A stretch of 64,000 bases of DNA from positions 62,001 through 126,000 of the forward strand of contig NZ_CP117412.1 of assembly GCF_028607085.1 (NCBI RefSeq), given 5' to 3'. Shown here piece after piece: positions 1 through 64,000 of this stretch. The notes below the pieces were generated by a model that worked only from the letters and a program-made list of their open reading frames with translations, was not told the origin of the DNA and did not search any database. The DNA is from Sphingomonas naphthae. GTDB taxonomy: Bacteria; Pseudomonadota; Alphaproteobacteria; Sphingomonadales; Sphingomonadaceae. The number at the start of each line of letters is the position of its first letter. The stretch's first letter is position 1. The position numbers and the translations under genes were made by a program.

Positions 1-652
1 AGCCGCCGAACACCGCGGCCAAAACGTCGGCGGGCATCGCTTTGAAGGACTGGACGAGACCGATGTCATCGTCCGGCTCCATTGAGGACGCATTGAAAAC
101 GATGAGGACCAACAGATCCTCGGTATCGCTCGCGTTCTCGAAATAATGAAAATGGCCTTGTGGGGCGAAAATCATGTCGCCCTTTCCCGCTTCGAATGGA
201 CCGTCCTGCGCCGAATTCGGCCCCACGAAGGTCCAGCGGACGCGACCTTGAAGGACGAAGTTCATCTCCCAGGCGTAGGGGTGCCAATGCGGCTCGCGTA
301 CGCCGCCGGGCGCAAGCCGCGCGATGTAGCAGGCCCCCTGCTGTCCCTTCAGGATAGGCCAGTTATGCTCGTGTCCGCCTTGCAGACCGCCGCCGTCGAA
401 CACATTGGCAGGTGCTTCAGCCAGATGAAATAGGTGCGGATGGTCAGCATCCACCCCGCCGGCCGGCTTGTCACCTGCAAGCTCCGGCGCTGCTCCGGGA
501 TCACTCCAAGCGGCGCTGCCCACTCCTGGACCTTCGGACGGCGACGACACGGAAGGAGCGTCCTTGCCGCTGTCGTGCCCATGCGGACGGTGACGGAAGT
601 CAGCGTCGGTATCGGGTTGCGTAGCGCCATCGGGTGGGTTCGCGTTCGGCAT
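1..652 (-). CDS. Cupin protein, oxalate-decarboxylase-like (3' end outside window)
   Basis: The frame is open from an ATG at 652 to the window edge, so the C-terminus is missing. An AAAGGAA ribosome site precedes the ATG. About 60 polar residues come first, then a single cupin barrel with the metal-site pattern H-W-H-P-x-A-x-E and, 40 residues on, a PQGHFHYFENAS stretch supplying the second-motif His. These are hallmarks of the oxalate decarboxylase/bicupin family, whose C-terminal signature (MPADVLAAVFG) also appears just before the edge. Only one cupin is visible, so it may be a monocupin relative with another substrate. It is divergent from the MRJP gene at 907. Confidence 0.8.
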   Translation of the reverse strand, partial: MPNANPPDGATQPDTDADFRHRPHGHDSGKDAPSVSSPSEGPGVGSAAWSDPGAAPELAGDKPAGGVDADHPHLFHLAEAPANVFDGGGLQGGHEHNWPILKGQQGACYIARLAPGGVREPHWHPYAWEMNFVLQGRVRWTFVGPNSAQDGPFEAGKGDMIFAPQGHFHYFENASDTEDLLVLIVFNASSMEPDDDIGLVQSFKAMPADVLAAVFGG

Positions 653-906
653 GGAGTAGGTTCCTTTGCGAAGGGATCATTGCACCGCCCAAGGACTAGC
701 TTGAGTCGTGATGTACATAATCGCCAGCGCGCCATATCGGGCCGAACAATCGTGCAATTGGCTTCAGCGACAGATGCAGGACGCCCGTGCGATGGGCATT
801 CTGCCTAGCCCTCTTAATTTTTTTAGGTTTTTTGGGTCTAAGCATGGGTCACGTTCGTTGAAGGGCGGACCGCCGCGCGTTGCGTCCGGTGAATGGGAGC
901 GGACTG
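653..906. promoter_or_regulatory. Divergent intergenic region between the cupin and MRJP genes
   Basis: About 250 bases lie between divergent start codons. Much of it has ordinary base composition, but 811-840 is strikingly T-rich for this genome and probably carries promoter elements for the plus-strand gene. No clear operator palindrome was found. Confidence 0.35.
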
Positions 907-2013
907 ATGCGGAAAAGCGGTGTTCTGATCGGGCTCGGTGCCCTCACGATAGCGCTAGCGGGAGCTGCCTACGCCCAGGTGGGTCGCAGCGCTGCGCTGG
1001 CGCAGGTGGCGCGCTTCGACCACCAAGTCACCGGCGTCGCCGTCACTGCCGACGGCCGCCGCTTCGTCAACTTTCCGCGCTGGACCGACGACGCACCGAT
1101 CTCCGTTGCCGAGGTGATGCCCGACGGATCGCTCCGGCCTTATCCCGACGTCAAGTGGAACAGCTGGCGCAACGCCAGGGCAAACGAAATGCCGGTTGGC
1201 GAGTATTTCGTCTGCGTCCAGTCGATCGTTCCCGACGGCCACGGCAATCTCTGGGTGCTCGATCCCGGCGCGCCCGGCAACGAGAAGATCCTGGAGGGCG
1301 CACCGAAGCTCGTCCGTATAGACCTGAAGACCAACAAGGTGACCAAGGTCATCGCGGTACCGGGCGACGTTGCGTTGCAGGGCACCTACCTCAACGATAT
1401 CCGGTTCTCGCCCGATGGCCGGACCGGCTACATCACCGACAGCGGCACGCGCGGCGCAATCATCGTCGTCGACTTGGACGACGGAAAGAGCTTCCGAGCG
1501 CTTGATGGCCATCCGTCGACCCAGATCGACAAGAGCGTCACCGTCGCCATCGAGGGCAAGTCGCTTGTTCGCCCCGATGGGCGGCAGCCTACGTTCGCGT
1601 CCGACGGCATCGCGATCTCGAATGACGGGAAGACGCTCTACTGGCAGGCGCTGACCGGGAAGACGCTCTATTCGATCGCCACCGACAAGCTGCGCTCCGA
1701 CGTCAGCGAGCGCGACCGCGCCGCCGCGGTGAAGACAGTCGCTACTACTGCCGTCGCCGACGGCCTGTGGATGAGCAAGGCGGGCACCCTCTACATCACC
1801 TCGCCGACCGACTATTCGATCCGGCGGCTCGCCGGGACGTCCACCAAGATTGTCCTAACCGACAAACGGCTGCGCTGGCCCGATACGTTCGCCGAAGGGC
1901 CTGACGGGACGATCTACGTCACCGCGAGCCACATCCAGGACACGCCATGGTTCAAGCCGGGCGCGCCGCCGTCCATTCGTACCGAGTTGTTCTCCTTCGC
2001 TCCGATCCGCTGA
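907..2013 (+). CDS. Exported major royal jelly/yellow-family protein
   Basis: It is 368 residues from the ATG at 907; an upstream TTG at 880 in the same frame would spoil the signal peptide. Residues 1-23 form a Sec signal (basic MRK, hydrophobic core, AYA|Q cleavage). The remainder has the MRJP/yellow six-bladed propeller pattern: NFPRW, WVLDPG, YLNDIRFSPDG, YITDSG, SDGIAISNDG and WPDTFAEGPDG. Bacterial members are periplasmic, SMP-30/gluconolactonase-like propellers of largely unknown substrate. It is followed eight bases later by the catalase-like gene, so the two are probably co-transcribed. Confidence 0.85.
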   Translation: MRKSGVLIGLGALTIALAGAAYAQVGRSAALAQVARFDHQVTGVAVTADGRRFVNFPRWTDDAPISVAEVMPDGSLRPYPDVKWNSWRNARANEMPVGEYFVCVQSIVPDGHGNLWVLDPGAPGNEKILEGAPKLVRIDLKTNKVTKVIAVPGDVALQGTYLNDIRFSPDGRTGYITDSGTRGAIIVVDLDDGKSFRALDGHPSTQIDKSVTVAIEGKSLVRPDGRQPTFASDGIAISNDGKTLYWQALTGKTLYSIATDKLRSDVSERDRAAAVKTVATTAVADGLWMSKAGTLYITSPTDYSIRRLAGTSTKIVLTDKRLRWPDTFAEGPDGTIYVTASHIQDTPWFKPGAPPSIRTELFSFAPIR

Positions 2014-2021
2014 GGATCGTC

Positions 2022-3104
2022 ATGGCCTACTTGCGCTACCGCGACGACATCGAGACGCTCGAGCCCGACGAGCAGGAAACGATCGACGGCATCATCCAGG
2101 GGATGACCCAGCAGAGCGAGGTGGTCGAGAAGCGCGAGCAGCACGCCGTGCGCGCCAGCCATGCCAAGAGCTCGGCCTGCGTCGTCGGCACGCTGACGAT
2201 TGCCGACGACCTTCCGCTCGAACTGGCGCAGGGATTGTTCGCCACGGCGGGCAGCTACGACGTAGCGATCCGCTTTGCGCAAGGCCCGGGCGAAACGCTG
2301 GGCGATCGCGTGTCCACGCACCGCGGCATGGCGATCAAGGTGTTCGGCGTTGAGGGTGAAAAACTGCCCGGGCATGACGCGCCGACGCAGGATTTCGTCC
2401 TTGCCACGGGACGGACGTTCCCGTCCGGAACCGCTTCCGGCTTCCTGAGCGATGCGAAGAAGATCGGCGCGGCGACGCCCATGCCCGAGGGCGTCAAGAG
2501 CGCTGTGTCGTCGATGGCGCGCAACTTCAACAAGGTGCTGAGCCTTTTCAACACCGCTTATGCCAAGGCGGATTTCTTCGGCCATCCGTTCAGCCATCCG
2601 ATCGGCGACGATTATTTCAGCCAGGCGCCGGTGCGCTATGGGGACTACGTCGCCAAGCTCGGGGCGGTTCCAGCGTCGCAGGCGCAGGACGCGCTCGGCG
2701 AGTGGCAGCTCGATCCGCATGAAGACGAGGACGGCTTCCGCCATGCCGCGACCGATTACTTCCGCGACCATGAGGCGGTGTTTGAACTTAAGGTGCAGCT
2801 CTGGGCGAACGCGGAGACGCAGCCGATCGAGGACGCCTCGGTCGAGTGGCCATCGCAGGACAGCCAGTACCGCACTGTCGCCACGATCCGCATTCCTGCG
2901 CAGGAAGCCTATAGCCCGGCGCGCGTGCGCTACTTCGACGAGGTGATGACCTTTCGGCCCGCGCATAGCCTGGCCGCGCATCGGCCGCTCGGATCGGTGA
3001 TGCGGGCGCGGTTGCAGGTGTATCGTGTGTTGTCCGCCTTTCGCCACCGCGAGAACGGGGTTGCCGAGGAAAACACCGCCGACATCACCGCCATCCCGGC
3101 CTAA
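2022..3104 (+). CDS. Catalase-family heme protein
   Basis: It is 360 residues, shorter than monofunctional catalases (about 480 or more). The ATG at 2022 sits just after the MRJP stop with GAGG upstream; an in-frame GTG at 1947 overlaps the previous gene and is less likely. Residues about 85-130 carry the distal catalase-like segment (HRGMAIKVFGV, then TQDFVLATG). The C-terminal ARLQVYRVLSAFRHREN segment resembles the proximal helix of the minimal catalase-related proteins. Activity could be peroxidase, catalase or lipid-hydroperoxide related. It sits between an exported propeller protein and paoABC, whose oxygen reduction can give peroxide, so peroxide removal is a reasonable inference. Confidence 0.8.
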   Translation: MAYLRYRDDIETLEPDEQETIDGIIQGMTQQSEVVEKREQHAVRASHAKSSACVVGTLTIADDLPLELAQGLFATAGSYDVAIRFAQGPGETLGDRVSTHRGMAIKVFGVEGEKLPGHDAPTQDFVLATGRTFPSGTASGFLSDAKKIGAATPMPEGVKSAVSSMARNFNKVLSLFNTAYAKADFFGHPFSHPIGDDYFSQAPVRYGDYVAKLGAVPASQAQDALGEWQLDPHEDEDGFRHAATDYFRDHEAVFELKVQLWANAETQPIEDASVEWPSQDSQYRTVATIRIPAQEAYSPARVRYFDEVMTFRPAHSLAAHRPLGSVMRARLQVYRVLSAFRHRENGVAEENTADITAIPA

Positions 3105-3112
3105 CGCAAAAC

Positions 3113-3640
3113 ATGAAGGCGCCGATCATGCCGACAGCCGTCAATACTGCCACATACGCTGCCGTGCCGATCGGCACGGTGCCGACCACGCTGACGATCA
3201 ACGGTGAGACGCGCACCCGCGCGATCGAGCCCTGGACGACGTTGCTCGATCTGCTGCGGGAAGGCGAAGACCTGATCGGCACCAAGAAGGGCTGCGACCA
3301 CGGTCAGTGCGGCGCGTGTACCGTGCTGGTCGACGGGCGCCGCATCAATTCGTGCCTCAAGCTGGCGGTGACGCTGGACGGGGCGGAGATCACTACGATC
3401 GAGGGGCTAGGCCAGCCGGGCGACCTCCATCCGCTGCAATCCGCCTTCTGCGACCACGACGCGTTCCAGTGCGGTTATTGCACGCCTGGCCAGATTTGCT
3501 CGGCGCAGGGCCTCATCAATGAAGGCAAGGCTAAAACCCGCGAGGAGGTCCGCGAACTGATGAGCGGCAATCTGTGCCGGTGCGGCGCCTATTCGAACAT
3601 CGTCGATGCGGTGCTCGACGTGATCGGAGAAAAGGCATGA
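3113..3640 (+). CDS. paoA: Aldehyde oxidoreductase 2Fe-2S subunit PaoA-type
   Basis: It is 175 residues, the small subunit of a xanthine-oxidase-family molybdoenzyme. The plant-type 2Fe-2S motif GCDHGQCGACTVL with a later SCL Cys is followed by the second cluster (QCGYCTPGQ and LCRCGAY), giving the full eight-Cys set. The E. coli periplasmic enzyme has a twin-arginine signal here. This N-terminus (MKAPIMPTAVN) has none, so the complex may stay in the cytoplasm unless another subunit directs export. The stop overlaps the ATG of paoB (ATGA). A start at 3128 is also possible. Confidence 0.92.
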   Translation: MKAPIMPTAVNTATYAAVPIGTVPTTLTINGETRTRAIEPWTTLLDLLREGEDLIGTKKGCDHGQCGACTVLVDGRRINSCLKLAVTLDGAEITTIEGLGQPGDLHPLQSAFCDHDAFQCGYCTPGQICSAQGLINEGKAKTREEVRELMSGNLCRCGAYSNIVDAVLDVIGEKA

Positions 3641-4650
3641 ACCGCTTCGACTATGCCCGCCCGACCAGCGTCGCCGAAGCGGTGCAGGCGGGTGCCGGAG
3701 AGCAGGTCCGCTATCTGGCGGGCGGCACCAACCTGATCGACCTGATGAAGGAGAACGTCGATCGGCCGATGACGGTGATCGACATCAACCGCCTGCCGCT
3801 GGACGCGATCGAGGAGCTGGACGGCGGTGGACTGCGGCTGGGCGCGCTCGTGCCGAACGCCGATACGGCCTGGGACGCGCGGGTCGAGCAACGCTATCCC
3901 TTGCTTTCCTCAGCGATCCTTGCCGGCGCCAGCCCCCAGTTGCGCAACGCCGCGACCAATGGCGGCAACCTCAACCAGCGCACGCGCTGCTATTATTTCT
4001 ATGACGTCGCCACGCCCTGTAACAAGCGCGAGCCGGGCTCAGGCTGCGGGGCGATCGGCGGAGTCAACCGCATCCACGCGATCCTGGGCGCAAGTGACCA
4101 GTGCATCGCCACGCACCCGTCGGACATGTGCGTCGCGCTGACGGTACTCGACGCGACCGTCCAGGTGACCGGTCGTGAAGGCGACCGAGCGATCCCGATC
4201 GCCGACTACCATCGGCTGCCCGGCGACGAGCCGTGGCGCGACAACACGCTGAAGCCCGGCGAATTGGTGACGGGCATCGACCTGCCGGCCGAGGATTTCA
4301 CCCAGAACTACACCTATCTGAAGCTGCGCGATCGTCTGTCCTACGCCTTTGCGCTGGTGTCGATAGCCGTCGCGATGCGGGTCGAGGACGGCACGATCGC
4401 TGAAGCGCGGGTGGCGCTCGGCGGTGTCGCACACAAGCCATGGCGCAGCACGGAAGCCGAGAAGCTGCTGAAGGGCCAGCAGCCGTCGCCGCAGGCGTTC
4501 GGCGCCTTCGCCGACGCCCTTCTCGCCGGCGCGGCCGGTCAGGGCGAGAACGACTTCAAAATCACGCTCGCCCGCAAGGCGATCGTTCGCGCACTGAAGC
4601 AGGCTGCCGAGGCCACCCCGCAATCGCAGACCGACAAGCGCGTCGCGTAA
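3637..4650 (+). CDS. paoB: Aldehyde oxidoreductase FAD subunit PaoB-type
   Basis: It is 337 residues. The FAD-binding segment LAGGTNLIDLMKENV is near residue 30, and the CO-dehydrogenase flavoprotein fold follows. Residues about 115-165 carry a Cys set (TRCYYF, PCNKREPGSGC, DQCIA) that binds an additional 4Fe-4S cluster in the PaoABC subfamily and separates it from simpler xanthine dehydrogenases. The ATG at 3637 overlaps the paoA stop by four bases, which implies translational coupling. It passes electrons from the molybdenum centre to the acceptor. Confidence 0.92.
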   Translation: MNRFDYARPTSVAEAVQAGAGEQVRYLAGGTNLIDLMKENVDRPMTVIDINRLPLDAIEELDGGGLRLGALVPNADTAWDARVEQRYPLLSSAILAGASPQLRNAATNGGNLNQRTRCYYFYDVATPCNKREPGSGCGAIGGVNRIHAILGASDQCIATHPSDMCVALTVLDATVQVTGREGDRAIPIADYHRLPGDEPWRDNTLKPGELVTGIDLPAEDFTQNYTYLKLRDRLSYAFALVSIAVAMRVEDGTIAEARVALGGVAHKPWRSTEAEKLLKGQQPSPQAFGAFADALLAGAAGQGENDFKITLARKAIVRALKQAAEATPQSQTDKRVA

Positions 4651-4662
4651 GGAACAGACATC

Positions 4663-6909
4663 ATGGCTACCGCAGCGAAAATCGGGATTGGAAGCTCGAT
4701 CAACCGCGTCGACGGGGTTGAAAAGGTCACCGGCACGGCGCGCTACGCCGCCGAGCATCCGGTGGAGAACCTGCTGTACGGCTACATCGTCGAGGCCGCG
4801 ATCGCCAAAGGGCGGATCGTCAGTATCGATGAGGAAGCCGCGCGCGCTGTGCCCGGCGTTGTCGAGGTCATCACACACCTCAACCGGCCGCACGTCGCCT
4901 GGACCGACCACAGCTACCAGGACGAGATGAAGATTCCTGGCTCGCCGTTCCGGCCACTCTACGATGACCGCATCCACTTCAGCCAGCAGCCGATCGCGCT
5001 GGTGCTGGCCGAGACGTTCGAGGCAGCGCGCTTCGCCGCCAGCATGGTCGAGGTCGCCTACGAGGCGGAGGCGCACAATACCGACTTCGAGGTTGCGGTC
5101 GGCGATAAGTACGTGCCGAAGAAAAAGCGCAGCGGCTATATGGCGCCGAAAAACCGCGGAGACGCGGCGCAGGCGTTTGCGGACGCCCCGCTCAAGGTGG
5201 CCGGCGACTACCGGCTCGCGCCGGAGCACCACAATCCGATGGAGATGTTCGGCTCCACCGTCGAATGGCACGGCGACGGCAGCATCACCGTGTGGGATAA
5301 GACCCAAGGTTCGCAGGGGGTGCATGCCTACCTTGCCAGCGTGTTCGGCTTTTCGAAAAAGAAGGTACGCGTGCTCAACCCCTATGTCGGCGGCGCCTTC
5401 GGCTCCGGACTCCGACCGCAGCATCAGGTGTTCCTGGCGGTGCTCGCCGCCAAGATGCTGGAACGCTCGGTCCGGGTCACGATGACCCGCAATCAGATGT
5501 TCAGCCACGCCTATCGCCCCCAGGCGATCCAGAGCATCGCGCTGGGCGCGGAGACGACCGGTAAGCTCACCGCGATCCGCAACGAGGCGACCACCTCCAC
5601 CTCGCGCTACGAAGATAATATGGAGAACGTCGTCACCTGGGGGCTGATGAACTACGACTGCCCGAACGCCGACGCTGAATACACCGTCGCTCAGATCGAC
5701 ACACCGACATCAGCAGACATGCGCGCGCCGGGGGCGGCAACCGGCATGACGCTGTTCGAGATCGCGATCGACGAGATGGCCTATGCCGCCAAGGTCGACC
5801 CGCTCGAGTTTCGGCTCATCAATTACTCACCCATCGATGCAATGAACGGCACACCGTACACCAGCAAGGCGCTGCGGGAGGCGTTCCGCGAGGGGGCCGA
5901 GGCATTCAAATGGAGTGAGCGCTCGGCCGAGCCGCGCTCGATGCGCGATGGCAAGGAGCTGGTCGGCTGGGGCTGCGCGACTGGCATGTGGGACGCGCAA
6001 TTCTCCAAGACGTCTGCGAGCGCGAAGCTCACGGCCGACGGAAATCTGGAAGTAGCATGCGCGACTTCGGACATCGGCACCGGCAGCTACACGGTGATGA
6101 CCTTGGTCGCCGCAGAGACGCTCGGCCTGCCGCCCGAGCAGATCACCGCCAAGCTGGGCGACTCAGACCTGCCGACCGCCCCGGTCGAAGGTGGATCGTG
6201 GGGGGCGGCATCGACCGGTGCGGCGGTACAGCTCGCTTGCCAGGCGCTCGGCAAGAAGCTTTTGAAGGCGGCCGGCAAGATCGCTGGTGAGCCGCTGGGC
6301 GACGCGAAGATAGACGACGTGCTGTTCGAGGACGGCTGCATCGTGCTCAAGGACACGCCAACGGTCCGGGTGCCGTTCGGCGATGCGATGCGTGCCGCTG
6401 ACCTGACGGCGATCGAAGAGGAAGCAACCGCTGCGCCCGGGTTCGGCGACATGTGGAAGGGTCTGCACAAGTCAAAGAACACCCACAGCGCGATCTTCGC
6501 AGAGGTGAAGGTGGACGAGGAACTGGGTGTGGTGCGCGTCACCCGCATCGTCGATGCGGTCGCCGCTGGCCGCATCATCAACCCGAAAACCGCGCGCAGC
6601 CAGATTCTCGGCGGCGTGGTGATGGGCATCGGCATGGCACTTCACGAGGAGACCTTCCCCGATCACCGGCTGGGTCGCTGGATGAACCACAACTTCGGCG
6701 AATACCATGTGCCCGTGCATGCTGACATTCACGATATCCAGGTGATCTTCGTCGATGAACCCGATTCCGAAGTGACCCCGCTCGGGGTCAAAGGCCTTGG
6801 CGAAATAGGCATCGTCGGCACCGCTGCCGCGATTGCTAACGCGATCTATCACGCGACCGGTAAGCGGGTGCGGTCCCTGCCGATCACGATCGATAAGATC
6901 CTGGATTGA
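4663..6909 (+). CDS. paoC: Aldehyde oxidoreductase molybdenum-binding subunit PaoC-type
   Basis: It is 748 residues, the expected length for the large subunit. Cofactor-contact motifs are visible: GGAFGSGL near 245, MRAPGAATGM near 355 and GGSWGAASTGAA near 510. The active-site Glu sits in GVKGLGEIG near 710, as in xanthine-oxidase-family enzymes. It oxidises aldehydes to carboxylic acids with molybdopterin cytosine dinucleotide. It lies twelve bases after paoB with GGAACAG as ribosome site. No maturation factor (PaoD/XdhC-type) or MocA is seen nearby, so those must be elsewhere. Confidence 0.93.
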   Translation: MATAAKIGIGSSINRVDGVEKVTGTARYAAEHPVENLLYGYIVEAAIAKGRIVSIDEEAARAVPGVVEVITHLNRPHVAWTDHSYQDEMKIPGSPFRPLYDDRIHFSQQPIALVLAETFEAARFAASMVEVAYEAEAHNTDFEVAVGDKYVPKKKRSGYMAPKNRGDAAQAFADAPLKVAGDYRLAPEHHNPMEMFGSTVEWHGDGSITVWDKTQGSQGVHAYLASVFGFSKKKVRVLNPYVGGAFGSGLRPQHQVFLAVLAAKMLERSVRVTMTRNQMFSHAYRPQAIQSIALGAETTGKLTAIRNEATTSTSRYEDNMENVVTWGLMNYDCPNADAEYTVAQIDTPTSADMRAPGAATGMTLFEIAIDEMAYAAKVDPLEFRLINYSPIDAMNGTPYTSKALREAFREGAEAFKWSERSAEPRSMRDGKELVGWGCATGMWDAQFSKTSASAKLTADGNLEVACATSDIGTGSYTVMTLVAAETLGLPPEQITAKLGDSDLPTAPVEGGSWGAASTGAAVQLACQALGKKLLKAAGKIAGEPLGDAKIDDVLFEDGCIVLKDTPTVRVPFGDAMRAADLTAIEEEATAAPGFGDMWKGLHKSKNTHSAIFAEVKVDEELGVVRVTRIVDAVAAGRIINPKTARSQILGGVVMGIGMALHEETFPDHRLGRWMNHNFGEYHVPVHADIHDIQVIFVDEPDSEVTPLGVKGLGEIGIVGTAAAIANAIYHATGKRVRSLPITIDKILD

Positions 6910-6952
6910 TTAGCCGATGTGAGCACCCGCCGTGCCGGGTCTATAGCCGGTC

Positions 6953-7600
6953 TCAGCCATTCTCCGGATCTTGGCCTGGCTTGTAGCTGGGCTTTGCTGG
7001 CGGAACGATATAGCTCAACGTAACGATCCCCGCGACGATCAGTCCAGCACGCCAATTCCAGAATGCCAAGACGAACGCTGCCCAATAGGCTCCGGCGGTG
7101 ACGGCGAATTTGAGGGTTATCCGCCTAAGGTAGGCGTCCGTCAGGCGCGGGTCTGGAAGTCCCCTCGCGGTCGCGTAAACCCAACGCACGAACCACCACG
7201 TCGCCGGCGCAGCTGCCACGCCCAGATAGGCCAAAACGGCGGTCTTGCTTTCCGCGTCACCGCCGAGATGCTCGATGAGCGGCCGCGCAGGAAATGGCGT
7301 GATGCTGACAGCGGCAAGAAAGCCGATGCTCAGCAGATTGTAGCCATGATCGGTTTTTTGCAGAAGCTTGCCGGTTAAGTGGCTGGAAGCCCAGTAAAGG
7401 CCGATCAGGATCACGCTAAGGGCGTAGGCCGCATATTCCGGTGCCAGCTTTAGGTATGCCGCTGCCAGGTCGCCGTCAGTCGGCTCTGGTGCGTGTAGTT
7501 CGGTCACCGGGAGAGTGATGGCAATTGCCAGCACCGCGTCCATGAACGCTTCAAGGCGATCCGACTCGCGTTCGGTTGCTTCGAGAGAGGGTATTGCCAT
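6953..7600 (-). CDS. TMEM175/DUF1211-family membrane protein
   Basis: It is 215 residues with about six hydrophobic helices. The N-terminal RLEAFMDAVLAIAITL matches the bacterial TMEM175 (DUF1211) potassium-channel motif, normally R-x-x-x-FSD; here the Ser is Met (FMD), so selectivity may differ. Helices are near residues 15-35, 45-68, 80-100, 110-130, 150-170 and 178-198. It lies six bases after the aldo/keto reductase stop on the same strand and is convergent with paoC. Function beyond cation conduction is not deducible. Confidence 0.8.
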   Translation of the reverse strand: MAIPSLEATERESDRLEAFMDAVLAIAITLPVTELHAPEPTDGDLAAAYLKLAPEYAAYALSVILIGLYWASSHLTGKLLQKTDHGYNLLSIGFLAAVSITPFPARPLIEHLGGDAESKTAVLAYLGVAAAPATWWFVRWVYATARGLPDPRLTDAYLRRITLKFAVTAGAYWAAFVLAFWNWRAGLIVAGIVTLSYIVPPAKPSYKPGQDPENG

Positions 7601-7606
7601 CTGACG

Positions 7607-8437
7607 CTACAGCATTTCGAGTGGGCGACGGACCGCTGGCCGGGGAAATGCCGCATCGAGTGTCGCAAGGTCGGCGTCGGAGAGTACGATATCTGCGGCC
7701 GCACGGTTCTCCCGCACATGTGCAATCGAACTCGCTTTCGGGATGGCGATGAGGCCATCGTGGCGCAACGTCCAGGCAAGTGCGACCTGTGCAGGGGTTG
7801 CGCCAACCTGGGCCGATACTTTGTCGAGGGCGGGATGGCTTGAGAGGCGTCCCTGCTCGACGGGACTATACGCCATCACTGGCACTTTGTGCTGGGTGAG
7901 CCACGGCAACAGGTCCAACTCAGGGCCTCGACGGACGAGATTGTAGAGGATCTGATCGGTTACGCAGCCATCCCCGCCGGCAGCGACAAGCTCGTCCATA
8001 TCGTCGGTATCGAGGTTGCTGACACCCCAATGCCGAATCTTTCCTGCCGATTTCAGCGCCTCCATTGCCTCTATCGTCTCAGCGAGCGGCACTGATCCCC
8101 GCCAGTGGAGCAGGTAGAGGTCGAGCCGATCGGTGCCGAGCCGCTTCAGACTCGCCTCGCACGCACCGGCAAGGCGGGAGCGCGATGCATTCTGTGGATA
8201 CGCCTTGCTGACGAGGAATAACTGGTCGCGGCGGTCGCCGAGCGCTTCGCAGATCAGCGTTTCCGCCGCACCATCGCCGTACATTTCAGCGGTATCGACG
8301 AGCGTCATGCCCAACTCGACACCGGCGCGCAGCGCAGCGATCTCATCGGATCGCCGCTCGGCACGTTCGCCCATCTTCCAGGTGCCTTGACCCATTGAAG
8401 GAACCACTTCCCCGCCGGGCAATGTCACGTGTTTCAT
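7607..8437 (-). CDS. Aldo/keto reductase
   Basis: It is 276 residues, a compact TIM-barrel AKR. The catalytic tetrad is visible: Asp and Tyr in VDTAEMYG, Lys in LVSKAYP and His in LLHWRG. The C-terminal IPKASS segment is the NADPH phosphate-binding site. It reduces small aldehydes or keto compounds with NADPH, resembling the DkgA/YeaE-like group. It precedes the TMEM175-like gene in a two-gene unit and follows a TetR regulator on the same strand after a 75-base gap, so TetR may control it. Confidence 0.9.
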   Translation of the reverse strand: MKHVTLPGGEVVPSMGQGTWKMGERAERRSDEIAALRAGVELGMTLVDTAEMYGDGAAETLICEALGDRRDQLFLVSKAYPQNASRSRLAGACEASLKRLGTDRLDLYLLHWRGSVPLAETIEAMEALKSAGKIRHWGVSNLDTDDMDELVAAGGDGCVTDQILYNLVRRGPELDLLPWLTQHKVPVMAYSPVEQGRLSSHPALDKVSAQVGATPAQVALAWTLRHDGLIAIPKASSIAHVRENRAAADIVLSDADLATLDAAFPRPAVRRPLEML

Positions 8438-8512
8438 GTGCTTTCGTCCTATGAGATGAGTTCGACTGTTCGGTCGCGGGAGGCGGATTGGCAGATGACC
8501 ACCATGTAACGA

Positions 8513-9133
8513 TCATATCGCGGCCGGCCATCGATCGAGTGTCATTTTGGCGATGGAGAGCAGTTCGTTGATCGTAGCGCCGTCGCGCGCCTGAACGGAC
8601 ATGCCTTCCATGACCGTATTGATGAATTTGCCTAGCACGGCCGGATCGGTGTTTTCCGCAAGCTCGCCCTGCGCGGCGCCGCGTTGCAGACGCTCGATCA
8701 GGAGGGCCTCCGCCGCAATACGCTTGTCGCGCAGCAGGCATTCGATGGCGGCGGACGCCGGCGAAACGGCTGCCGCTGCCGAATACATGAAGCAGCCGGC
8801 CGGCGTTCCAGGTTCCGAGAATGATGACGCCGCTCGTTCAAGCAGGCCTTTGACGGCCTCGTAGGTGGACAACGCCGGATCGTTGATGGGTGCATAGAGG
8901 TGGACGCTGAACGTCGCGGCGTAGCGCTCGATCACCGCCGCAAACAGCCCCGCCTTGTTGTCAAACGCTGCATAGAGACTGGCGGCGGCGACGCCAGTCT
9001 CCGCCACCAGATCGGCCATCGATGTCGCCTCGTAGCCGCGCTGCCAGAACAGCCGCACCGCCTTGTCGAGCGCAGCGTCAGTGTCGAACACACGAGGGCG
9101 ACCTGCGCGGCGACGGGCTTTCGTCTCTGTCAT
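8513..9133 (-). CDS. TetR/AcrR-family repressor
   Basis: It is 206 residues. A basic arm (RRRAGRPRVFD) leads into a TetR helix-turn-helix: ALDKAVRLFWQRGYEATSM, then LVAETGVAAASLYAAFDNK. The C-terminal ligand domain (about 80-206) contains the CFMYSAAAA segment of the AcuR/YbiH-like TetR_C_6 group. Such regulators often sense electrophiles or aldehydes. It is divergent from the MDR gene at 9230, and the 96-base gap holds two related 18-base repeats, the natural operator candidates. Confidence 0.9.
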   Translation of the reverse strand: MTETKARRRAGRPRVFDTDAALDKAVRLFWQRGYEATSMADLVAETGVAAASLYAAFDNKAGLFAAVIERYAATFSVHLYAPINDPALSTYEAVKGLLERAASSFSEPGTPAGCFMYSAAAAVSPASAAIECLLRDKRIAAEALLIERLQRGAAQGELAENTDPAVLGKFINTVMEGMSVQARDGATINELLSIAKMTLDRWPAAI

Positions 9134-9150
9134 CTCTGGTGCACGATATG

Positions 9151-9216
9151 GAACGATCGATAAATAATATCTTGAAACGGGTGGTCTTCTCCCTTACAGA
9201 ACGATCATTCAATAAT
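9151..9216. promoter_or_regulatory. Two direct repeats, probable TetR operators
   Basis: Copies at 9151-9168 and 9199-9216 share GAACGATC and AATAAT at fixed spacing (15 of 18 positions identical). The second contains the near-palindrome GAACGATCATTC. They lie in the divergent TetR/MDR promoter region, where a TetR dimer would bind to control both genes. Binding is inferred from location only. Confidence 0.45.
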
Positions 9217-9229
9217 CAAGGATTTTCCA

Positions 9230-10219
9230 ATGAGCCGCATCGTCCGTATCCACGAATATGGCGACGCCAGCGTCCTCAGGATTGAAGATGTGGCCGTCCC
9301 CGCGCCCGCGGCCGACGAAGTGCAGATCGCGGTGAAGGCGATAGGCATAAACCGCGCCGAGGTGATGTTCCGCAACCATGCCTACCTTCAGGAAGCCGAG
9401 TTCCCGAGCCGCCTTGGCTATGAGGCTGCCGGCACTGTCGTTACGGTCGGTGCGGACGTGACCGGGTTTGCGGAAGGCGAAGCCGTCAGCGTCATCCCCC
9501 CGCTCGATATCGCGCGCTGGGGCACTTATGGCGAGGTCGCCAACGTGCCCGCCCGCCTTGTCGTCAAGCATCCGGCGGCGCTGTCGTTCGAGGAAGCGGC
9601 GGCCGTGTGGATGCAGTATGTCACCGCCTGGGGTGCGCTGGTGGAGCAGGCAAAACTCGGCAAGGGCGATTTCGTCATCGTCACTGCTGCCTCCAGCAGC
9701 GTCGGCCTTGCTGCCTTCCAGATTGCGCGGATGGTCGGCGCGACGGTAATCGCGACGACGCGTACCGGCGCCAAGCGCCAGGCCCTGATCGATGCCGGTG
9801 CACATCATGTCGTCGCGACCGGGGAAGAGGATCTTGTAGCGAGGGTGATGGAGATAACCGATGGTCAGGGTGCGCGCGTGGTGCTCGATCCGGTCGGAGG
9901 CCCGTCGTTCGAGCCGCTGACCGAGAGCATGGCACGCGGCGGCATCCTGCTCGAATATGGCGCGCTCAGTGGCGAACCGACGCCGTTCCCGTTGTTCTCC
10001 GTGCTGGGCAAGAGCCTCACGCTCAAGGGGTATCTCTACAGCGAGATCGTCTCGGACGATGCCGCCCTCGATCGCGCCAAGGCGTTCATCGTGGCGGGTC
10101 TGGAATCGGGCGCGCTCAAGCCGCGGATCGCGCGCACTTTCCCGCTCGACGCCATCCAGGACGCTCACCGCTTCCTCGAATCGAACGACCAGATCGGCAA
10201 GGTCGTCGTTACGGTCTGA
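9230..10219 (+). CDS. Zinc-independent MDR: NADPH:quinone/enone reductase
   Basis: It is 329 residues, medium-chain dehydrogenase/reductase of the quinone oxidoreductase type. A GroES-like N-terminal domain (GINRAEVMFR, RLGYEAAG) is followed by the Rossmann segment VTAASSSVGLAAFQIA near 150. There the usual GGxGxxG is relaxed to ASSSVG, as in the CurA/YhdH-like groups. The Cys ligands of the structural zinc site are absent. It probably reduces quinones or alpha,beta-unsaturated carbonyls with NADPH and is divergent from TetR. The end at 10219 precedes a G9/C9 hairpin. Confidence 0.88.
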   Translation: MSRIVRIHEYGDASVLRIEDVAVPAPAADEVQIAVKAIGINRAEVMFRNHAYLQEAEFPSRLGYEAAGTVVTVGADVTGFAEGEAVSVIPPLDIARWGTYGEVANVPARLVVKHPAALSFEEAAAVWMQYVTAWGALVEQAKLGKGDFVIVTAASSSVGLAAFQIARMVGATVIATTRTGAKRQALIDAGAHHVVATGEEDLVARVMEITDGQGARVVLDPVGGPSFEPLTESMARGGILLEYGALSGEPTPFPLFSVLGKSLTLKGYLYSEIVSDDAALDRAKAFIVAGLESGALKPRIARTFPLDAIQDAHRFLESNDQIGKVVVTV

Positions 10220-10229
10220 CCGGCATACC

Positions 10230-10260
10230 GGGGGGGGGTGAGCGATCGCTCCCCCCCCCT
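10230..10260. terminator. G9/C9-flanked palindrome after the MDR gene
   Basis: A run of nine G (10230-10238) and a run of nine C (10251-10259) bracket the palindrome GAGCGATCGCTC, giving a very stable hairpin just after the MDR stop. It lacks a T tract, so terminator function is inferred from position. Homopolymer length should be treated with caution. Confidence 0.4.
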
Positions 10261-10379
10261 TCCCCGACGGAGGATCGGACCCTCGGCGCCCATGCCAAGG
10301 CTGCACGTGGCGCAGGCTTGAGAGCATGACCGGAACCTCGCCCGATCAGAAAAACGCCCGGCTCTGTGCAGGATTGAAA

Positions 10380-10405
10380 CTCCCCCCCTGTATAGTATGC
10401 TGGAG
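10380..10405. promoter_or_regulatory. FrmR-type operator upstream of frmR
   Basis: A C7 tract (10382-10388) is followed by TGTATAGTATGC. This matches the G/C-tract plus flanking TA-rich arrangement bound by FrmR and other CsoR/RcnR-family repressors. It ends about 20 bases before the frmR ATG, overlapping the likely promoter, which fits autorepression. Confidence 0.6.
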
Positions 10406-10425
10406 CGATTTCTCGGGAAAACGCT

Positions 10426-10716
10426 ATGCCACATTCATCAGAGGACAAGAAGCGAGCCATCACACGCTTGCGGCGTATCAAGGGTCAGGCGGACGCTCTG
10501 GAACGCGCGATCGAAGCGGGGGCCGATTGCGCTCCCCTGCTGCAGCAAATTGTCGCCATGCGTGGTGCGACAAATGGACTGATGGCAGAAGTGATGGAGA
10601 GTCACCTCAGGGAAACATTCGGTGCGGGCGCAGATCGGGCCGGCGGAGGCGCAGGTGGCGATCACGATGACGGCGTGGAGGGCGTAATGAAGATTCTGCG
10701 TACTTATCTTAAATGA
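10426..10716 (+). CDS. frmR: Formaldehyde-responsive repressor FrmR (CsoR/RcnR family)
   Basis: It is 96 residues, an all-helical CsoR-family repressor. The N-terminal HSSEDKKRAITRLRRIKGQ supplies conserved basic DNA-contacting residues. Cys near position 35 (GADCAPLLQQI) is the residue that crosslinks with formaldehyde in FrmR. A Gly/His/Asp-rich insertion (GGGAGGDHDD) before the last helix is unusual; E. coli FrmR lacks it. It is upstream of frmA and has a matching operator at 10380-10405. Confidence 0.9.
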   Translation: MPHSSEDKKRAITRLRRIKGQADALERAIEAGADCAPLLQQIVAMRGATNGLMAEVMESHLRETFGAGADRAGGGAGGDHDDGVEGVMKILRTYLK

Positions 10717-10813
10717 CAATTTCAGGCTCATTTCCTTGCCCGTGTTCTCCCGCACTTAGAAGCCAGCCCCTGCTGCCTTCTCTGGTTTGAGATCCTCGTT
10801 AGGACACCTCTTG

Positions 10814-10856
10814 CATACTGGCAGGGAGTATGATAAAGATACTCCCTGCCAGTATG
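10814..10856. promoter_or_regulatory. Perfect 18-bp inverted repeat between frmR and frmA (second FrmR operator)
   Basis: Arms 10814-10831 and 10839-10856 are perfectly complementary around a 7-base spacer. Each arm contains TACTGGCAGGGAGTA, the short-G-tract-with-TACT/AGTA-flanks form of a CsoR/RcnR site. The site is therefore two inverted operator copies. It starts 97 bases after frmR and ends 75 bases before frmA, so it likely controls a separate frmA promoter. As RNA it would also form a hairpin. Confidence 0.6.
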
Positions 10857-10880
10857 AGAATGTCGACGAATTTGCGCTGA

Positions 10881-12041
<1,161 letters not shown>

Positions 12042-12436
12042 CCCGCCGATCCGAAGCGGCGCGAGGCGCTCGGATCGACAACTCGGCCGTCATCATGGCC
12101 GGGCCCCCGGCCATGATGAAGCGCGCTCTGGCAAATGGGCAACGCGTCGCGATGCGGTAACAAGCGCCGAAGTACGGTCGTTACATGCCGATAGCGGCAC
12201 GGACCAGGGCCGCCCAGCCCAGGCGCTTACCAGCGGAGTGTGTGTGGCCTCGTCGCGCGACCCAACGGGAAAAATGGTTTTGTCGTAACCTTTGTCCAAT
12301 ACTGGAGAAATATTTCAAAGGTGCCGAACATCGGGCCAGACTGGCCGCTGGACGTATTGAGTCGGAAATGCATTCATCTGTTACCCGACTGTGATGAACC
12401 ACGGGCCGCACCGGCGTATAGGGCAGGAAGACTGAA
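12042..12436. other. Intergenic region frmA-uvrA with a hairpin
   Basis: No convincing gene is present in these 395 bases. At 12091-12118 a perfect 13-base inverted repeat (CATCATGGCCGGG and its complement, 2-base centre) could terminate frmA transcription, though no T run follows. The stretch from 12280 is AT-richer and should hold the uvrA promoter. Confidence 0.5.
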
Positions 12437-15097
12437 TTGAAGAGCAAGGATATTCACGCGACGACGCCGGCCCCCGATCATGGGCATACGGGGCCGCCCG
12501 CTTGCGTGCAGGTTCGCGGCGCGCGCCAGAACAATCTCAAAAATGTCGACGTCGACGTACCGCGCGACGCCTTCGTGGTGTTCACCGGCATATCGGGCTC
12601 GGGCAAGTCATCGCTCGCGTTCGGCACCCTTTATGCCGAAGCCCAGCGGCGTTATCTGGAATCGGTTTCGCCCTATGCCCGCCGCCTGATCGACCAGGCC
12701 GGCGTTCCGGAAGTCGACGCGATCGACGGATTGCCGCCTGCGGTCGCGTTGCAGCAGCAGCGCGGCTCGGCCAACGCGCGATCCTCGGTCGGCAGCGTGA
12801 CGACGCTCTCCAGCCTGGTGCGGATGCTCTATTCGCGCGTCGGCGAATATCCGCGCCATCAACCCATGCTCTATGCGGAGGATTTCTCCCCCAACACGGT
12901 CGCGGGGGCCTGCGCGACCTGCCACGGCATCGGCCGCGTATATGACGCGACCGAAGAGACGATGGTTCCTGACGACAGCCTCACCATTCGCGACCGGGCG
13001 ATCGCCGCCTGGCCGACCGCCTGGCATGGGCAGAACCTGCGCGATATCCTCGTTTCGCTCGGCTATGACGTCGATACGCCGTGGCGCGACCTGCCGAAAA
13101 AGGATCGCGACTGGATCCTCTTCACTGAAGAGGCGCCGACGGTGCCGGTCTATGCGGGCCTGACGCCCGAACAGACCCGGACGGCGCTCAAGCGCCGCAT
13201 GGAGCCAAGCTACCAGGGCACCTTCACCGGCGCGCGCCGCTATGTGCTGGAAACCTTCGCCAACACGAAAAGCGCGCTGATGAAGAAGCGCGTCTCGCAA
13301 TACATCATCGGCCGCGATTGCCCGACCTGCGACGGCAAGCGGCTGAAGCGCGAAGCCCTGTCCGTGAAGTTCGCGGGCCTCGACATCGCCGAGTTCGGCG
13401 ATCTGACGGTGATGAAACTCCGGGACTTGCTCACGCCCGTCGCGCATGGCGAATATGGGGGCGCCGCGGCGGTCCCGAAGGGCCATGTCCTCGGCAAGGC
13501 GGCCCGCGATGCGGCGGTCGAACGGCGGGTCGCGGCAGGAGGTTCGGCGCACAAGGCTGCGCCCGACGTGCGCCGCACGCCCAATCTTTCCGATGAAAAG
13601 CGGGTCGCCGCACAGCGTCTCGCCTGCGAATTGCTCGAACGGCTCGAGCCACTGATCGATCTTGGCCTTGGCTATATCTCGCTCGACCGCAGCACGCCGA
13701 CGCTCTCCTCCGGGGAGCTGCAACGCCTGCGCCTCGCCACCCAATTGTCGTCGCAGCTTTTCGGCGTGGTCTATGTGCTGGACGAGCCCTCGGCGGGGCT
13801 GCACCCGGCAGACGGCGAAGCCCTGCTGACCCTCCTTCAGCGGCTGAAGGCGGCGGGCAACTCGCTGTTCGTCGTCGAACATGATCTCGACGTGATCCGC
13901 CGCGCGGAATGGCTCGTCGATGTCGGGCCAGGAGCCGGGGAAAAGGGCGGTGAAGTCCTCTACAGCGGGCCGATAGAGGGGCTTGCCGACGTCGAGAATT
14001 CGATCACCCGCCGCTACCTGTTCGCAGAGCCGCTCCGCAGTGAGCGCACACCGCGCGATCCCAAGGCATGGCTACGCCTGGAAGGGATCAGGCGGAACAA
14101 TCTCCATGGTCTCGACGTGGAGTTTCCCATCGGCTGCTTCACCGCTGTCACCGGCGTTTCGGGATCGGGCAAATCCAGTCTTGTCAGTCAGGCGCTGCCC
14201 GAGCTCGTCACGGAACACCTCGGCGGCTCCCCCTTGGCCGAGGAGGAGGATATCGATCCGCTGCTCGATGTTGCGCAGAACGACACTGAAGGACGCATTG
14301 TCGCAGGCATGGAGCATGTTCGCAGGCTGGTGCGGGTCGATCAGAAACCGATCGGCCGCACGCCGCGCTCGAACCTATCCACCTACAGCGGCATGTTCGA
14401 CCATGTGCGACGGATCTTCGCTGATACGCCGCTCGCCCGTCGGCGGCACTACAGCCCGGGAAGGTTCTCGTTCAACGTCGCGCAAGGCCGCTGCCCAGTG
14501 TGCGAGGGCGAGGGATACGTCATGGTGGAGCTGCTGTTCCTGCCGAGCGTTTTTGCCCCGTGCTCGACCTGTCATGGCTCTCGCTACAACCCGCAAACGC
14601 TCGAAGTCGAATGGAACGGGCGCAATATCGCCCAGGTGCTCGAACTGACGGTCGACGATGCGTGCGATTTCTTCGCTGGCGAGGCATCTGTGATGCGCTC
14701 TCTCAACGTGTTGCGGGAGATCGGTCTTGGCTATCTGCGGCTCGGTCAGCCGGCGACCGAGCTGTCTGGCGGGGAGGCGCAGCGCATCAAGCTGGCGACC
14801 GAACTGCAACGCGCTCAACGCGGCAACACGATCTACATCCTCGACGAGCCAACTTCGGGGCTTCACCCCTCCGATGGCGACCGGCTGATGCAACACCTGC
14901 ACGGCCTCGCAGACGCCGGCAATACCGTCGTAGTCGTCGAACATGACATGCGCGCCATCACACAGGCGGACTGGATCATCGACCTGGGACCGGGGGCCGG
15001 CGAAGATGGAGGCCGTATCGTTGCCAGCGGCGTCCCTGGCGTCGTAGCGGAAGCGGAGGGCAGTCTCACCGCCCGCTATCTCAAGGCGGCGCTATAG
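12437..15097 (+). CDS. UvrA-family ABC ATPase, class II (UvrA2-like)
   Basis: It is 886 residues from a TTG at 12437 with AGGAAG nine bases upstream; no closer ATG fits. There are two ABC modules, Walker A at [11 protein letters not shown] and [11 protein letters not shown]. The signatures are [12 protein letters not shown] and [12 protein letters not shown], and Walker B is [11 protein letters not shown] and [11 protein letters not shown]. Zinc motifs CATCHG, CPTCDG, CPVCEG and CSTCHG are present. Between Walker A and the first zinc motif the UvrB-binding domain of UvrA1 is missing, which defines UvrA2. UvrA2 proteins act in damage tolerance or drug resistance outside classic excision repair. 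It stands alone with no uvrB. Confidence 0.85.
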
Positions 15098-15354
15098 GTC
15101 GTAAATCTGGCCGAACGCACATTCGATCAGGTGCATCTCGACCAGACGTTGGAATGGGTCGAAGCTGGAAGCGGGAGCCGGCGATGTGTCACCGCGGTTG
15201 ACGCGGATTAGGGTTTGAGTGCCCGTCAGGTGCGCCGTGTTCGTGTGATACGCGGCGTGGCGGACGGCCAATCGCCGACCATCCGCCACGCTCGCTTTGT
15301 GCGGATCTTCCCCAGGGAGAGGGCCCTCACACGGTTTCGCCGAACCGCCTCGCC

Positions 15355-15924
15355 TTAATTCCCTCCTGCGGGCGCTGCACCGACACCTTCTGCGATTTCC
15401 TCAACGAGTTTGGCACAGAAGGCGGGCAGATCATTGGGATCGCGGCTGGTAACAAGGCCGTTGTCGACCACGACTTCCTCATTGGTCCATGCACCGCCGG
15501 CGTTCTCGATATCGACCTTCAGCGTCGGGTAGGACGTCAAGGTGCGACCCTCAAGCACTCCCGCCTCGATCAATGTCCATGGTGCGTGGCATATCGCCGC
15601 AACAGGTTTTTTCTGATCGAAGAAAGCCCGGATGAAACCAATTGCCTCGACGCTGCCGCGCAGCTTGTCGGCACCGACAGTCCCTCCGGGCACAACAAGT
15701 CCGTCGAAATCGTCGGCTTTGACCTCGGAAAACGTCTTGTCGATAGTATAGCTGCCGCCCTCGTCAAGATCGCTATTGACTGTGCGAGCCTTGCCCGGTT
15801 CAAAACTGACCACGGTCACTTTGCCACCAGCGTCCTCGACAGCTTGCTTGGGCTTCGAGAATTCTGGTTCTTCCGTCCCGCGGGGTGCGATCAGAATGGC
15901 AACCGATTTGCCTTCCAAAGTCAT
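15355..15924 (-). CDS. DJ-1/PfpI-family glutamine amidotransferase-like protein
   Basis: It is 189 residues, the PfpI/YhbO/YajL type. The nucleophile elbow AICHAPW holds the reactive Cys near 113, and an acidic partner lies in the GTEEPEF segment near residue 18. Family members act as glyoxalase III-like or deglycase stress proteins; which reaction applies here cannot be read from sequence. The start lies 32 bases after the fdhA stop on the same strand, so the two are likely co-transcribed, linking it to aldehyde stress. The 257 bases between it and uvrA hold nothing I recognise. Confidence 0.88.
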   Translation of the reverse strand: MTLEGKSVAILIAPRGTEEPEFSKPKQAVEDAGGKVTVVSFEPGKARTVNSDLDEGGSYTIDKTFSEVKADDFDGLVVPGGTVGADKLRGSVEAIGFIRAFFDQKKPVAAICHAPWTLIEAGVLEGRTLTSYPTLKVDIENAGGAWTNEEVVVDNGLVTSRDPNDLPAFCAKLVEEIAEGVGAAPAGGN

Positions 15925-15955
15925 AATTTATTTCCTATTCCGTCGAAGGCTAAGG

Positions 15956-17095
15956 TCAGGTGCCCGGCTTGAGCACGACCTTCGTCCAGCCAGCATCGCG
16001 CCCGTCGAAATGCTTGTAGGCGTCTGGTGCCTGATCAAGCGGCAGTCGGTGCGAGATGATTTGGGCAGGATTGGCCCGGCCTTGCTCGATAAGCTTCATC
16101 AGTCGCCGGTTGTAGTGCTTTACATTGCACTGGCCGGTGCCGATCTTCTGGCCCTTGAACCAGAAGTTGCCGAAGTCGAACGCCATCTTTCCTTCCTTCT
16201 GGAGATCGTCGGGCGCGTTCGGGTCTTCCGGAATGAACACGCCGACGACGCCGATTCCGCCGGTGGCCTTCGTGCTTTTGACGAGGCAGTTCATCGTGTA
16301 ATTGCTGCGCTCCTTGCCGTGGCGATCGCAACACTGATACCCGACCGCCTCGACCCCCCGGTCGGTCCCGAGGCCGCCGGTCGCGTCAAGAATCTGCCGG
16401 GCGGGATCGCCCTTGCGCATGTCGATCGGAATAGCGCCCATCGCCTCGGCCAGTTTCAGGCGGTCATCGTGAGAATCGACCACAAAGATCTGAGAGGCAC
16501 CGCGAATTTCGGCTGAGTGCGCGGCCATCAAACCGACCGGACCGGCGCCGTAGATCGCGATGCTTTCGCCAGGCAGAAAACCCGACAGTTCGACGCCATG
16601 CCAACCGGTGGGGAAGATGTCGGAGAGCATGACATAGTCATCCTCCTTCTCCTCAGCGTCCTCAGGCAGCTTCAGGCAATTGAAGTCCGCATAAGGAACA
16701 CGCATCAACTCGGCCTGACCACCTTGCCACGGACCCATCTCGGCAAAGCCATACGCTGCGCCGGCGGTTCCAGGGTTGGTCGTGAGGCAGAAACCCGTCA
16801 AACCGCGTTCGCAATTTTCGCAGAAACCGCAACCGACATTGAACGGCATGCACACGCGATCGCCCTTCTTGATACGATCTACGGCAGCGCCGACTTCGAT
16901 GACCTCGCCAAGGTTTTCGTGACCGAAGACCCTGCCCTTCTCGAAGCTGGTACGGCCCTCATACATGTGAAGGTCCGACCCGCAGATATTGGTCGTGGTC
17001 AGCCGGATGATAACATCGGTCTGCTTTTCGATCTTGGGATCATCGATGGTATTGACAGAAACATCTTTGGGCCCGTTATACACGACAGCTTTCAC
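15956..17095 (-). CDS. fdhA: Glutathione-independent formaldehyde dehydrogenase
   Basis: It is 379 residues, a zinc MDR of the Pseudomonas putida formaldehyde dismutase/dehydrogenase group. Catalytic zinc region: NICGSDLHMYEG, GHENLGEV and later DIFPTGWHG. Structural zinc Cys: GCGFCENCERGLTGFC. NAD binding: YGAGPVGLMAA. The long insertion with YQCCDRHGKERSNYT is typical of this group, which holds NAD tightly. It oxidises formaldehyde without glutathione. Together with frmA about 4 kb away it gives the organism two independent formaldehyde routes. Confidence 0.93.
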   Translation of the reverse strand: MKAVVYNGPKDVSVNTIDDPKIEKQTDVIIRLTTTNICGSDLHMYEGRTSFEKGRVFGHENLGEVIEVGAAVDRIKKGDRVCMPFNVGCGFCENCERGLTGFCLTTNPGTAGAAYGFAEMGPWQGGQAELMRVPYADFNCLKLPEDAEEKEDDYVMLSDIFPTGWHGVELSGFLPGESIAIYGAGPVGLMAAHSAEIRGASQIFVVDSHDDRLKLAEAMGAIPIDMRKGDPARQILDATGGLGTDRGVEAVGYQCCDRHGKERSNYTMNCLVKSTKATGGIGVVGVFIPEDPNAPDDLQKEGKMAFDFGNFWFKGQKIGTGQCNVKHYNRRLMKLIEQGRANPAQIISHRLPLDQAPDAYKHFDGRDAGWTKVVLKPGT

Positions 17096-17430
17096 GGATT
17101 TTTCCTTTCGCAGATCTTCTCAACGCGTCATCAAATCGAGAGCTTGCTGATGATCCCGGTCCGTCGCAGCGACGGAGGACATCGCGCCCCTCCAAGTGAG
17201 CTCAGTTTCCTGAACCTTCTGCCATCTGAGATGGTTCCTACCCGCAGGGCCGTCCCAGGATCGATTTACGGCGGTTTTCTGAATGACTGGGCCAGAACGG
17301 GCGAATAGCGCTCTAAACGGAGGCGGCCCGCGTCGCGCGAGAGGCGCGCCCGGCGCCCGAGCCCGCCGCTGTCGACTGGACCGCCGTCGACTGAGCCGGC
17401 GCCGCCGCGCCCGGCACCGTGCTCCAGGGC
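17096..17430. other. GC-rich intergenic region upstream of fdhA
   Basis: These 335 bases hold no supportable gene. The first part should contain the fdhA promoter (minus strand). The stretch 17310-17425 is extremely GC-rich, with GGCGCGCCCGGCGCCC-type self-complementary sequence just after the GlcG-like stop, and may act as terminator. Confidence 0.4.
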
Positions 17431-17850
17431 TCAGCCGCGCGCGAACGCCTGCGCCGCCGCCTCGGCCACGTCCTGGTCTTGCTTGCCAGTGCCGCCCGAC
17501 ACGCCCACCGCGCCGATCACCGTCTCGCCCTCCTTGATGGGCACGCCCCCGGCGAAGATCATCACCTTGCCGTCGTTGGAGGCATGGATGCCGTAGAAGT
17601 CGGCGCCCGGCTGGGCGAGCTTCGACAGCGCCTTGGTCTCGACGTCGAACGCGCGCGCCGTCCACGCCTTGCTTATGGCGATGTCGACGCTGCCGCGCCA
17701 CGCATCGTCCATCCGCGCGAACGCCAGGAGGCAGCCGCCCGCGTCCACCACCGCGATGTTCGACGGGCTGCCGATCCGCTCGGCCTCCGCGATCCCCGCA
17801 TCGATGATCGTCCGCGCGTCGTTCAGGTCTAGCGTCTGGGTGGTGCGCAT
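17431..17850 (-). CDS. GlcG/HbpS (DUF336) heme-binding-like protein
   Basis: It is 139 residues. The DUF336 pattern is clear: NIAVVDAGGCLLAFARMD, SVDIAISKAWTA and the C-terminal IGAVGVSGGTGKQDQDVA. The family includes GlcG and the heme-binding HbpS, plus reductive or cobalamin-related relatives; it forms octamers. No signal peptide is visible, so it is probably cytoplasmic. It is the last gene of a minus-strand run of small oxidoreductase-associated genes starting at 20473. Confidence 0.85.
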   Translation of the reverse strand: MRTTQTLDLNDARTIIDAGIAEAERIGSPSNIAVVDAGGCLLAFARMDDAWRGSVDIAISKAWTARAFDVETKALSKLAQPGADFYGIHASNDGKVMIFAGGVPIKEGETVIGAVGVSGGTGKQDQDVAEAAAQAFARG

Positions 17851-17959
17851 GGAGTATCTCCTTGGCCAGTTCGTGGAAAACCGCTCAACGCACGCCGCCG
17901 CGCCGCCCCCCCCCCAACCCGGGCGATGAGAGCGACGCGCTGGGGTGCCGACCGCTCCG

Positions 17960-18253
17960 CTATTTCGCGGCCAGCAGGGTCAACTTGTGAATCTGCGGCG
18001 GTTCAGAAAACAGTTCTTCCGCCTTGTCCATCAGTGCGGCGGCAACCTTGCCGTCAAGATGGGCCTGGCGATCCTCCTCTGTGTCGAACGTATCGAAGAT
18101 CGCGTACGCACCGGGACCTTCCTCGATCGCATACCAGGTCAGAGTGCCCGGCTCAGCTTGAACGAGCGGCAATGCCGAGGTCAGGAAATCGGCGACATCG
18201 CGCTCTTTTCCGGGCTTGGCCTTCAGTGGAACATACAGGGCAAGTTTGGGCAT
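17960..18253 (-). CDS. ABM-domain monooxygenase-like protein
   Basis: It is 97 residues, a dimeric alpha+beta barrel antibiotic-biosynthesis-monooxygenase domain. Visible family features are YVPLKAKPGKERDVADFL at the start, EPGTLTWYAIEEG in the middle and FDTFDTEEDRQAHL with the conserved H-L before the last helix. YgiN-like relatives act on quinols. Its neighbours include a second ABM protein and quinone- and aldehyde-linked enzymes, so quinone or electrophile handling is likely, but the substrate is unknown. Confidence 0.85.
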   Translation of the reverse strand: MPKLALYVPLKAKPGKERDVADFLTSALPLVQAEPGTLTWYAIEEGPGAYAIFDTFDTEEDRQAHLDGKVAAALMDKAEELFSEPPQIHKLTLLAAK

Positions 18254-18364
18254 AAATCACTCCTCAAGTGAAACGGACAGATATTATTCGGCAAAGTAAC
18301 GGACGAGCGGGCCGGTACGTTCCCGATGAGGCGGAGCGCATGCGGCCCCGCCTCCTCGTCGAAA

Positions 18365-19105
18365 TCAGAACTGCTGTGCGGTCGGCCGGATGACGATCGC
18401 GTTGACGTCGACGTCATCAGGTTGTTCGACAGCGAACGCGATAGCACGCGCCACCGATGCCGCCGGGATGGCCTGCTTGTAGAAGTCCAGCACCGTCTCG
18501 GCAGCCGTACCCGAGGTCGTGAACTTCAGGTCGCTCTCGACGGCTCCGGGCTCGATCGACGTGACGCGGACCTTCTCGCCCACCTCGTGGCGAAGACCTT
18601 CGCTGATCGCGCTGACGGCGAACTTGGTGCCGGAATAGACCGTGCCGCCCGGGGCGAAGACCTTGATGCCGGCGACCGAACTCAGGTTGATGATGTGGCC
18701 GCTGCCCTGCTCGAGGAAGCCGGGAAGGGCCGCCGCGATGCCGTACAGCGTACCCTTCAGATTGACGTCGATCATCTGGTCCCACTCGTCGGTGTTGACC
18801 TCGGCCATCGGACGGATCGGCATCAGCCCGGCGTTGTTGATCAGCACGTCGAGGCGGCCGAAGTCGGCGATGATCGCGGCGACAACGGACTGGACCGCCG
18901 ACTTGTCGGTGACGTCGAGCGCATAGGCGCGTGCCGTTCCGCCGTTCTCGGCGATCTGCGCGACGACCTCGTCGAGCTTGTCCTTGCGCCGTGCGGCAAT
19001 GGCGACCTTCGCACCGCGTTCGGCGAGAAGACGCGCGGTCTCTGCGCCGATGCCGGTGCTCCCGCCGGTGATGAGAACAACCTTGCCTTCGATACCTTTG
19101 GTCAT
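18365..19105 (-). CDS. Short-chain dehydrogenase/reductase
   Basis: It is 246 residues, a classical SDR. Cofactor motif GGSTGIG near 14-20, the NNAG motif near 88 and the catalytic Ser-Tyr-Lys set (LSSVAG, then YSGTKFA) are all present. The Arg after the first strand (AARRKDK) suggests NADP(H). The YdfG/serine dehydrogenase-like group is closest by pattern. It is part of the minus-strand run under the divergent LysR gene. Confidence 0.92.
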   Translation of the reverse strand: MTKGIEGKVVLITGGSTGIGAETARLLAERGAKVAIAARRKDKLDEVVAQIAENGGTARAYALDVTDKSAVQSVVAAIIADFGRLDVLINNAGLMPIRPMAEVNTDEWDQMIDVNLKGTLYGIAAALPGFLEQGSGHIINLSSVAGIKVFAPGGTVYSGTKFAVSAISEGLRHEVGEKVRVTSIEPGAVESDLKFTTSGTAAETVLDFYKQAIPAASVARAIAFAVEQPDDVDVNAIVIRPTAQQF

Positions 19106-19123
19106 GACTGTGTTTCCTTCACT

Positions 19124-19300
19124 TCAGATGTTGATTTTTCGCTGGGTCGCGGCCCCGCGCCAGCGGTAGCCGCGTGGATGAACGAGGCCCATAAGGCCCG
19201 CGCGAAGCGCAGGTGCCGACAGGCCGATCATCCGCAGCTCCTCTATGTGGAACGGTTGTGCCAGCAGCGCCGACCCCACCCATTCTTTAAGCTTGCCCAT
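19124..19300 (-). CDS. Small hypothetical protein
   Basis: It is 58 residues starting with MGKLKEWVG. It is supported mainly by context: it starts ten bases after the upstream ABM gene stop and has AGGGG eight bases before its ATG. Basic residues are concentrated at the C-terminus (RGYRWRGAATQRK). I recognise no family, and it could be a decayed remnant. Confidence 0.35.
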   Translation of the reverse strand: MGKLKEWVGSALLAQPFHIEELRMIGLSAPALRAGLMGLVHPRGYRWRGAATQRKINI

Positions 19301-19310
19301 GGCAGCACCC

Positions 19311-19607
19311 CTAGGTCGCGGAGACGGGGTTGAGGACGAACGCGCCGCGCTCGGCCAGATCGCCGATCTGAGAGAGGTAGTTTCGGAAGTGGGGCGTCGC
19401 GCGGTGGGCGGTAACCGCATCCGCGTCCACGTACAGCTCGTCGAGGACGAAGCGGTTCGGATCGCTCTGGTCCTGCCAGAGATCGTAGCGCAAATTGCCC
19501 GGCTCGGCACGGCTCGGCTTTAGCATGGCGTCGAGCAGGGCGCGCAGGCGGTCGACGGTGTCCGCACGGGCGGTGAGGACGGCGACGATCTTCACGTTGG
19601 AGGTCAT
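19311..19607 (-). CDS. Putative quinol monooxygenase (ABM domain)
   Basis: It is 98 residues from the ATG at 19607, which has AGGAAC seven bases upstream; an in-frame start at 19682 would run into the intergenic region. The pattern is YgiN-like: VAVLTARADTVDRLRALL, SRAEPGNLRYDLWQD, FVLDELYVDADAVTAH and a C-terminal segment ending in AFVLNPVSAT. YgiN oxidises menadiol to menadione. It is downstream of the Hsp31-like gene on the same strand. Confidence 0.85.
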   Translation of the reverse strand: MTSNVKIVAVLTARADTVDRLRALLDAMLKPSRAEPGNLRYDLWQDQSDPNRFVLDELYVDADAVTAHRATPHFRNYLSQIGDLAERGAFVLNPVSAT

Positions 19608-19678
19608 GGTACCGTTCCTCATAATGGTTACATGCGAAGCGGGGCGCATCCTGAGCGCCCCGCCCGTCATCCTGGTAC

Positions 19679-20473
19679 TCACGCAGCGGCGCGATCGAGG
19701 GCTTCGATCAACGCGTCGGCCATGGCCCGGTCCGACGCGGGATTCTGACCCGTGATCAATTCCCGGTCCACGACGACATTCGAAGCGAAGTTCTCGTCGG
19801 TGACAGAGACGTCGCCACCGGCCGACCGCAGCGCCTTTTCCATGTCGAAGTAGAGTTCGCCCTTCAGCACTTGCTCCTCGGCGATCTTTTCCTCGCTCGC
19901 CGAAAAGACGGTCATGCGGTAACCTGAGTAGATCCAGTCTCGCGCCAGGTCGGCCGCCCCGGCGTCATCGCCTTCCTCCAGCGCCTTGCGGAAGGCCGGA
20001 GCATCGTCGAGCGCAGAGATAACGGCCACCGGTCCGTGGCAGAGGAGCGCGGTCGGCTTGGCCGCCGTGTGGAAGTGACGGAGGATCGTGCCCGCATCGC
20101 GGTCCTGCATCAGATCGACGATGGGCGCGTGACCTCCCGGCACGAACACGCCAACGAAGCCGTCCAGACCCTCGTCGACGACCGATTTCAGGGTGCGGAC
20201 GTCGTTCATGGCCGGGTGGCTGGCGAAGAAGTCCTTGGCGCGCTGGTATGCCGCCTCATCACCGCCGAAGTGGTCCTTCGTGTCGGAGCCGGCGTCGATG
20301 TGCGGCTTGGTCCCGTTGGGCGTAGCGATAACAATATCATAGCCGGCGTCGAGCAGTGCCAGCGCGGGGACTGCCGTCTCGTTGAGATACTGACCGACCG
20401 TTGCGGTACTGCCGCCACGCAGACCGAGCTGTGTCGCGTTCGATCCAAGAACGAGAACCTGACCCTTGCTCAT
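19679..20473 (-). CDS. Hsp31/HchA-like DJ-1 superfamily protein
   Basis: It is 264 residues from the ATG at 20473, preceded by GGAGG. The nucleophile Cys is in ALLCHGPVA with the following His. An N-terminal TGLRGGS-like region and the PNGTKPHID segment match the Hsp31 glyoxalase III/chaperone group rather than the smaller PfpI type. It likely handles methylglyoxal or protein glycation. It is first in the minus-strand gene run and is divergent from LysR. Confidence 0.88.
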   Translation of the reverse strand: MSKGQVLVLGSNATQLGLRGGSTATVGQYLNETAVPALALLDAGYDIVIATPNGTKPHIDAGSDTKDHFGGDEAAYQRAKDFFASHPAMNDVRTLKSVVDEGLDGFVGVFVPGGHAPIVDLMQDRDAGTILRHFHTAAKPTALLCHGPVAVISALDDAPAFRKALEEGDDAGAADLARDWIYSGYRMTVFSASEEKIAEEQVLKGELYFDMEKALRSAGGDVSVTDENFASNVVVDRELITGQNPASDRAMADALIEALDRAAA

Positions 20474-20586
20474 CTGAACCTCCATGTTCGCGGCGCCCGT
20501 CGCCGATGGATGGGAAATGGGCCGCGTTGATATATTCTAGAAGTTTATCTTTTTGATGTCAGATATACGCCTGACAGGATGACTGC
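20474..20586. promoter_or_regulatory. Divergent LysR/Hsp31-like promoter region
   Basis: 113 bases between divergent starts. The segment 20525-20580 is AT-rich and contains the dyad TGTCAGATATACGCCTGACA (20557-20576): TGTCAG and CTGACA around an 8-base centre. This fits a LysR-type T-N11-A binding site that could control both directions. Confidence 0.5.
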
Positions 20587-21522
20587 ATGCGCTACGATCT
20601 GAACCTGCTGCCGATCTTTGTTGCGTTGATGGAGGAGCGCAGCGTCACGCGGGCCGCCGCGCGCATGGGCATGACACAGCCCGCCCTGTCTAATGCCCTA
20701 TCGCGTCTACGACTGATGCTTCAGGACCAACTGTTCGTCCGCGAGCGCTACGGCATCCAGCCGACCCCGATCGCGCTTGAACTCTCACCGCTGATCGCCG
20801 AGGCACTCGCCCAGCTCGACGACGCGGTCCTCGGTCAGCAGGCCTTCGACCCCGCACAGGCCGAACGGCTCTTCACGATCGCGCCAAACGGCTATGTCGA
20901 GTTCGTCCTCGTCCCCGCTATTGTGGCGCGCCTCGAGAAGGTCGCCCCCGGCATAAAGCTTCGTCTGACGCCCTACGGGAACGATCTTGTGGAAACAGGC
21001 GTCGTGTCAGGCACGACGGCGCTCGTGCTGGGCCGCATCGTCGATCCGCCCGACAACCTCGTCGTCCAGCACCTGATGGACGAAGGGCTCGCCTGCGCCG
21101 TCCGTGCCGACCATCCGGGCGTCGGCGATGTCATGACGCGCGAGCAGTTCGAGACGATGAAGCATGTCAACATCGTGCCGCCCGGACGGATGCGCGCCGG
21201 GCTGTTCCAGGCGCTGGCGCAGCAGCAGCTGAAGCGCGACGTCGCAATCTCCGTGACAAACTTCTTCGCGGTAGCCGAGATGGTGGCCGTGACCGACTAT
21301 TGCGCCACCTTGCCCTTGCTCATCTGCAGGCGACTGATGCACGACCCCCGGCTGAAGATCCTGCCGGCTCCGGTCGACCTTGGCAGCTTTCCCGTGGAAA
21401 TGGCTTGGCACGTCCGCTATCGGCATGATCCCGCACACCGCTGGTTACGGGCGCTGATCGGCGCGGTCATCGCCGACCTCACGGGGAATACGGCAGCGGC
21501 AATCACGCCGTCGCCAGCCTGA
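20587..21522 (+). CDS. LysR-family transcriptional regulator
   Basis: It is 311 residues. The winged helix-turn-helix is at 1-65 (RYDLNLLPIFVALMEERSV, then QPALSNALSRLR), with the NodD/NahR-like beginning that is common among regulators of aromatic and stress genes. The effector domain is about 95-300. Divergence from the Hsp31-ABM-SDR run suggests it senses an electrophile and activates those genes. Confidence 0.92.
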   Translation: MRYDLNLLPIFVALMEERSVTRAAARMGMTQPALSNALSRLRLMLQDQLFVRERYGIQPTPIALELSPLIAEALAQLDDAVLGQQAFDPAQAERLFTIAPNGYVEFVLVPAIVARLEKVAPGIKLRLTPYGNDLVETGVVSGTTALVLGRIVDPPDNLVVQHLMDEGLACAVRADHPGVGDVMTREQFETMKHVNIVPPGRMRAGLFQALAQQQLKRDVAISVTNFFAVAEMVAVTDYCATLPLLICRRLMHDPRLKILPAPVDLGSFPVEMAWHVRYRHDPAHRWLRALIGAVIADLTGNTAAAITPSPA

Positions 21523-21606
21523 GGACGATGTCGAACCGCGATGTCGCCTGTGCGTATCCCGTACGCGACAAAGTTCGCTATACAGCCCCTGACGGTAGGA
21601 TTTATC

Positions 21607-22425
21607 ATGCGCGGAATCGGCTACCAGCAGCCCGGAACGATCGATCGCACGGAAGCTCTCGTCGATATCGAACTTCCCGATCCCAACGCTACCGGCCGTG
21701 ATCTCCTCGTCGAGGTCAAGGCTGTCTCGGTAAACCCGGTCGACACGAAGGTGCGCGCTGGCTCGGGTTCGATCCACGGTGATTGGCGTGTCCTGGGTTG
21801 GGATGCCGCCGGTGCCGTTCGCGCCGTTGGCCCTGAAGTGCGCGGCTTCGAACCGGGCGACGAGGTGTTCTACGCGGGCAGTATCGGCCGCGATGGGACC
21901 AACGCCGAGTTGCACCTGGTCGACGAGCGCATTGTCGCGAAGAAGCCGGCCAGCCTCGATTGGGCAGAGGCAGCGGCGTTGCCGCTGACGGCGATCACCG
22001 CGTGGGAGGCCCTCTTCGAGCGATTGTCCGTGCGTACTCCTGTAGCCGGTGCAGCACATGCGCTGTTGATTGTCGGGGGTGCCGGCGGGGTAGGCTCGAT
22101 GGCGATCCAGCTTGCCCGTCAGGTTCCCGATCTCACCGTCATCGCAACGGCATCACGCCCCGAGACGCAAGCCTGGGTGCGTGAGCTCGGTGCGCATCAT
22201 GTCATCGATCATCGCCAGCCGCTGGCTCGGCAAGTGGCGGATTTGGGCATCGGCGCGCCGGCTTTCATCTTCTCGGCCACGCACACCGACGAGCATATCG
22301 AGCAGATCGCCGAGCTGATCGCCCCGCAGGGACGTTTTGCGCTCATCGACGACCCCAAGACGCTCGATGTCGTACCGTTCAAACGTGTGGATCGGCGTGG
22401 AAAAAGGACCCCGGTAGCGGGGTGA
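21607..22425 (+). pseudogene. Zinc-binding-type MDR, 3' truncated by IS21
   Basis: The ATG at 21607 opens a typical YhfP/QOR-like MDR: SVNPVDTKVRAG, LGWDAAG and the Rossmann segment IVGGAGGVGSMAIQLA. Homology runs to DVVPFKR, then the reading frame enters the IS21 left end at 22386 and stops at 22425. About 75 C-terminal residues, which contribute to the cofactor domain and dimer contacts, are lost. The missing 3' part is not found on the other side of the element, so DNA was deleted. Probably non-functional. Confidence 0.8.
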
Positions 22426-22501
22426 TCGGCGTCGAAAAGGGACCCCTCATCCCGGTGGTCTAGGCTGTTCGCTTGGCGGTGTGTCAGGCGGCGAGAGCGG
22501 G

Positions 22502-24013
22502 ATGCTGGTATTGGAGACGGTGTTGAGGATCCGGCGCGAGCACGCGTCGGGGAAGGCCATCAAGGCGATAGCGCGGGACCTGCACCTGTCGCGCAAGGTG
22601 GTGCGCAAGGCGATCCGGGCACCGGAGGCGGACATGGGCTACCGGCGGGCAGTGCAGCCGCTGCCGAAGCTGGGTCCGTTCCAGGCGCGACTGGATGCTT
22701 TGCTGGAGGACGATGAGGCACGGCCGCGGCGCGAGAAGCTGCGCCTCACGCGCATCCACGACCTGCTGCTACGCGAAGGGTTCGACGGCTCGTACGACGC
22801 GGTTCGCCGTTATGCGGCCCGCTGGCGGCAGGCGCGACGTCGCGATGTGATGGATGCGCCGGCGTTCATCCCGCTGCTGTTCCGACCGGGCGAGGCCTAT
22901 CAGTTCGACTGGAGCCATGAGGACGTGGAGATCTCGGGCAAGCCGATGCGCGTGAAGGTCGCGCATGTGCGACTGTGCGCGTCGCGGGCCATGTATGTGC
23001 GGGCCTATCCGCGCGAGACACAGGAGATGCTGTTCGACGCGCATGCGCGGGCGTTTGCCTTCTTCGGAGGCGTGCCGACGCGCGGCATCTACGACAACAT
23101 GAAGACGGCGGTGACGAGCGTGTTCACCGGCAAGGAGCGTGTCTTCAACCGGCGCTTCCTGGTCATGGCCAACCACTACATGGTCGAGCCGACCGCCTGC
23201 TCGCCCGCGTCGGGTTGGGAGAAGGGTCAGGTCGAGAACCAGGTGCAGACCGCGCGCGGCCGCTTCTTCCAGCCACGCCTGCGCTTTACCAGCCTCGCGG
23301 AGCTGAACGGCTGGTTGGAGGCCGAGTGTCGGCGCTGGGCCGACATGCACCAGCATCCCGAGCAGAAGGAACTGACGGTCGCTGAGGCATGGGCAGCCGA
23401 ACAGGCTGTACTCCAGCCTGTTGTCGCGCCCTTCGACGGCTTCCACGAGAGCGAGCATGCGGTAAGCGGCACATGCCTCATCAGCTTCGACCGCAACCGC
23501 TACTCCGTTTCTGCCAGGGTGGCGCGACGCGCGGTGCAGGTTCGCGCCTATGCCGACCGCATCGTCGTGCGCTGCGATGGTGAAGTAGTCGCCGACCATC
23601 CCCGGTTCTTTGGCCGCGACCGGACCATCTACGACCCGTGGCATTATCTGCCGGTGTTGGCGACCAAGCCGGGCGCCCTGCGCAACGGCGCACCGTTCCA
23701 GGGCTGGGAGCTGCCGCCTGCGCTGGCACGACTGCGGCGCAAGCTCGGCGTCGGTGACGATGCCGACCGGCGGTTCGTGCGGGTGCTGGCAGCGGTGCTC
23801 GACGACGGACTGGAGGCGGTGGAAGCGGCCGTGCGAGAGGCGCTGCTGGCCGGCACCGCCAGCGACGACGTCATCGTCAACATCCTGGCCCGCAGGCGAG
23901 AACCGCCACGACCGCTGACCATTGTCACCCCCGAGGACCTGGCGCTGCGCCATCCGCCCCGCGCCGACTGCAACCGCTATGACAGCCTGCGAGGCCTCCA
24001 TGCAGCGGCATGA
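22502..24013 (+). CDS. istA: IS21-family transposase IstA, copy 1
   Basis: It is 503 residues from ATG 22502; GTG 22481 is an alternative start. The N-terminal helix-turn-helix ([20 protein letters not shown]) is followed by a DDE integrase core: [10 protein letters not shown] (Asp), [10 protein letters not shown] (Asp) and a later [11 protein letters not shown] (Glu). A C-terminal Mu-transposase-like barrel follows. It overlaps istB by 14 bases, the usual coupling in IS21. Confidence 0.95.
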
Positions 24014-24728
24014 GATGATGACGGCCATGACCGAGTTGGGGCTGAAGGGCATGGCTGGCGCCTTCGACGAGGCGGTGACCACCGGTCTCCAGCGCAAGCG
24101 CACGACCATGGAGGTCCTGACCGACCTGCTGCGTGCCGAGGCGACGCACCGCCATGCAGCGTCGGTTCGTTACCGGATGTCGGCCGCCAGGCTGCCGGCG
24201 GTGAAGGACCTCGACGCCTTCGTCTTCGGCGACACTCCCATCAACGAAGGACTGGTGCGCTCCCTGCACAGCGGCTCGTTCCTCCCCGGCCGGCGCAACG
24301 TCGTGCTGGTCGGTGGGACGGGCACCGGCAAGACGCACCTCGCCACCGCCATCACCGCCAATGTGGTACGAGCCGGCGCCCGCGGGCGCTACTTCAACAC
24401 GGTGGACCTGGTGAATCGGCTCGAGGAGGAAACGCGCCTCGGCAAGGCCGGCACGTTGGCGGCCCAGCTCTCGCGTCTCGACCTCGTGGTGCTCGACGAG
24501 CTTGGCTACCTGCCGTTTGCACGCTCGGGCGGTCAGCTGCTCTTCCATCTCGTCAGCAAGCTCTATGAGCAGACCTCGGTCATCGTCACCACGAACCTGG
24601 CCTTCGGTGAGTGGCCGACCGTCTTTGGCGACCCCAAGATGACCACCGCGCTGCTCGACCGCATTGCCCACCATTGCGACATCGTCGAGACCGGCAACGA
24701 CAGCTGGCGATTCAAGCACCGCAGCTGA
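24000..24728 (+). CDS. istB: IS21-family helper ATPase IstB, copy 1
   Basis: It is 242 residues, AAA+ ATPase of the DnaC/IstB type. Walker A is [11 protein letters not shown], Walker B is [12 protein letters not shown], and the sensor segment is [12 protein letters not shown]. The ATG at 24000 lies inside the istA end. IstB selects target DNA and stimulates IstA. The copy at 39757 is near-identical in protein. Confidence 0.95.
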
Positions 24729-24902
24729 CGCGCGGGACCACCGGCAGAAGATGCTTCGCGCTGGTTGCGCCTCCGGTCGGGCTACGCCCGCCCTACGCCG
24801 CAACCAGCGCGAACGGCACGCCCGCCATACCCGTCACACCGCTCGACAAACGGGGTCCCTTTTGGACGCCGATAGGGGGTCCTTTTTGGACGCCGATTGA
24901 CA

Positions 24903-25098
24903 GGCGATGGAAGGTCCGCACCTCCAGCGCTGGGACACTGTGTCCGTAAGTGAATACGGAAATCTGAGCCTCGTCACGTTTGAGACTGAGAGGCCAGAAC
25001 GTCTTCTCGGCACATGGGTTCGTGTCCACGCCGGTCTGGAGTGGAGCCCAGGCTTCAAACCCGATCTTTTGCCAGGCGATGTTCCCTAGCCGCGTCGG
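24903..25098 (+). other. Short stretch after IS21 copy 1, possible gene fragment
   Basis: An ATG at 24907 opens 60 codons to a TAG at 25087, with protein-like composition (VSEYGNLSLVTFE, then RLLGTWVRVHAGLEW). It sits directly at the IS21 right end and may be the tail of a disrupted gene. I recognise no family. Confidence 0.25.
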
Positions 25099-26943
25099 CT
25101 AGAGCAGTCCCTGCCGGCCTTCTACCGGGTTGTTCGTAAAGATCTCGATGTCGGCATACGTCGCGGCGTTGGTTGGCGGATCGATATTGTCGAAAATGAT
25201 GACCTGCCCCAGTGCGCCAAGCGATCCCAGATGCGCGAGCATTCGCTCTGCAAGGTCGGAATTCTTGATGGCCGATTCGTCGGCCGAGAGCGCGCCGTCC
25301 CGTGACCGGATCGGATCGCGATAGGTGATGAGCGGGCTGTCGAGCACGACGAAGCCTGGATGCGGCAACCCGCGACTCCGGCAATAGGTCATCAGCCCGA
25401 CCTTAAACGCCGCGTGGGTGATGGCCCGCACGCCCTTGCCGTTATCCATGCGACGCTTGCCGTCGATGATAAGATCAAACGTCTTCTCGACATCGAAGAA
25501 GGTCCGGCATTCGCCGGGGAAACCCCATGCCTTCAGGATCGAGCCGATTTCAGCCGCGAACTGGGTAGCGGTATGGATGGACAATCCGGCCTGGGCATTA
25601 GACGGTAGCCGCTTTTGCCGTCTCTTCTTGAGCTCGGCGATCTGCTTTTCGAGTTCGAGTTTTCGCTTCGAGAGTTCAAGGCCGCGATTGATGCGGTCGC
25701 GCCGCGGGATGATCTCCGACAGGCGACGTAGATTATCATCGGCCCCTGGAAGGCCAACGACGATCTCGGTTTCGATGGCCGCCAAGCTCTTTTGATTGTC
25801 CATCAGTCGGTCGCCAGTGCGCCGGAGTTCGGCAGACGTGTCACCGACCGTCGCAGCCAATTCAATAACATGCGCCTTGACCTTAGCGATCTCGATTTCA
25901 GCGGCGGCGCGCGCCGCCTCAATTTCGGCAAGAGCGTGCCGATGCTTTTGCGCTTCGGGCGGCGCACCGCAGACCGGGCAGCTGTCATCGCCTGTGAGGC
26001 CCAGAAGAAATCCCGCCTCTTCGATCGATTCGAGCCGGGCAACATCGCTATCGTACACCCGCTTGAGCTGCGAGAAATTGTCCAGCGCGAGAACGATGTC
26101 GGTGACACGCTGCTGATCGCGATTGATGAGCTTGACCAGATTCGCCTTGTTTTCGAGCTTCGTGCGCGCTGACTCACGCACGAATGCGATCTGCCGCTCG
26201 AGATTAGCCAACTCGCCTCGCACTTTTTCCAGCTCATCGGTCAATTTATCAAGATCGGGGAAGCTGTCCGCAATTTCGGCTTCGACCTCAATCAGCATCT
26301 GTTCGAGCAGGCTGACCTGGGCTGACCGCCCGGCACTATACTCCTTGGGCTTCAACTGGGTGACGAGCGCTGAATCATCTTCTCCGGTCAACATATATTT
26401 GAAGATGTTGCGCTCGAGCGCCGCGAACTGGACCTCGCCGGTCTGCGCGGGCGACGCCTCTGACTGGATCGACGTTTCATCGACGATGCACAGCCGAACG
26501 ATGTCCCGGAAGCTGAGTGGTTTTTTGGTCGCTGATTTGTCCTGCGCGATTTCTTTGCCGGCCATGCCTAGGCGGCTGAGTAAATTGTTCGACAGATTGT
26601 CGTCATTGTTCCTATTGTGCCGTGCGCCCCGTACCACCGGCTCCGCACCATTGAGGGACACCAGGAATTCACCTCCTGCGAGGGCCCGCTCGAGAGCCAG
26701 CTTTTGATCTGGTTTGAGTGTCAGATCGAGCTGGACCCGGTCGTAGGGCCGTCGCTCCTGGATGTCGGGAAGTTCGCGATTGCCGCCGAGCATGAAGTCG
26801 AGGGACTTAACGGCAAACGACTTCCCCGTGTTCGACGCGCCGAACACGAACGAGAAACTGTCCGAGAATTTGAGCTCGGCGCGCGTATCACCGGTCGAAT
26901 TGGTGAATATGAGCCGGTTCAGCAGAATCGACGGTTCAGCCAT
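25099..26943 (-). CDS. ABC-3C system SMC/Rad50-like ATPase
   Basis: It is 614 residues from the ATG at 26943. Walker A is FGASNTGKS (about 35-42). The Walker B region FVVLDSP sits near 531-537. Between them is a coiled coil (about 205-445) with a zinc-hook motif CPVCG near 322. That makes it a compact Rad50/SMC-like ATPase. It overlaps the middle-component stop by eight bases. In ABC-3C systems the ATPase is thought to sense invading nucleic acid and license the effector; this is based on comparative genomics. Alternative: a RecN/Rad50-like repair protein, which the conserved neighbours argue against. Confidence 0.85.
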   Translation of the reverse strand: MAEPSILLNRLIFTNSTGDTRAELKFSDSFSFVFGASNTGKSFAVKSLDFMLGGNRELPDIQERRPYDRVQLDLTLKPDQKLALERALAGGEFLVSLNGAEPVVRGARHNRNNDDNLSNNLLSRLGMAGKEIAQDKSATKKPLSFRDIVRLCIVDETSIQSEASPAQTGEVQFAALERNIFKYMLTGEDDSALVTQLKPKEYSAGRSAQVSLLEQMLIEVEAEIADSFPDLDKLTDELEKVRGELANLERQIAFVRESARTKLENKANLVKLINRDQQRVTDIVLALDNFSQLKRVYDSDVARLESIEEAGFLLGLTGDDSCPVCGAPPEAQKHRHALAEIEAARAAAEIEIAKVKAHVIELAATVGDTSAELRRTGDRLMDNQKSLAAIETEIVVGLPGADDNLRRLSEIIPRRDRINRGLELSKRKLELEKQIAELKKRRQKRLPSNAQAGLSIHTATQFAAEIGSILKAWGFPGECRTFFDVEKTFDLIIDGKRRMDNGKGVRAITHAAFKVGLMTYCRSRGLPHPGFVVLDSPLITYRDPIRSRDGALSADESAIKNSDLAERMLAHLGSLGALGQVIIFDNIDPPTNAATYADIEIFTNNPVEGRQGLL

Positions 26944-27424
26944 GCGCCCGACCACCTTCAGCCTGGAACTCGATGCTCCAGCGACCGATCTTGTCGCTGA
27001 TCAATTGCACAAACTCGGTTGAGTCAACCCGGCCGACGTAATCTATGAGCCAGGTTGCCCGCTCCTTCAGCCGCCGCCCGTAATCGGACCGCACCAGTTG
27101 CGCGAACTGGGCGCCCTCCTCGGTCACGCAGAACAGGATACCGGATGTCATATAGTTCGTGGCCACAAGATGCAGCCGGCGCATGAGCCTCAGGCCATCC
27201 TCTACATTGCGTCGGCGCACGACCAGTTCGCCATCACGCTGCGGAATATCGGGATGAAGGCTCGCGGGTCCGCCGATGTCAGCAGTATGCACCACCAGAT
27301 GATCAAGCCAGGTCAGATGGGTCAGGTCGAACGCGCGCGGTTGCGCGACACTGAGCAGCAGGACGCTGCGCACGCCCGTTTCGAGCGGGCTATTAAATAG
27401 CTGTTCCGGCGCGGCCGTGGTCAC
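26936..27424 (-). CDS. ABC-3C system middle component
   Basis: It is 162 residues with a GTG start whose GTGA overlaps the effector stop. Family features are FNSPLETGVRSVLLL near 10, LTWLDHLVVHTADIGGP near 38-54, SLHPDIPQRDGELVVRR and a C-terminal helix YGRRLKERATWLIDYV. This pattern fits the small middle-component (MC2-like) proteins that link ATPase and effector in ABC-three-component loci. It is probably a winged-helix-like adaptor. Its own biochemistry is not established. Confidence 0.78.
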   Translation of the reverse strand: MTTAAPEQLFNSPLETGVRSVLLLSVAQPRAFDLTHLTWLDHLVVHTADIGGPASLHPDIPQRDGELVVRRRNVEDGLRLMRRLHLVATNYMTSGILFCVTEEGAQFAQLVRSDYGRRLKERATWLIDYVGRVDSTEFVQLISDKIGRWSIEFQAEGGRAHG

Positions 27425-28428
27425 TTCGGCGCCTTCCAGCTGATCTCGCCGTCGTTGATCAGATGGTGAAAGATGCCCTGCTTAACGGGTATATAGGCAT
27501 AGTTCGCAAGCGGCCCCGCCGGCTCAAGACCACCGGCGCGTGACATGGTCGCCTCTACGCGCGCTAATTCATCCGGCGCGGCCTGTTTCAGCGTTTCATG
27601 GATACCGAGGCGAATGCCGAGCCGAAACTGGGTGATCGTTTCCGGCGAGGTACTGTCGCGATAGAATTTCTGGAAGCCTTCGGCTTCGTAGAAGCGCAGC
27701 CGGTGGATTTTGAAGTCCTCGCCATGCCCGGCATCGTCGAACACATCCTGATGGCTGCCGAATTTGCCTTTCTCACGATCATTATAGGCGCCGAGCAGCG
27801 CATCCATGTAGACCATCTCATGCGCCTGCACGGCGAGCGGCACCGACCCCTTGGGATAATCTCCGGGATCATTGCCGAACAAGGCGAAAAGAAGCGGTTT
27901 GGCGGCCGGGTCGGCGATCATTTCATCGACGTCGACGAACGAGATCGTGGAATAATCGAACGTTTCAACCGCGACCAGAACCTCGTTCGCGAGCGCGATC
28001 GTCTTGTTCTGCACGATCTTCGTGGCGCAGGCGGCATCCCAGCCCGCAACCAGGTCGGCCTTGAAGCTTGCCGGCTTGTTGATGAGCTTCAAGAGGGTCG
28101 AGTTCAATCCTTTTGGCGCGACGAAGACGAACCGACGTGGCGACGTGAACTCGCCTTGCGACGCCCAGTAAAGAATCTTGCCGACAGCCAGGAGGCCTTC
28201 GGCCTTGCCCAGCTTGGAGCGATACTGCTTGCACTGGTAGTTGTCCCAGTCACCGTCATGGCGCTGGTCGGTGCAGAACCCCACGACGTCGCGTCCCTTG
28301 TCGCCCGCACCGCCGAACCGCTTGACCTCGTAATAGTCCACCGAGCGGTGCTCGACCCACTGCCGGCAGAATTGCTCGAGCTCCGCGTCGTCCATTTGCA
28401 GGATCAGACGATCTAGCCTGACCTTCAA
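27421..28428 (-). CDS. ABC-3C system effector with REase-like domain
   Basis: It is 335 residues from a TTG at 28428; ATG 28395 is an alternative. The N-terminus (about 12-110) is a restriction-endonuclease-fold domain of Mrr type: a glutamate in the first helix, then GGAGDKGRDVVGF with the catalytic Asp near 47, then YQCKQY (Gln65-x-Lys67). The C-terminal about 170 residues are a helical domain of the kind that joins ABC-3C effectors to the other parts. It likely degrades DNA when triggered. First gene of a three-gene overlapping operon. Confidence 0.78.
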   Translation of the reverse strand: MKVRLDRLILQMDDAELEQFCRQWVEHRSVDYYEVKRFGGAGDKGRDVVGFCTDQRHDGDWDNYQCKQYRSKLGKAEGLLAVGKILYWASQGEFTSPRRFVFVAPKGLNSTLLKLINKPASFKADLVAGWDAACATKIVQNKTIALANEVLVAVETFDYSTISFVDVDEMIADPAAKPLLFALFGNDPGDYPKGSVPLAVQAHEMVYMDALLGAYNDREKGKFGSHQDVFDDAGHGEDFKIHRLRFYEAEGFQKFYRDSTSPETITQFRLGIRLGIHETLKQAAPDELARVEATMSRAGGLEPAGPLANYAYIPVKQGIFHHLINDGEISWKAPK

Positions 28429-28463
28429 GCAGCGATCGGACGCATGAGCAGTTCCCCTCCCCC
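28425..28463 (-). promoter_or_regulatory. Strong ribosome site and six-codon leader before the effector
   Basis: On the minus strand a purine-rich GGGGGAGGGGAAC (28463-28451) precedes an ATG at 28445, which opens a six-codon ORF (MRPIAA) whose TGA overlaps the effector TTG as TTGA. This could couple translation to a leader. It could also mark a one-base frameshift at the true effector start. Confidence 0.35.
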
Positions 28464-28613
28464 TGGGACGGCAATGCTATCGCGCTGGTGGACCAGGCGC
28501 AACGGCAGGGGCAGCCATTAATAACCGCCTTGGGAGTACCCGGGCAACGAGCGCAGCTGGATTGTCGGGCTCGCACGCGAACACCGCTCGCCCGACCTGG
28601 ATCAGATACGCAA
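28464..28613. other. Gap between the ABC-3C effector and the 77-residue ORF
   Basis: About 150 bases with no supported gene. It must hold the promoter of the ABC-3C operon on the minus strand. A plus-strand frame (YPGNERSWIVGLAREHRSPD) looks protein-like and may be a gene remnant, but it has no start or clear family. Confidence 0.3.
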
Positions 28614-28847
28614 TCAGGTTGCGACCTCCGTGTGCATCAGCCGCTTGAAACCGAAGAGTTGCGCCATGTCCTCAGGCTTCATCTCCTCTGTGTAGAAAAC
28701 GAGATTGTCGCGGAAGATCACATGCGCGAACCCGCGGGTAGCTGCCGATCTGCTGCTGATGAACGAAGGACCGCTTAGCTCAGCATCCCGCCCCAAGCCG
28801 GCCAGTCTGGTTTCCACCAGGCTTGCACGCCGACGGTCGGCTATCAT
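28614..28847 (-). CDS. Small hypothetical protein coupled to the exonuclease
   Basis: It is 77 residues; its ATG overlaps the exonuclease stop as ATGA, a strong sign of a real coupled gene. The sequence begins MIADRRRASLVETRL and includes TRGFAHVIFRDNLVFYTEEM and a C-terminal LFGFKRLMH. I do not recognise a family; the size and the position after a DnaQ-like exonuclease are all the context there is. Confidence 0.6.
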   Translation of the reverse strand: MIADRRRASLVETRLAGLGRDAELSGPSFISSRSAATRGFAHVIFRDNLVFYTEEMKPEDMAQLFGFKRLMHTEVAT

Positions 28848-29710
28848 CCCCGATGCCGCTGCATCCAGGTGACGGATATGACAGAGGGTCGGGCGCAGAA
28901 ACAGGTATCGCGCAGCCAGTCGAGTTCGGCGTGTTCGTTTACGGCGGGGAGCTCGGTCCACCACGTGCGTTTTTCGGCATGCCAGCGATATCCCCTGGCT
29001 TTCAAGGCGTCTTTGGCATCATACGGGGCATTGGTCGCCTCGATCCGAACGCTGGCCTGCTCAGCTTGGCGGATGAGCTTCGCCAAAGCCGTTTCGCCGT
29101 CTGGCATGACGCGACCGAGCAGATTGATCGTCGCCCAGACGTCGACCGCAGCCCGGTGCCCCTGATGGAACAAGCCCTGCTGCATGAGGAGGTGGCCAAG
29201 CTTGCGGCCGTCAAAGCCGAGATCCGGCCAGGGCACCTCGTTGCACGAGCAGGCCCAGGCATGACCGGCCACGTCGGGCAGACGCCGCTCGACGCGGGGA
29301 GCATCGAATGCGGCATTGTGGGCGATCGCGAGGGTGGTGCTGGCGATCAGGCTCGTTGCTGCGTCGGCATCGATACGCCTGCCGGCGACATCGGCATCGG
29401 TGATGCCGGTCAGCCGGGTAATCTCGGCGGGGATCGGCATCCCCGGATCCTCGAACCATTGGCGGGGCTGGCCGACCCGGATAATCACTCCGCGCTCGTC
29501 AAATGCGATGCGCTGCATCGCCAGGTCGATGATCGGGTGATCCGCCTCGAGGCCCATCGTCTCGACGTCGATCACGACGGCGGTGCGTACGAGGCCCTGT
29601 GGCTGGGCGACGGGATAGCATTCCGGGCGTGGCAGGGCGCGCAGCACCCGGTAGTCAGGATGCTCGTCGAGTAAGGCCGCGGCTTGCTCGGGCGGGGATA
29701 GGGCAGCCAT
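28844..29710 (-). CDS. DEDDh 3'-5' exonuclease (DnaQ/RNase T-like)
   Basis: It is 288 residues. The exonuclease core is about 43-215: VIDVETMGL (Asp-x-Glu), ITRLTGITDADV, AHNAAFDAPRVERR (Asp) and HRAAVDVWATI (His plus Asp), so all DEDDh residues are present. A 40-residue N-terminal extension and a C-terminal segment containing YRWHAEKRTWWTEL (about 245-258) distinguish it from the chromosomal DNA polymerase III epsilon subunit. It resembles accessory-element exonucleases that may trim nucleic acid. It precedes and overlaps the 77-residue gene. Confidence 0.88.
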   Translation of the reverse strand: MAALSPPEQAAALLDEHPDYRVLRALPRPECYPVAQPQGLVRTAVVIDVETMGLEADHPIIDLAMQRIAFDERGVIIRVGQPRQWFEDPGMPIPAEITRLTGITDADVAGRRIDADAATSLIASTTLAIAHNAAFDAPRVERRLPDVAGHAWACSCNEVPWPDLGFDGRKLGHLLMQQGLFHQGHRAAVDVWATINLLGRVMPDGETALAKLIRQAEQASVRIEATNAPYDAKDALKARGYRWHAEKRTWWTELPAVNEHAELDWLRDTCFCARPSVISVTWMQRHRG

Positions 29711-29782
29711 CGGTTATCAGCCTGTCGAATGGGGCGACGCCCCTGCCCCAAGCGTCGGGCAGCGGCGTCGCTTCCGATCCGA

Positions 29783-30058
29783 TCAGCCGTTTAGCGCATC
29801 TTTGACTGCCTTGGCGGGCACGAAGGTCAGCTTGCGCGATGCCGCGATCTGGATGGTCTCGCCAGTCGCGGGGTTGCGACCCTCGCGAGCCGGGCTATCC
29901 TTGACCTTGAACTTGCCAAAGCCAGCGAGCGAGACTTCTTCGCCTTTCCCGGCCGCAGCCACAATCGCAGCCATCAGGGCATCGACCGCTTTGCGCGCAT
30001 CGGCCTTGCTCAGGGCGTGATCGGCGACCAAGGTCTCGGCAAGCTCGGCGTTGTTCAT
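29783..30058 (-). CDS. HU-family DNA-binding protein
   Basis: It is 91 residues from the ATG at 30058. The signature GFGKFKVKDSPAREGRNPATG, which forms the DNA-binding arm with the intercalating Pro, is intact, and the N-terminal helices are typical (MNNAELAETLVADHALS). It bends and compacts DNA. In this accessory block it is likely an extra HU copy serving the mobile replicon. Confidence 0.93.
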   Translation of the reverse strand: MNNAELAETLVADHALSKADARKAVDALMAAIVAAAGKGEEVSLAGFGKFKVKDSPAREGRNPATGETIQIAASRKLTFVPAKAVKDALNG

Positions 30059-30255
30059 GACAATCATCTCCAAAAGAGGGAGCCCCTTACCGGGCTGAAC
30101 GTGCGACGATCAATCGTCTTGCGCATCACGCTGGAACCCGTCGCTCGCAGGACCCGGCTCGCGAATTCGTGCGGCTCTAGCTTGGCTTGACGGGCTTTGC
30201 GCCATAGAGCTTGGAACCAGTTATCGCTCCCGCTCCATCATAAGCCTCTTCGCCC
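30059..30255. other. Divergent region HU-rpsU
   Basis: About 200 bases between divergent HU and S21 starts. It should hold both promoters; no clear operator or RNA structure was recognised. Confidence 0.3.
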
Positions 30256-30456
30256 ATGCAGATCATCGTCCGCGAGAACAATGTCGATCAAGCGCTGCGT
30301 GCGCTCAAGAAGAAGCTGCAGCGTGAAGGCGTCTACCGCGAGATGAAGCTGCGCCAGCATTATGAGAAGCCGTCCGAGCAGCGCGCCCGGGAGCGGGCTG
30401 CCGCGATCAACCGCGCTCGCAAGGCGGACCGCAAGCGTGCCGAACGGGATCGCTGA
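30256..30456 (+). CDS. rpsU: Ribosomal protein bS21
   Basis: It is 66 residues, typical S21 length. The N-terminal [20 protein letters not shown] and the basic C-terminal tail ([21 protein letters not shown]) match bS21. S21 sits next to the anti-Shine-Dalgarno region of 16S rRNA and affects initiation. Position beside HU, MucR and an exonuclease in IS-flanked DNA suggests an accessory second copy rather than the housekeeping gene; that is an inference. Confidence 0.93.
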
Positions 30457-30499
30457 TCATCCGGCCGCACATCGGAGTGACCATGCCAGAAGGTGAGCG

Positions 30500-30697
30500 A
30501 TGCTGAAGACCCGAATGCGCCGACTGGTGGCACAGAACGACGATGCAGCCGCACGCCTCCGCAAAATCGCGCTGTCGATCACGAACCTGATCGACGAGGA
30601 TCTTCTAGACCTGGCGGACATCTTCAAAGCGTCACCTGCCAGCCCCTTGGGTGAAATGGCTCGCAGCGAGATGGCCAAGCGTAATATCAAGCTGTAA
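30500..30697 (+). CDS. Small hypothetical protein
   Basis: It is 65 residues with ATG 30500 and GGTGAG eight bases upstream. It is helical and charged (MRRLVAQNDDAAARLRKIALS, then LIDEDLLDLADIFKASP). It follows rpsU by 43 bases on the same strand. No family recognised; composition and ribosome site support a real gene. Confidence 0.6.
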   Translation: MLKTRMRRLVAQNDDAAARLRKIALSITNLIDEDLLDLADIFKASPASPLGEMARSEMAKRNIKL

Positions 30698-30789
30698 TCC
30701 ATCGGGTACGACAGGCGACGACCCCGCACACGAGGGGCGCTGCATATGACGTATCCGGGACATCTACCTGCAAGCGTGAGTGACATACA

Positions 30790-31233
30790 TTGAACGATGA
30801 AACCAATCCCGTCGAACTCGCTGTCGAACTGACCATCGCGTGGCTGGGCAATCCTAACACTCGCGCGGCAAGCGCGGACATCCCCCTCTTCCTTCAGTCG
30901 ATGCATGCCGCGGTGACCAGGCTCGCCGCTCCCGCGGTGGATGACGCAGCGCCAGCCAGCGGGCAGGATTATACGCCGGCGGTCACCGCCCGGAAGTCGC
31001 TTTCCTCGCGCGAGCACATCATTTCGATGATCGATGGTAAGCCGTACCGGACGCTGCGCCGCCATCTCTCGACGCACGGCCTGACCCCAGACGAATACCG
31101 CCAGCGTTATAGCCTGCGTGCCGATTACCCGATGGTAGCGCCGGCCTATAGCGAAAGCCGCAGCGCCATGGCCAAGACCATCGGCCTGGGGCGCAAGCCC
31201 GGTGAGAGAAAGCATAAAGCCGACGGCGAATGA
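30790..31233 (+). CDS. MucR/Ros-family transcriptional regulator
   Basis: It is 147 residues from a TTG at 30790. MucR features are present: an N-terminal VELAVELTIAWLGNP oligomerisation segment and a C-terminal domain with ISMIDGKPYRTLRRHLS, HGLTPDEYRQRY and DYPMVAPAYSESRS-type ending. In classic Ros the zinc finger uses Cys-Cys-His-His. Here the usual C-x-x-C before GKPYRTL is replaced (HIISMIDGK), as in zinc-free MucR paralogues. MucR acts as an H-NS-like global repressor in Alphaproteobacteria. Confidence 0.88.
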   Translation: MNDETNPVELAVELTIAWLGNPNTRAASADIPLFLQSMHAAVTRLAAPAVDDAAPASGQDYTPAVTARKSLSSREHIISMIDGKPYRTLRRHLSTHGLTPDEYRQRYSLRADYPMVAPAYSESRSAMAKTIGLGRKPGERKHKADGE

Positions 31234-31498
31234 TCGCATGGATGCGCAGCGGTCGGGCAAACCGCTGTGGACACCGTCACCCCTGGCAATGCTCATCCCC
31301 GCCCCGCGCAAGGCCGATGATGCGGCGATAGCGGGCCAATCGGCTTGGTGTCGGGACTCGTTGATCGCCACCATGAATGTACGCCTGTTTCCCCGCGCCT
31401 GAACCTATCCAGCTTGGCCACAACCGTTCGTCGCACGAGCGATTCATATCGACTCATAGGATTTGGCGGCAGGTGGGTGATGCGGCAGCCTCGAAACC
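31234..31498. other. Gap between MucR and the zinc-ribbon protein
   Basis: About 265 bases. An ATG at 31238 opens 54 codons to 31402 with low protein-like character and no good ribosome site. I do not call it a gene. Nothing else is recognised. Confidence 0.3.
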
Positions 31499-31939
31499 AT
31501 GGAACAGCAGATCATTCATGCCTGCGGCCACCAGCAGGCTCATGTGCTTTACGGCTTCGACTCTCAAGTTGCGCGCAAGGCACGCTGGTTGCGGACAACC
31601 AAATGCCGCGCCTGTTTCCTCGCAGACAAGAAAGCCGAACAGATCGAGGCTACGGCACGTGACACCGCGACGGTAGCGCATCTCATCCTGCCGCCTCTGA
31701 CCGGCAGCGAGCGGCAGGTGGCTTGGGCAGAAACTATCCGCATCAAGCGCTTGGCCGCACTGACGGTAAGTCCTCACACAAGCATCGACGCCGACTGCAA
31801 CCTTTGCCTGCGCATCTACGACGCCAAGTGGTGGATCGATCATCGGGACCTGGCGAACGAAGATCTTCTGGATCAGGCAACCAGGCACCTGCAAATTGCT
31901 GCCATGCCAGCTAATGGGCAGCAGTCCGCTGCGGCATAA
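31499..31939 (+). CDS. Hypothetical zinc-ribbon-like protein
   Basis: It is 146 residues. The N-terminus has a CGH motif (IIHACGHQQAHVLYGF) followed 25 residues later by a CRAC pair, which could form a zinc site; a later CNLC pair lies near 100. I know similar plasmid-type proteins with an ACGH start but no function for them. It is on the same strand as rpsU and mucR. Confidence 0.65.
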   Translation: MEQQIIHACGHQQAHVLYGFDSQVARKARWLRTTKCRACFLADKKAEQIEATARDTATVAHLILPPLTGSERQVAWAETIRIKRLAALTVSPHTSIDADCNLCLRIYDAKWWIDHRDLANEDLLDQATRHLQIAAMPANGQQSAAA

Positions 31940-32441
31940 TCAGGCTCCCGGCAGATTCCTACTCGATAGCACGAAATTGCCGGAATGCTGCCTGAGATCT
32001 AGCGCAGTACGCCGTTCAACTCAGACCCGAAAGTAAAGCAGCCGTGGATCATCGAGCATACTGGCCGGTGTCGGGGTGATCCAATCGGCACCAAGTTCGG
32101 GATAGGGGCCGTGGAACAAGTCGCCCAGCGCCCGACGGAAATGCGCGTTCATCCAACGGCGTCGGCGATGCTCAGGCGCATCATGAATCATGTGGCATCG
32201 TTGGCAAAGGGCAGCCAGCTTCTCGAAGCGACTGTCGCTTGGATCGTGATGGAGATGCGCGCACGCCAGAACCACCGAGGTCCACCTGCCCACGTGGAGG
32301 ATATCATTGGTCGGACGACGAACCCGCCTGCCCTGCCCGTTCCGCCAATAGCCACGTTCCGCGTCCCACCACCGTCCGTCGCCCATGTGAAAGACGCGCT
32401 TCAGATGTCTCCGACCACAATGCTCGCAGCAGCCTTTGGCA

Positions 32442-32449
32442 CGGACAAA
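32442..32449. repeat. Left 8-bp target-site duplication of IS256 element
   Basis: CGGACAAA at 32442-32449 is repeated exactly at 33873-33880 on the other side of the element. Eight bases is the usual IS256-family duplication, which fixes the element ends. Confidence 0.92.
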
Positions 32450-33872
32450 GCTAGCGTCCACGGTCGTGGTGTAATTTCCCGGTGTAGATGACGGTGTATG
32501 CCGGGGTGGGGCCGAGGCCCCACCCCGGCGTCGGCGTCTCGGTGGCCACCGGGCTCATCGGTTAAGGTGGAAGTGTCGAGCTTCACCAACCCGAGGAGTA
32601 GTTCCCGATGACCGACGACAGACTACCGCTTGCCGAGCTGATGGCGAAGACCGGAGACGGCGATTTCCTGCGCAGTGTCGCTGAGAGCGTGCTGCAGATC
32701 ATCATGGAGGCCGACGTCGACGGCCTGATCGGTGCCGGCCGGCACGAGCGGTCCGGCGAGCGCAGCACGTGGCGCAATGGCTACCGTGACCGCAGCCTGG
32801 ACACCCGGCTGGGCACGCTCAACCTGAAGATCCCCAAGCTGCGCACCGGCGCCTACTTCCCAGGGTTCCTGGAGCCGAGGAAGACGGTCGAGAAGGCGCT
32901 GGTCAGCGTCATCCAAGAGGCCTGGATCGCCGGCGTCAGCACCCGCCGTGTCGACGATCTGGTGCAGGCGATGGGGATGAGCGGAATCTCCAAGTCCAGC
33001 GTGTCGAAGCTGTGCAAGGACATCGACGAGCGCGTGAACGCGTTCCTGAAGCGTCCGCTAGCCGGCGAGTGGCCGTACCTTTGGCTGGACGCCACCTACC
33101 TCAAGGTCCGCGAGGGCGGCCGCATCGTCAGTGTCGCGGCGATAATCGCTGTCGCCGTCACCACCGAGGGCAAGCGCGAGATCGTCGGCCTGCACATCGG
33201 CCCGAGCGAGGCCGAGCCGTTCTGGTCGACCTTCCTGCGCGACCTGGTGCGCCGCGGCCTGAAAGGCGTGAAGCTCGTCATCAGCGACGCGCACGAGGGG
33301 CTCAAAGCCGCCATCACCCGCGTCGTCGGCGCCACCTGGCAGCGCTGCCGCGTCCACTTCATGAGGAACGCGCTGGCGCACGTGCCCAAGGGCCAGAACA
33401 CCGTCGTCGCCGCCGCGATCCGGCAGGTCTTCCTCCAGCCCGACCATGCCGCCGCCACCCAGACCTGGCGCCACGTCGCCGACCAGTTGCGCGGCCGGTG
33501 GCCCAAGCTCGGCGCCTGCATGGACAACGCCGAGCACGACGTGCTCGCCTACATGACCTTCCCCGAACAGCACCGGGTGAAGCTGCACTCGACGAACCCA
33601 TTGGAGCGGCTGAACAAGGAGGTGAAGCGACGCGCTGACGTGGTGGGCATCTTCCCCAACGAGGACAGCATCACCCGCCTTATCGGCGCCGTGCTCCTCG
33701 AGCAGAACGACGAGTACCAGCTCCAGAACCGCTACATGCAGATCGAGGGCATGGTCGCTCTCGCCACACCACAGATCGAGGAGGTGACGCCGCTACAAAT
33801 TACACCCAAGGCCGCCTAACCGATGCGGCCCGGTGCCACACCTCAAATTACACCACGTTGACGGACACGACC
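32450..33872 (+). mobile_element. IS256-family insertion sequence
   Basis: 1423 bases bounded by the 8-base duplication CGGACAAA. The imperfect terminal repeats share GTCC and CGTGGTGTAATTT over 28 positions. It carries one transposase gene, and intact ends and an intact ORF suggest it could still move. It sits in an HNH-like gene. Confidence 0.92.
32608..33819 (+). CDS. IS256-family transposase
   Basis: It is 403 residues, mutator-type DDE transposase. The first Asp lies in LWLDATYLKVREGG, the second in LVISDAHEGLKAAI with the C/H signature WQRCRVHFMRN following, and the Glu in NPLERLNKEVKRR. Full length for the family. The ribosome site GAGGAG precedes ATG 32608. Confidence 0.96.
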   Translation: MTDDRLPLAELMAKTGDGDFLRSVAESVLQIIMEADVDGLIGAGRHERSGERSTWRNGYRDRSLDTRLGTLNLKIPKLRTGAYFPGFLEPRKTVEKALVSVIQEAWIAGVSTRRVDDLVQAMGMSGISKSSVSKLCKDIDERVNAFLKRPLAGEWPYLWLDATYLKVREGGRIVSVAAIIAVAVTTEGKREIVGLHIGPSEAEPFWSTFLRDLVRRGLKGVKLVISDAHEGLKAAITRVVGATWQRCRVHFMRNALAHVPKGQNTVVAAAIRQVFLQPDHAAATQTWRHVADQLRGRWPKLGACMDNAEHDVLAYMTFPEQHRVKLHSTNPLERLNKEVKRRADVVGIFPNEDSITRLIGAVLLEQNDEYQLQNRYMQIEGMVALATPQIEEVTPLQITPKAA

Positions 33873-33880
33873 CGGACAAA
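33873..33880. repeat. Right 8-bp target-site duplication of IS256 element
   Basis: CGGACAAA, identical to 32442-32449. Joining one copy restores the HNH-like reading frame, which is independent proof of the insertion point. Confidence 0.92.
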
Positions 33881-33932
33881 CCGAACGAAGTTGGAAATAT
33901 GCCGCCAATCGATCGGGTAGAGGAAAACATGC

Positions 33933-34553
33933 TCAGGACGGATCGGCATCGGTAGCCGGACTATGCAGTAGAGCGGATTCCGATGGCAAGGCATCGTTTG
34001 GTCCGAGAGACGCCGCAGGCAGAAAACGGTAGACCGTCCCTCGCGAAATCCCCAGTTCACGGGCAATATGTGCAGGGCGCATGCCCTCTGCCGCGCGCCG
34101 GCGCACCGCCTCCGGGTCGATACGCGTTTTACCGCCTTTATAGACGCCTCGCGCCTTGGCAGCCGCGATCCCCTCCGCCTGCCGTTCCTTACGCAGGTTC
34201 GTCTCGAACTCTGCAAAGACGCCAAGCATATCTAGGAACGCTTTACCGGCGGCAGTGCGGGTATCAATCGGCTGCTCTGTCGCCTTCAGGGCTACCCCCC
34301 TGCCCTTCAACTCGTGCACGATGTCCTGAAGGTCCTTCATCGATCGTGCGAGACGGTCGATCCGCGTTACGACCAGGGTGTCGCCTTCGCGCAGGAAATC
34401 GAGGAGGACTTGTAACTCGGTTCGAGCCTCTCGGCCGGCGCCGGACTTTTTTTCCGATCGGATCGTCTGACATCCCGCGGCTCGCAAGGCGGCCTCCTGG
34501 ATCCCGAGATCCTGATCCGTTGTAGAAACGCGGGCATATCCGAAAAGCGCCAT
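33933..34553 (-). CDS. Serine recombinase (Tn3 resolvase type)
   Basis: It is 206 residues. The catalytic Ser is in GYARVSTTDQDL, with conserved Arg residues in VVTRIDRLARS. The long E-helix (FAEFETNLRKERQAEGIAAA) leads to a C-terminal Hin-like helix-turn-helix (IARELGISRGTVYRFL). It resolves cointegrates or inverts DNA. Upstream lie the palindrome CTGTTCGAACAG (34566-34577) and an 11-base near-perfect hairpin (34626-34650), possible res sub-sites. It may belong to the damaged Tn3 element seen at 40.7-41.0 kb. Confidence 0.93.
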   Translation of the reverse strand: MALFGYARVSTTDQDLGIQEAALRAAGCQTIRSEKKSGAGREARTELQVLLDFLREGDTLVVTRIDRLARSMKDLQDIVHELKGRGVALKATEQPIDTRTAAGKAFLDMLGVFAEFETNLRKERQAEGIAAAKARGVYKGGKTRIDPEAVRRRAAEGMRPAHIARELGISRGTVYRFLPAASLGPNDALPSESALLHSPATDADPS

Positions 34554-34565
34554 CGAACCCTCATT

Positions 34566-34650
34566 CTGTTCGAACAGCTTCTAGACCCACCAGTGCGCCT
34601 GTTCAATATCCCTGCAAACCACCCTGATGAGACGCTACCAGCGTTTCATC
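34566..34650. promoter_or_regulatory. Palindrome and hairpin upstream of the recombinase, possible res site
   Basis: CTGTTCGAACAG (34566-34577) is a perfect 12-base palindrome 12 bases upstream of the recombinase start. GATGAGACGCT and AGCGTTTCATC (34626-34636, 34640-34650) pair with one mismatch. Both are placed where resolvase crossover sites normally lie. The 233-base gap also contains the promoter of the toxin-antitoxin pair. Confidence 0.35.
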
Positions 34651-34786
34651 CCGGCTGTACGATACGGGTGTACCCACATTGACATATGCACGATGACACC
34701 CCGGAAGTAGCTTCCCACAGCCTAGTTGTGTCACGTTCTTTCTTCTGGCATGTTCTAGATCGATACCAAATGGAAGGAGTGCGAAG

Positions 34787-35077
34787 GTGGCATCACAATC
34801 CATAGATATCAACGTTGCTGGTAATGGCCGCATGGTTCTTCCGGCATCGGTACGAAAGGCGATGGGTCTGCATGGCGATACGAAGATCATCCTAACTGTC
34901 GAGGATGATCAGGTGCGCCTGTCCCCTATTGGTCATGGCGTATCACGCGCGCAGGCACTCTATCGAGCACATGCCAATCATGCTCGCACGACCGACGACT
35001 TCCTGGAAGATCGGAAGGCGGAAGCCGCCGCTGATCACGGTGAGGACACGTCCGCTGCATCGGATCGAGACGCATAA
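34787..35077 (+). CDS. AbrB/MazE-type antitoxin
   Basis: It is 96 residues with a GTG start at 34787 and AAGGAG upstream. A swapped-hairpin AbrB fold is indicated by INVAGNGRMVLPASVRKAMGL, then VRLSPI. The C-terminal acidic tail (DDFLEDRKAEAA) should wrap the toxin. Its stop overlaps the toxin start (TAATG). Antitoxins of this type repress their own operon. Confidence 0.88.
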   Translation: MASQSIDINVAGNGRMVLPASVRKAMGLHGDTKIILTVEDDQVRLSPIGHGVSRAQALYRAHANHARTTDDFLEDRKAEAAADHGEDTSAASDRDA

Positions 35078-35463
35078 TGGCATTCGTCGTTCTCGACGCA
35101 TCCGCAGTGTTGGCGTTGGTCCGAGATGAACCCGGTGCCGACAAGGTCGCCCCCCACATCGGGCGCGCAGCGATATCGGCGGTCAACCTCCAGGAGGTGA
35201 TTAAGGAGCTGCTGCTCAGTGGCCTCGACGAGCCGACCACCCGCGAATTGCTCGACGAGCTTCGACTAGACGTTCGCGCCCACGATACCGAAGCGGCCTA
35301 TGCCGCCGCGGCTCTCCATGCCCAGACGCGCCAATATGGTCGTGGACTGGGTGACCGATCATGTCTCGCGCTCGCTGTGCAGCTTGGGGTCCCTGCCCTC
35401 ACTGCCGATCGTGAGTGGAAAAAGGTGAAGGTGAAAAACCTGAAGCTTGAACATATCCGGTAA
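35077..35463 (+). CDS. PIN-domain toxin (VapC family)
   Basis: It is 128 residues. The acidic PIN residues are visible: Asp in VVLDASAVLALV, Glu in NLQEVIKELL, Asp in GLGDRSCLALA and Asp in LTADREWKK. It is probably a Mg-dependent ribonuclease that stops growth unless bound by the antitoxin. The pair is a typical stabilisation module of plasmids and islands. Confidence 0.9.
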   Translation: MAFVVLDASAVLALVRDEPGADKVAPHIGRAAISAVNLQEVIKELLLSGLDEPTTRELLDELRLDVRAHDTEAAYAAAALHAQTRQYGRGLGDRSCLALAVQLGVPALTADREWKKVKVKNLKLEHIR

Positions 35464-35530
35464 GCCAAGCTGCGACGATCTCACTGCCTAACACGGACCT
35501 CGTGCTTTCGACGACAGGAGGTTCGCTTGT

Positions 35531-35593
35531 GACGTGATGGGGTGGACGGCCCCTGCACCAGCGTAGCTGTGCGATGATGTGGTCGTTGAGCCA
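35531..35593 (+). repeat. 63-bp inverted repeat, left arm, flanking IS110
   Basis: 35531-35593 matches the complement of 36898-36960 at 62 of 63 positions. It lies directly upstream of the transposase start. IS110 elements normally have no long terminal inverted repeat, so this is unusual. Confidence 0.9.
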
Positions 35594-35612
35594 CGTCTAG
35601 GAGGGGCGATCC

Positions 35613-36632
35613 ATGCAGCAGGACATCGTGGCCGTCGGAGTCGATCTGGCGAAGAGCGTCTTCCAGGTCCACGCGATCGATGCTGGTGGCAAGGTGGTAG
35701 TCCGCAGGCAATTGCGGCACGCGGAGGTGCTGAAGTTCTTCTCCTCGCTGCCGCCGTGCCTAGTCGGTATGGAGGCATGTGCTTCGGCGCATCACTGGGG
35801 TCGCGAGCTTCTAGCGCTCGGGCACGACGTGCGGTTGATGCCGCCGGCCTATGTAAAGCCTTACGTGAAGCGCGGTAAAACCGATGCCGCCGACGCCGAA
35901 GCGATCTGCGAAGCGGTAACTCGCCCTACTATGCGGTTCGTAGCGGTGAAGAGCGTCGAGCAGCAGGCGGTACTGATGCTTCACAAGACCCGCGACCTGC
36001 TCGTCCGGCAGCGTACTGCGTTGATCAACGCCTTGCGAGCGCACCTGTCGGAGTACGGCATCGTCACCAGCAAGGGGCCCGGCGGCGTCACCGCGCTGAT
36101 GAAGCTCCTCCACGAGGAGCAGGAGAAGCTGCCAGCGCATGCGCGGTCGGCACTCCATACGATCGGCGCCCAACTTTGATCGCTCGCGAGCGAGGTCGAT
36201 CGGCTTGAGGCCCAGATCCTCGCTTGGCACCGCGCCGATGACACCAGCCGCCGGCTCGCTACGATCCCCGGCATCGGCCCGATCACGGCGTCGGCGATCG
36301 CCGCGGCTGTGCCCGACGCGTCGCTGTTCCGCTCCGGCCGCCAGTTCGCGGCATGGTTGGGGCTCACACCGCGTCCACATAGTTCGGGCGGCAAGGAGCG
36401 GCTCGGCGGCATCAGCAAGCAGGGCGACGGCTATCTCCGCAAGCTGCTGGTGGTCGGCGCGACCGCGGTGATGCGCATGGCAAGGAAGGACGCGGCTCGC
36501 CAACCGTGGGCCGCGCAGCTTCTCGAGCGCAAGCCGGTGAAGATCGCTACCGTCGGGCTTGCCAACAAGACAGCGCGCATCGCTTGGGCGGTGATGGCGC
36601 GCAACGAGGTCTACGCGGTGGCTGCCGCGTGA
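35613..36632 (+). pseudogene. IS110-family transposase with an in-frame stop
   Basis: A TGA at 36177 splits one frame: residues 1-188 hold the RuvC-like DEDD domain (VGVDLAKSVFQVHAID, then RGKTDAADAEA). The continuing frame 36180-36632 holds the C-terminal domain with ATIPGIGPITASAIA and the nucleophile region HSSGGKERLGG. The stop sits in what was probably QLRSLASEV (CGA to TGA). The active enzyme needs both parts, so this copy is likely dead unless read through. IS110 elements use a structured RNA encoded in a non-coding end. Confidence 0.88.
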
Positions 36633-37051
36633 CCGCTGTCCTCGCCGACCGCTGAGCGGTCGGCAGGATGGTGTAAGGGCAGCTGAGTGGTGATGACAGA
36701 CCGGTCAGACCGGGGATCGAACAAGCCCAGGGGAGCAGAGCGCTTCGAGCGCGATGACGTGATTAGGGATCCGATCCGTGGACTTCATCGGGGCCAGCAG
36801 CCATGCGGTGCTGCACGAACAGGCCGAACACATGGATGCACCCGACCGGTGCTCATCGCTGCACGAAAGCTCTTGCACCGGAGGGGTCGTCCACACATGG
36901 CTCAACGATCACATCATCGCACAGCTACGCTGGTGCAGGGGCCGTCCACCCCATCACGTCAAAGCGCGGCAAATACGAATAGATGGGTTGCGGTGGCAAC
37001 CTTAGCCAAGCCATGAGTCACGCCACACGTTCTGCCGGTCTCGATGCATTG
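36633..37051. other. IS110 non-coding right end, possible guide RNA region
   Basis: 420 bases without a credible gene between the transposase and the TetR gene. In IS110/IS1111 elements a bridge or seeker RNA is encoded in a non-coding end. The candidate is 36640-36890, which shows dyads such as GACCGCTGAGCGGTC (36648-36662). The right inverted-repeat arm follows at 36898-36960. The assignment is by family knowledge and position only. Confidence 0.35.
36898..36960 (-). repeat. 63-bp inverted repeat, right arm
   Basis: Complement of 35531-35593 with a single mismatch (position corresponding to 35583). It could be a true end of this element, or the left end of a second, inverted IS110 copy that is otherwise deleted. 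Confidence 0.9.
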
Positions 37052-37627
37052 TTACCGCGTACCATCGATCAAGCAGTGGATGAGCCTGTCGCGTGCCGGC
37101 TCGACATCCTCTTTGTGCAGCGCTCTCGCACAGACTGAACCAAGCGAGATGATCATGAATGCCTGAGCAAGGGTGCGATGCTCGTCTGCGACCACGTCGC
37201 TGCCCATCAATCCGGCGAAAGCCCGGCTGACATTTTCAGACATCCGCGCGCGTACGTCCAAGAAAATTCTGTTGATCCGCTCATTGCGCGACGCTTCCGC
37301 GGCAATCTCAAGGAACAGGCGATCGCCCTCTTCATCCTTGCGACAAGGCGTTGCGACCAGCCACCCGATAATGCCGGCACGGTCCTTGGCGGCAAGCGCT
37401 TTGTTGAGGGTCTTCTGGTCCGCTATGCGTTCGCAATCCACCGTCACGATGGCGGCGATGATGTCCTCTTTGGAAGGAAAATCGCGGTAGAGCTGCTGGA
37501 CTGCGACCCTGGACTTCTTGGCAATCGCCGCGATCCCGGTCGCGTGGAAACCGTTCTCAACGAACAGGCGCCTCGCCACTTCCGTGATGGTGTTTTGGCG
37601 CAGTTCGCGGCGCGTCAGCGGGGGCAC
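37052..37627 (-). CDS. TetR-family transcriptional regulator
   Basis: It is 191 residues. The helix-turn-helix is at about 9-55: ITEVARRLFVENGFHATGI, then AIAKKSRVAVQQLYRDFPSKE. The C-terminal ligand domain is about 70-190. No adjacent target gene remains, because relic IS DNA lies upstream and IS110 downstream. It may be a survivor of a larger resistance or efflux locus. Confidence 0.88.
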   Translation of the reverse strand: MPPLTRRELRQNTITEVARRLFVENGFHATGIAAIAKKSRVAVQQLYRDFPSKEDIIAAIVTVDCERIADQKTLNKALAAKDRAGIIGWLVATPCRKDEEGDRLFLEIAAEASRNERINRIFLDVRARMSENVSRAFAGLMGSDVVADEHRTLAQAFMIISLGSVCARALHKEDVEPARDRLIHCLIDGTR

Positions 37628-37748
37628 TTTGAATTCGACAACTTAGGACCTCTCGTAAGTCGGTTGGCGCACTCGAACGGCCCATCTAGGGTTAGGACCC
37701 ATTGATGTCAGCATCGCGATCTGATTCAGCCTCCGCGAGGAGACCGGG

Positions 37749-38120
37749 ATGAGCGGACCTGTTTTGGCTAAAGGATGAGCAGATGGAACGGCTGCGGCCG
37801 TTCTTTCCCAAGAGCCACGGCAAGCCTCGGGTGGATGACCGGCGGGTGCTGAGCGGCATCGTGTTCGTCAACAAGAACGGTCTGCGCTGGCGTGATGCGC
37901 CGAGCGCCTGCGGCTCACCCAGGACGCTCTTCAACCGGTGGAAGCGCTGGGGGCGGCAGGCGTGTTCACGCGGATGAAGGAAGGTCTGGCTGCGGCGGTC
38001 GCGGAGCCACGAACGGTCATGATCGACGCGACCTACCTGAAGGCGCATCGCACGGCATCGAGCCTGCGGGTAAAAAGATCCCATGGGCGCGGGCTGGCGC
38101 CGGTTGAGGCAGACTGACCT
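37749..38120 (+). pseudogene. IS5-family (IS427-type) transposase remnant
   Basis: Pieces of one transposase occur in shifted frames. LFWLKDEQMERLRPFFPKS starts after an extra base near 37756, RVLSGIVFVNKNGLRWRDAPSA continues, and KEGLAAAVAEPRTVMIDATY lies in another frame from about 37970. The end shows AHRTASSLRV. At least two frameshifts and loss of the C-terminal part make it dead. IS21 copy 2 begins at 38143. Confidence 0.75.
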
Positions 38121-38258
38121 TCCCGCTTTGTCGTGAAGGAGGTGTGGATCGGCGTGGAAAAGGGACCCCGTTAGCGGGGTGATCGGCGTCGAAAAGGGAC
38201 CCCTCATCCTGGTGTTCTAGGCTGTTCGCTTGGCGGTGTGTCAGGCGGCGAGATCGGG

Positions 38259-39770
38259 ATGCTGGTATTGGAGACGGTGTTGAGGATCCGGCGCGAGCAC
38301 GCGTCGGGCAAGGCCATCAAGGCGATAGCGCGGGACCTGCACCTGTCGCGCAAGGTGGTGCGCAAGGCGATCCGGGCGCCGGAAGCGGACATGGGTTATC
38401 GGCGAGAGGTGCAGCCGCTGCCGAAGCTGGGGCCGTTTCAGGCGCGACTGGATGCGTTGCTGGAGGAAGATGAGGCACGGCCGCGGCGCGAGAAGCTGCG
38501 CCTCACGCGCATCCACGACCTGCTGCTACGCGAGGGGTTCGATGGCTCGTACGACGCGGTTCGCCGTTATGCGGCGCGCTGGCGGCAGGCGCAGCGTCGC
38601 GACGTGATGAATGCGCCGGCGTTCATCCCGCTGCTGTTCCGGCCGGGCGAGGCTTACCAGTTCGACTGGAGCCACGAGGACGTCGAGATCTCGGGCAAGC
38701 CGATGCGCGTGAAGGTCGCGCATGTCCGGCTGTGCGCGTCGCGGGCAATGTATGTGCGGGCCTATCCCCGCGAGACACAGGAGATGCTGTTCGACGCGCA
38801 TGCACGGGCGTTTGCTTTCTTCGGAGGCGTGCCGACGCGCGGCATCTACGACAACATGAAGACGGCGGTGACGAGCGTGTTCACCGGCAAGGAGCGGGTC
38901 TTCAACCGTCGCTTCCTGGTCATGGCCAACCATTACATGGTCGAGCCGACCGCCTGCTCGCCGGCGTCGGGCTGGGAGAAAGGTCAGGTCGAGAACCAGG
39001 TGCAGACCGCACGCGGTCGCTTCTTCCAGCCGCGCCTGCGATTTACCGGCCTCGAGGAGTTGAACGGCTGGCTGGAGGCGGAGTGTCGGCGCTGGGCAGA
39101 GTTGCACCAGCATCCCGAGCAGAAGGAGCTGACAGTCGCCCAGGCATGGGCAGCAGAACGGGCGGTGCTCCAGCCTATTGTCGCACCCTTCGACGGCTTC
39201 CACGAGAGCGAGCATGCGGTAAGCGGCACATGCCTCATCAGCTTCGACCGCAACCGCTATTCCGTTTCTGCCAGGGTGGTGCGACGTGCCGTCCAGGTCC
39301 GCGCCTATGCCGACCGCATCGTCGTGCGCTGCGACGGTGAAGTCGTCGCCGACCATCCCCGGTTCTTCGGCCGCGACCGGACCATCTACGACCCGTGGCA
39401 CTATCTGCCGGTGCTGGTGACCAAGCCGGGTGCCCTGCGCAACGGCGCACCGTTCCAGGGCTGGGAGTTGCCGCCTGCGCTGGCACGACTGCGGCGCAAG
39501 CTTGGCACCGGCGACGATGCCGACCGGCGGTTCGTGCGGGTGCTGGCAGCGGTGCTCGACGACGGGCTGGAGGCGGTAGAAGTGGCCGTGCGCGAAGCAT
39601 TGCTGGCCGGCGTCGCCAGCGACGACGTCATCGTCAACATCCTGGCCCGCCGGCGCGAACCGCCGCGACCGCTGACTATTGTCACGCCAGAAGATCTGGC
39701 GCTGCGCCATCCGCCCCGTGCCGACTGCAACCGCTATGACAGCCTGCGAGGTCTCCATGCAGCGGCATGA
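38259..39770 (+). CDS. istA: IS21-family transposase IstA, copy 2
   Basis: It is 503 residues from ATG 38259; GTG 38238 is an alternative. Same domain order as copy 1 (HTH, DDE core FDWSHEDVE / [10 protein letters not shown] / GWEKGQVEN). It differs from copy 1 at scattered residues, for example Q for R at RRQAQRRD, GLEELNG for SLAELNG, and LHQH for MHQH. Intact and probably active. Confidence 0.95.
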
Positions 39771-40485
39771 GATGATGACGGCCATGGCCGAGTTGGGGCT
39801 GAAGGGCATGGCTGGCGCCTTCGACGAGGCGGTCACTACCGGTCTCCAGCGCAAGCGCACGACCATGGAGGTCCTGACCGACCTGCTGCGTGCCGAGGCG
39901 ACGCACCGCCATGCAGCCTCGGTCCGTTACCGGATGTCGGCCGCCAGGTTACCCGCGGTGAAGGACCTCGACGCCTTCGTCTTCGGCGACACTCCCATCA
40001 ACGAGGGACTGGTGCGCTCGCTGTACAGCGGCTCGTTTCTTCCGGGCCAACGCAACGTCGTGCTGGTCGGTGGAACGGGTACCGGCAAGACGCATCTCGC
40101 CACCGCCATCACTGCCAATGTGGTACGAGCCGGCGCCCGCGGACGCTACTTCAACACAGTGGACCTGGTGAACCGGCTCGAGGAGGAAACGCGCCTCGGC
40201 AAGGCCGGCACGCTGGCGGCCCAGCTTTCGCGCCTCGATCTCGTGGTGCTCGACGAGCTTGGCTACCTGCCGTTTGCACGCTCGGGCGGTCAACTGCTCT
40301 TCCACCTCGTCAGCAAGCTCTACGAGAAGACCTCGGTCATCGTCACCACCAACCTGGCCTTTGGTGAGTGGCCGACCGTCTTTGGCGACCCCAAGATGAC
40401 CACCGCGCTGCTCGACCGCATTACCCACCATTGCGACATCGTCGAAACCGGCAACGACAGCTGGCGCTTCAAACATCGAAGCTGA
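39757..40485 (+). CDS. istB: IS21-family helper ATPase IstB, copy 2
   Basis: It is 242 residues. Walker [12 protein letters not shown] and Walker [12 protein letters not shown] are intact. It differs from copy 1 at only a few residues (for example MAEL for MTEL and YEKT for YEQT). It overlaps the istA end by 14 bases. Confidence 0.95.
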
Positions 40486-40658
40486 AGCCTGGGGCACCGG
40501 CAGAGAACGCTTCGTGCTGGTTGCGCCTCCGGTCGGGCTACGCCCGCCCTACGCCGCAACCAGCACGAACAGTGCGCCCGTCATACCCGTTACGCTGCTC
40601 GACGAAGGGGGTCCCTTTTGCACGCCGATAGGGGGTCCTTTTTGGACGCCGATTGACA

Positions 40659-40940
40659 GGAGAGCTGCGCGATCGCACGTTCGAAAACCAGCGGCACCGC
40701 GCGTCAGGGCTGACCCTGGTCACGGCCGCGGTGACGCTATGGAACACGGTCTATCTCGACCGTGCCGTCCAGCACCTGCGCCATTCCGGCATCGACGTCC
40801 CCGATGAGCTGCTCGCCCATGTCGCCCCGCTCGGCTGGGAGCACGTCGGGCTGACCGGCGACTACCTCTGGAGCGAGATCGACCGCCCGCGCGAGCGGCT
40901 CAGGCCGTTGCGCGTGCCGCGAACCAGCGAGAATCGTTAG
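40659..40940 (+). pseudogene. Tn3-family transposase TnpA, C-terminal fragment
   Basis: The frame begins at the IS21 right end with [19 protein letters not shown] and ends with [20 protein letters not shown], the highly conserved Tn3 TnpA C-terminus. About 94 of roughly 980 residues remain. The rest was lost at the IS21 insertion or by a later deletion. Confidence 0.9.
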
Positions 40941-40973
40941 CGTACGTTTTCGGGCCTTCTCTCACCGGCCCCC
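40935..40973. repeat. Tn3-family terminal inverted repeat
   Basis: Read on the minus strand the sequence starts GGGGGCCGGTGAGAG and ends ACGTACGCTAACG. This is the GGGG...TAAG form and about 38-base length of Tn3-family ends, and it overlaps the tnpA stop as in other members. It marks the right edge of an old Tn3 element at 40973. A matching left end was not found. Confidence 0.7.
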
Positions 40974-41096
40974 ATGGAAGACTCTTTTTTCGTGGCTTTT
41001 CACCCTACGCGCTCCGGACCGAGCAGGCGTGGAGCTTAAAGCGCAAGTTACTGGCTACGAACACCTTACGGGATAGCCGAAGCGGGTATGACGCTA

Positions 41097-43145
41097 TCAT
41101 GGTCGAGCTGCCAGCAGCCGATTGAGGACCTTCGCCACGCGGTCGACCAAATAGGGTTTCTGAAGGAGCTCAAAGCCATGCGAGCCTTCTTCGGCGATGA
41201 TCTGGCTATAGCCGCTCGCGAGGACGACCGGGAGAGCGGGATGGTCGCGGCGCAGCCGCTGCGCCAACTCGACCCCATTCATGCCGGGCATCACCACGTC
41301 CGAAAACACTACGTCGAACTTTTCGGGGTGCTGGTCGATCAGGTCGAGCGCCGCCTGCGCATTGGCAGCCCACGTCGTTCCAAACCCGAGATCGTGCAGC
41401 ATCTGGGTCGCGAACTCGCCGACCTGCACATTGTCCTCGACAACTAGAATGCAGCCATGGCCCCTCAGGCTCACGCCTTCCTCGGCGTTTATCGGTTTGT
41501 CGGCCGACATCTCGTCATGCGCACGAGGCAGATACAGCGTGAACCGGGCCCCCTGGCCCGGATCGCTCGCGGTGACGATATCACCGCCTGTCTGCTTGGC
41601 GAAGCCGATCACCTGGCTGAGGCCGAGGCCGGTGCCCTTGCCGACATCCTTGGTCGTGAAAAAGGGTTCGTAAATGCGGTCGATCAGATCATCGCTGATA
41701 CCGGTGCCGGTGTCGCTGACCTCGATCGCAACGAACGTGCCAAGCGTCGCATCATGGCCTCGCCGCGCCGGGATCTGATCAACATTGCGCGCGACAAAGC
41801 GGAGCACTCCGCCTTCAGGCATGGCGTCGCGCGCATTGACCGTCAGATTGAGCATGGCGGTGTCGAACTGCGCGGGATCGGCAAGGACCGGCCAAACGTC
41901 GGGTGCGACGTCACGCTCGATGGTGATCTGCGAACCGACAGTCGAGCGCAGCATATCGTCGATCGACGCGAGACGTGCTCTCGGTTCGAACACCTGCGGC
42001 TTGAGCGGCTGACGGCGCGCGAACGCGAGCAGTTGTCCGGTGAGAGATGCCGCACGATCGACCGTTTCGGAGATCGCCTTGATGTAACGCCTGCGCTTTT
42101 CCTCGGTCACATCGTCGCGCTGCAACAGATCGGTGCTGCCGCGGATGATTGTCAGCAGATTGTTGAAATCGTGCGCCACCCCGCCGGTAAGTTGACCGAC
42201 CGCCTCCATCTTCTGCGCCTGACGTAAGGTTTCTTCGGTGTGCTGGCGCTCGGAGATCTCCTGCCGCAACTGATCGTTGGCAGCCTTGAGAGCGGCGGTA
42301 CGCTCGTCAACCGCGTGTTCGAGATTGAGCGCGAGTTGACCCAAGGCTTCCTCGGTACGCTTGCGGTCGGTTACCTCAAGCGTCACCCCGGTCATCGTCA
42401 TCGATGCCCCGCTGGCTGCGCATTGCACGGTACCACGCAGATGTATCCAGTGTTCGCTGCCATCGGGCCAGCAAATCGGATAGTCGGTATCGTAGGTGTC
42501 GCCGCTTGCCAGCGCGTGCTCAATCCCGGCGCTGACTTCGTCGCGATGCTCCGGGTGAACCGCATCGAGAAGCGCGTGGAAGGAAAACGCATCCTCGGCA
42601 CCACGCCCGAAATTGGCCTTGCACGCATCGTCGCAGCTCAGAAGCAAGGTTGCCGCGTCGAGCTGCCAGGTGCCAAGCCTCCCAGCATCCAGCGCCGTCG
42701 CCAGTTGCCGCTCGCTGTCGCGCAGGCGCTGTTCGGCCAGGTGCTGGGGGGTGCGATCCCGCAGTATCTTGATATAGCCGATATGCTCGTCGCTATCCTC
42801 GGCCTCGAAGCGCATCATCAAGCCGGACGCCCAGATGCAGCTTCCGTCTTTGCGCTGATGCCAGCGCTCGTCCTCGGCCCGACCATTACGCGCTGCGCCG
42901 GCCATCTCGGCATCGCACACCCCGTTCACCTTGTCGTCGTCGGTGAAGAAGATGCAGGCGTTCTTGCCGATGATTTCAGCCTCGCTCCATCCGAGCAGAT
43001 GCTCGGCGCCTGGGTTCCAGCTCGTGATATTGCCGTCCAGATCGATCGAGATGATGGCAAAATCGGTCGCGCTGTCGAGAACCAAGCGCGCGATCCTGTC
43101 GCTATGCGGCCGGGGGTGCGGCGCAGTCGGTCCGGTATGATCCAT
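41097..43145 (-). CDS. PAS-PAS hybrid histidine kinase with receiver
   Basis: It is 682 residues without membrane segments. A first PAS (about 20-135, FAIISIDLDGNITSWNPGAE), a second PAS (about 145-265), a coiled coil, then HisKA with GGVAHDFNNLLTII. The HATPase_c motifs are LNLTVNARDAMPEGG, SDTGTGI and GKGTGLGLSQV. The C-terminal receiver phospho-acceptor Asp is in VVFSDVVMPGMNG. The class is the cytosolic FixL/PleC-like group common in sphingomonads. No output partner lies next to it. It is divergent from the next kinase. Confidence 0.93.
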   Translation of the reverse strand: MDHTGPTAPHPRPHSDRIARLVLDSATDFAIISIDLDGNITSWNPGAEHLLGWSEAEIIGKNACIFFTDDDKVNGVCDAEMAGAARNGRAEDERWHQRKDGSCIWASGLMMRFEAEDSDEHIGYIKILRDRTPQHLAEQRLRDSERQLATALDAGRLGTWQLDAATLLLSCDDACKANFGRGAEDAFSFHALLDAVHPEHRDEVSAGIEHALASGDTYDTDYPICWPDGSEHWIHLRGTVQCAASGASMTMTGVTLEVTDRKRTEEALGQLALNLEHAVDERTAALKAANDQLRQEISERQHTEETLRQAQKMEAVGQLTGGVAHDFNNLLTIIRGSTDLLQRDDVTEEKRRRYIKAISETVDRAASLTGQLLAFARRQPLKPQVFEPRARLASIDDMLRSTVGSQITIERDVAPDVWPVLADPAQFDTAMLNLTVNARDAMPEGGVLRFVARNVDQIPARRGHDATLGTFVAIEVSDTGTGISDDLIDRIYEPFFTTKDVGKGTGLGLSQVIGFAKQTGGDIVTASDPGQGARFTLYLPRAHDEMSADKPINAEEGVSLRGHGCILVVEDNVQVGEFATQMLHDLGFGTTWAANAQAALDLIDQHPEKFDVVFSDVVMPGMNGVELAQRLRRDHPALPVVLASGYSQIIAEEGSHGFELLQKPYLVDRVAKVLNRLLAARP

Positions 43146-43278
43146 ATGGGTATGCCTACGGGAGAACGCTGAACTAGATGAGACTTATCAGGCGCTCAAC
43201 GCGCTCGACGGGTTTTGGCTCACCTGTAAAGAGGATTTGCGACTTGTGGCGGCCGTTGCCCCCTCGCATGACACGGCG
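43146..43278. promoter_or_regulatory. Divergent promoter region of two hybrid kinases
   Basis: About 130 bases between divergent kinases. It should carry both promoters. No operator-like dyad recognised. A TTG at 43237 in frame is an alternative start for the plus-strand kinase. Confidence 0.35.
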
Positions 43279-45159
43279 ATGTGCATGAGCCTTCGATATC
43301 GATCCCTTCTACCCCTCATTATCGGGTTCGCATTGCTCGCGCTGACCGTGCTCGGCAGCCTGTGGCTGGCGGAGCGGCAGGAGCGCTCGTTCGAGGCCGT
43401 CCGCCACACTCTGGAGGTGCAAAAGCGCCTCGGCATGATCCTTTCGCGCTTTCAGGATGCCGAGACGGGGCAGCGCGGATATCTGCTTACCGGCCAAATC
43501 GCCTATCTCGAACCCTATGAGGCCGCGTTGGCCGGACTGGGCAGAGAGTTCATCGCGCTCGACGCCGCAATCGCCGACAACCCCGACCAACTGGCGCGAG
43601 CCAAAACCCTGAACGCGGTTTCCAACCAGCGACAGGACATCCTGCGCGCCACGATCGAACGCTACCGGCTCGGTGATGCCCGCGGTGCGATTGCAATCGT
43701 GCGCGAGGGCAGCGGGAAGCGCATGATGGACCGGCTTCGATCTGTCGTGGCGGCGATGGACCGCGAGGAACAAAGGCTCCTTGCCGCGCGGGGTGCAGCA
43801 GCCGACCGTCAAGCGCGCCTCGTAAAGCTCGCGCTCCTGGCGAGCGGCATAGCCATCGTGCTGCTTGCGCTTCTGGCGATCCGGGATGCCCGCAAGCGCC
43901 TGCATGACGCAATCGCAGCACGCGATGAACTCGGTATCGCCAACGAGCGGCTGACGATCGAAGTCGCGGAGCGCACCGCGGCTGAGGGACAGGTCCGTCA
44001 GATGCAGAAGATGGAGAGCATCGGCCAGCTCACCGGCGGCATTGCGCACGACTTCAACAACATGCTCGCGATCGTGATCGGCTCGCTCGACATGGCGCAG
44101 CGGCGGTTTGACGAAGCACCCGCCAAGGCCAAGGACTATATCGACAACGCCATAGATGGCGCTCGGCGTGCCGCCCAACTGACCGCGCGGCTGCTGGCCT
44201 TCTCACGTCAGCAACCCCTCGAGCCGCGAGCGATCGACACCAACAAGCTGGTCGGCGGAATGTCGGAACTGCTGCGACGCACCATCGGCGAGCATATCGC
44301 GATCGAAACGGTGCTGGCGGGCGGGCTGTGGCCTGCCTTTATCGACGCCGGACAGCTCGAAAACGCCGTCCTGAACCTGTGTGTCAATGCCCGCGACGCC
44401 ATGCCCGATGGCGGCAAGCTGACACTGGAAACCAACAACACGCATCTCGACGAGCGCTATGCGGCCGAGCATGACGAGGTCACCGCCGGCCAATATGTGG
44501 TGCTCTGCATCACCGACACCGGCACGGGCATGCCGCCCCACGTCATCGAACGCGCGTTCGATCCCTTCTACACGACCAAGGGTGTCGGCAAGGGGACCGG
44601 GCTAGGGCTCAGCCAGGTGTTCGGGTTCGTCAAGCAGTCGGGTGGTCACATCAAGATCTACTCCGAGCCCGATCAGGGAACGACGGTAAAGCTTTACATG
44701 CCACGCCACTTCGGCGCGGCAAGCACGCTGTCCGATGCAAAGGCTGGCACCGTTGAAATCCCCCGCGCGAGGGACGGCGAGACCGTGCTGGTGGTCGAGG
44801 ACGAAGAGCGCGTGCGGCATATGTCGGTCGATGCCCTTAGAAGCCTCGGCTACACCGTGGTCCAGGCGTCGGACGGTATGCAGGCGCTCGCCGTGCTCGC
44901 GATCCAGCCACGGGTCGATCTGCTGTTTTCGGATATCGTCATGCCGGGCATGAACGGACGGGAGTTGGCGGACACCGCCCGCGAGCAGCGATCCACTCTC
45001 AAGGTGCTCTTCACGACCGGCTACACCCGCAATGCAGTCGTCCATAACGGCGTGCTCGATCCAGGCGTTGCGTTCATCTCGAAACCGTTCGGGATCGATC
45101 AGCTCGCGGTGAAGGTTCGTCAGGTTCTGGATGGCGAGGGCGATAACCGCCGCGACTGA
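43279..45159 (+). CDS. CHASE3 hybrid histidine kinase with receiver
   Basis: It is 626 residues from ATG 43279; 43285 is another candidate. Membrane helix near 10-30, periplasmic CHASE3 sensor (about 30-170, FQDAETGQRGYLLTG), a second helix near 185-205. Then come HisKA GGIAHDFNNMLAIV, HATPase LCVNARDAMPDGG, GKGTGLGLSQVFG and a receiver with LLFSDIVMPGMNG. The kinase core closely resembles the neighbour at 41097, suggesting shared ancestry. The ligand of CHASE3 is unknown. Confidence 0.92.
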   Translation: MCMSLRYRSLLPLIIGFALLALTVLGSLWLAERQERSFEAVRHTLEVQKRLGMILSRFQDAETGQRGYLLTGQIAYLEPYEAALAGLGREFIALDAAIADNPDQLARAKTLNAVSNQRQDILRATIERYRLGDARGAIAIVREGSGKRMMDRLRSVVAAMDREEQRLLAARGAAADRQARLVKLALLASGIAIVLLALLAIRDARKRLHDAIAARDELGIANERLTIEVAERTAAEGQVRQMQKMESIGQLTGGIAHDFNNMLAIVIGSLDMAQRRFDEAPAKAKDYIDNAIDGARRAAQLTARLLAFSRQQPLEPRAIDTNKLVGGMSELLRRTIGEHIAIETVLAGGLWPAFIDAGQLENAVLNLCVNARDAMPDGGKLTLETNNTHLDERYAAEHDEVTAGQYVVLCITDTGTGMPPHVIERAFDPFYTTKGVGKGTGLGLSQVFGFVKQSGGHIKIYSEPDQGTTVKLYMPRHFGAASTLSDAKAGTVEIPRARDGETVLVVEDEERVRHMSVDALRSLGYTVVQASDGMQALAVLAIQPRVDLLFSDIVMPGMNGRELADTAREQRSTLKVLFTTGYTRNAVVHNGVLDPGVAFISKPFGIDQLAVKVRQVLDGEGDNRRD

Positions 45160-45217
45160 AGCGTCGCTCAAACAAGTTCCCAACCGACCATCCCGCGAAT
45201 GCCGCAACTGGTTGCGA

Positions 45218-47011
45218 TTACGCCGCCAGCACCAACCGATTTCGGCCATTCGCTTTGGCATTGTACAAGGCCCGGTCAGCGACCCCGAGCAGCTGATCCG
45301 CTGTCGTCCCGGGCATGACAGCAGCGATCCCGACGCTGACCGTAGCACGCATGGTTCGTCCATCATCTGCCGTGCAGGGGGCCTCTGCGAAGCTCGCGCG
45401 AACACGTTCACAGACCAGCTCCGCCTGCTCCAGTGATGCACCGTCTAGAATGGCAACAAATTCTTCGCCGCCATACCGCGCCACCACATCGGATGTTCGA
45501 AGCGTCGACCGGAGAAGGTCCGAAAACGCGCGGAGGACGACGTCGCCCGAGACGTGGCCAAAGCGATCGTTGATCGACTTGAAATGGTCGAGGTCGAACA
45601 TTGCGATGCAGCCGGGGCGTTGCTCGGTGCGGGAGCGAGCGATCTGCTCATCCAGCGCGAGATCGAACGCTCGCCTGTTGGCAAGCGATGTAAGCGGGTC
45701 GGTCAGGCTTTCCCTAGTCAACGCGCCTTCTCGCTCCTTGCGGCGCGTGATCTCTCGAAGGATACTGACGACCCCGCTGGGCGTACCTTGCTGATCGATC
45801 GTTGCTCGTGTGTGGGTCTCGAACCAACCTAGGCTGCCATCGCCGCGTCGAGCGCGATATTCGACGATGAACGTGTCGTTCGGCGCAGCGAGCGCCATGC
45901 GGTGAACCCGAACCACCTCGGGGACGTCGTCCTCATGGATCATCGCGTGCGGGAGCTGCCCCAGCATGTCCTCTGGTCGGTAGCCGGCGATCGCGAGGAG
46001 CGAGGGAGACACATACCGGATGACCCCATCAACATCCAGGCGCATGATGATGTCCCCGGTTCGATCAAGAATAAGGCGCGAGAGCGCCGACGCTTCCTGG
46101 AGAGAGGCGAAGAGCTGCTTGCGCCGGCGCAGCTCTGCCGCTGCCGGCAGGATCGTCAGCACCGCCGTCGCCAGATAGAATTGGAGGAACTGCGCCTTGT
46201 CGCCGTTCTGGCCGTCGATGAGGCCGATCGGACCGGTGCCGTTGAGCGTCGCAACTATCGCTGGAACGGTAAGAAAAATGATGGATGCCGCAGCGCCGAG
46301 CCGGCCGAGCCGGAACACCGCCACCATCATCGGCAAAAAGGGCAGGAAGAGCAGCGGAAAACGTGTCTGCGAAAACACAAGGAAGGCGACAATTCCGACT
46401 AATAACGGGAGGACGATTACCTCCGCCCAATCGCTGGCCTCGGCCTTGCGCATCCAGCCGGACACATCACCGCCTCTGGCCAACATCAACAGCGGCGTGA
46501 AGGTGATCGCTCCCAGCGCATGACCGGCCGAGTAATGTAGCCAGTTGGACAGAAAGGGACCGCCGGTGATCAGGTGCGCGGTCAGACCGGCGGCTCCTCC
46601 GAGCACCGAAGGCACCGCCAGACCAACGATCGCGAAGAATGCGGTGATCTCGGGAATCGACTCCAAGTGGCAGCAGTTCGCGACATATCGTCGCAGCAGG
46701 AGCGCTCCCAAGGCTGCCTCCGCCACATTCACCACGGCAAATGGGAGGGAAGCAGCGATGCCGAGGCCGAACCATGTCGTAGCTGCGCTTCCGGCGACGA
46801 AGCAGATTGCCAAGGGTAGCGGCCACTCGCCGCGTGGTCGCACCACCAGATCGGAAAGGAGGATTGCAGTTGCACCCCAGATGAATGCCACACCCCCCTC
46901 GAAACGGGTGTAGGCCACCGTTAAGCTGGCTGCGACGAAATAGGAGATGCCAAGGAAGGCCACGTGCACGAGGCGCCGGCGAAAATCCCGAGAAAGGTAG
47001 GTCGCTGACAT
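45218..47011 (-). CDS. MASE1-PAS-GGDEF diguanylate cyclase
   Basis: It is 597 residues. An N-terminal MASE1-like membrane domain with about eight helices (about 15-290) is followed by a PAS domain (about 310-425, RLDVDGVIRYVSPSLLAIAGYRP). The GGDEF domain (about 440-595) has active motif RYGGEEF and an intact inhibitory RxxD site (RTSD five residues before). Substrate-binding FDLDHFKSINDRFGH is intact. It should make cyclic di-GMP with product inhibition. It is convergent with the CHASE3 kinase. Confidence 0.92.
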   Translation of the reverse strand: MSATYLSRDFRRRLVHVAFLGISYFVAASLTVAYTRFEGGVAFIWGATAILLSDLVVRPRGEWPLPLAICFVAGSAATTWFGLGIAASLPFAVVNVAEAALGALLLRRYVANCCHLESIPEITAFFAIVGLAVPSVLGGAAGLTAHLITGGPFLSNWLHYSAGHALGAITFTPLLMLARGGDVSGWMRKAEASDWAEVIVLPLLVGIVAFLVFSQTRFPLLFLPFLPMMVAVFRLGRLGAAASIIFLTVPAIVATLNGTGPIGLIDGQNGDKAQFLQFYLATAVLTILPAAAELRRRKQLFASLQEASALSRLILDRTGDIIMRLDVDGVIRYVSPSLLAIAGYRPEDMLGQLPHAMIHEDDVPEVVRVHRMALAAPNDTFIVEYRARRGDGSLGWFETHTRATIDQQGTPSGVVSILREITRRKEREGALTRESLTDPLTSLANRRAFDLALDEQIARSRTEQRPGCIAMFDLDHFKSINDRFGHVSGDVVLRAFSDLLRSTLRTSDVVARYGGEEFVAILDGASLEQAELVCERVRASFAEAPCTADDGRTMRATVSVGIAAVMPGTTADQLLGVADRALYNAKANGRNRLVLAA

Positions 47012-47182
47012 CGCCGCAGATTAAGGGAAAAAGGTTAACAGCCAGCTTCTACATGCCGCTACCAGTCCATATGGCTTAGCGAGCTCCGACGGCAGGACGG
47101 TGGCTTACCTCAAAACTGGTCACCGGCCTCACATTCCGATAGGGTCGGAGGCCGTATGGGAGACCTCAACGAGGATCGTTCA

Positions 47183-47362
47183 ATGGAAAATACCGAGAAC
47201 GATCGCCAATACTACAAACGTAGAGCGCGTCAGCAGCTCGACTTGGCTGCGGCCGCTACAGACCTGGCAGTCAAGGCAATCCATCTTAATCTGGCTTCCA
47301 GGTACGCGACGCAAAGCGAGGAGGATTCACATGAGAAGGACGGTACATCGACTAACCGCTAG
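47183..47362 (+). CDS. Small hypothetical protein
   Basis: It is 59 residues from ATG 47183 with GAGGA seven bases upstream. The sequence is YYKRRARQQLDLAAAATD and then HLNLASRYA, a helical pattern (Y-Y-x-R-R-A..., L-A-x-R-Y) that recurs in small sphingomonad proteins. Function unknown. Confidence 0.65.
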   Translation: MENTENDRQYYKRRARQQLDLAAAATDLAVKAIHLNLASRYATQSEEDSHEKDGTSTNR

Positions 47363-47367
47363 TCGGG

Positions 47368-47586
47368 TCATAGAGAGCCTTGAGTATCGAGAGGAGGTCT
47401 GACTCGCGCAGCGAATGCCTCCAATACATCGGGATCAATCTCTTCGCCTGGTTGAAGCCGCTTCGCTCCAATTGCCGCATCGATCGCGGCCTGGAGATGA
47501 CAAGCTGCAGTCGTCGTGTGCTCACCATCCTGATCGTAGAGCGCAAGCGCCTTTCGCATGAGAACCAAAGCTCTTTTGTTTTCCAT
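47368..47586 (-). CDS. Small hypothetical protein
   Basis: It is 72 residues with ATG 47586 and GGATCC-preceding AGGGAGG ribosome-site purines. The sequence is helical (MRKALALYDQDGEHTTTAA, then HLQAAIDAAIGAK). It is convergent with the 59-residue gene, six bases apart. Unknown function; the codon pattern looks real. It lies just downstream of the recombinase on the same strand. Confidence 0.6.
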   Translation of the reverse strand: MENKRALVLMRKALALYDQDGEHTTTAACHLQAAIDAAIGAKRLQPGEEIDPDVLEAFAARVRPPLDTQGSL

Positions 47587-47598
47587 TGGATCCTCCCT

Positions 47599-48201
47599 TC
47601 ATTCTTGGGTTGAGTACGCGGCCCCTTCCAGTTCCGCGACGATTGCATCCTGAATCGGCGCGGGAAAGTGGCGGTAAAGCGTTGGAACAGACACTCCGAT
47701 CGCCGGCGCCACGTCTCGCATCGTCATCCCGCTCGCTAGGAGCTTGCGGGCGGCGTCGAGGCGCTTGGGCGTCATGACCGTCTTTCGGCCCCCTACCCGC
47801 CCCTCGCGCCGAGCTACGATCAGAGCGGCCGTCGTCCGCTCACGATTGAGATTCCGCTCCATCTCGGCCATCGCCGCCATGATGTGAAAGACGAGCTTGC
47901 CGGCTGTGCCGGCGGCATCAATCCCGTCCGTTAACGAGCGAAAGCCTATGCCACGATCGGCTAGCTCGGCCGCCAGGTCGACGAGCCCCTTCATCGTTCG
48001 GCCGAGGCGATCGAGCTTCCACACTACGATCACGTCGCCGGCGCGAGCGTGGGACAAGGCTTCCGCTAGGCCGGCGCGGTTGGCCTTGGCACCACTAGCC
48101 TTATCAGTGAAGGTCCGCTCGCAACCTGCCTCGCGCAGCGCATCGAGCTGGAGCGTCAAATCCTGTTCGGGCGTCGAAACCCGCGCATAGCCGATCAGCA
48201 T
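47599..48201 (-). CDS. Serine recombinase (resolvase/invertase)
   Basis: It is 200 residues. Catalytic Ser in GYARVSTPEQDL, VVWKLDRLGRTMKGL and the E-helix MAEMERNLNRERTTAAL. C-terminal helix-turn-helix MTMRDVAPAIGVSVPTLYRHF. The second of three such genes in the window; their sequences differ clearly, so they came from different elements. No transposase is next to it. Confidence 0.92.
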   Translation of the reverse strand: MLIGYARVSTPEQDLTLQLDALREAGCERTFTDKASGAKANRAGLAEALSHARAGDVIVVWKLDRLGRTMKGLVDLAAELADRGIGFRSLTDGIDAAGTAGKLVFHIMAAMAEMERNLNRERTTAALIVARREGRVGGRKTVMTPKRLDAARKLLASGMTMRDVAPAIGVSVPTLYRHFPAPIQDAIVAELEGAAYSTQE

Positions 48202-48483
48202 GAATCGTTCTCAAAACTCATCTTCCGCGCCTAACACGACCGGTCGCAATCGAGAATGTGTTTTGATACGTCCTCGCTGCCTGCTAAAGCTTCTCACATG
48301 GTTTCGGCTCAAAATCGATCGTGGCTGTTGAAAATCTCGCGTTCGAATTGATGTTGCGCGATTAGGGCACTGAGCGCTCTTTCAGGCCCCATTCGGCGGG
48401 CGTGTGTTAAAAACCTATCGAACGATCCCGATTTGATGCGCCGGCCCGCCGGGGGGATGGCCGGGCCGGCGCCTGCAGCTGGC
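48202..48483. other. Gap with an IS-end-like repeat and a hairpin
   Basis: 280 bases without a gene. 48316-48334 (CGATCGTGGCTGTTGAAAA) is repeated exactly at 55618-55636 beside IS ends, so an element once ended here. 48438-48472 forms a perfect 10-base hairpin (GCGCCGGCCC and complement), a likely terminator for the rubrerythrin gene on the minus strand. Confidence 0.5.
48438..48472 (-). terminator. Hairpin downstream of the rubrerythrin-like gene
   Basis: GCGCCGGCCC (48438-48447) pairs with GGGCCGGCGC (48463-48472) around a 15-base loop that can itself pair further. It lies 12 bases after the minus-strand stop. The following sequence is A/T-mixed rather than a pure T run, so efficiency is uncertain. 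Confidence 0.5.
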
Positions 48484-48963
48484 TTAGCGACGGGGGAGCT
48501 TTGCCAGGGCAGCCTTGTAAGCCGCGTAATGCGTGCCTTCGTCGACCGCGATCTGGCGGAACATCTGCGCCACCTTCTTGTCGCCGGCCGCTTCCGCCTC
48601 CTTGGCGAAATTCACGTACATCGTGACATTCTCGTAGTGCTCGCCCTTCATGGCATCTTCGAGGTTCACATTGTTGCTGCTGCCGAGCCGCAGCGCCTGC
48701 GCTTCGCGATCGAAGTGCTCGTTGGCCTCGACGTTGGCCGATGCGCGGAAGAGCTTGGCGAGTTCGGGCTTTCCCGCCGCCTGCGCCTGGTCGGCGTACC
48801 GCAGATACTTCAGGTTGGCATAAGCCTCCCCGTGCATCGCGGCTTCGAGGTTCGCCCGCGTGCTGGCGGCTAGCGGGCGGGTCGGCGCCGACGGCGCGGC
48901 GGTCACGCTGACGGCGAAAATGGTCGCGGCACCGGCGGCAGCGACGATCAGGGACTTCATCAT
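48484..48963 (-). CDS. Exported rubrerythrin-like ferritin-fold protein
   Basis: It is 159 residues. A signal peptide covers about 1-22 (MMKSLIVAAAGAATIFAVSVTAA). The mature part is a four-helix ferritin-like domain with iron-ligand-type residues in EAAMHGEAYANLKY, NVEANEHFDRE, KGEHYENVTMY and VDEGTHYAAY (E and ExxH-like pairs). No C-terminal rubredoxin domain is present. Usual rubrerythrins are cytoplasmic peroxide reductases, so a periplasmic form is unusual. It is divergent from the PepSY gene. Confidence 0.82.
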   Translation of the reverse strand: MMKSLIVAAAGAATIFAVSVTAAPSAPTRPLAASTRANLEAAMHGEAYANLKYLRYADQAQAAGKPELAKLFRASANVEANEHFDREAQALRLGSSNNVNLEDAMKGEHYENVTMYVNFAKEAEAAGDKKVAQMFRQIAVDEGTHYAAYKAALAKLPRR

Positions 48964-49156
48964 GGTCGATACTCCATTGCCGCCGGAAGTGCGGCTGCCC
49001 CGCTATCGACCCCGGTCCTGACGACGACCTGACAGGTCCGCGGCAACCGCATTCTCGAGCCGTCGGAAAAACTCGTTGTGCCGTCAGGTTTCGGTCAGGC
49101 GGTGCTGCGATCTCCCGGTCATCGAGGCTATCCCGCCTCTGACAGGAGCTCGTTCG

Positions 49157-49438
49157 ATGATCCGATTTGCCCCCTTGAAGGTCGCAGCCTTTCTCGCCGC
49201 CGTCGCAGCTGCGCCGATGGCGATGGCGTCGCCCGTCTGCACCAAGGCGCCTCAGGCCAAATGGATGACGCCGGCACAAATGAAAGGCCGCGTCGCCAAG
49301 ATGGGCTATCGCGACGTCAAGGTCTTTCAGGTGTCCGGCAGCTGCTACGAAATCTACGCCCACACCAAGGACGGCAAGCGCGCCGAGGTCTATTTCAACC
49401 CGGTGAACGGCGCGGTCGTTCAGAACAACGTCGACTGA
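49157..49438 (+). CDS. Exported PepSY-domain protein
   Basis: It is 93 residues from ATG 49157 with AGGAGC upstream. The signal peptide is about 1-24 (MIRFAPLKVAAFLAAVAAA, cleavage after MAMA). The mature chain has two Cys (PVCTKA and GSCYEIYA) that could form a disulfide and a PepSY-like fold with VYFNPVNGAVV at the end. It is first in a four-gene operon with cytochrome b561 and a two-component system. Confidence 0.8.
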   Translation: MIRFAPLKVAAFLAAVAAAPMAMASPVCTKAPQAKWMTPAQMKGRVAKMGYRDVKVFQVSGSCYEIYAHTKDGKRAEVYFNPVNGAVVQNNVD

Positions 49439-49440
49439 CG

Positions 49441-50043
49441 ATGAGCCACGTCGCTCCAGCGGCTCCTTCCCGAGACCCTGCTCGCAACCGCGGCAGGGTC
49501 AAGGTCTGGGACCCGATCGTCCGCATCTTTCACTGGACCGTGGTAGGAGGTGTGATCGCCAACCTGACGTTCCTTCGGCATGAGGAGCCGCCGCATATCT
49601 ATGTCGGCTACGTTGTCGTCACGGCGCTGGCGATCCGGCTGATCTGGGGTGTTATCGGCCGGCGTTACGCGCAATTCGCCAGCTTCGTGCCAGGCCCGTT
49701 CGTGTTGCTGCGCTATTTTCGCGCGATGGCTGCCCGGCGCGAGCCGCGCTACATCGGGCACAACCCGGCCGGAGGCGCAATGATCGTCGTCCTCCTTGTC
49801 CTGCTGGCGACGGTGGGGACCAGCGGATGGATGATGGGGCTCGACCAATTCTGGGGTGTGGGCTGGGTCGAGACGTTGCACGAAACCGCCGCCAATGTTC
49901 TGATCGGCGCGGTAGCCCTGCATGTCATCGGTGCGATCGTCGAGAGCGTGCGGCACCGGGAAAACCTGCCGCTGGCGATGGTCACTGGCTACAAACGTGC
50001 ACCAACGGGGACCGACATCGACCATGCGCCTGCTGCTGATTGA
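49441..50043 (+). CDS. Cytochrome b561-family membrane protein
   Basis: It is 200 residues with four membrane helices (about 30-50, 58-78, 103-125, 142-165). Candidate heme-ligand His residues: RIFHWTVVGG, EPPHIYVGY, ETLHETAANV and ALHVIGAI. This fits the prokaryotic Ni-hydrogenase cytochrome b/b561 fold. It starts two bases after the PepSY stop and overlaps the response regulator by 20 bases. It likely passes electrons across the membrane, perhaps to the PepSY protein or a metal; the partner is unknown. Confidence 0.88.
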   Translation: MSHVAPAAPSRDPARNRGRVKVWDPIVRIFHWTVVGGVIANLTFLRHEEPPHIYVGYVVVTALAIRLIWGVIGRRYAQFASFVPGPFVLLRYFRAMAARREPRYIGHNPAGGAMIVVLLVLLATVGTSGWMMGLDQFWGVGWVETLHETAANVLIGAVALHVIGAIVESVRHRENLPLAMVTGYKRAPTGTDIDHAPAAD

Positions 50044-50710
50044 AGACAACGCCCGGCTCGGCAGCCTGGTTCGGGACGGCCTGATCCCGCAGGGTTTCGC
50101 GGTCGATTGGGTCGAGACCGTCGAGGACGCCGAGCTGGCGATGAAGGTGGCGACATATGACCTGCTACTGGTCGACCTTGGCTTACCCGATGGAGACGGC
50201 TTGGACATCGTCCGCCGTTCCCGCCGGGACAAGAATGCGACGCCGATCCTTGTCCTGACCGCGCGAGGTGGCCTCGACGATCGCGTCACCGGACTCGACG
50301 CGGGCGCTGACGACTATCTGGTGAAGCCGTTCCAGATTCCCGAGCTCGCGGCGCGGTGTCGTGCCCTGCTGCGACGACCCGGGGCGTCGCTCGGCACCCA
50401 GCTCGCCGCGGGCAACGTCGTGCTCGATTGTGCCTCACGGTCGGCCGACGTGGGCGGCGTCGCGATCGACGCGACGCCGCGTGAAATCAACCTGCTCGAA
50501 GTTCTGCTCCGCCGCGCCGGACACGTCGTCGCCAAGCCGGCGCTTGAGAATACGCTATATGCGATGGACGCCGAGGTAACGCCCAATGCGTTGGAAGCGG
50601 CAGTATCGCGGCTGCGCAAGCGCCTGACCGCCGCCGGGGCGGACGTGCAGGTCCGCACCGTGCACGGCGTCGGCTATGCGCTGTTCGCGCCAAGCGTATC
50701 TGGTGAATAG
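50024..50710 (+). CDS. OmpR-family response regulator
   Basis: It is 228 residues from ATG 50024, inside the end of the cytochrome gene. The receiver has acidic LIEDNARL, phospho-acceptor LLVDLGLPDGDG, then VLTARGGLDDR and YLVKPFQIPEL. The winged helix of OmpR type ends VRTVHGVGYAL. It belongs to the QseB/PmrA-like group. One base separates it from the kinase, so it is regulated as one unit. Confidence 0.93.
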   Translation: MRLLLIEDNARLGSLVRDGLIPQGFAVDWVETVEDAELAMKVATYDLLLVDLGLPDGDGLDIVRRSRRDKNATPILVLTARGGLDDRVTGLDAGADDYLVKPFQIPELAARCRALLRRPGASLGTQLAAGNVVLDCASRSADVGGVAIDATPREINLLEVLLRRAGHVVAKPALENTLYAMDAEVTPNALEAAVSRLRKRLTAAGADVQVRTVHGVGYALFAPSVSGE

Positions 50711-50711
50711 G

Positions 50712-52031
50712 ATGGACGCGGTTCGGCCAAGGCGACGGCCCCCTACGCTGTTCCGACAGATTGCGGCGCGTCTGGCGGCGTTCACGCTGCTGTTCGCAGC
50801 ACTCGACGTCGGGATCGTCGTGTTCACCTACAGTCGCCAGCCCGAATCGCTCGCGCAGGAATTGCTGACGCTTGAAGCGACGAAGGCTCAGGCAGGCGGC
50901 GTGCTGTCGCCCGACCTGCTAACCGGACCGCCGGGGGCCGAATCCTGGTCCGCGCGCTATGTCGAACCGGGATCACCCGAACTCCGGCGGGTAGGGGAAA
51001 CCGGGATCGACGGCGCGTCAACCCTGGTCGACTGGACGCGGCGCGAACAGACTCCTCGCGGCTATCGGATATCGGGCGTTCGCGCGATCGATCGCGGCGA
51101 GGAGCGGCGATGGCTGGCGATGCAGTTCGAGGGCGACGGCATCCGCCCCTATGTGCCGGTGATCGTGAACGAGATCATTCAGCACGTGATGCTGCCGCTG
51201 ATCCCGTTGTCGCTGTTGCTGTTGCTGTTCAACGTCTTCGCCGTCCGCCGGGTGCTCCAACCGCTCCGCCATGCCGAGCGCGAAGTGGACGCGCTGGAAC
51301 CCGACAACACCCTGCTTCGCCTTTCGGAGCCGAGTGAGCCGCGAGAGGTCAACACGCTCGTCAGTGCCGTCAATCGGGCGCTCGGTCGGCTCGATGCAGC
51401 GATGGCGACTCTGCGGGAGTTCACTGCCAACGCCGCACATGAGCTGCGCACACCGTTGTCGATCATGCAGCTATCGCTCGATCGGCTCCCCGCAGGCAAG
51501 CAACGGGACGAACTGCAGGCCGATGCGCGGCACCTGACCCGTCTCGTCGAACAGATGCTCGATCTCGCCCAAGCCGACGCGCTGGCCCTCGATGGCCACG
51601 TTGCCATCGATATCGCCGACATCGGCCGGGACGTCGTGGCCGCGATGGCGCCAAAGGTGTTCGCGGCGCAGCGTGATCTACGTTTCGAGAGCTTCGGCGA
51701 CACCGCGGCGATCGGGCACCCGGAAGCGATCTTCCGCATCTATCGCAACCTGATCGACAATGCGCTGTCACACGCGCCCGGCGTCACGCCCATCGACGTA
51801 AGCGCGGGACCCGGTCCACAGCTGACGGTCCGTGACTACGGGCCGGGGATTGCAGAGGTCGATCTTCCGCACGTGTTTGACCGCTTCTGGCGCAAGGATC
51901 GCCGCAGCTCTACCGGAGCGGGCCTAGGCCTTGGCATCGTGCAACGGTTGACCGAAGCGCATGGTGGAACGGTCAGCGTCGAAAACGCGACAGGCGGGGG
52001 TGCTTCGTTTCGCGTCCGACTCGAGGTCTAG
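50712..52031 (+). CDS. QseC/PmrB-like sensor histidine kinase
   Basis: It is 439 residues from ATG 50712; GTG 50703 is possible. Two membrane helices (about 20-40 and 155-178) flank a periplasmic domain of about 115 residues. A HAMP-like linker, then HisKA FTANAAHELRTPLSIM with the phosphorylated His. HATPase motifs: RNLIDNALSHAPG, RDYGPGI and GAGLGLGIVQRL. It pairs with the regulator upstream and probably senses a periplasmic metal or redox signal, given the PepSY/b561 genes. Confidence 0.92.
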   Translation: MDAVRPRRRPPTLFRQIAARLAAFTLLFAALDVGIVVFTYSRQPESLAQELLTLEATKAQAGGVLSPDLLTGPPGAESWSARYVEPGSPELRRVGETGIDGASTLVDWTRREQTPRGYRISGVRAIDRGEERRWLAMQFEGDGIRPYVPVIVNEIIQHVMLPLIPLSLLLLLFNVFAVRRVLQPLRHAEREVDALEPDNTLLRLSEPSEPREVNTLVSAVNRALGRLDAAMATLREFTANAAHELRTPLSIMQLSLDRLPAGKQRDELQADARHLTRLVEQMLDLAQADALALDGHVAIDIADIGRDVVAAMAPKVFAAQRDLRFESFGDTAAIGHPEAIFRIYRNLIDNALSHAPGVTPIDVSAGPGPQLTVRDYGPGIAEVDLPHVFDRFWRKDRRSSTGAGLGLGIVQRLTEAHGGTVSVENATGGGASFRVRLEV

Positions 52032-52204
52032 CCTTGAAATTACGGGAGCCATCGCTTTCGTCAGCTGTTCGTCAGGCCCGTGCCGCAACGCACCTGGCGT
52101 AGCTACATCGCTCCATCATCCCTGCACTGCTGTCCGGAGCCAAATACAATCCAATTCCCGCCCACTCGGCGGCTCACCGAGTTCGACATACTTTAGGATA
52201 GCCA

Positions 52205-52915
52205 ATGACGACCGACGCCATCGATCACGCGCCAGGAGAACATCATCTCGTCCACCGTACAGGCTGGCTTCGCGCAGCGGTGCTCGGTGCCAACGACGGA
52301 ATCATTTCTGTTTCAAGCCTGATCGTCGGTGTCGCAGCCGCGCCAGGCTCGACTGCGAGCACAGTCCTTGTTGCGGGGGTAGCAGCATTGGTCGGGGGTG
52401 CACTGGCGATGGCGGCGGGCGAATATGTTTCGGTCAGTTCGCAGGCGGATACCGAGAACGCTGACCTTGCGCGGGAATCGGCCGAGTTGGAACGTTCGCC
52501 CGTGACCGAAACGCGGGAACTGGCCGCAATCTATGAAGGGCGTGGCGTCGAGCCGTCGCTAGCGATTCAGGTGGCCGAACAGATGATGGCACATGACGCT
52601 CTGGGAGCGCATCGCCGTGATGAGCTTGGCCTTGCTGACGACGGCGCATCGCAGCCGATGCAGGCCGCGGTATCCTCGGCCTTGGCATTTGCCGCCGGCG
52701 CGATCCTACCCGTGATCGCTGCATTAGCACCGCATAGCGCTGTGCTTTATGCGGTACCAGCAACGGCATTGGTGCTGCTTGGCGTGCTGGGTGCGCTTGG
52801 AGCGAAGGCGGGCGGCGCCCCGATCGGGCGCGCCATGATCCGGGTGGTTTTACTGGGTGTCCTTGCGATGGGGATGACGGCCCTTATTGGGGCTTTCACC
52901 GGGACGGTGGTTTAA
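52205..52915 (+). CDS. VIT/CCC1-family Fe/Mn transporter
   Basis: It is 236 residues. VIT family pattern: GWLRAAVLGANDGIISVSSL near 20-40, GGALAMAAGEYVSVSSQ near 64-80, an acidic metal-binding loop (about 85-140), and three C-terminal helices from about 155 on. It exports or stores Fe2+ or Mn2+. Its own transcript starts after a 173-base gap. Function links with rubrerythrin and the redox genes nearby only by proximity. Confidence 0.9.
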   Translation: MTTDAIDHAPGEHHLVHRTGWLRAAVLGANDGIISVSSLIVGVAAAPGSTASTVLVAGVAALVGGALAMAAGEYVSVSSQADTENADLARESAELERSPVTETRELAAIYEGRGVEPSLAIQVAEQMMAHDALGAHRRDELGLADDGASQPMQAAVSSALAFAAGAILPVIAALAPHSAVLYAVPATALVLLGVLGALGAKAGGAPIGRAMIRVVLLGVLAMGMTALIGAFTGTVV

Positions 52916-53263
52916 AAGCTTTTCGTTGCCCGCGGCGATGCGACACTAGTCCGCACCGCTACGTCCCGAAAACGAGTAAGCAAACGCATCGCCACCCACG
53001 CCTATGGTCAGCCCCCCCTTTCGCAAAGCTGATCGTATCCGGCACCACGCTAATTTGTTGCCGAAGTTTCCCGAAGCCTCCACCGTAACTGTCTTTGGCC
53101 GTGAAGCGACGGGGCACTCACAGCGCACACCAACCGCCAGAAAAACGACCGGTTTTCTGGCGGTCGATGGTTTTGCCCCGTCAGCGCATCCCGACAATCG
53201 GAAAACCCGTTGCGAAAACCACCGACACATTGCAGGGTGCCAAGCGTCTTTTCTGGCGGGGCA
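52916..53263. other. Recombinase upstream region with inverted repeat (possible res site)
   Basis: 348 bases with no gene. ACCGCCAGAAAA (53133-53144) and its exact complement (53153-53164) form a 12-base dyad with an 8-base spacer. Fragments CCGCCAGAAAA and TTCTGGCGG recur near 53250, just before the recombinase start. This is the layout of resolvase binding sub-sites. Confidence 0.45.
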
Positions 53264-53911
53264 ATGATGCTCATTGGTTATGTGAGGGTGTCCAAGGCTG
53301 ACGGATCGCAGACGCTGGCTCCGCAGCGGGACGCGCTGCTCGCCGCAGGCGTCGACCTCTCGCGCATCTACGAAGACCTTGCTTCAGGTCGACACGATGC
53401 CCGCCCCGGCCTGACTGCCTGCCTCAAGGCGTTGCAGCCAGGCAATACACTGGTCCTTTGGAAACTGGATCGCCTCGGGCGTGACCTCCGGCATCTGGTC
53501 ATTACCGCCGAGGCGCTGCGTGAGCGTGGCATCGGGTTGAAGGTGCTGACGGGGGCCGGCGCGCAGATCGACACCACTACCGCGAACGGCCGTCTAGCCT
53601 TCGGCATCTTTGCCGCCTTCGCTGAGTTCGAGCGCGAGTTGATCGCCGAGCGCACACAGGCTGGCCTTGCTGCAGCACGCGCGCGGGGGCGGATGGGTGG
53701 ACGACCCCGCAAGATGGACAAGGCCACCCTTGCGATGGCGATGGCCGCTATGTCCGATCGCAACGCGATCGCAGCCGATGTCGCGCGTCGTCTCGGGATG
53801 ACGACAACGACACTTTATATGTATGTGAATGGCGACGGCACGCCCAAGGCGCCGGGCCAAGCACTGCTCGACGGCGTGCCGTACCGCAAAGAGCGACTGC
53901 GCGCCGCGTGA
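53264..53911 (+). CDS. Serine recombinase (resolvase type)
   Basis: It is 215 residues from ATG 53264 (or 53267). Catalytic Ser in IGYVRVSKADGS, LVLWKLDRLGRDLRHLV, E-helix FAAFAEFERELIAERTQAG. The C-terminal helix-turn-helix domain reads DVARRLGMTTTTLYMYV. It is third of the recombinase genes here. The stop is 23 bases before the IS1182 transposase stop, so the two genes are convergent. Confidence 0.92.
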   Translation: MMLIGYVRVSKADGSQTLAPQRDALLAAGVDLSRIYEDLASGRHDARPGLTACLKALQPGNTLVLWKLDRLGRDLRHLVITAEALRERGIGLKVLTGAGAQIDTTTANGRLAFGIFAAFAEFERELIAERTQAGLAAARARGRMGGRPRKMDKATLAMAMAAMSDRNAIAADVARRLGMTTTTLYMYVNGDGTPKAPGQALLDGVPYRKERLRAA

Positions 53912-53934
53912 TGAACCGGACCGCGCTTCAGCGA

Positions 53935-55308
53935 TCAGGCATATCGCGCAGAGGGCGGCACAATCACGTCCTGTTCGATCGACCGGGCCGAAATGGCAGC
54001 TGGGGTCAACGCCGCGGGGACGCAGACACCCCGGCGCGGCTTGCCGGTCAGCCGTTGCGGTCGCGCCAGGATCATCAGGTTCATAACCGCCGCGCCGATC
54101 AGGAACTCCTCCTCCGCTCCGCGAATGCCGCGCAGGTGAAGCCGCCTCATGCCATGCTTGCCCTTGGCGTCGGCGAAGAACCGTTCGACCCCCCGCCGCA
54201 ACCGCATCGACCGCTTGAAGAGGCCGGTTTCCGTTTCGGCTCTGGCAAGATCGCGGACGTCCTCGTCGTCCAGACGGACCAGGGTACGACGCCGTGCAGT
54301 CGTGCATTTCTTCCGAAGCACGCACGCCTCGCAGTCGCGGGCGTCGGCAGCATAGCGATGTACGCCGGTGGGCGGATGGAAGGCGTGGTGTTGGAGCGTC
54401 TTGCCGGTCGGGCAGGTAAAGCTGTCGGTATCCCGATCATACCTGAAGGCCGTTCGCGGCAACTTGCCCTTGGTCTGGTGCGTCCGATCGATCACGGGGA
54501 TGTGCGGAATTGCACCGTGGTCCCGCACGAAGCCGAGGAAGCCGGCGCTGCCATAGGCCTTGTCGGCAGCGACCCGCTTGGGGTGATAATCGAAACGAAC
54601 GGCCGACCGCTCGAGCATGACGCGGCCTGCATCGACCTCCTCCGCGAAGCGAGCTGGTGTTGCCTCAACATCGAGCGCGACGCCGCTCGGGGTATCGACC
54701 AGCGCATTGAGGGCGTAGCCGAACCGGCCACGCACCGTTCGCGCCGACCAGGCCGCGGCAGGATCCGTCCGAGAGACGCCTTGGAAGCTTTTCGAGCGAG
54801 CCAACTCCCAGACGGTATCTCCTGTGTCTTGCACCCATTCCCTGACCGCGCGCGACGCGTTGGCGACATACGGCAGGTAGCCAGGAACGGTCTTGCGCTG
54901 CCAGCTCGCATCAGCCGCTATGAACGACGCATCGATCGCGGCGTCTTTTCCGCCGATCAGCCCTTCACTGATGCAGAGTCGGACCGTGCTCTCGAACAAG
55001 ATCCGGAACACGTCGGCATCGCGGAAGCGACCGTGCCGGTTCTTGCTGAACGTCGAGTGGTGCGGAACCTTGTCTCCCGGCGCGAGACGGCAGAACCAGC
55101 GATAGGCTAGATTGTAGCGAAGTTCCTCGCAAAGGCGCCGTTCGGACGTGATCGCGTAGATGCGACCGATCAGGGTCATGCGGATGAGGAGTTCGGGATC
55201 GATCGATGGTCGCCCCCGCGTGCTGTAATGATCGGCCAGTGCTTGCCTCAACTCGCTTGTGTCGAGACATCGGTCGATGCGACGCAGCAGGTGGTCTGCG
55301 GGCAACAT
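53935..55308 (-). CDS. IS1182-family transposase
   Basis: It is 457 residues. N-terminal DUF772-type domain (RGRPSIDPELLIRMTLIG), DDE core with AIDASFIAAD (Asp), AADKAYGSAGFLG (Asp) and the YREK-like region ERFFADAKGKHGMRRL (Glu). The coding length looks complete. The expected terminal repeat is present on the 5' side (55421-55437) but not after the stop at 53935, where the recombinase gene begins, so the 3' end of the element is lost. Confidence 0.92.
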   Translation of the reverse strand: MLPADHLLRRIDRCLDTSELRQALADHYSTRGRPSIDPELLIRMTLIGRIYAITSERRLCEELRYNLAYRWFCRLAPGDKVPHHSTFSKNRHGRFRDADVFRILFESTVRLCISEGLIGGKDAAIDASFIAADASWQRKTVPGYLPYVANASRAVREWVQDTGDTVWELARSKSFQGVSRTDPAAAWSARTVRGRFGYALNALVDTPSGVALDVEATPARFAEEVDAGRVMLERSAVRFDYHPKRVAADKAYGSAGFLGFVRDHGAIPHIPVIDRTHQTKGKLPRTAFRYDRDTDSFTCPTGKTLQHHAFHPPTGVHRYAADARDCEACVLRKKCTTARRRTLVRLDDEDVRDLARAETETGLFKRSMRLRRGVERFFADAKGKHGMRRLHLRGIRGAEEEFLIGAAVMNLMILARPQRLTGKPRRGVCVPAALTPAAISARSIEQDVIVPPSARYA

Positions 55309-55638
55309 GGCTTCTATGGTGCGGCGGGACGCCCCTCCCCGCCCACCGCGACAGGTTGGTCACATCATGGCGGTGCTCCTTTCGGCAGGAGTAAAACGAA
55401 GGAGCAACCCGGCATGTCCGGCATTTTTCAACAGGCCCGAACGGTTATGACACCTCGGGTTACCAGCTCCGCTTTCTCACTTCTGCTATTGCGACGGGTT
55501 TCGGGATGCGTTCGACATTCCCGTTTTTCGATCCTTGTGGGACGGGATCGCTATGCCTTGGGGTGTCATTCCGCCCCCAACCGTACCGGGCGCCAGCGGC
55601 GCATTTTTCAACAGCCCCGATCGTGGCTGTTGAAAAAT
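55309..55638. mobile_element. IS1182 left end and nested IS-end remnants
   Basis: GCATTTTTCAACAG occurs at 55421 and again at 55601. At 55603-55638 two copies of the end face each other as ATTTTTCAACAGCC / GGCTGTTGAAAAAT around an 8-base spacer CCGATCGT. No gene lies here. The pattern suggests at least two insertions of related elements at the same place, with only ends of one left. Confidence 0.65.
55603..55638. repeat. Abutting IS ends (14-bp perfect inverted repeat)
   Basis: 55603-55616 and 55625-55638 are exact complements with an 8-base spacer. The right half with flank (55618-55636) also occurs at 48316-48334. This marks the junction of IS DNA with the permease gene end. Confidence 0.8.
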
Positions 55639-56733
55639 TCAACGCGCGCTGTTGGTGCTACTCCAGATATTCAGCCCTCCATAAAGCGCCAAGAGTGCCA
55701 TAAGCTTGGCCAGTGGACCAAATACGTCCTCCAAGCTTGCACCCATCTGATTTAAAGGAACGAAAATATGCATGGCGCAGGTGGCGGGGGAAAACCAGGC
55801 CAGCGCAGAAAGCCAGCCCGGCATTGCGTGGAGTGGCCAGGCAAAACCCGCTAGAAACACGAGCGGCACAGATGTCGGCAACAGGATCTTCAATGCATCG
55901 TCGCCGCTGTTGAACAACTTACCCAGCAACAGCCCGAGCGCCGCCACGGTTGCCGCAAAGACAGGAACTGCGACGAGGAGCGCCGGCAGCGCCCCAGCGT
56001 GCGGGATATCCTGGATCCAATAGATCATTCCGAAATAGAGCAAGGCGGACAGCACGCCGACAAGGGTGCATGCCGCCCACATGCCAAGCGCGGCTGCGAC
56101 GGACATCCGCCGTTCCCTGCGGCGTTGGCGTTCCGCCATCAGCCGGGCGCAGGCGAGCAGTAGCGTCTGCTGCAGGATGATGTTGGCGACCGCCGGGAAA
56201 ATGTAGTCGCGGTAGCCGAGCGTGGTGTTGAACAACGGGTGGACAAGGATCGTCGGCATCGCCGCAAGCCGGGCACCGCCTTGCGCCGCGCGCCAGCGGT
56301 CGATCGCGCCGGCCAGCGTCGCGGCGACGCCGGTGCCGATGCTCTGCGCACGCAGCAGATACGTCCCGTTCAGCCACAATGCGATGCCCGCCGTACCTCT
56401 ACCCGTCAGCGCGCCGCCGGTAAAATCGCGCGAGATCAGCAGGATGCCGTCCGCCTTCCGGTCACGCACGGCACCGCGCGCTGCGACCATGTCGGGAACC
56501 TCGCCGACGACGCGGACGCTGCGCGTTTCGCCAAGATCGTCGAGCAGGCGGCGCGCGGCGGTCCCGCCGTCGCCGTTCACAACCACCACGGGCAGCGCGC
56601 GGGCGGACTGGTGCGCATAGGGCGCTGGATAGTAGAAGGCATAGAGCAGCACCGACAATATCGCGAGCGATAGGAGATCGCGCGTCGTGACGATCGTCAA
56701 TAGCGTGTGTTCGAGAGCCGCGCGAAACGTCAT
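55639..56733 (-). CDS. ABC-2-type permease (second of a pair)
   Basis: It is 364 residues. One N-terminal helix (about 18-38), a large extracytoplasmic domain (about 45-165) and five or six helices from about 180 on, as in the YhhJ/YhiN-like ABC-2 exporters. It overlaps the upstream permease by four bases. The stop lies exactly at the IS end, so the last few residues (WSSTNSAR) may be altered by insertion. No ATPase gene lies in the operon. Together the two permeases could form a heterodimer. Confidence 0.85.
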   Translation of the reverse strand: MTFRAALEHTLLTIVTTRDLLSLAILSVLLYAFYYPAPYAHQSARALPVVVVNGDGGTAARRLLDDLGETRSVRVVGEVPDMVAARGAVRDRKADGILLISRDFTGGALTGRGTAGIALWLNGTYLLRAQSIGTGVAATLAGAIDRWRAAQGGARLAAMPTILVHPLFNTTLGYRDYIFPAVANIILQQTLLLACARLMAERQRRRERRMSVAAALGMWAACTLVGVLSALLYFGMIYWIQDIPHAGALPALLVAVPVFAATVAALGLLLGKLFNSGDDALKILLPTSVPLVFLAGFAWPLHAMPGWLSALAWFSPATCAMHIFVPLNQMGASLEDVFGPLAKLMALLALYGGLNIWSSTNSAR

Positions 56734-57869
56734 CGGCCTTCCCGGTCACGGCGGATAAGGATTATGCCCAGGCCGCCTGCGACCAGCGGATACAGCAGCA
56801 GCGTTCCCGCTGCCTTCAGGAACGGCCCGGCGGAGGCACCAAGCACCTGATCCATCTGCAGCGTCATGTAGTGGGTCAGCGGCAACACCTGGTGCCAGAC
56901 CCGCGCGAACAGGCCCGCGCCATCGATCGGCAGCGAAGCGCCCGAATAGGCGAGCGCCGATCCCGCAACGATGACAGCGCCCGACAAGGCGGTGGCAATG
57001 CTGCGCGTTGCAGCGACGAGCAATAGCGCGATCGCCGCGGTGGCGACGAACAGCAATGCTTGCCCCGCCACGATCAGCAGCAGCGATCCGTCTGCGCGAT
57101 AGCCTTGTGCGAGCGTGAGCCATAGCAGCCACGCAACACCCCAGAACGTTCCCGCAATCACATGAGGAGAAAGCCGCCCGGCCAGCGTTGCCGCAACGCC
57201 ACCCCGTACGGCGAACGCGGCGAACGAGCCATCGTTCATCAGCACCCCGATGCTTCCTACGCAGGCAACCGCGATCAGCAGGTGCAACACCCCCGGGCCC
57301 AGCAGCAGTCCTAGATACCATTCCAGGCTGAGCGATGGATTGCCGAGCACCGTCACCTGCACGCCGGGCAGCAACGCCGGATCGATCGCGGCCAGTCCCG
57401 CCAGGCCGTGGGTGGACGCCCCGTACTGCGCCAGCGTGGCGGCGACTGCAACGCGCAGGTTCGTCGCCGCGAGTGCCCCCGTCGACAGGAACGCCGCCTG
57501 ATGGAATATCTCGACCGGGGCGCGACCGGCATTACGGGTTCCGACGCCCCGGGGGATCACCACGGCGGCGACCGCCTGTTCGCGCCGCATCATCGTCACC
57601 GCGGCAGCGACGTCGGGCACCCGGCCGACAATCCGCAGGCCTGGGGAGGCGTCGATGTCGCGCACGATGCGCCGGGCCAGCACGCCGCCGTCACGATCTA
57701 CAATGACGGTGGGCAAATGGTGCGGCGATCCGGCAGATAGCATCGCTGCCATCGCGCCCAGCAAGATTAGCGGCATGACAGTCAGCAACGCCAGATCGAC
57801 GGGCGTCGAAATGATGCGGCCCCATTCGGCCCGGCACGCATTATACAGGGTGACCATCGCGGGCGTCAC
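56730..57869 (-). CDS. ABC-2-type permease (first of a pair)
   Basis: It is 379 residues with the same layout: helix near 25-45, an extracytoplasmic domain with VIVDRDGGVLARRIVRDID, and a C-terminal bundle (about 205-375). It is homologous in plan to the gene downstream. ATGA overlaps on both sides show tight coupling to the HlyD gene and the second permease. Confidence 0.85.
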   Translation of the reverse strand: MTPAMVTLYNACRAEWGRIISTPVDLALLTVMPLILLGAMAAMLSAGSPHHLPTVIVDRDGGVLARRIVRDIDASPGLRIVGRVPDVAAAVTMMRREQAVAAVVIPRGVGTRNAGRAPVEIFHQAAFLSTGALAATNLRVAVAATLAQYGASTHGLAGLAAIDPALLPGVQVTVLGNPSLSLEWYLGLLLGPGVLHLLIAVACVGSIGVLMNDGSFAAFAVRGGVAATLAGRLSPHVIAGTFWGVAWLLWLTLAQGYRADGSLLLIVAGQALLFVATAAIALLLVAATRSIATALSGAVIVAGSALAYSGASLPIDGAGLFARVWHQVLPLTHYMTLQMDQVLGASAGPFLKAAGTLLLYPLVAGGLGIILIRRDREGR

Positions 57870-58882
57870 GCCGGCGGTTCGAACAGGACGCTCATGCCCG
57901 GCCGCAACCCTTGCGCCCCGCCTTCGGGTTTCAGCGTGACCTCGAACGCGCGGACGTCATAGCCGCGCGACTGGCGCGTGGCGCGCCATGTCGCGAAACT
58001 GCCCTGCGGCGCAATGTGGCTGATCCGGAACCGTAGGTCGCGGCCGAGCGCCGGGACGTGGCCGACGAGAAGGCGACCGGGCGTCAGTCCGTGATAGGCA
58101 TCTTCGCGCACGGTCAACGCAACGTGCGGGTGATCGACGTCGATCACCTGAAACGCCGGCAGGATCGGGCTCACGATCTCGCCGGGGCGCAGCAACCGGC
58201 GTGACACCTCGCCGTCGATCGGAGACACGAGCCGCTTCTCGCGCTCCAGTGCGGCAGCGGTCGCGGTCGCGGCTCCGGCGGCGCGGACCTGCGCGTCGGC
58301 GATCGCGCGATTTTGCGGCCTGATGCCGGCGCGTGCCTTGTCGTACTGGGCCTTTGTCGCTTCCGCCGCACGGCCGGTGCTGTCGCGCGCGGCATGAGCC
58401 TCGTCGCGGCGCTGCGCGGCGATAACACCTTGCGCATAAAGCGTGTCGGCACGGCGGCTCGACACCGCGGCCAGGTCGGCCGTCGCCTGTGCGGCCAGCC
58501 AGGTGGAACGCAACGAGGTCAGGTCTTCCGCCCTGGCCCCCTCGATCGCCACCGATTGCAGCGCCCGTGCGCTGTCGAGCGCCGCCTGCGCCTGCTGCTG
58601 ACCACCATCGATCTCCGGCGCCGACAGGATCGCCATCACCTGCCCGCGGCGGACCCGGTCGCCCTCGTCCACCGCCAGCGTCTCCACACGAGCCAGCGCC
58701 TTGGTGGCAACATTGATCTCATCTGCCTCCACCTCGCCTTGCCATTGTTCGGGCGCGGGACGGCTCGCCAGCCACAGCCCGAGGCCGACGATTACGACGA
58801 CGACGGCGATGCCGATCCACAGCAACCAGCGCGCGCGGCGCGAGTGGGCGGCAGGATCGACGTCGACTGCCGGATCGGTCAT
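57866..58882 (-). CDS. HlyD/EmrA-type periplasmic adaptor
   Basis: It is 338 residues. Single membrane anchor near 20-42 (WLLWIGIAVVVVIVGLGLWL). The lipoyl half-motif VDEGDRVRRGQVMAIL, a long helical hairpin (about 90-215) and the second half-motif VSPIDGEVSRRLLRPGE follow, then a beta-barrel. It links the ABC-2 permeases to the outer-membrane TolC-like protein. ATGA overlaps join it to both neighbours. Confidence 0.9.
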   Translation of the reverse strand: MTDPAVDVDPAAHSRRARWLLWIGIAVVVVIVGLGLWLASRPAPEQWQGEVEADEINVATKALARVETLAVDEGDRVRRGQVMAILSAPEIDGGQQQAQAALDSARALQSVAIEGARAEDLTSLRSTWLAAQATADLAAVSSRRADTLYAQGVIAAQRRDEAHAARDSTGRAAEATKAQYDKARAGIRPQNRAIADAQVRAAGAATATAAALEREKRLVSPIDGEVSRRLLRPGEIVSPILPAFQVIDVDHPHVALTVREDAYHGLTPGRLLVGHVPALGRDLRFRISHIAPQGSFATWRATRQSRGYDVRAFEVTLKPEGGAQGLRPGMSVLFEPPA

Positions 58883-60351
58883 GGGCGGGCATCCGTGGGC
58901 AGATGGATGTCGGCGCCGGCGATATGATCCGCGAACGTATCGAGTTGGCCCGATGCCGACAGGAGCGCCGCCAGCGCGAGGTCATATTCATAGGCGATCG
59001 CCGCCCGCTGCGTGCGGGCCGTGGCAAGGGCGGCTTCCGCGGCCAGCACCGCGGTCATCGTTGCTTCTCCCTCGCGGAACGCAATCTCCTGCACTCGCAA
59101 ATTCTCCTGTGCAGCCGCGAGCGAACTGTCGGTCAGCAGAAAGGCGCGCCGTGCCGATTCGACCAGATCCCACGCGCGCAACGTCGCGGTAATCGCGCTC
59201 TTGCGCGCTTCACGCGCGGCATCGTCGGCGGCCGCGGCGTTTGCCTTTGCTGCGTTCAGGGCATGGCGACGATCGACGTTGGACAGCAATGTGTAGCGCA
59301 CGCCGACTCCGACCACCCAGTCAGGCTCGGTCGGCAATGCATTCGATCGGTTGAGATTGTATTCGCCGAACGCGAACGCCTGCGGGCGGTAGCGCGATCT
59401 CGCAAGATCCACGCCGGCGCGGGCGACCGCACCTGCCGCGTCGGCCTGCCGCGTCTGTGGTAATCTTGCCTCGCCGCCGGTGAAGCTGCCCGCGGGCGCA
59501 AGCGGATGACTGACGACAAAGAGACCGGTGGTGGGGCGTACCCGGTCCACCTCAAGCAGGCGGGCAAGGTCGTCCCGGGCGCCATCGTGGGCGATCGCGG
59601 CGCGCTGCCAGGTTCGCTCGGCGGTGTCGCGCGCGACCTGCGCCTCGAGCGTGCGCGCGTGAGCAACGACCCCCGCGGCCTCCATTTTGCGAACGTCCGA
59701 CAGCAGCCGGTCGAGTGCGTCGCGGCTTTCCCGCGCCGACGCGGCGAGCGCCGCAGCGGCCTGTTCGCCGAAATAGACGCGGATGAGGTTGAGCTGCGCG
59801 AGGTCGCGCCCTTGCGCCGCGCGCGCCGCGGCGATCTCAGCGGCTGCGCGGGCGCCGCGCTGGATCGCAGGTATCGCTCCGCCGGAATAGAGCGGCAGTA
59901 CCCCCTGCACCGTTGGACGGAACACATCGTCACGGTAGCGATAGCTCAGCTGGTCGGGGATCGCGGTGAACAGGCCGGGCAAAGCCTGCCCGATCCTGCC
60001 CACGATGTCGGATGCAATCTGCTGAAACGCAGGCGGGACGGTCATCGGGATGCCGGACAGGAAATCCTGCGTCGCATCGCGCGCATCCTCTTTCTGTCCG
60101 GTCAGATCGACCGCCAGCGTCTTCTGATATTCAATGTACTGCGCCGACGCGGTAACGACCGGACGTCTGAGCGTCGCTACCGCGGCTGCCGTTTCGCGCG
60201 CCGCATCTTCTGCGTGGTCGGCGGCCGCCAGCGCTGGCGAGGTCGTCTCCAGGCGTCGGCTTGCCGCATCGAACGTCATGGCGACGTCCTGTGCTGCCGC
60301 GCCGGCAGCGATTGGCATCAGCGATGCCGCGATTATTGTCGCGCGTGCCAT
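58879..60351 (-). CDS. TolC-family outer-membrane efflux protein
   Basis: It is 490 residues from the ATG at 60351, which gives a signal peptide (MARATIIAASLMPIAAGAAAQ). Longer in-frame starts up to 60423 are possible. The mature part shows TolC repeats of long helices with Ala/Arg/Glu-rich coiled coil and RPTVQGVLPLYSGGAIPAIQ, and a second half with YLLN-like RYTLLSNVDRRHALN. It provides the outer-membrane channel. It overlaps the HlyD start by four bases. Confidence 0.88.
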   Translation of the reverse strand: MARATIIAASLMPIAAGAAAQDVAMTFDAASRRLETTSPALAAADHAEDAARETAAAVATLRRPVVTASAQYIEYQKTLAVDLTGQKEDARDATQDFLSGIPMTVPPAFQQIASDIVGRIGQALPGLFTAIPDQLSYRYRDDVFRPTVQGVLPLYSGGAIPAIQRGARAAAEIAAARAAQGRDLAQLNLIRVYFGEQAAAALAASARESRDALDRLLSDVRKMEAAGVVAHARTLEAQVARDTAERTWQRAAIAHDGARDDLARLLEVDRVRPTTGLFVVSHPLAPAGSFTGGEARLPQTRQADAAGAVARAGVDLARSRYRPQAFAFGEYNLNRSNALPTEPDWVVGVGVRYTLLSNVDRRHALNAAKANAAAADDAAREARKSAITATLRAWDLVESARRAFLLTDSSLAAAQENLRVQEIAFREGEATMTAVLAAEAALATARTQRAAIAYEYDLALAALLSASGQLDTFADHIAGADIHLPTDARP

Positions 60352-60441
60352 CCCGAACCCTGCCCAGCCCCCGATCATCGTCAATTCTGTCATCCCGGCC
60401 ATACGCGGCAATCGACGAACCACGACCGCGATGATCCTGTT

Positions 60442-61605
60442 CTATTGATGATCGAGACGATCCGCGATGGCAAGATCGGCCGGGGTGGGCGGCGTCTTGC
60501 GCCACGAACCAGTGCGTCCCCGCTCGACGCCATAGGCGTACAGGCGTCGCATGTAGGTCTTCTCGAACAGGCGGTCGCTGGGTGCGACGTCGTTCCCGAT
60601 GAACGTCAAGTTCCAGTCGATGCCGTGGCGATGCGCGTAGACGTAGCTGGTTTCCGCCAGTGTCAGCAGCGCTGCCTGCTGGTTGAGCGCGAAGGCGCGC
60701 TTCAGGATCGGGACGAGCCGCGGCGTAACCATCTGAAAATCGCCGCCAAGCCTGCTGTTCATCAACAGGTAGACGTGCAGCCGGGCGGCGTCCCCGATCG
60801 GCGCGTCGCTGACCGCGAGCTGCGGCGGGATTGCGAGGATGCCAGCGGTCGTCCCGCCATCGGCATGAAGCTCGCGTACGGGCGCCCCGTTGCTGGACGC
60901 GTCGATCACCACCGGGGGAAACACCACAGGAATGGACGACGATGCCAGCAATACCCGCCGGAACAGCTCGACCTTGTCCGGCAACATGCTGGCGGCGATT
61001 GCCCCCATATCCCAGATCACGCTGCGTTGCGCGTCGAGATTGGCGGTGGCGACGAACAGGCGGCGCCCCTTGGCCTGCTCCTCCGCGATGCGCGCTACAA
61101 GTTCCGGTGTCACCTCACGTGCGATCAGTTTCGCAAGCGGTGCGGTGGAGGCGACACTGGTCGATCCCGGTATCGCAAGTGGGAAGCGGGGATGGAAGAT
61201 GTCCCTTGCGGATACGCTGGTGTAAAACCGGGCGATCGATGCATCGCCTTCCTTGCCCAGAAAGGCAAAGGGAGCGATCAATGCCCCGGTGCTGACCCCG
61301 GTGACAACGCTGAACTCCGGACGCGTGCCGCTCTGCGTCCAGCCGTTGAGCACACCGGCGCCATAGGCACCCTCGTCAGCACCACCCGAAAGGGCCAGCA
61401 TCGTTACCGGCTGCCCGGCCGGCACATCGGGTCGCATCCGCTGCGCGGCATCCGGCAGATCCGCCCAGAAACGGACCTCCGGCGCACCGGCAATAGCGGC
61501 CGCGGCACTTTGCGCCCCGGTGAACGGCACGCGCTCCACCGTGGTACATCCACTGACAAACGCCATTGCGGCTATCGTAACGGCGCGGAGGATCTGTCTG
61601 GTCAT
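60442..61605 (-). CDS. Patatin-like phospholipase, lipoprotein
   Basis: It is 387 residues. Lipobox-type N-terminus (MAFVSGC|T). Patatin features: oxyanion loop SGGADEGAYGAGVL, nucleophile GVSTGAL (G-x-S-x-G) and the catalytic Asp in HADGGTT. It is probably anchored to a membrane and hydrolyses lipid acyl esters. It overlaps the thioesterase by four bases and is followed by the TolC gene, which suggests lipid-related export or envelope remodelling. Confidence 0.9.
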   Translation of the reverse strand: MTRQILRAVTIAAMAFVSGCTTVERVPFTGAQSAAAAIAGAPEVRFWADLPDAAQRMRPDVPAGQPVTMLALSGGADEGAYGAGVLNGWTQSGTRPEFSVVTGVSTGALIAPFAFLGKEGDASIARFYTSVSARDIFHPRFPLAIPGSTSVASTAPLAKLIAREVTPELVARIAEEQAKGRRLFVATANLDAQRSVIWDMGAIAASMLPDKVELFRRVLLASSSIPVVFPPVVIDASSNGAPVRELHADGGTTAGILAIPPQLAVSDAPIGDAARLHVYLLMNSRLGGDFQMVTPRLVPILKRAFALNQQAALLTLAETSYVYAHRHGIDWNLTFIGNDVAPSDRLFEKTYMRRLYAYGVERGRTGSWRKTPPTPADLAIADRLDHQ

Positions 61606-62051
61606 CGCATGGCTCCACTAGCCGTAGTTGCTTCAGTGTCACGAAGATAGAAATGCTGAGCAAGATCGGGACGAATACGCACAAGTTGCCTGGACCCGCG
61701 ATCGATGCACACCAGCGTAGACTCAACTATGGCAACGTCTTCGCTGTTTCGCTCGAAGCGAGTTTCAAAGTGGGCACGACATCCTTGATGACCAATGACG
61801 CGCACTACGGCGACGATCAGATCGTGCAGCACGGCGGGCCTGTGATAGACCACGTCATGACGGTGCGCGATCCAGGCGAGCGTCTCTACCTGTTCTGGCG
61901 GCGCGGTCTTGCGCCAATAGGCGTTGACCGCTTCTTGCATCCACATGAGATAGATGGCGTTGTTCACATGATCGAGATCGTCGATCGCTCCCGGACCGAC
62001 CCTGATCGGATGCCGATATTCAACGTAGCGGCCCGGACCATGGTCAGGCAT
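61602..62051 (-). CDS. Hotdog-fold acyl-CoA thioesterase
   Basis: It is 149 residues from ATG 62051, two bases after the DyP stop. 4HBT/YbgC pattern: IRVGPGAIDDLDHVNNAIYLMW with the D-x-x-H-V-N-N catalytic region, then WIAHRHDVVYHRPAVLHD. FadM/YbgC relatives hydrolyse acyl-CoA thioesters. In this operon it could supply or remove acyl groups for a lipid substrate. Confidence 0.87.
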   Translation of the reverse strand: MPDHGPGRYVEYRHPIRVGPGAIDDLDHVNNAIYLMWMQEAVNAYWRKTAPPEQVETLAWIAHRHDVVYHRPAVLHDLIVAVVRVIGHQGCRAHFETRFERNSEDVAIVESTLVCIDRGSRQLVRIRPDLAQHFYLRDTEATTASGAMR

Positions 62052-62052
62052 C

Positions 62053-63426
62053 TCAGTTCCACGATCCTGCCGCGATCCATCGCAAAGCGGTGAGCGAAGG
62101 CATGAACATATATTCGCCGCCACGCAGCCGGTTGTACGTGGTGACACCGTCTATACGGCGACGAACCGGCTCGGCAGGCACGGTGAAGCGTCCGGGTTCC
62201 TCATGCAGGCCGACCACAGGATCACGCTCCTTCCCCAGGTCGATGAAATTACCGCGATTGATCCATTCCTGCTGCAGAAACTCGATCGTGTCGAACGCAC
62301 GTGCCGAGATGAAGATGAAGAAGATGCCGCGATCGTTCTCGCCATCGTCGGCAGCAGTCAGGTCGGCCGACCATTTCGGACCGAAGGTGGAAGAGCGGCG
62401 GATGATCCGGTGGATGTTTTCGTCGGTCAGGATCGTCAGTCGCTCACCGCGCGGATTGAGGCGGCGCATGTGCGCGCCATGCGGACAGACAATTCCCGCC
62501 TTGTCGCCCGAGAAATCAAAGTCGTTGCGCCGGGCCGGATCGGCGCCCAGCTCTTCGTCGTCGCGGGTCGGCGACAGGATCAGCGGTGCCCCCGATCGCC
62601 AGCGGCCGAACATCTTGGCGGCCAGCAGCTCCTGCGCCGCCTCATCGTTTGCCTGGCCGCGCACGAAATCGTTGAATGCGCCCGGTCGACTGTCATACTT
62701 GCGCAGCACGACATAGGAACCGTTCCGCCCCAGCGCGTCAGGCTGCGGTATCTCCAGCGGCGCTCCCGTTTCGCTGTCCTCGCCCAGGATGAACTCGCCC
62801 GGCGCGATCGCGCGCTCCTGCCCCGGCTGTGGATCGACCCCGGCACCCGCGACGGTCGGCTGCGACACCGAGTCACGAAAGCCGAACGGGTTCTTGGCAT
62901 CCGCATCGGCTCCGAAACGATGTGTTCCGATCAGCGTCACGCCGCTCGATGCATGATATTCGGACATTGCCCGGTCGGTGGCTTCGTCAAGCCGGGCCTG
63001 ATCCGAAGCGAAGATGGTGAGCGCGATGTGGCAGCGATTGTCGCGATACGCCTCCTCCCATTGCTCGGGAGCATTCTCTCCCGCGTCACGCAGCTGCTCG
63101 GCGCGCGCCGCCATTCCCTGACGAAACGACAGAGGAAAGCTGGCGAGCGAGCCTTCGGGCACCCCAAGCGCCTTCAGACCCGCGTGACTGATCGCCACAC
63201 CGGTCCATGCCGTCAGCTCTTCGGTCCAGTCTGCTGCGGCAGGGATATGCGGCGCGAGCCTTCGCAGGAGATCGCGGCCACCCGCGGCGTCGTCGACGTG
63301 AAGCATTGCGTGAATGCCGACATACGGTTCAGGCCGCGCGCGCAGGATCAACGCCTGAATGTCGTCCAGCTGCAGCGTCACGCGGTCAGGGCGGAAGCGG
63401 TCCTTGAGGTGCTGGAGGATACCCAT
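62053..63426 (-). CDS. Dyp-type peroxidase
   Basis: It is 457 residues from ATG 63426, which overlaps the upstream stop. DyP signature GFRDSVSQP: the family GxxDG has Asp intact but Gly replaced by Ser. Heme-proximal His in CPHGAHMRRLNPR, and a conserved Arg in the GEYMFMPS vicinity. It oxidises aromatic or dye-like substrates with peroxide. No signal peptide, so cytoplasmic. Confidence 0.92.
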   Translation of the reverse strand: MGILQHLKDRFRPDRVTLQLDDIQALILRARPEPYVGIHAMLHVDDAAGGRDLLRRLAPHIPAAADWTEELTAWTGVAISHAGLKALGVPEGSLASFPLSFRQGMAARAEQLRDAGENAPEQWEEAYRDNRCHIALTIFASDQARLDEATDRAMSEYHASSGVTLIGTHRFGADADAKNPFGFRDSVSQPTVAGAGVDPQPGQERAIAPGEFILGEDSETGAPLEIPQPDALGRNGSYVVLRKYDSRPGAFNDFVRGQANDEAAQELLAAKMFGRWRSGAPLILSPTRDDEELGADPARRNDFDFSGDKAGIVCPHGAHMRRLNPRGERLTILTDENIHRIIRRSSTFGPKWSADLTAADDGENDRGIFFIFISARAFDTIEFLQQEWINRGNFIDLGKERDPVVGLHEEPGRFTVPAEPVRRRIDGVTTYNRLRGGEYMFMPSLTALRWIAAGSWN

Positions 63427-63929
63427 CAGTAATCCACTCCGTGCGGCACCGACACCTGCCTCGACAGCAGGGCCAGCGCGTCCCGTGTCGCGGGGTCCAC
63501 AGCGGTGTTGCCGGCCATTGTATCGAGGAAGGCATCGAGCGCCGTCTCCATCCGCTGCAGCCGCCGCACGTCCACAACCGTCACCTGCGGGTTGGCGACG
63601 AACCAACCGGCCGCGTCGATCTGGTGATCGGCGATGAAATCCTTCACGTCAGGCGAGGCAATCCCCGGCCACCCTTCGACATTGGCGAACAAGAGATCCA
63701 TCAGGTCAGGGATCTTGGTCGCGAAGTCGTTGATATAGGTATCCCAGTCACCGTCGTACGCCGTAGCGAACAGGATGCGCGTGTCGTCGTCGAACAGGAC
63801 GAAACGCATGTCATGCAGCGTCGAAACTTTCTGGGCGCCGTCGAAATTGCCGCCGGTCAGGTTGAAGATGCGACGCAGCCGGTCGCCGCCGCCAGGCTTG
63901 AGTTTGGCGATTGCAGTCAGTTCGGACAC
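63426..63929 (-). CDS. Uncharacterised protein preceding the DyP peroxidase
   Basis: It is 167 residues from GTG 63929. The frame is open to the window edge (…NPLFKGTAGSAG), so the true start may lie outside. Features: LTAIAKLKPGGGDRLRRIF, then VLFDDDTRILFATAYDGDWD and YINDFATKIPDLMDLLF. These resemble the small proteins or domains found next to DyP and related peroxidases. It overlaps the DyP ATG by one base. Function unknown. Confidence 0.7.
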   Translation of the reverse strand: MSELTAIAKLKPGGGDRLRRIFNLTGGNFDGAQKVSTLHDMRFVLFDDDTRILFATAYDGDWDTYINDFATKIPDLMDLLFANVEGWPGIASPDVKDFIADHQIDAAGWFVANPQVTVVDVRRLQRMETALDAFLDTMAGNTAVDPATRDALALLSRQVSVPHGVDY

Positions 63930-64000
63930 ATTGCCCGATTGCCGGCCGGCCCGGCCCGCCGACCCGGCGGTGCCCTTGAACAGAGGGTTGTGGTTGCGGA
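63930..64000 (-). other. Open frame continuing to the window edge
   Basis: The same minus-strand frame as 63426-63929 stays open here (NHNPLFKGTAGSAGRAGR), so it is either the 5' part of that gene or a leader. It cannot be decided without upstream sequence. Confidence 0.35.

Follow-up and report, generated by a model that had tools for sequence, protein, structure and literature searches.

Operon layout and gene content

The operon lies on a 185-kb contig of the 4.3-Mb genome of Sphingomonas naphthae and runs off one end of the 64,000-nucleotide stretch that was analysed (the window). Nine genes on the minus strand follow one another in the order catalase-family protein, protein X, DyP-type peroxidase, thioesterase (TE), patatin, outer-membrane channel (OMF), HlyD-type adaptor and two ABC-2 permeases (perm1 and perm2), with a TetR gene diverging from them. 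The preliminary description had counted eight same-strand genes; the common strand stood, but the catalase-family gene precedes X as a ninth, and the position taken as the start of the first gene, a GTG at 63929, is internal to X. The true start of X is the ATG at position 14121 of stretch L001 (L001 positions are window positions minus 50000), equal to window position 64121.

Protein X is 231 aa long and its in-window part spans 63426–64000. It has no Pfam match, and a profile search of solved structures returned nothing better than E 0.1; a fold model (5 sequences) had a pLDDT of 39.2 and was discarded. Outside the window are the catalase-family gene (L001:14144-15232, minus strand) and, on the strand opposite to the operon, the TetR gene (L001:15300-15968). 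The catalase-family protein scored 17.2 bits against the Pfam Catalase model, below the cut-off of 25, and has a His and an RxxxY that can be aligned with catalase haem residues. We take the RDAHAK His to be the distal haem residue and RxxxY the proximal one; the closest relatives keep this His, and all except L097 keep the Tyr. No signal peptide was apparent by eye in this protein or in the DyP. The latter (62053–63426, 457 aa) is near Deinococcus radiodurans DrDyP, matching structure 8re3 at E 2.7e-157, and scored above the cut-off for PF21105 and just under it for TIGR01413 (97.2 against 100.5 bits). Aligned with 8re3, the position of the GXXDG distal motif reads GFRDS, with the Asp kept and the last Gly replaced. 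DrDyP is called a class V DyP in the available part of its source (PMC10820274), and the match to 8re3 relates the operon enzyme by sequence to this class V structure.

The 4HBT/YbgC-like acyl thioesterase (61602–62051; PF13279, 6.6e-14) is 149 aa long when read from an internal ATG, as in the annotation of the near-identical copy in Sphingomonas sp. NIC1 (L191:12070-12519). The patatin-like phospholipase (60442–61605, 387 aa; PF01734, 7.8e-18) has an N-terminus resembling a lipoprotein signal (..FVSGC) together with GVSTG and DGG motifs, the meaning of all three motifs being our assumption. The channel and the adaptor of a tripartite Gram-negative exporter both lie within the operon, namely a TolC-family outer-membrane channel (58879–60423, 514 aa by the longest ORF; PF02321, 5e-29) and an HlyD/EmrA-like periplasmic adaptor (57866–58882, 338 aa; PF16576, 9.2e-11; EmrA 8zar, E 2.8e-10). 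They are followed by perm1 (56730–57869, 379 aa; PF12698, 6.6e-23) and perm2 (55639–56733, 364 aa; PF12698, 4.3e-36), all on the minus strand, and all four pump genes have open reading frames.

Overlaps of 4 bases join perm2 to perm1, perm1 to HlyD, HlyD to OMF and patatin to TE. Once the starts had been corrected to about 63426 (DyP) and about 62051 (TE), lengths on which the NIC1 annotation agrees, a 1-base gap separates TE from DyP and a 1-base overlap joins DyP to X; since these are the true starts, the long overlaps of the DyP and TE ORFs are not real. The tight spacing claimed earlier, of overlaps of one to four bases or short gaps at nearly all junctions, thus holds for these joints, and the OMF-patatin gap is 18 bases.

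Over a 10.5-kb stretch that includes the operon, the S. naphthae contig matches plasmid unnamed2 of Sphingomonas sp. NIC1 with 99.5% identity, which makes it most likely that the contig is plasmid-like. An IS1182-family transposase (53935–55308, minus strand; NF033551, 1e-101) lies downstream and has no part in operon function. The preliminary description placed an insertion sequence exactly at the 3′ end of the operon, but about 330 bases separate the end of the transposase ORF from the stop codon of perm2. Three IS-end-like 16-mers lie in between (55421-55436, 55601-55616 and 55625-55640), only the last of which touches the perm2 stop codon (55639-55641), and to this extent the placement was right. 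The two nearest the operon form a facing pair (55601–55640) that is also present in NIC1, and a related inverted copy is found at L001:17030-17123. Identity with NIC1 extends about 120 bases past the perm2 stop, including the IS-end-like sequence, after which NIC1 has other genes. One of these, on the other strand and adjoining a response regulator, is annotated as an 'ATP-binding protein' and is probably a sensor histidine kinase; our ABC-ATPase scan of the NIC1 stretch detected no ABC ATPase. Beyond the operon, the S. naphthae contig carries, among other genes, ORFs that look by eye like a VIT-family protein and a recombinase, in addition to the transposase. Perm2 itself can be aligned over its full length with 11 relatives, save for a few C-terminal residues.

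The permease clade and its ATPase context

No ATP-binding subunit is encoded with the permeases: a profile scan of the locus found none between or beside the operon genes, in agreement with the earlier description of two ABC-2 permeases with periplasmic and outer-membrane parts and no nucleotide-binding subunit. A perm1 search of 199 family genomes gave 12 matches classed as strong (E ≤ 6.2e-42), spread over 11 genomes, S. naphthae included, along with many weak ones. All 11 strong loci outside the S. naphthae genome have OMF, HlyD, perm1 and perm2 and no ATPase closer than 3.4 kb; the 6 weak loci that were fetched have HlyD, an ATPase and a permease. A scan of named genomes brought in 80 exporter loci, mainly from sphingomonads but also from Brevundimonas, Caulobacter, Hyphomonas and one Lysobacter. 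Across 100 clade entries (92 distinct records, as 8 were counted twice, with several near-copies among them, e.g., L103-L106 and L136), only L108 has an ATPase within 2 kb, and there it is on the opposite strand. The corresponding figure for the controls is 23 of 26 entries, or 17 of 20 distinct places with 6 counted twice. The control misses are L193, where the scan did not recognise the permeases and RbbA is annotated, and L019 and L033, for which little upstream sequence was present.

In a profile search across the phylum, 121 of 398 genomes gave a match with E ≤ 1e-15, and the best 29 loci of these (one per genome, S. naphthae excluded) were checked for an ATPase. None was found with 1.5-kb flanks (0/29), a figure superseded by that from stretches of 10–15 kb, in which an ATPase is present in 3/29 and within 2 kb in 2/29. 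Of the latter two, L301 has it on the opposite strand; in L288 it is encoded on the same strand and follows a fused permease ORF at a distance of 1.5 kb downstream, with HlyD-like ORFs to either side. Cassettes for which no ATPase is annotated are also carried by plasmids of Acinetobacter variabilis and Enterobacter cloacae, and the tree places them in the clade.

In a tree of unique sequences, perm1 (n = 79), perm2 (n = 80) and the control permeases (n = 35) form three perfect splits with support of 0.994–0.999 (0.994 for perm1 and 0.999 for perm2). Taken with the gene neighbourhoods, this shows that the ATPase-less cassette is a conserved, ABC-2-derived clade. The same sequences were compared at the TM2-TM3 loop, which we take to be the ATPase contact in ABC-2 exporters. 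In the controls the aligned columns E, E, G and T-or-S are filled in 35/35, and this coupling motif is not conserved in the operon's clades: perm1 has the first E in 73/79, the second in 11/79 and the G in 48/79, and in perm2 the loop is shorter and the first column lacks E among its four most frequent residues. Counts of unaligned patterns were less sharp than the aligned columns, and motif remnants remain in part of the clade. The pattern RE(2-4)GT occurs in 34/79 perm1, 4/80 perm2 and 30/35 control sequences and [RK]E[RKQ]..G in 30/80 perm2 sequences, and the strict form E[RK]E..GT is found in merely 13/35 controls. In the S. naphthae perm1, V and L replace R209 and E210, which most clade members keep.

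Both permeases score above the cut-off for the ABC-2 permease superfamily PF12698, and the fold was modelled for perm2 only. The model (pLDDT 80.6) predicts that perm2 has the ABC-2 fold of lipid exporters, with about 7 residues between TM2 and TM3; its best structural matches are ABCH-9C with ceramide (Z 20.4, rmsd 10.0), ABCG1 (Z 19.3) and ABCA4 (Z 18.5). Perm1 E183 (76/79) and H196 (74/79), placed in TM2 by homology, are found in 0/35 controls. Perm2 Y31, Y35, Y39 and Q189 also stood out among the conserved residues. The conserved-residue list held no proton-path candidates beyond these, and it showed no Asp or Glu in the membrane that both permeases conserve.

The catalase-X-DyP module and its neighbours

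All 31 selected loci bearing X have the catalase-family gene and 30 of them have DyP; in L097, X is truncated and there is no DyP match, and in L201 both partners are fragmented. Nineteen of the 35 plasmid records with an X match were fetched. Within about 9–10 kb of the module they carry oleate hydratase (8 records), 3-hydroxyacyl-CoA dehydrogenase (9), thioesterase (9), ATPase-less permeases with HlyD (6, the NIC1 near-copy included) and an RbbA-type pump (1). Patatin was found again in the two closest plasmids, several modules are near copper or heavy-metal genes, and a Haematobacter module (L193) adjoins an RbbA-type pump with its ATPase. Oleate hydratase (PF06100) was not found in the one S. 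naphthae genome searched.

Strong X matches among 397 family genomes numbered 4 (S. naphthae, G669, G098 and G056, the last with two loci). The exporter adjoins one module in G056 and is about 10 kb from the other (L183), and for G669 and G098 a 20-kb stretch shows none. Seen from the exporter, the module is within the fetched stretch in 7 of the 80 named loci. No ATPase-less exporter was found beside the module in the fetched stretches L181-L183, L192, L193, L197, L198, L202-L207 and L209-L211. Module and exporter are thus often found apart, and catalase, X and DyP form a separate mobile module.

Proposed function and relation to known systems

The reading we favour, and consider reasonably probable, is that the operon detoxifies unsaturated or oxidised fatty acids and exports them through an ABC-2 pump without a dedicated ATPase; the substrate, direction and energy of transport are what we infer here. 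The operon would act as a mobile fatty-acid and lipid-peroxide stress unit in which the TetR repressor would respond to an acyl compound. The patatin, taken to be a lipoprotein, would release acyl chains from damaged envelope lipids, and the thioesterase would do the same for chains bound to CoA or ACP. (Hydro)peroxides of unsaturated fatty acids may be reduced or rearranged by the catalase-family protein, X and DyP, and the pump formed by HlyD, TolC and the two permeases would export free or oxidised fatty acids. It is the plasmid neighbours, oleate hydratase and 3-hydroxyacyl-CoA dehydrogenase, that point to unsaturated or oxidised fatty acids, and the pump most likely runs without an ABC ATPase of its own because its clade almost never adjoins one and the permease motif is degenerate. 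Of the earlier suggestion that an oxidised or acylated aromatic or lipid product is exported, the acyl and lipid theme gains from these neighbours; dye or aromatic export was dropped, as no supporting gene was seen in the operon.

Several results count against the favoured reading. These are the separate occurrence of module and exporter, the lack of an oleate hydratase in the S. naphthae genome, the Haematobacter module beside an ATPase-bearing pump, the coupling-motif remnants, the same-strand ATPase of L288, a core orphan ATPase described below, and the fact that no Asp or Glu was seen conserved across both permeases.

The first alternative to weigh is that the permeases are powered by a shared ABC ATPase encoded elsewhere, and perm1's partial coupling motif would suit this. 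The preliminary description had advised a search for the ATPase elsewhere in the genome, and a core orphan ABC-2-type ATPase at L248 is a candidate that could power the pump in trans. The S. naphthae genome has 44 PF00005 matches, 41 of them over the cut-off, and one match, a partial one, is in an 891-aa ORF on the operon's own contig. Orphan ATPases were surveyed in 20 stretches of this genome with a crude gene caller, two of them by ORF list, and only L248 was taken further. Its ATPase (308 aa) is followed by an ORF that reads by eye as L-aspartate oxidase, not a permease, and has orthologue-level matches in 58/59 family genomes, S. naphthae included, with only a 40% match in G018. Since it is core, whereas the exporter has strong matches in 11/199 family genomes, the L248 ATPase is not a dedicated partner. 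Moreover, an ABC-2 permease at C1:2478756 without a close ATPase match could be its true partner, and the degenerate motif of perm1 and the short TM2-TM3 loop of perm2 also speak against sharing, leaving this alternative somewhat unlikely. Four S. naphthae ABC-2 permease stretches, L262, L263, L264 and L266, show no match to a strict coupling pattern, a result of little weight.

Alternatively, the exporter could be a general pump for solvents or drugs that by chance neighbours an H2O2-stress module, with fatty acids uninvolved. The 73 of 80 exporter loci without the module in the fetched stretch and the copper and heavy-metal genes near some modules agree with this, as does a nickel RNA-seq study of Sphingobium sp. 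ba1, in the available part of which oleate hydratase and catalase activity are among the enriched up-regulated GO terms (PMC5557971); these terms are not tied to this locus, and they fit a lipid-stress reading as well. We regard a chance association as unlikely, given that the module repeatedly has oleate hydratase, 3-hydroxyacyl-CoA dehydrogenase and thioesterase for neighbours and that patatin recurs in the two closest plasmids. Very improbable, in our view, is that the operon lost an ATPase gene through the 3′ insertion sequence and that the pump is dead. The transposase and IS-end-like sequences at the 3′ edge speak for it. The preliminary description had raised such a loss from the insertion sequence there, and had also said that relatives sharing the operon without an ATPase would remove the idea. 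This is what gene order in relatives gave, as an ATPase does not normally follow perm2. Clade relatives are likewise ATPase-less (1/100 and 2/29 with one within 2 kb), and NIC1 shares the edge before passing into other genes. Because the S. naphthae and NIC1 versions both lack an ATPase, the insertion sequence did not remove one, and with all four pump genes open, loss by this route was rejected.

Beyond the favoured reading of this operon, we tentatively put forward a broader possibility. A tripartite exporter family widespread in Pseudomonadota may have retained the ABC-2 fold but lost the ATPase, and may now export lipids by secondary transport or in some other ATP-independent way, with perm1 E183 and H196 as candidate coupling residues. 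Among other uses, it could give a way out to the oxidised or unsaturated fatty acids that the plasmid-borne catalase-X-DyP module handles.

ABC-2 permeases are generally assumed to depend on an ATPase. Family-wide and phylum-wide samples contain a clade of complete HlyD/TolC/permease pumps whose contact motif is degenerate and which nearly always lack an ATPase nearby, and this makes the powering of such a pump directly testable. The physiological role and substrates of DyP peroxidases are called unclear in the available part of PMC10820274, and the repeated association of oleate hydratase and acyl enzymes with DyP and a small catalase-family protein would give these peroxidases a concrete lipid context. 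No description of an ATPase-less HlyD/ABC-2 exporter or of a catalase-X-DyP module appeared in the titles and abstract beginnings of the open-licence literature matches listed; the available part of PMC13104710 concerns a different system with an ATPase present.

DrDyP is the best solved relative of the operon DyP, and D. radiodurans likewise has X, DyP and a catalase-family gene together, plus a 3-hydroxyacyl-CoA dehydrogenase and a TetR gene. In contrast to the operon, no ATPase-less exporter, thioesterase or patatin of the operon types was detected in the D. radiodurans stretch. In sequence, the catalase-family protein resembles the hydroperoxide-processing, catalase-related haem proteins of the cAOS/HPL kind in being short and in its His and RxxxY, and it is only weakly similar to catalases. 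No lipoxygenase came to notice.

Escherichia coli exporters of the RbbA/YhiI/YhhJ and YbhFSR types combine HlyD, an ATPase and ABC-2 permeases. The operon shares with them the HlyD adaptor and ABC2_membrane_3 permeases, both permeases match the RbbA model weakly (34–35 bits, against a cut-off of 1050), and an RbbA version stands beside the same module in Haematobacter. It differs from them in having no ATPase subunit or domain, in permeases that fall in separate clades and in the degenerate coupling motif. YhgE/Pip proteins are ABC2_membrane-like proteins without an ATPase of their own. They share with the operon permeases an ABC-2-type membrane domain that lacks its own ATPase, whereas here two different permeases belong to a fixed Gram-negative operon together with HlyD and TolC.

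Edges of the operon and the orphan ATPase

The operon is bracketed by two mutually inverted IS-end-like sequences, one at L001:5533-5645 in the operon locus (window 55533-55645) and the other on the opposite side at L001:17030-17123, past the window end. Their placement on both flanks suggests that the operon moved as one unit. In the record of Sphingomonas sp. NIC1 plasmid unnamed2 (L191 9978-10695 and 16263-17389), X is left without annotation and the first permease gene is broken into two CDS, both possibly the result of sequencing errors.

The orphan ABC-2-type ATPase of the own genome is located at G000:C1:3530750-3531673 (L248:3951-4877) and is core in the family; the next ORF after it reads as L-aspartate oxidase.

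Variation around the module in relatives

X is matched three times in tandem upstream of the DyP gene in one relative (L064, G515:C52). In three others the DyP matches fall within ORFs of 1007 (L066), 1202 (L069) and 1184 aa (L071) that coincide with or adjoin the region resembling X, which looks like a fusion of X with DyP in these relatives. Copper or heavy-metal resistance genes are found near the module in L195, L197, L207, L208 and L209. In L124, L127, L131 and L195, short fragments of the outer-membrane factor and permease genes separate the module from a second exporter, and an earlier exporter copy seems to have decayed there.

Exporter cassettes and pumps elsewhere

HlyD/permease cassettes whose annotation shows no ATPase are carried by plasmids from other groups of bacteria, E. 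cloacae pECL_A (L199 5980-9178) and an Acinetobacter variabilis plasmid (L200 4327-9177). The permease CDS of pECL_A is annotated at about 728 aa and looks like a fusion of both permeases. A locus from the phylum-wide sample (L288, G867:C13:1-10400) has a fused permease ORF that is flanked on both sides by HlyD-like ORFs and followed on the same strand, 1.5 kb downstream, by a 220-aa ATPase; it may be an exception to the general absence of an ATPase. On Haematobacter plasmid pOT1-4 (L193 7830-16862), HlyD, an ATPase-bearing RbbA and a permease come after the catalase-X-DyP module, giving an ATPase-powered pump in the position held elsewhere by the ATPase-less exporter.
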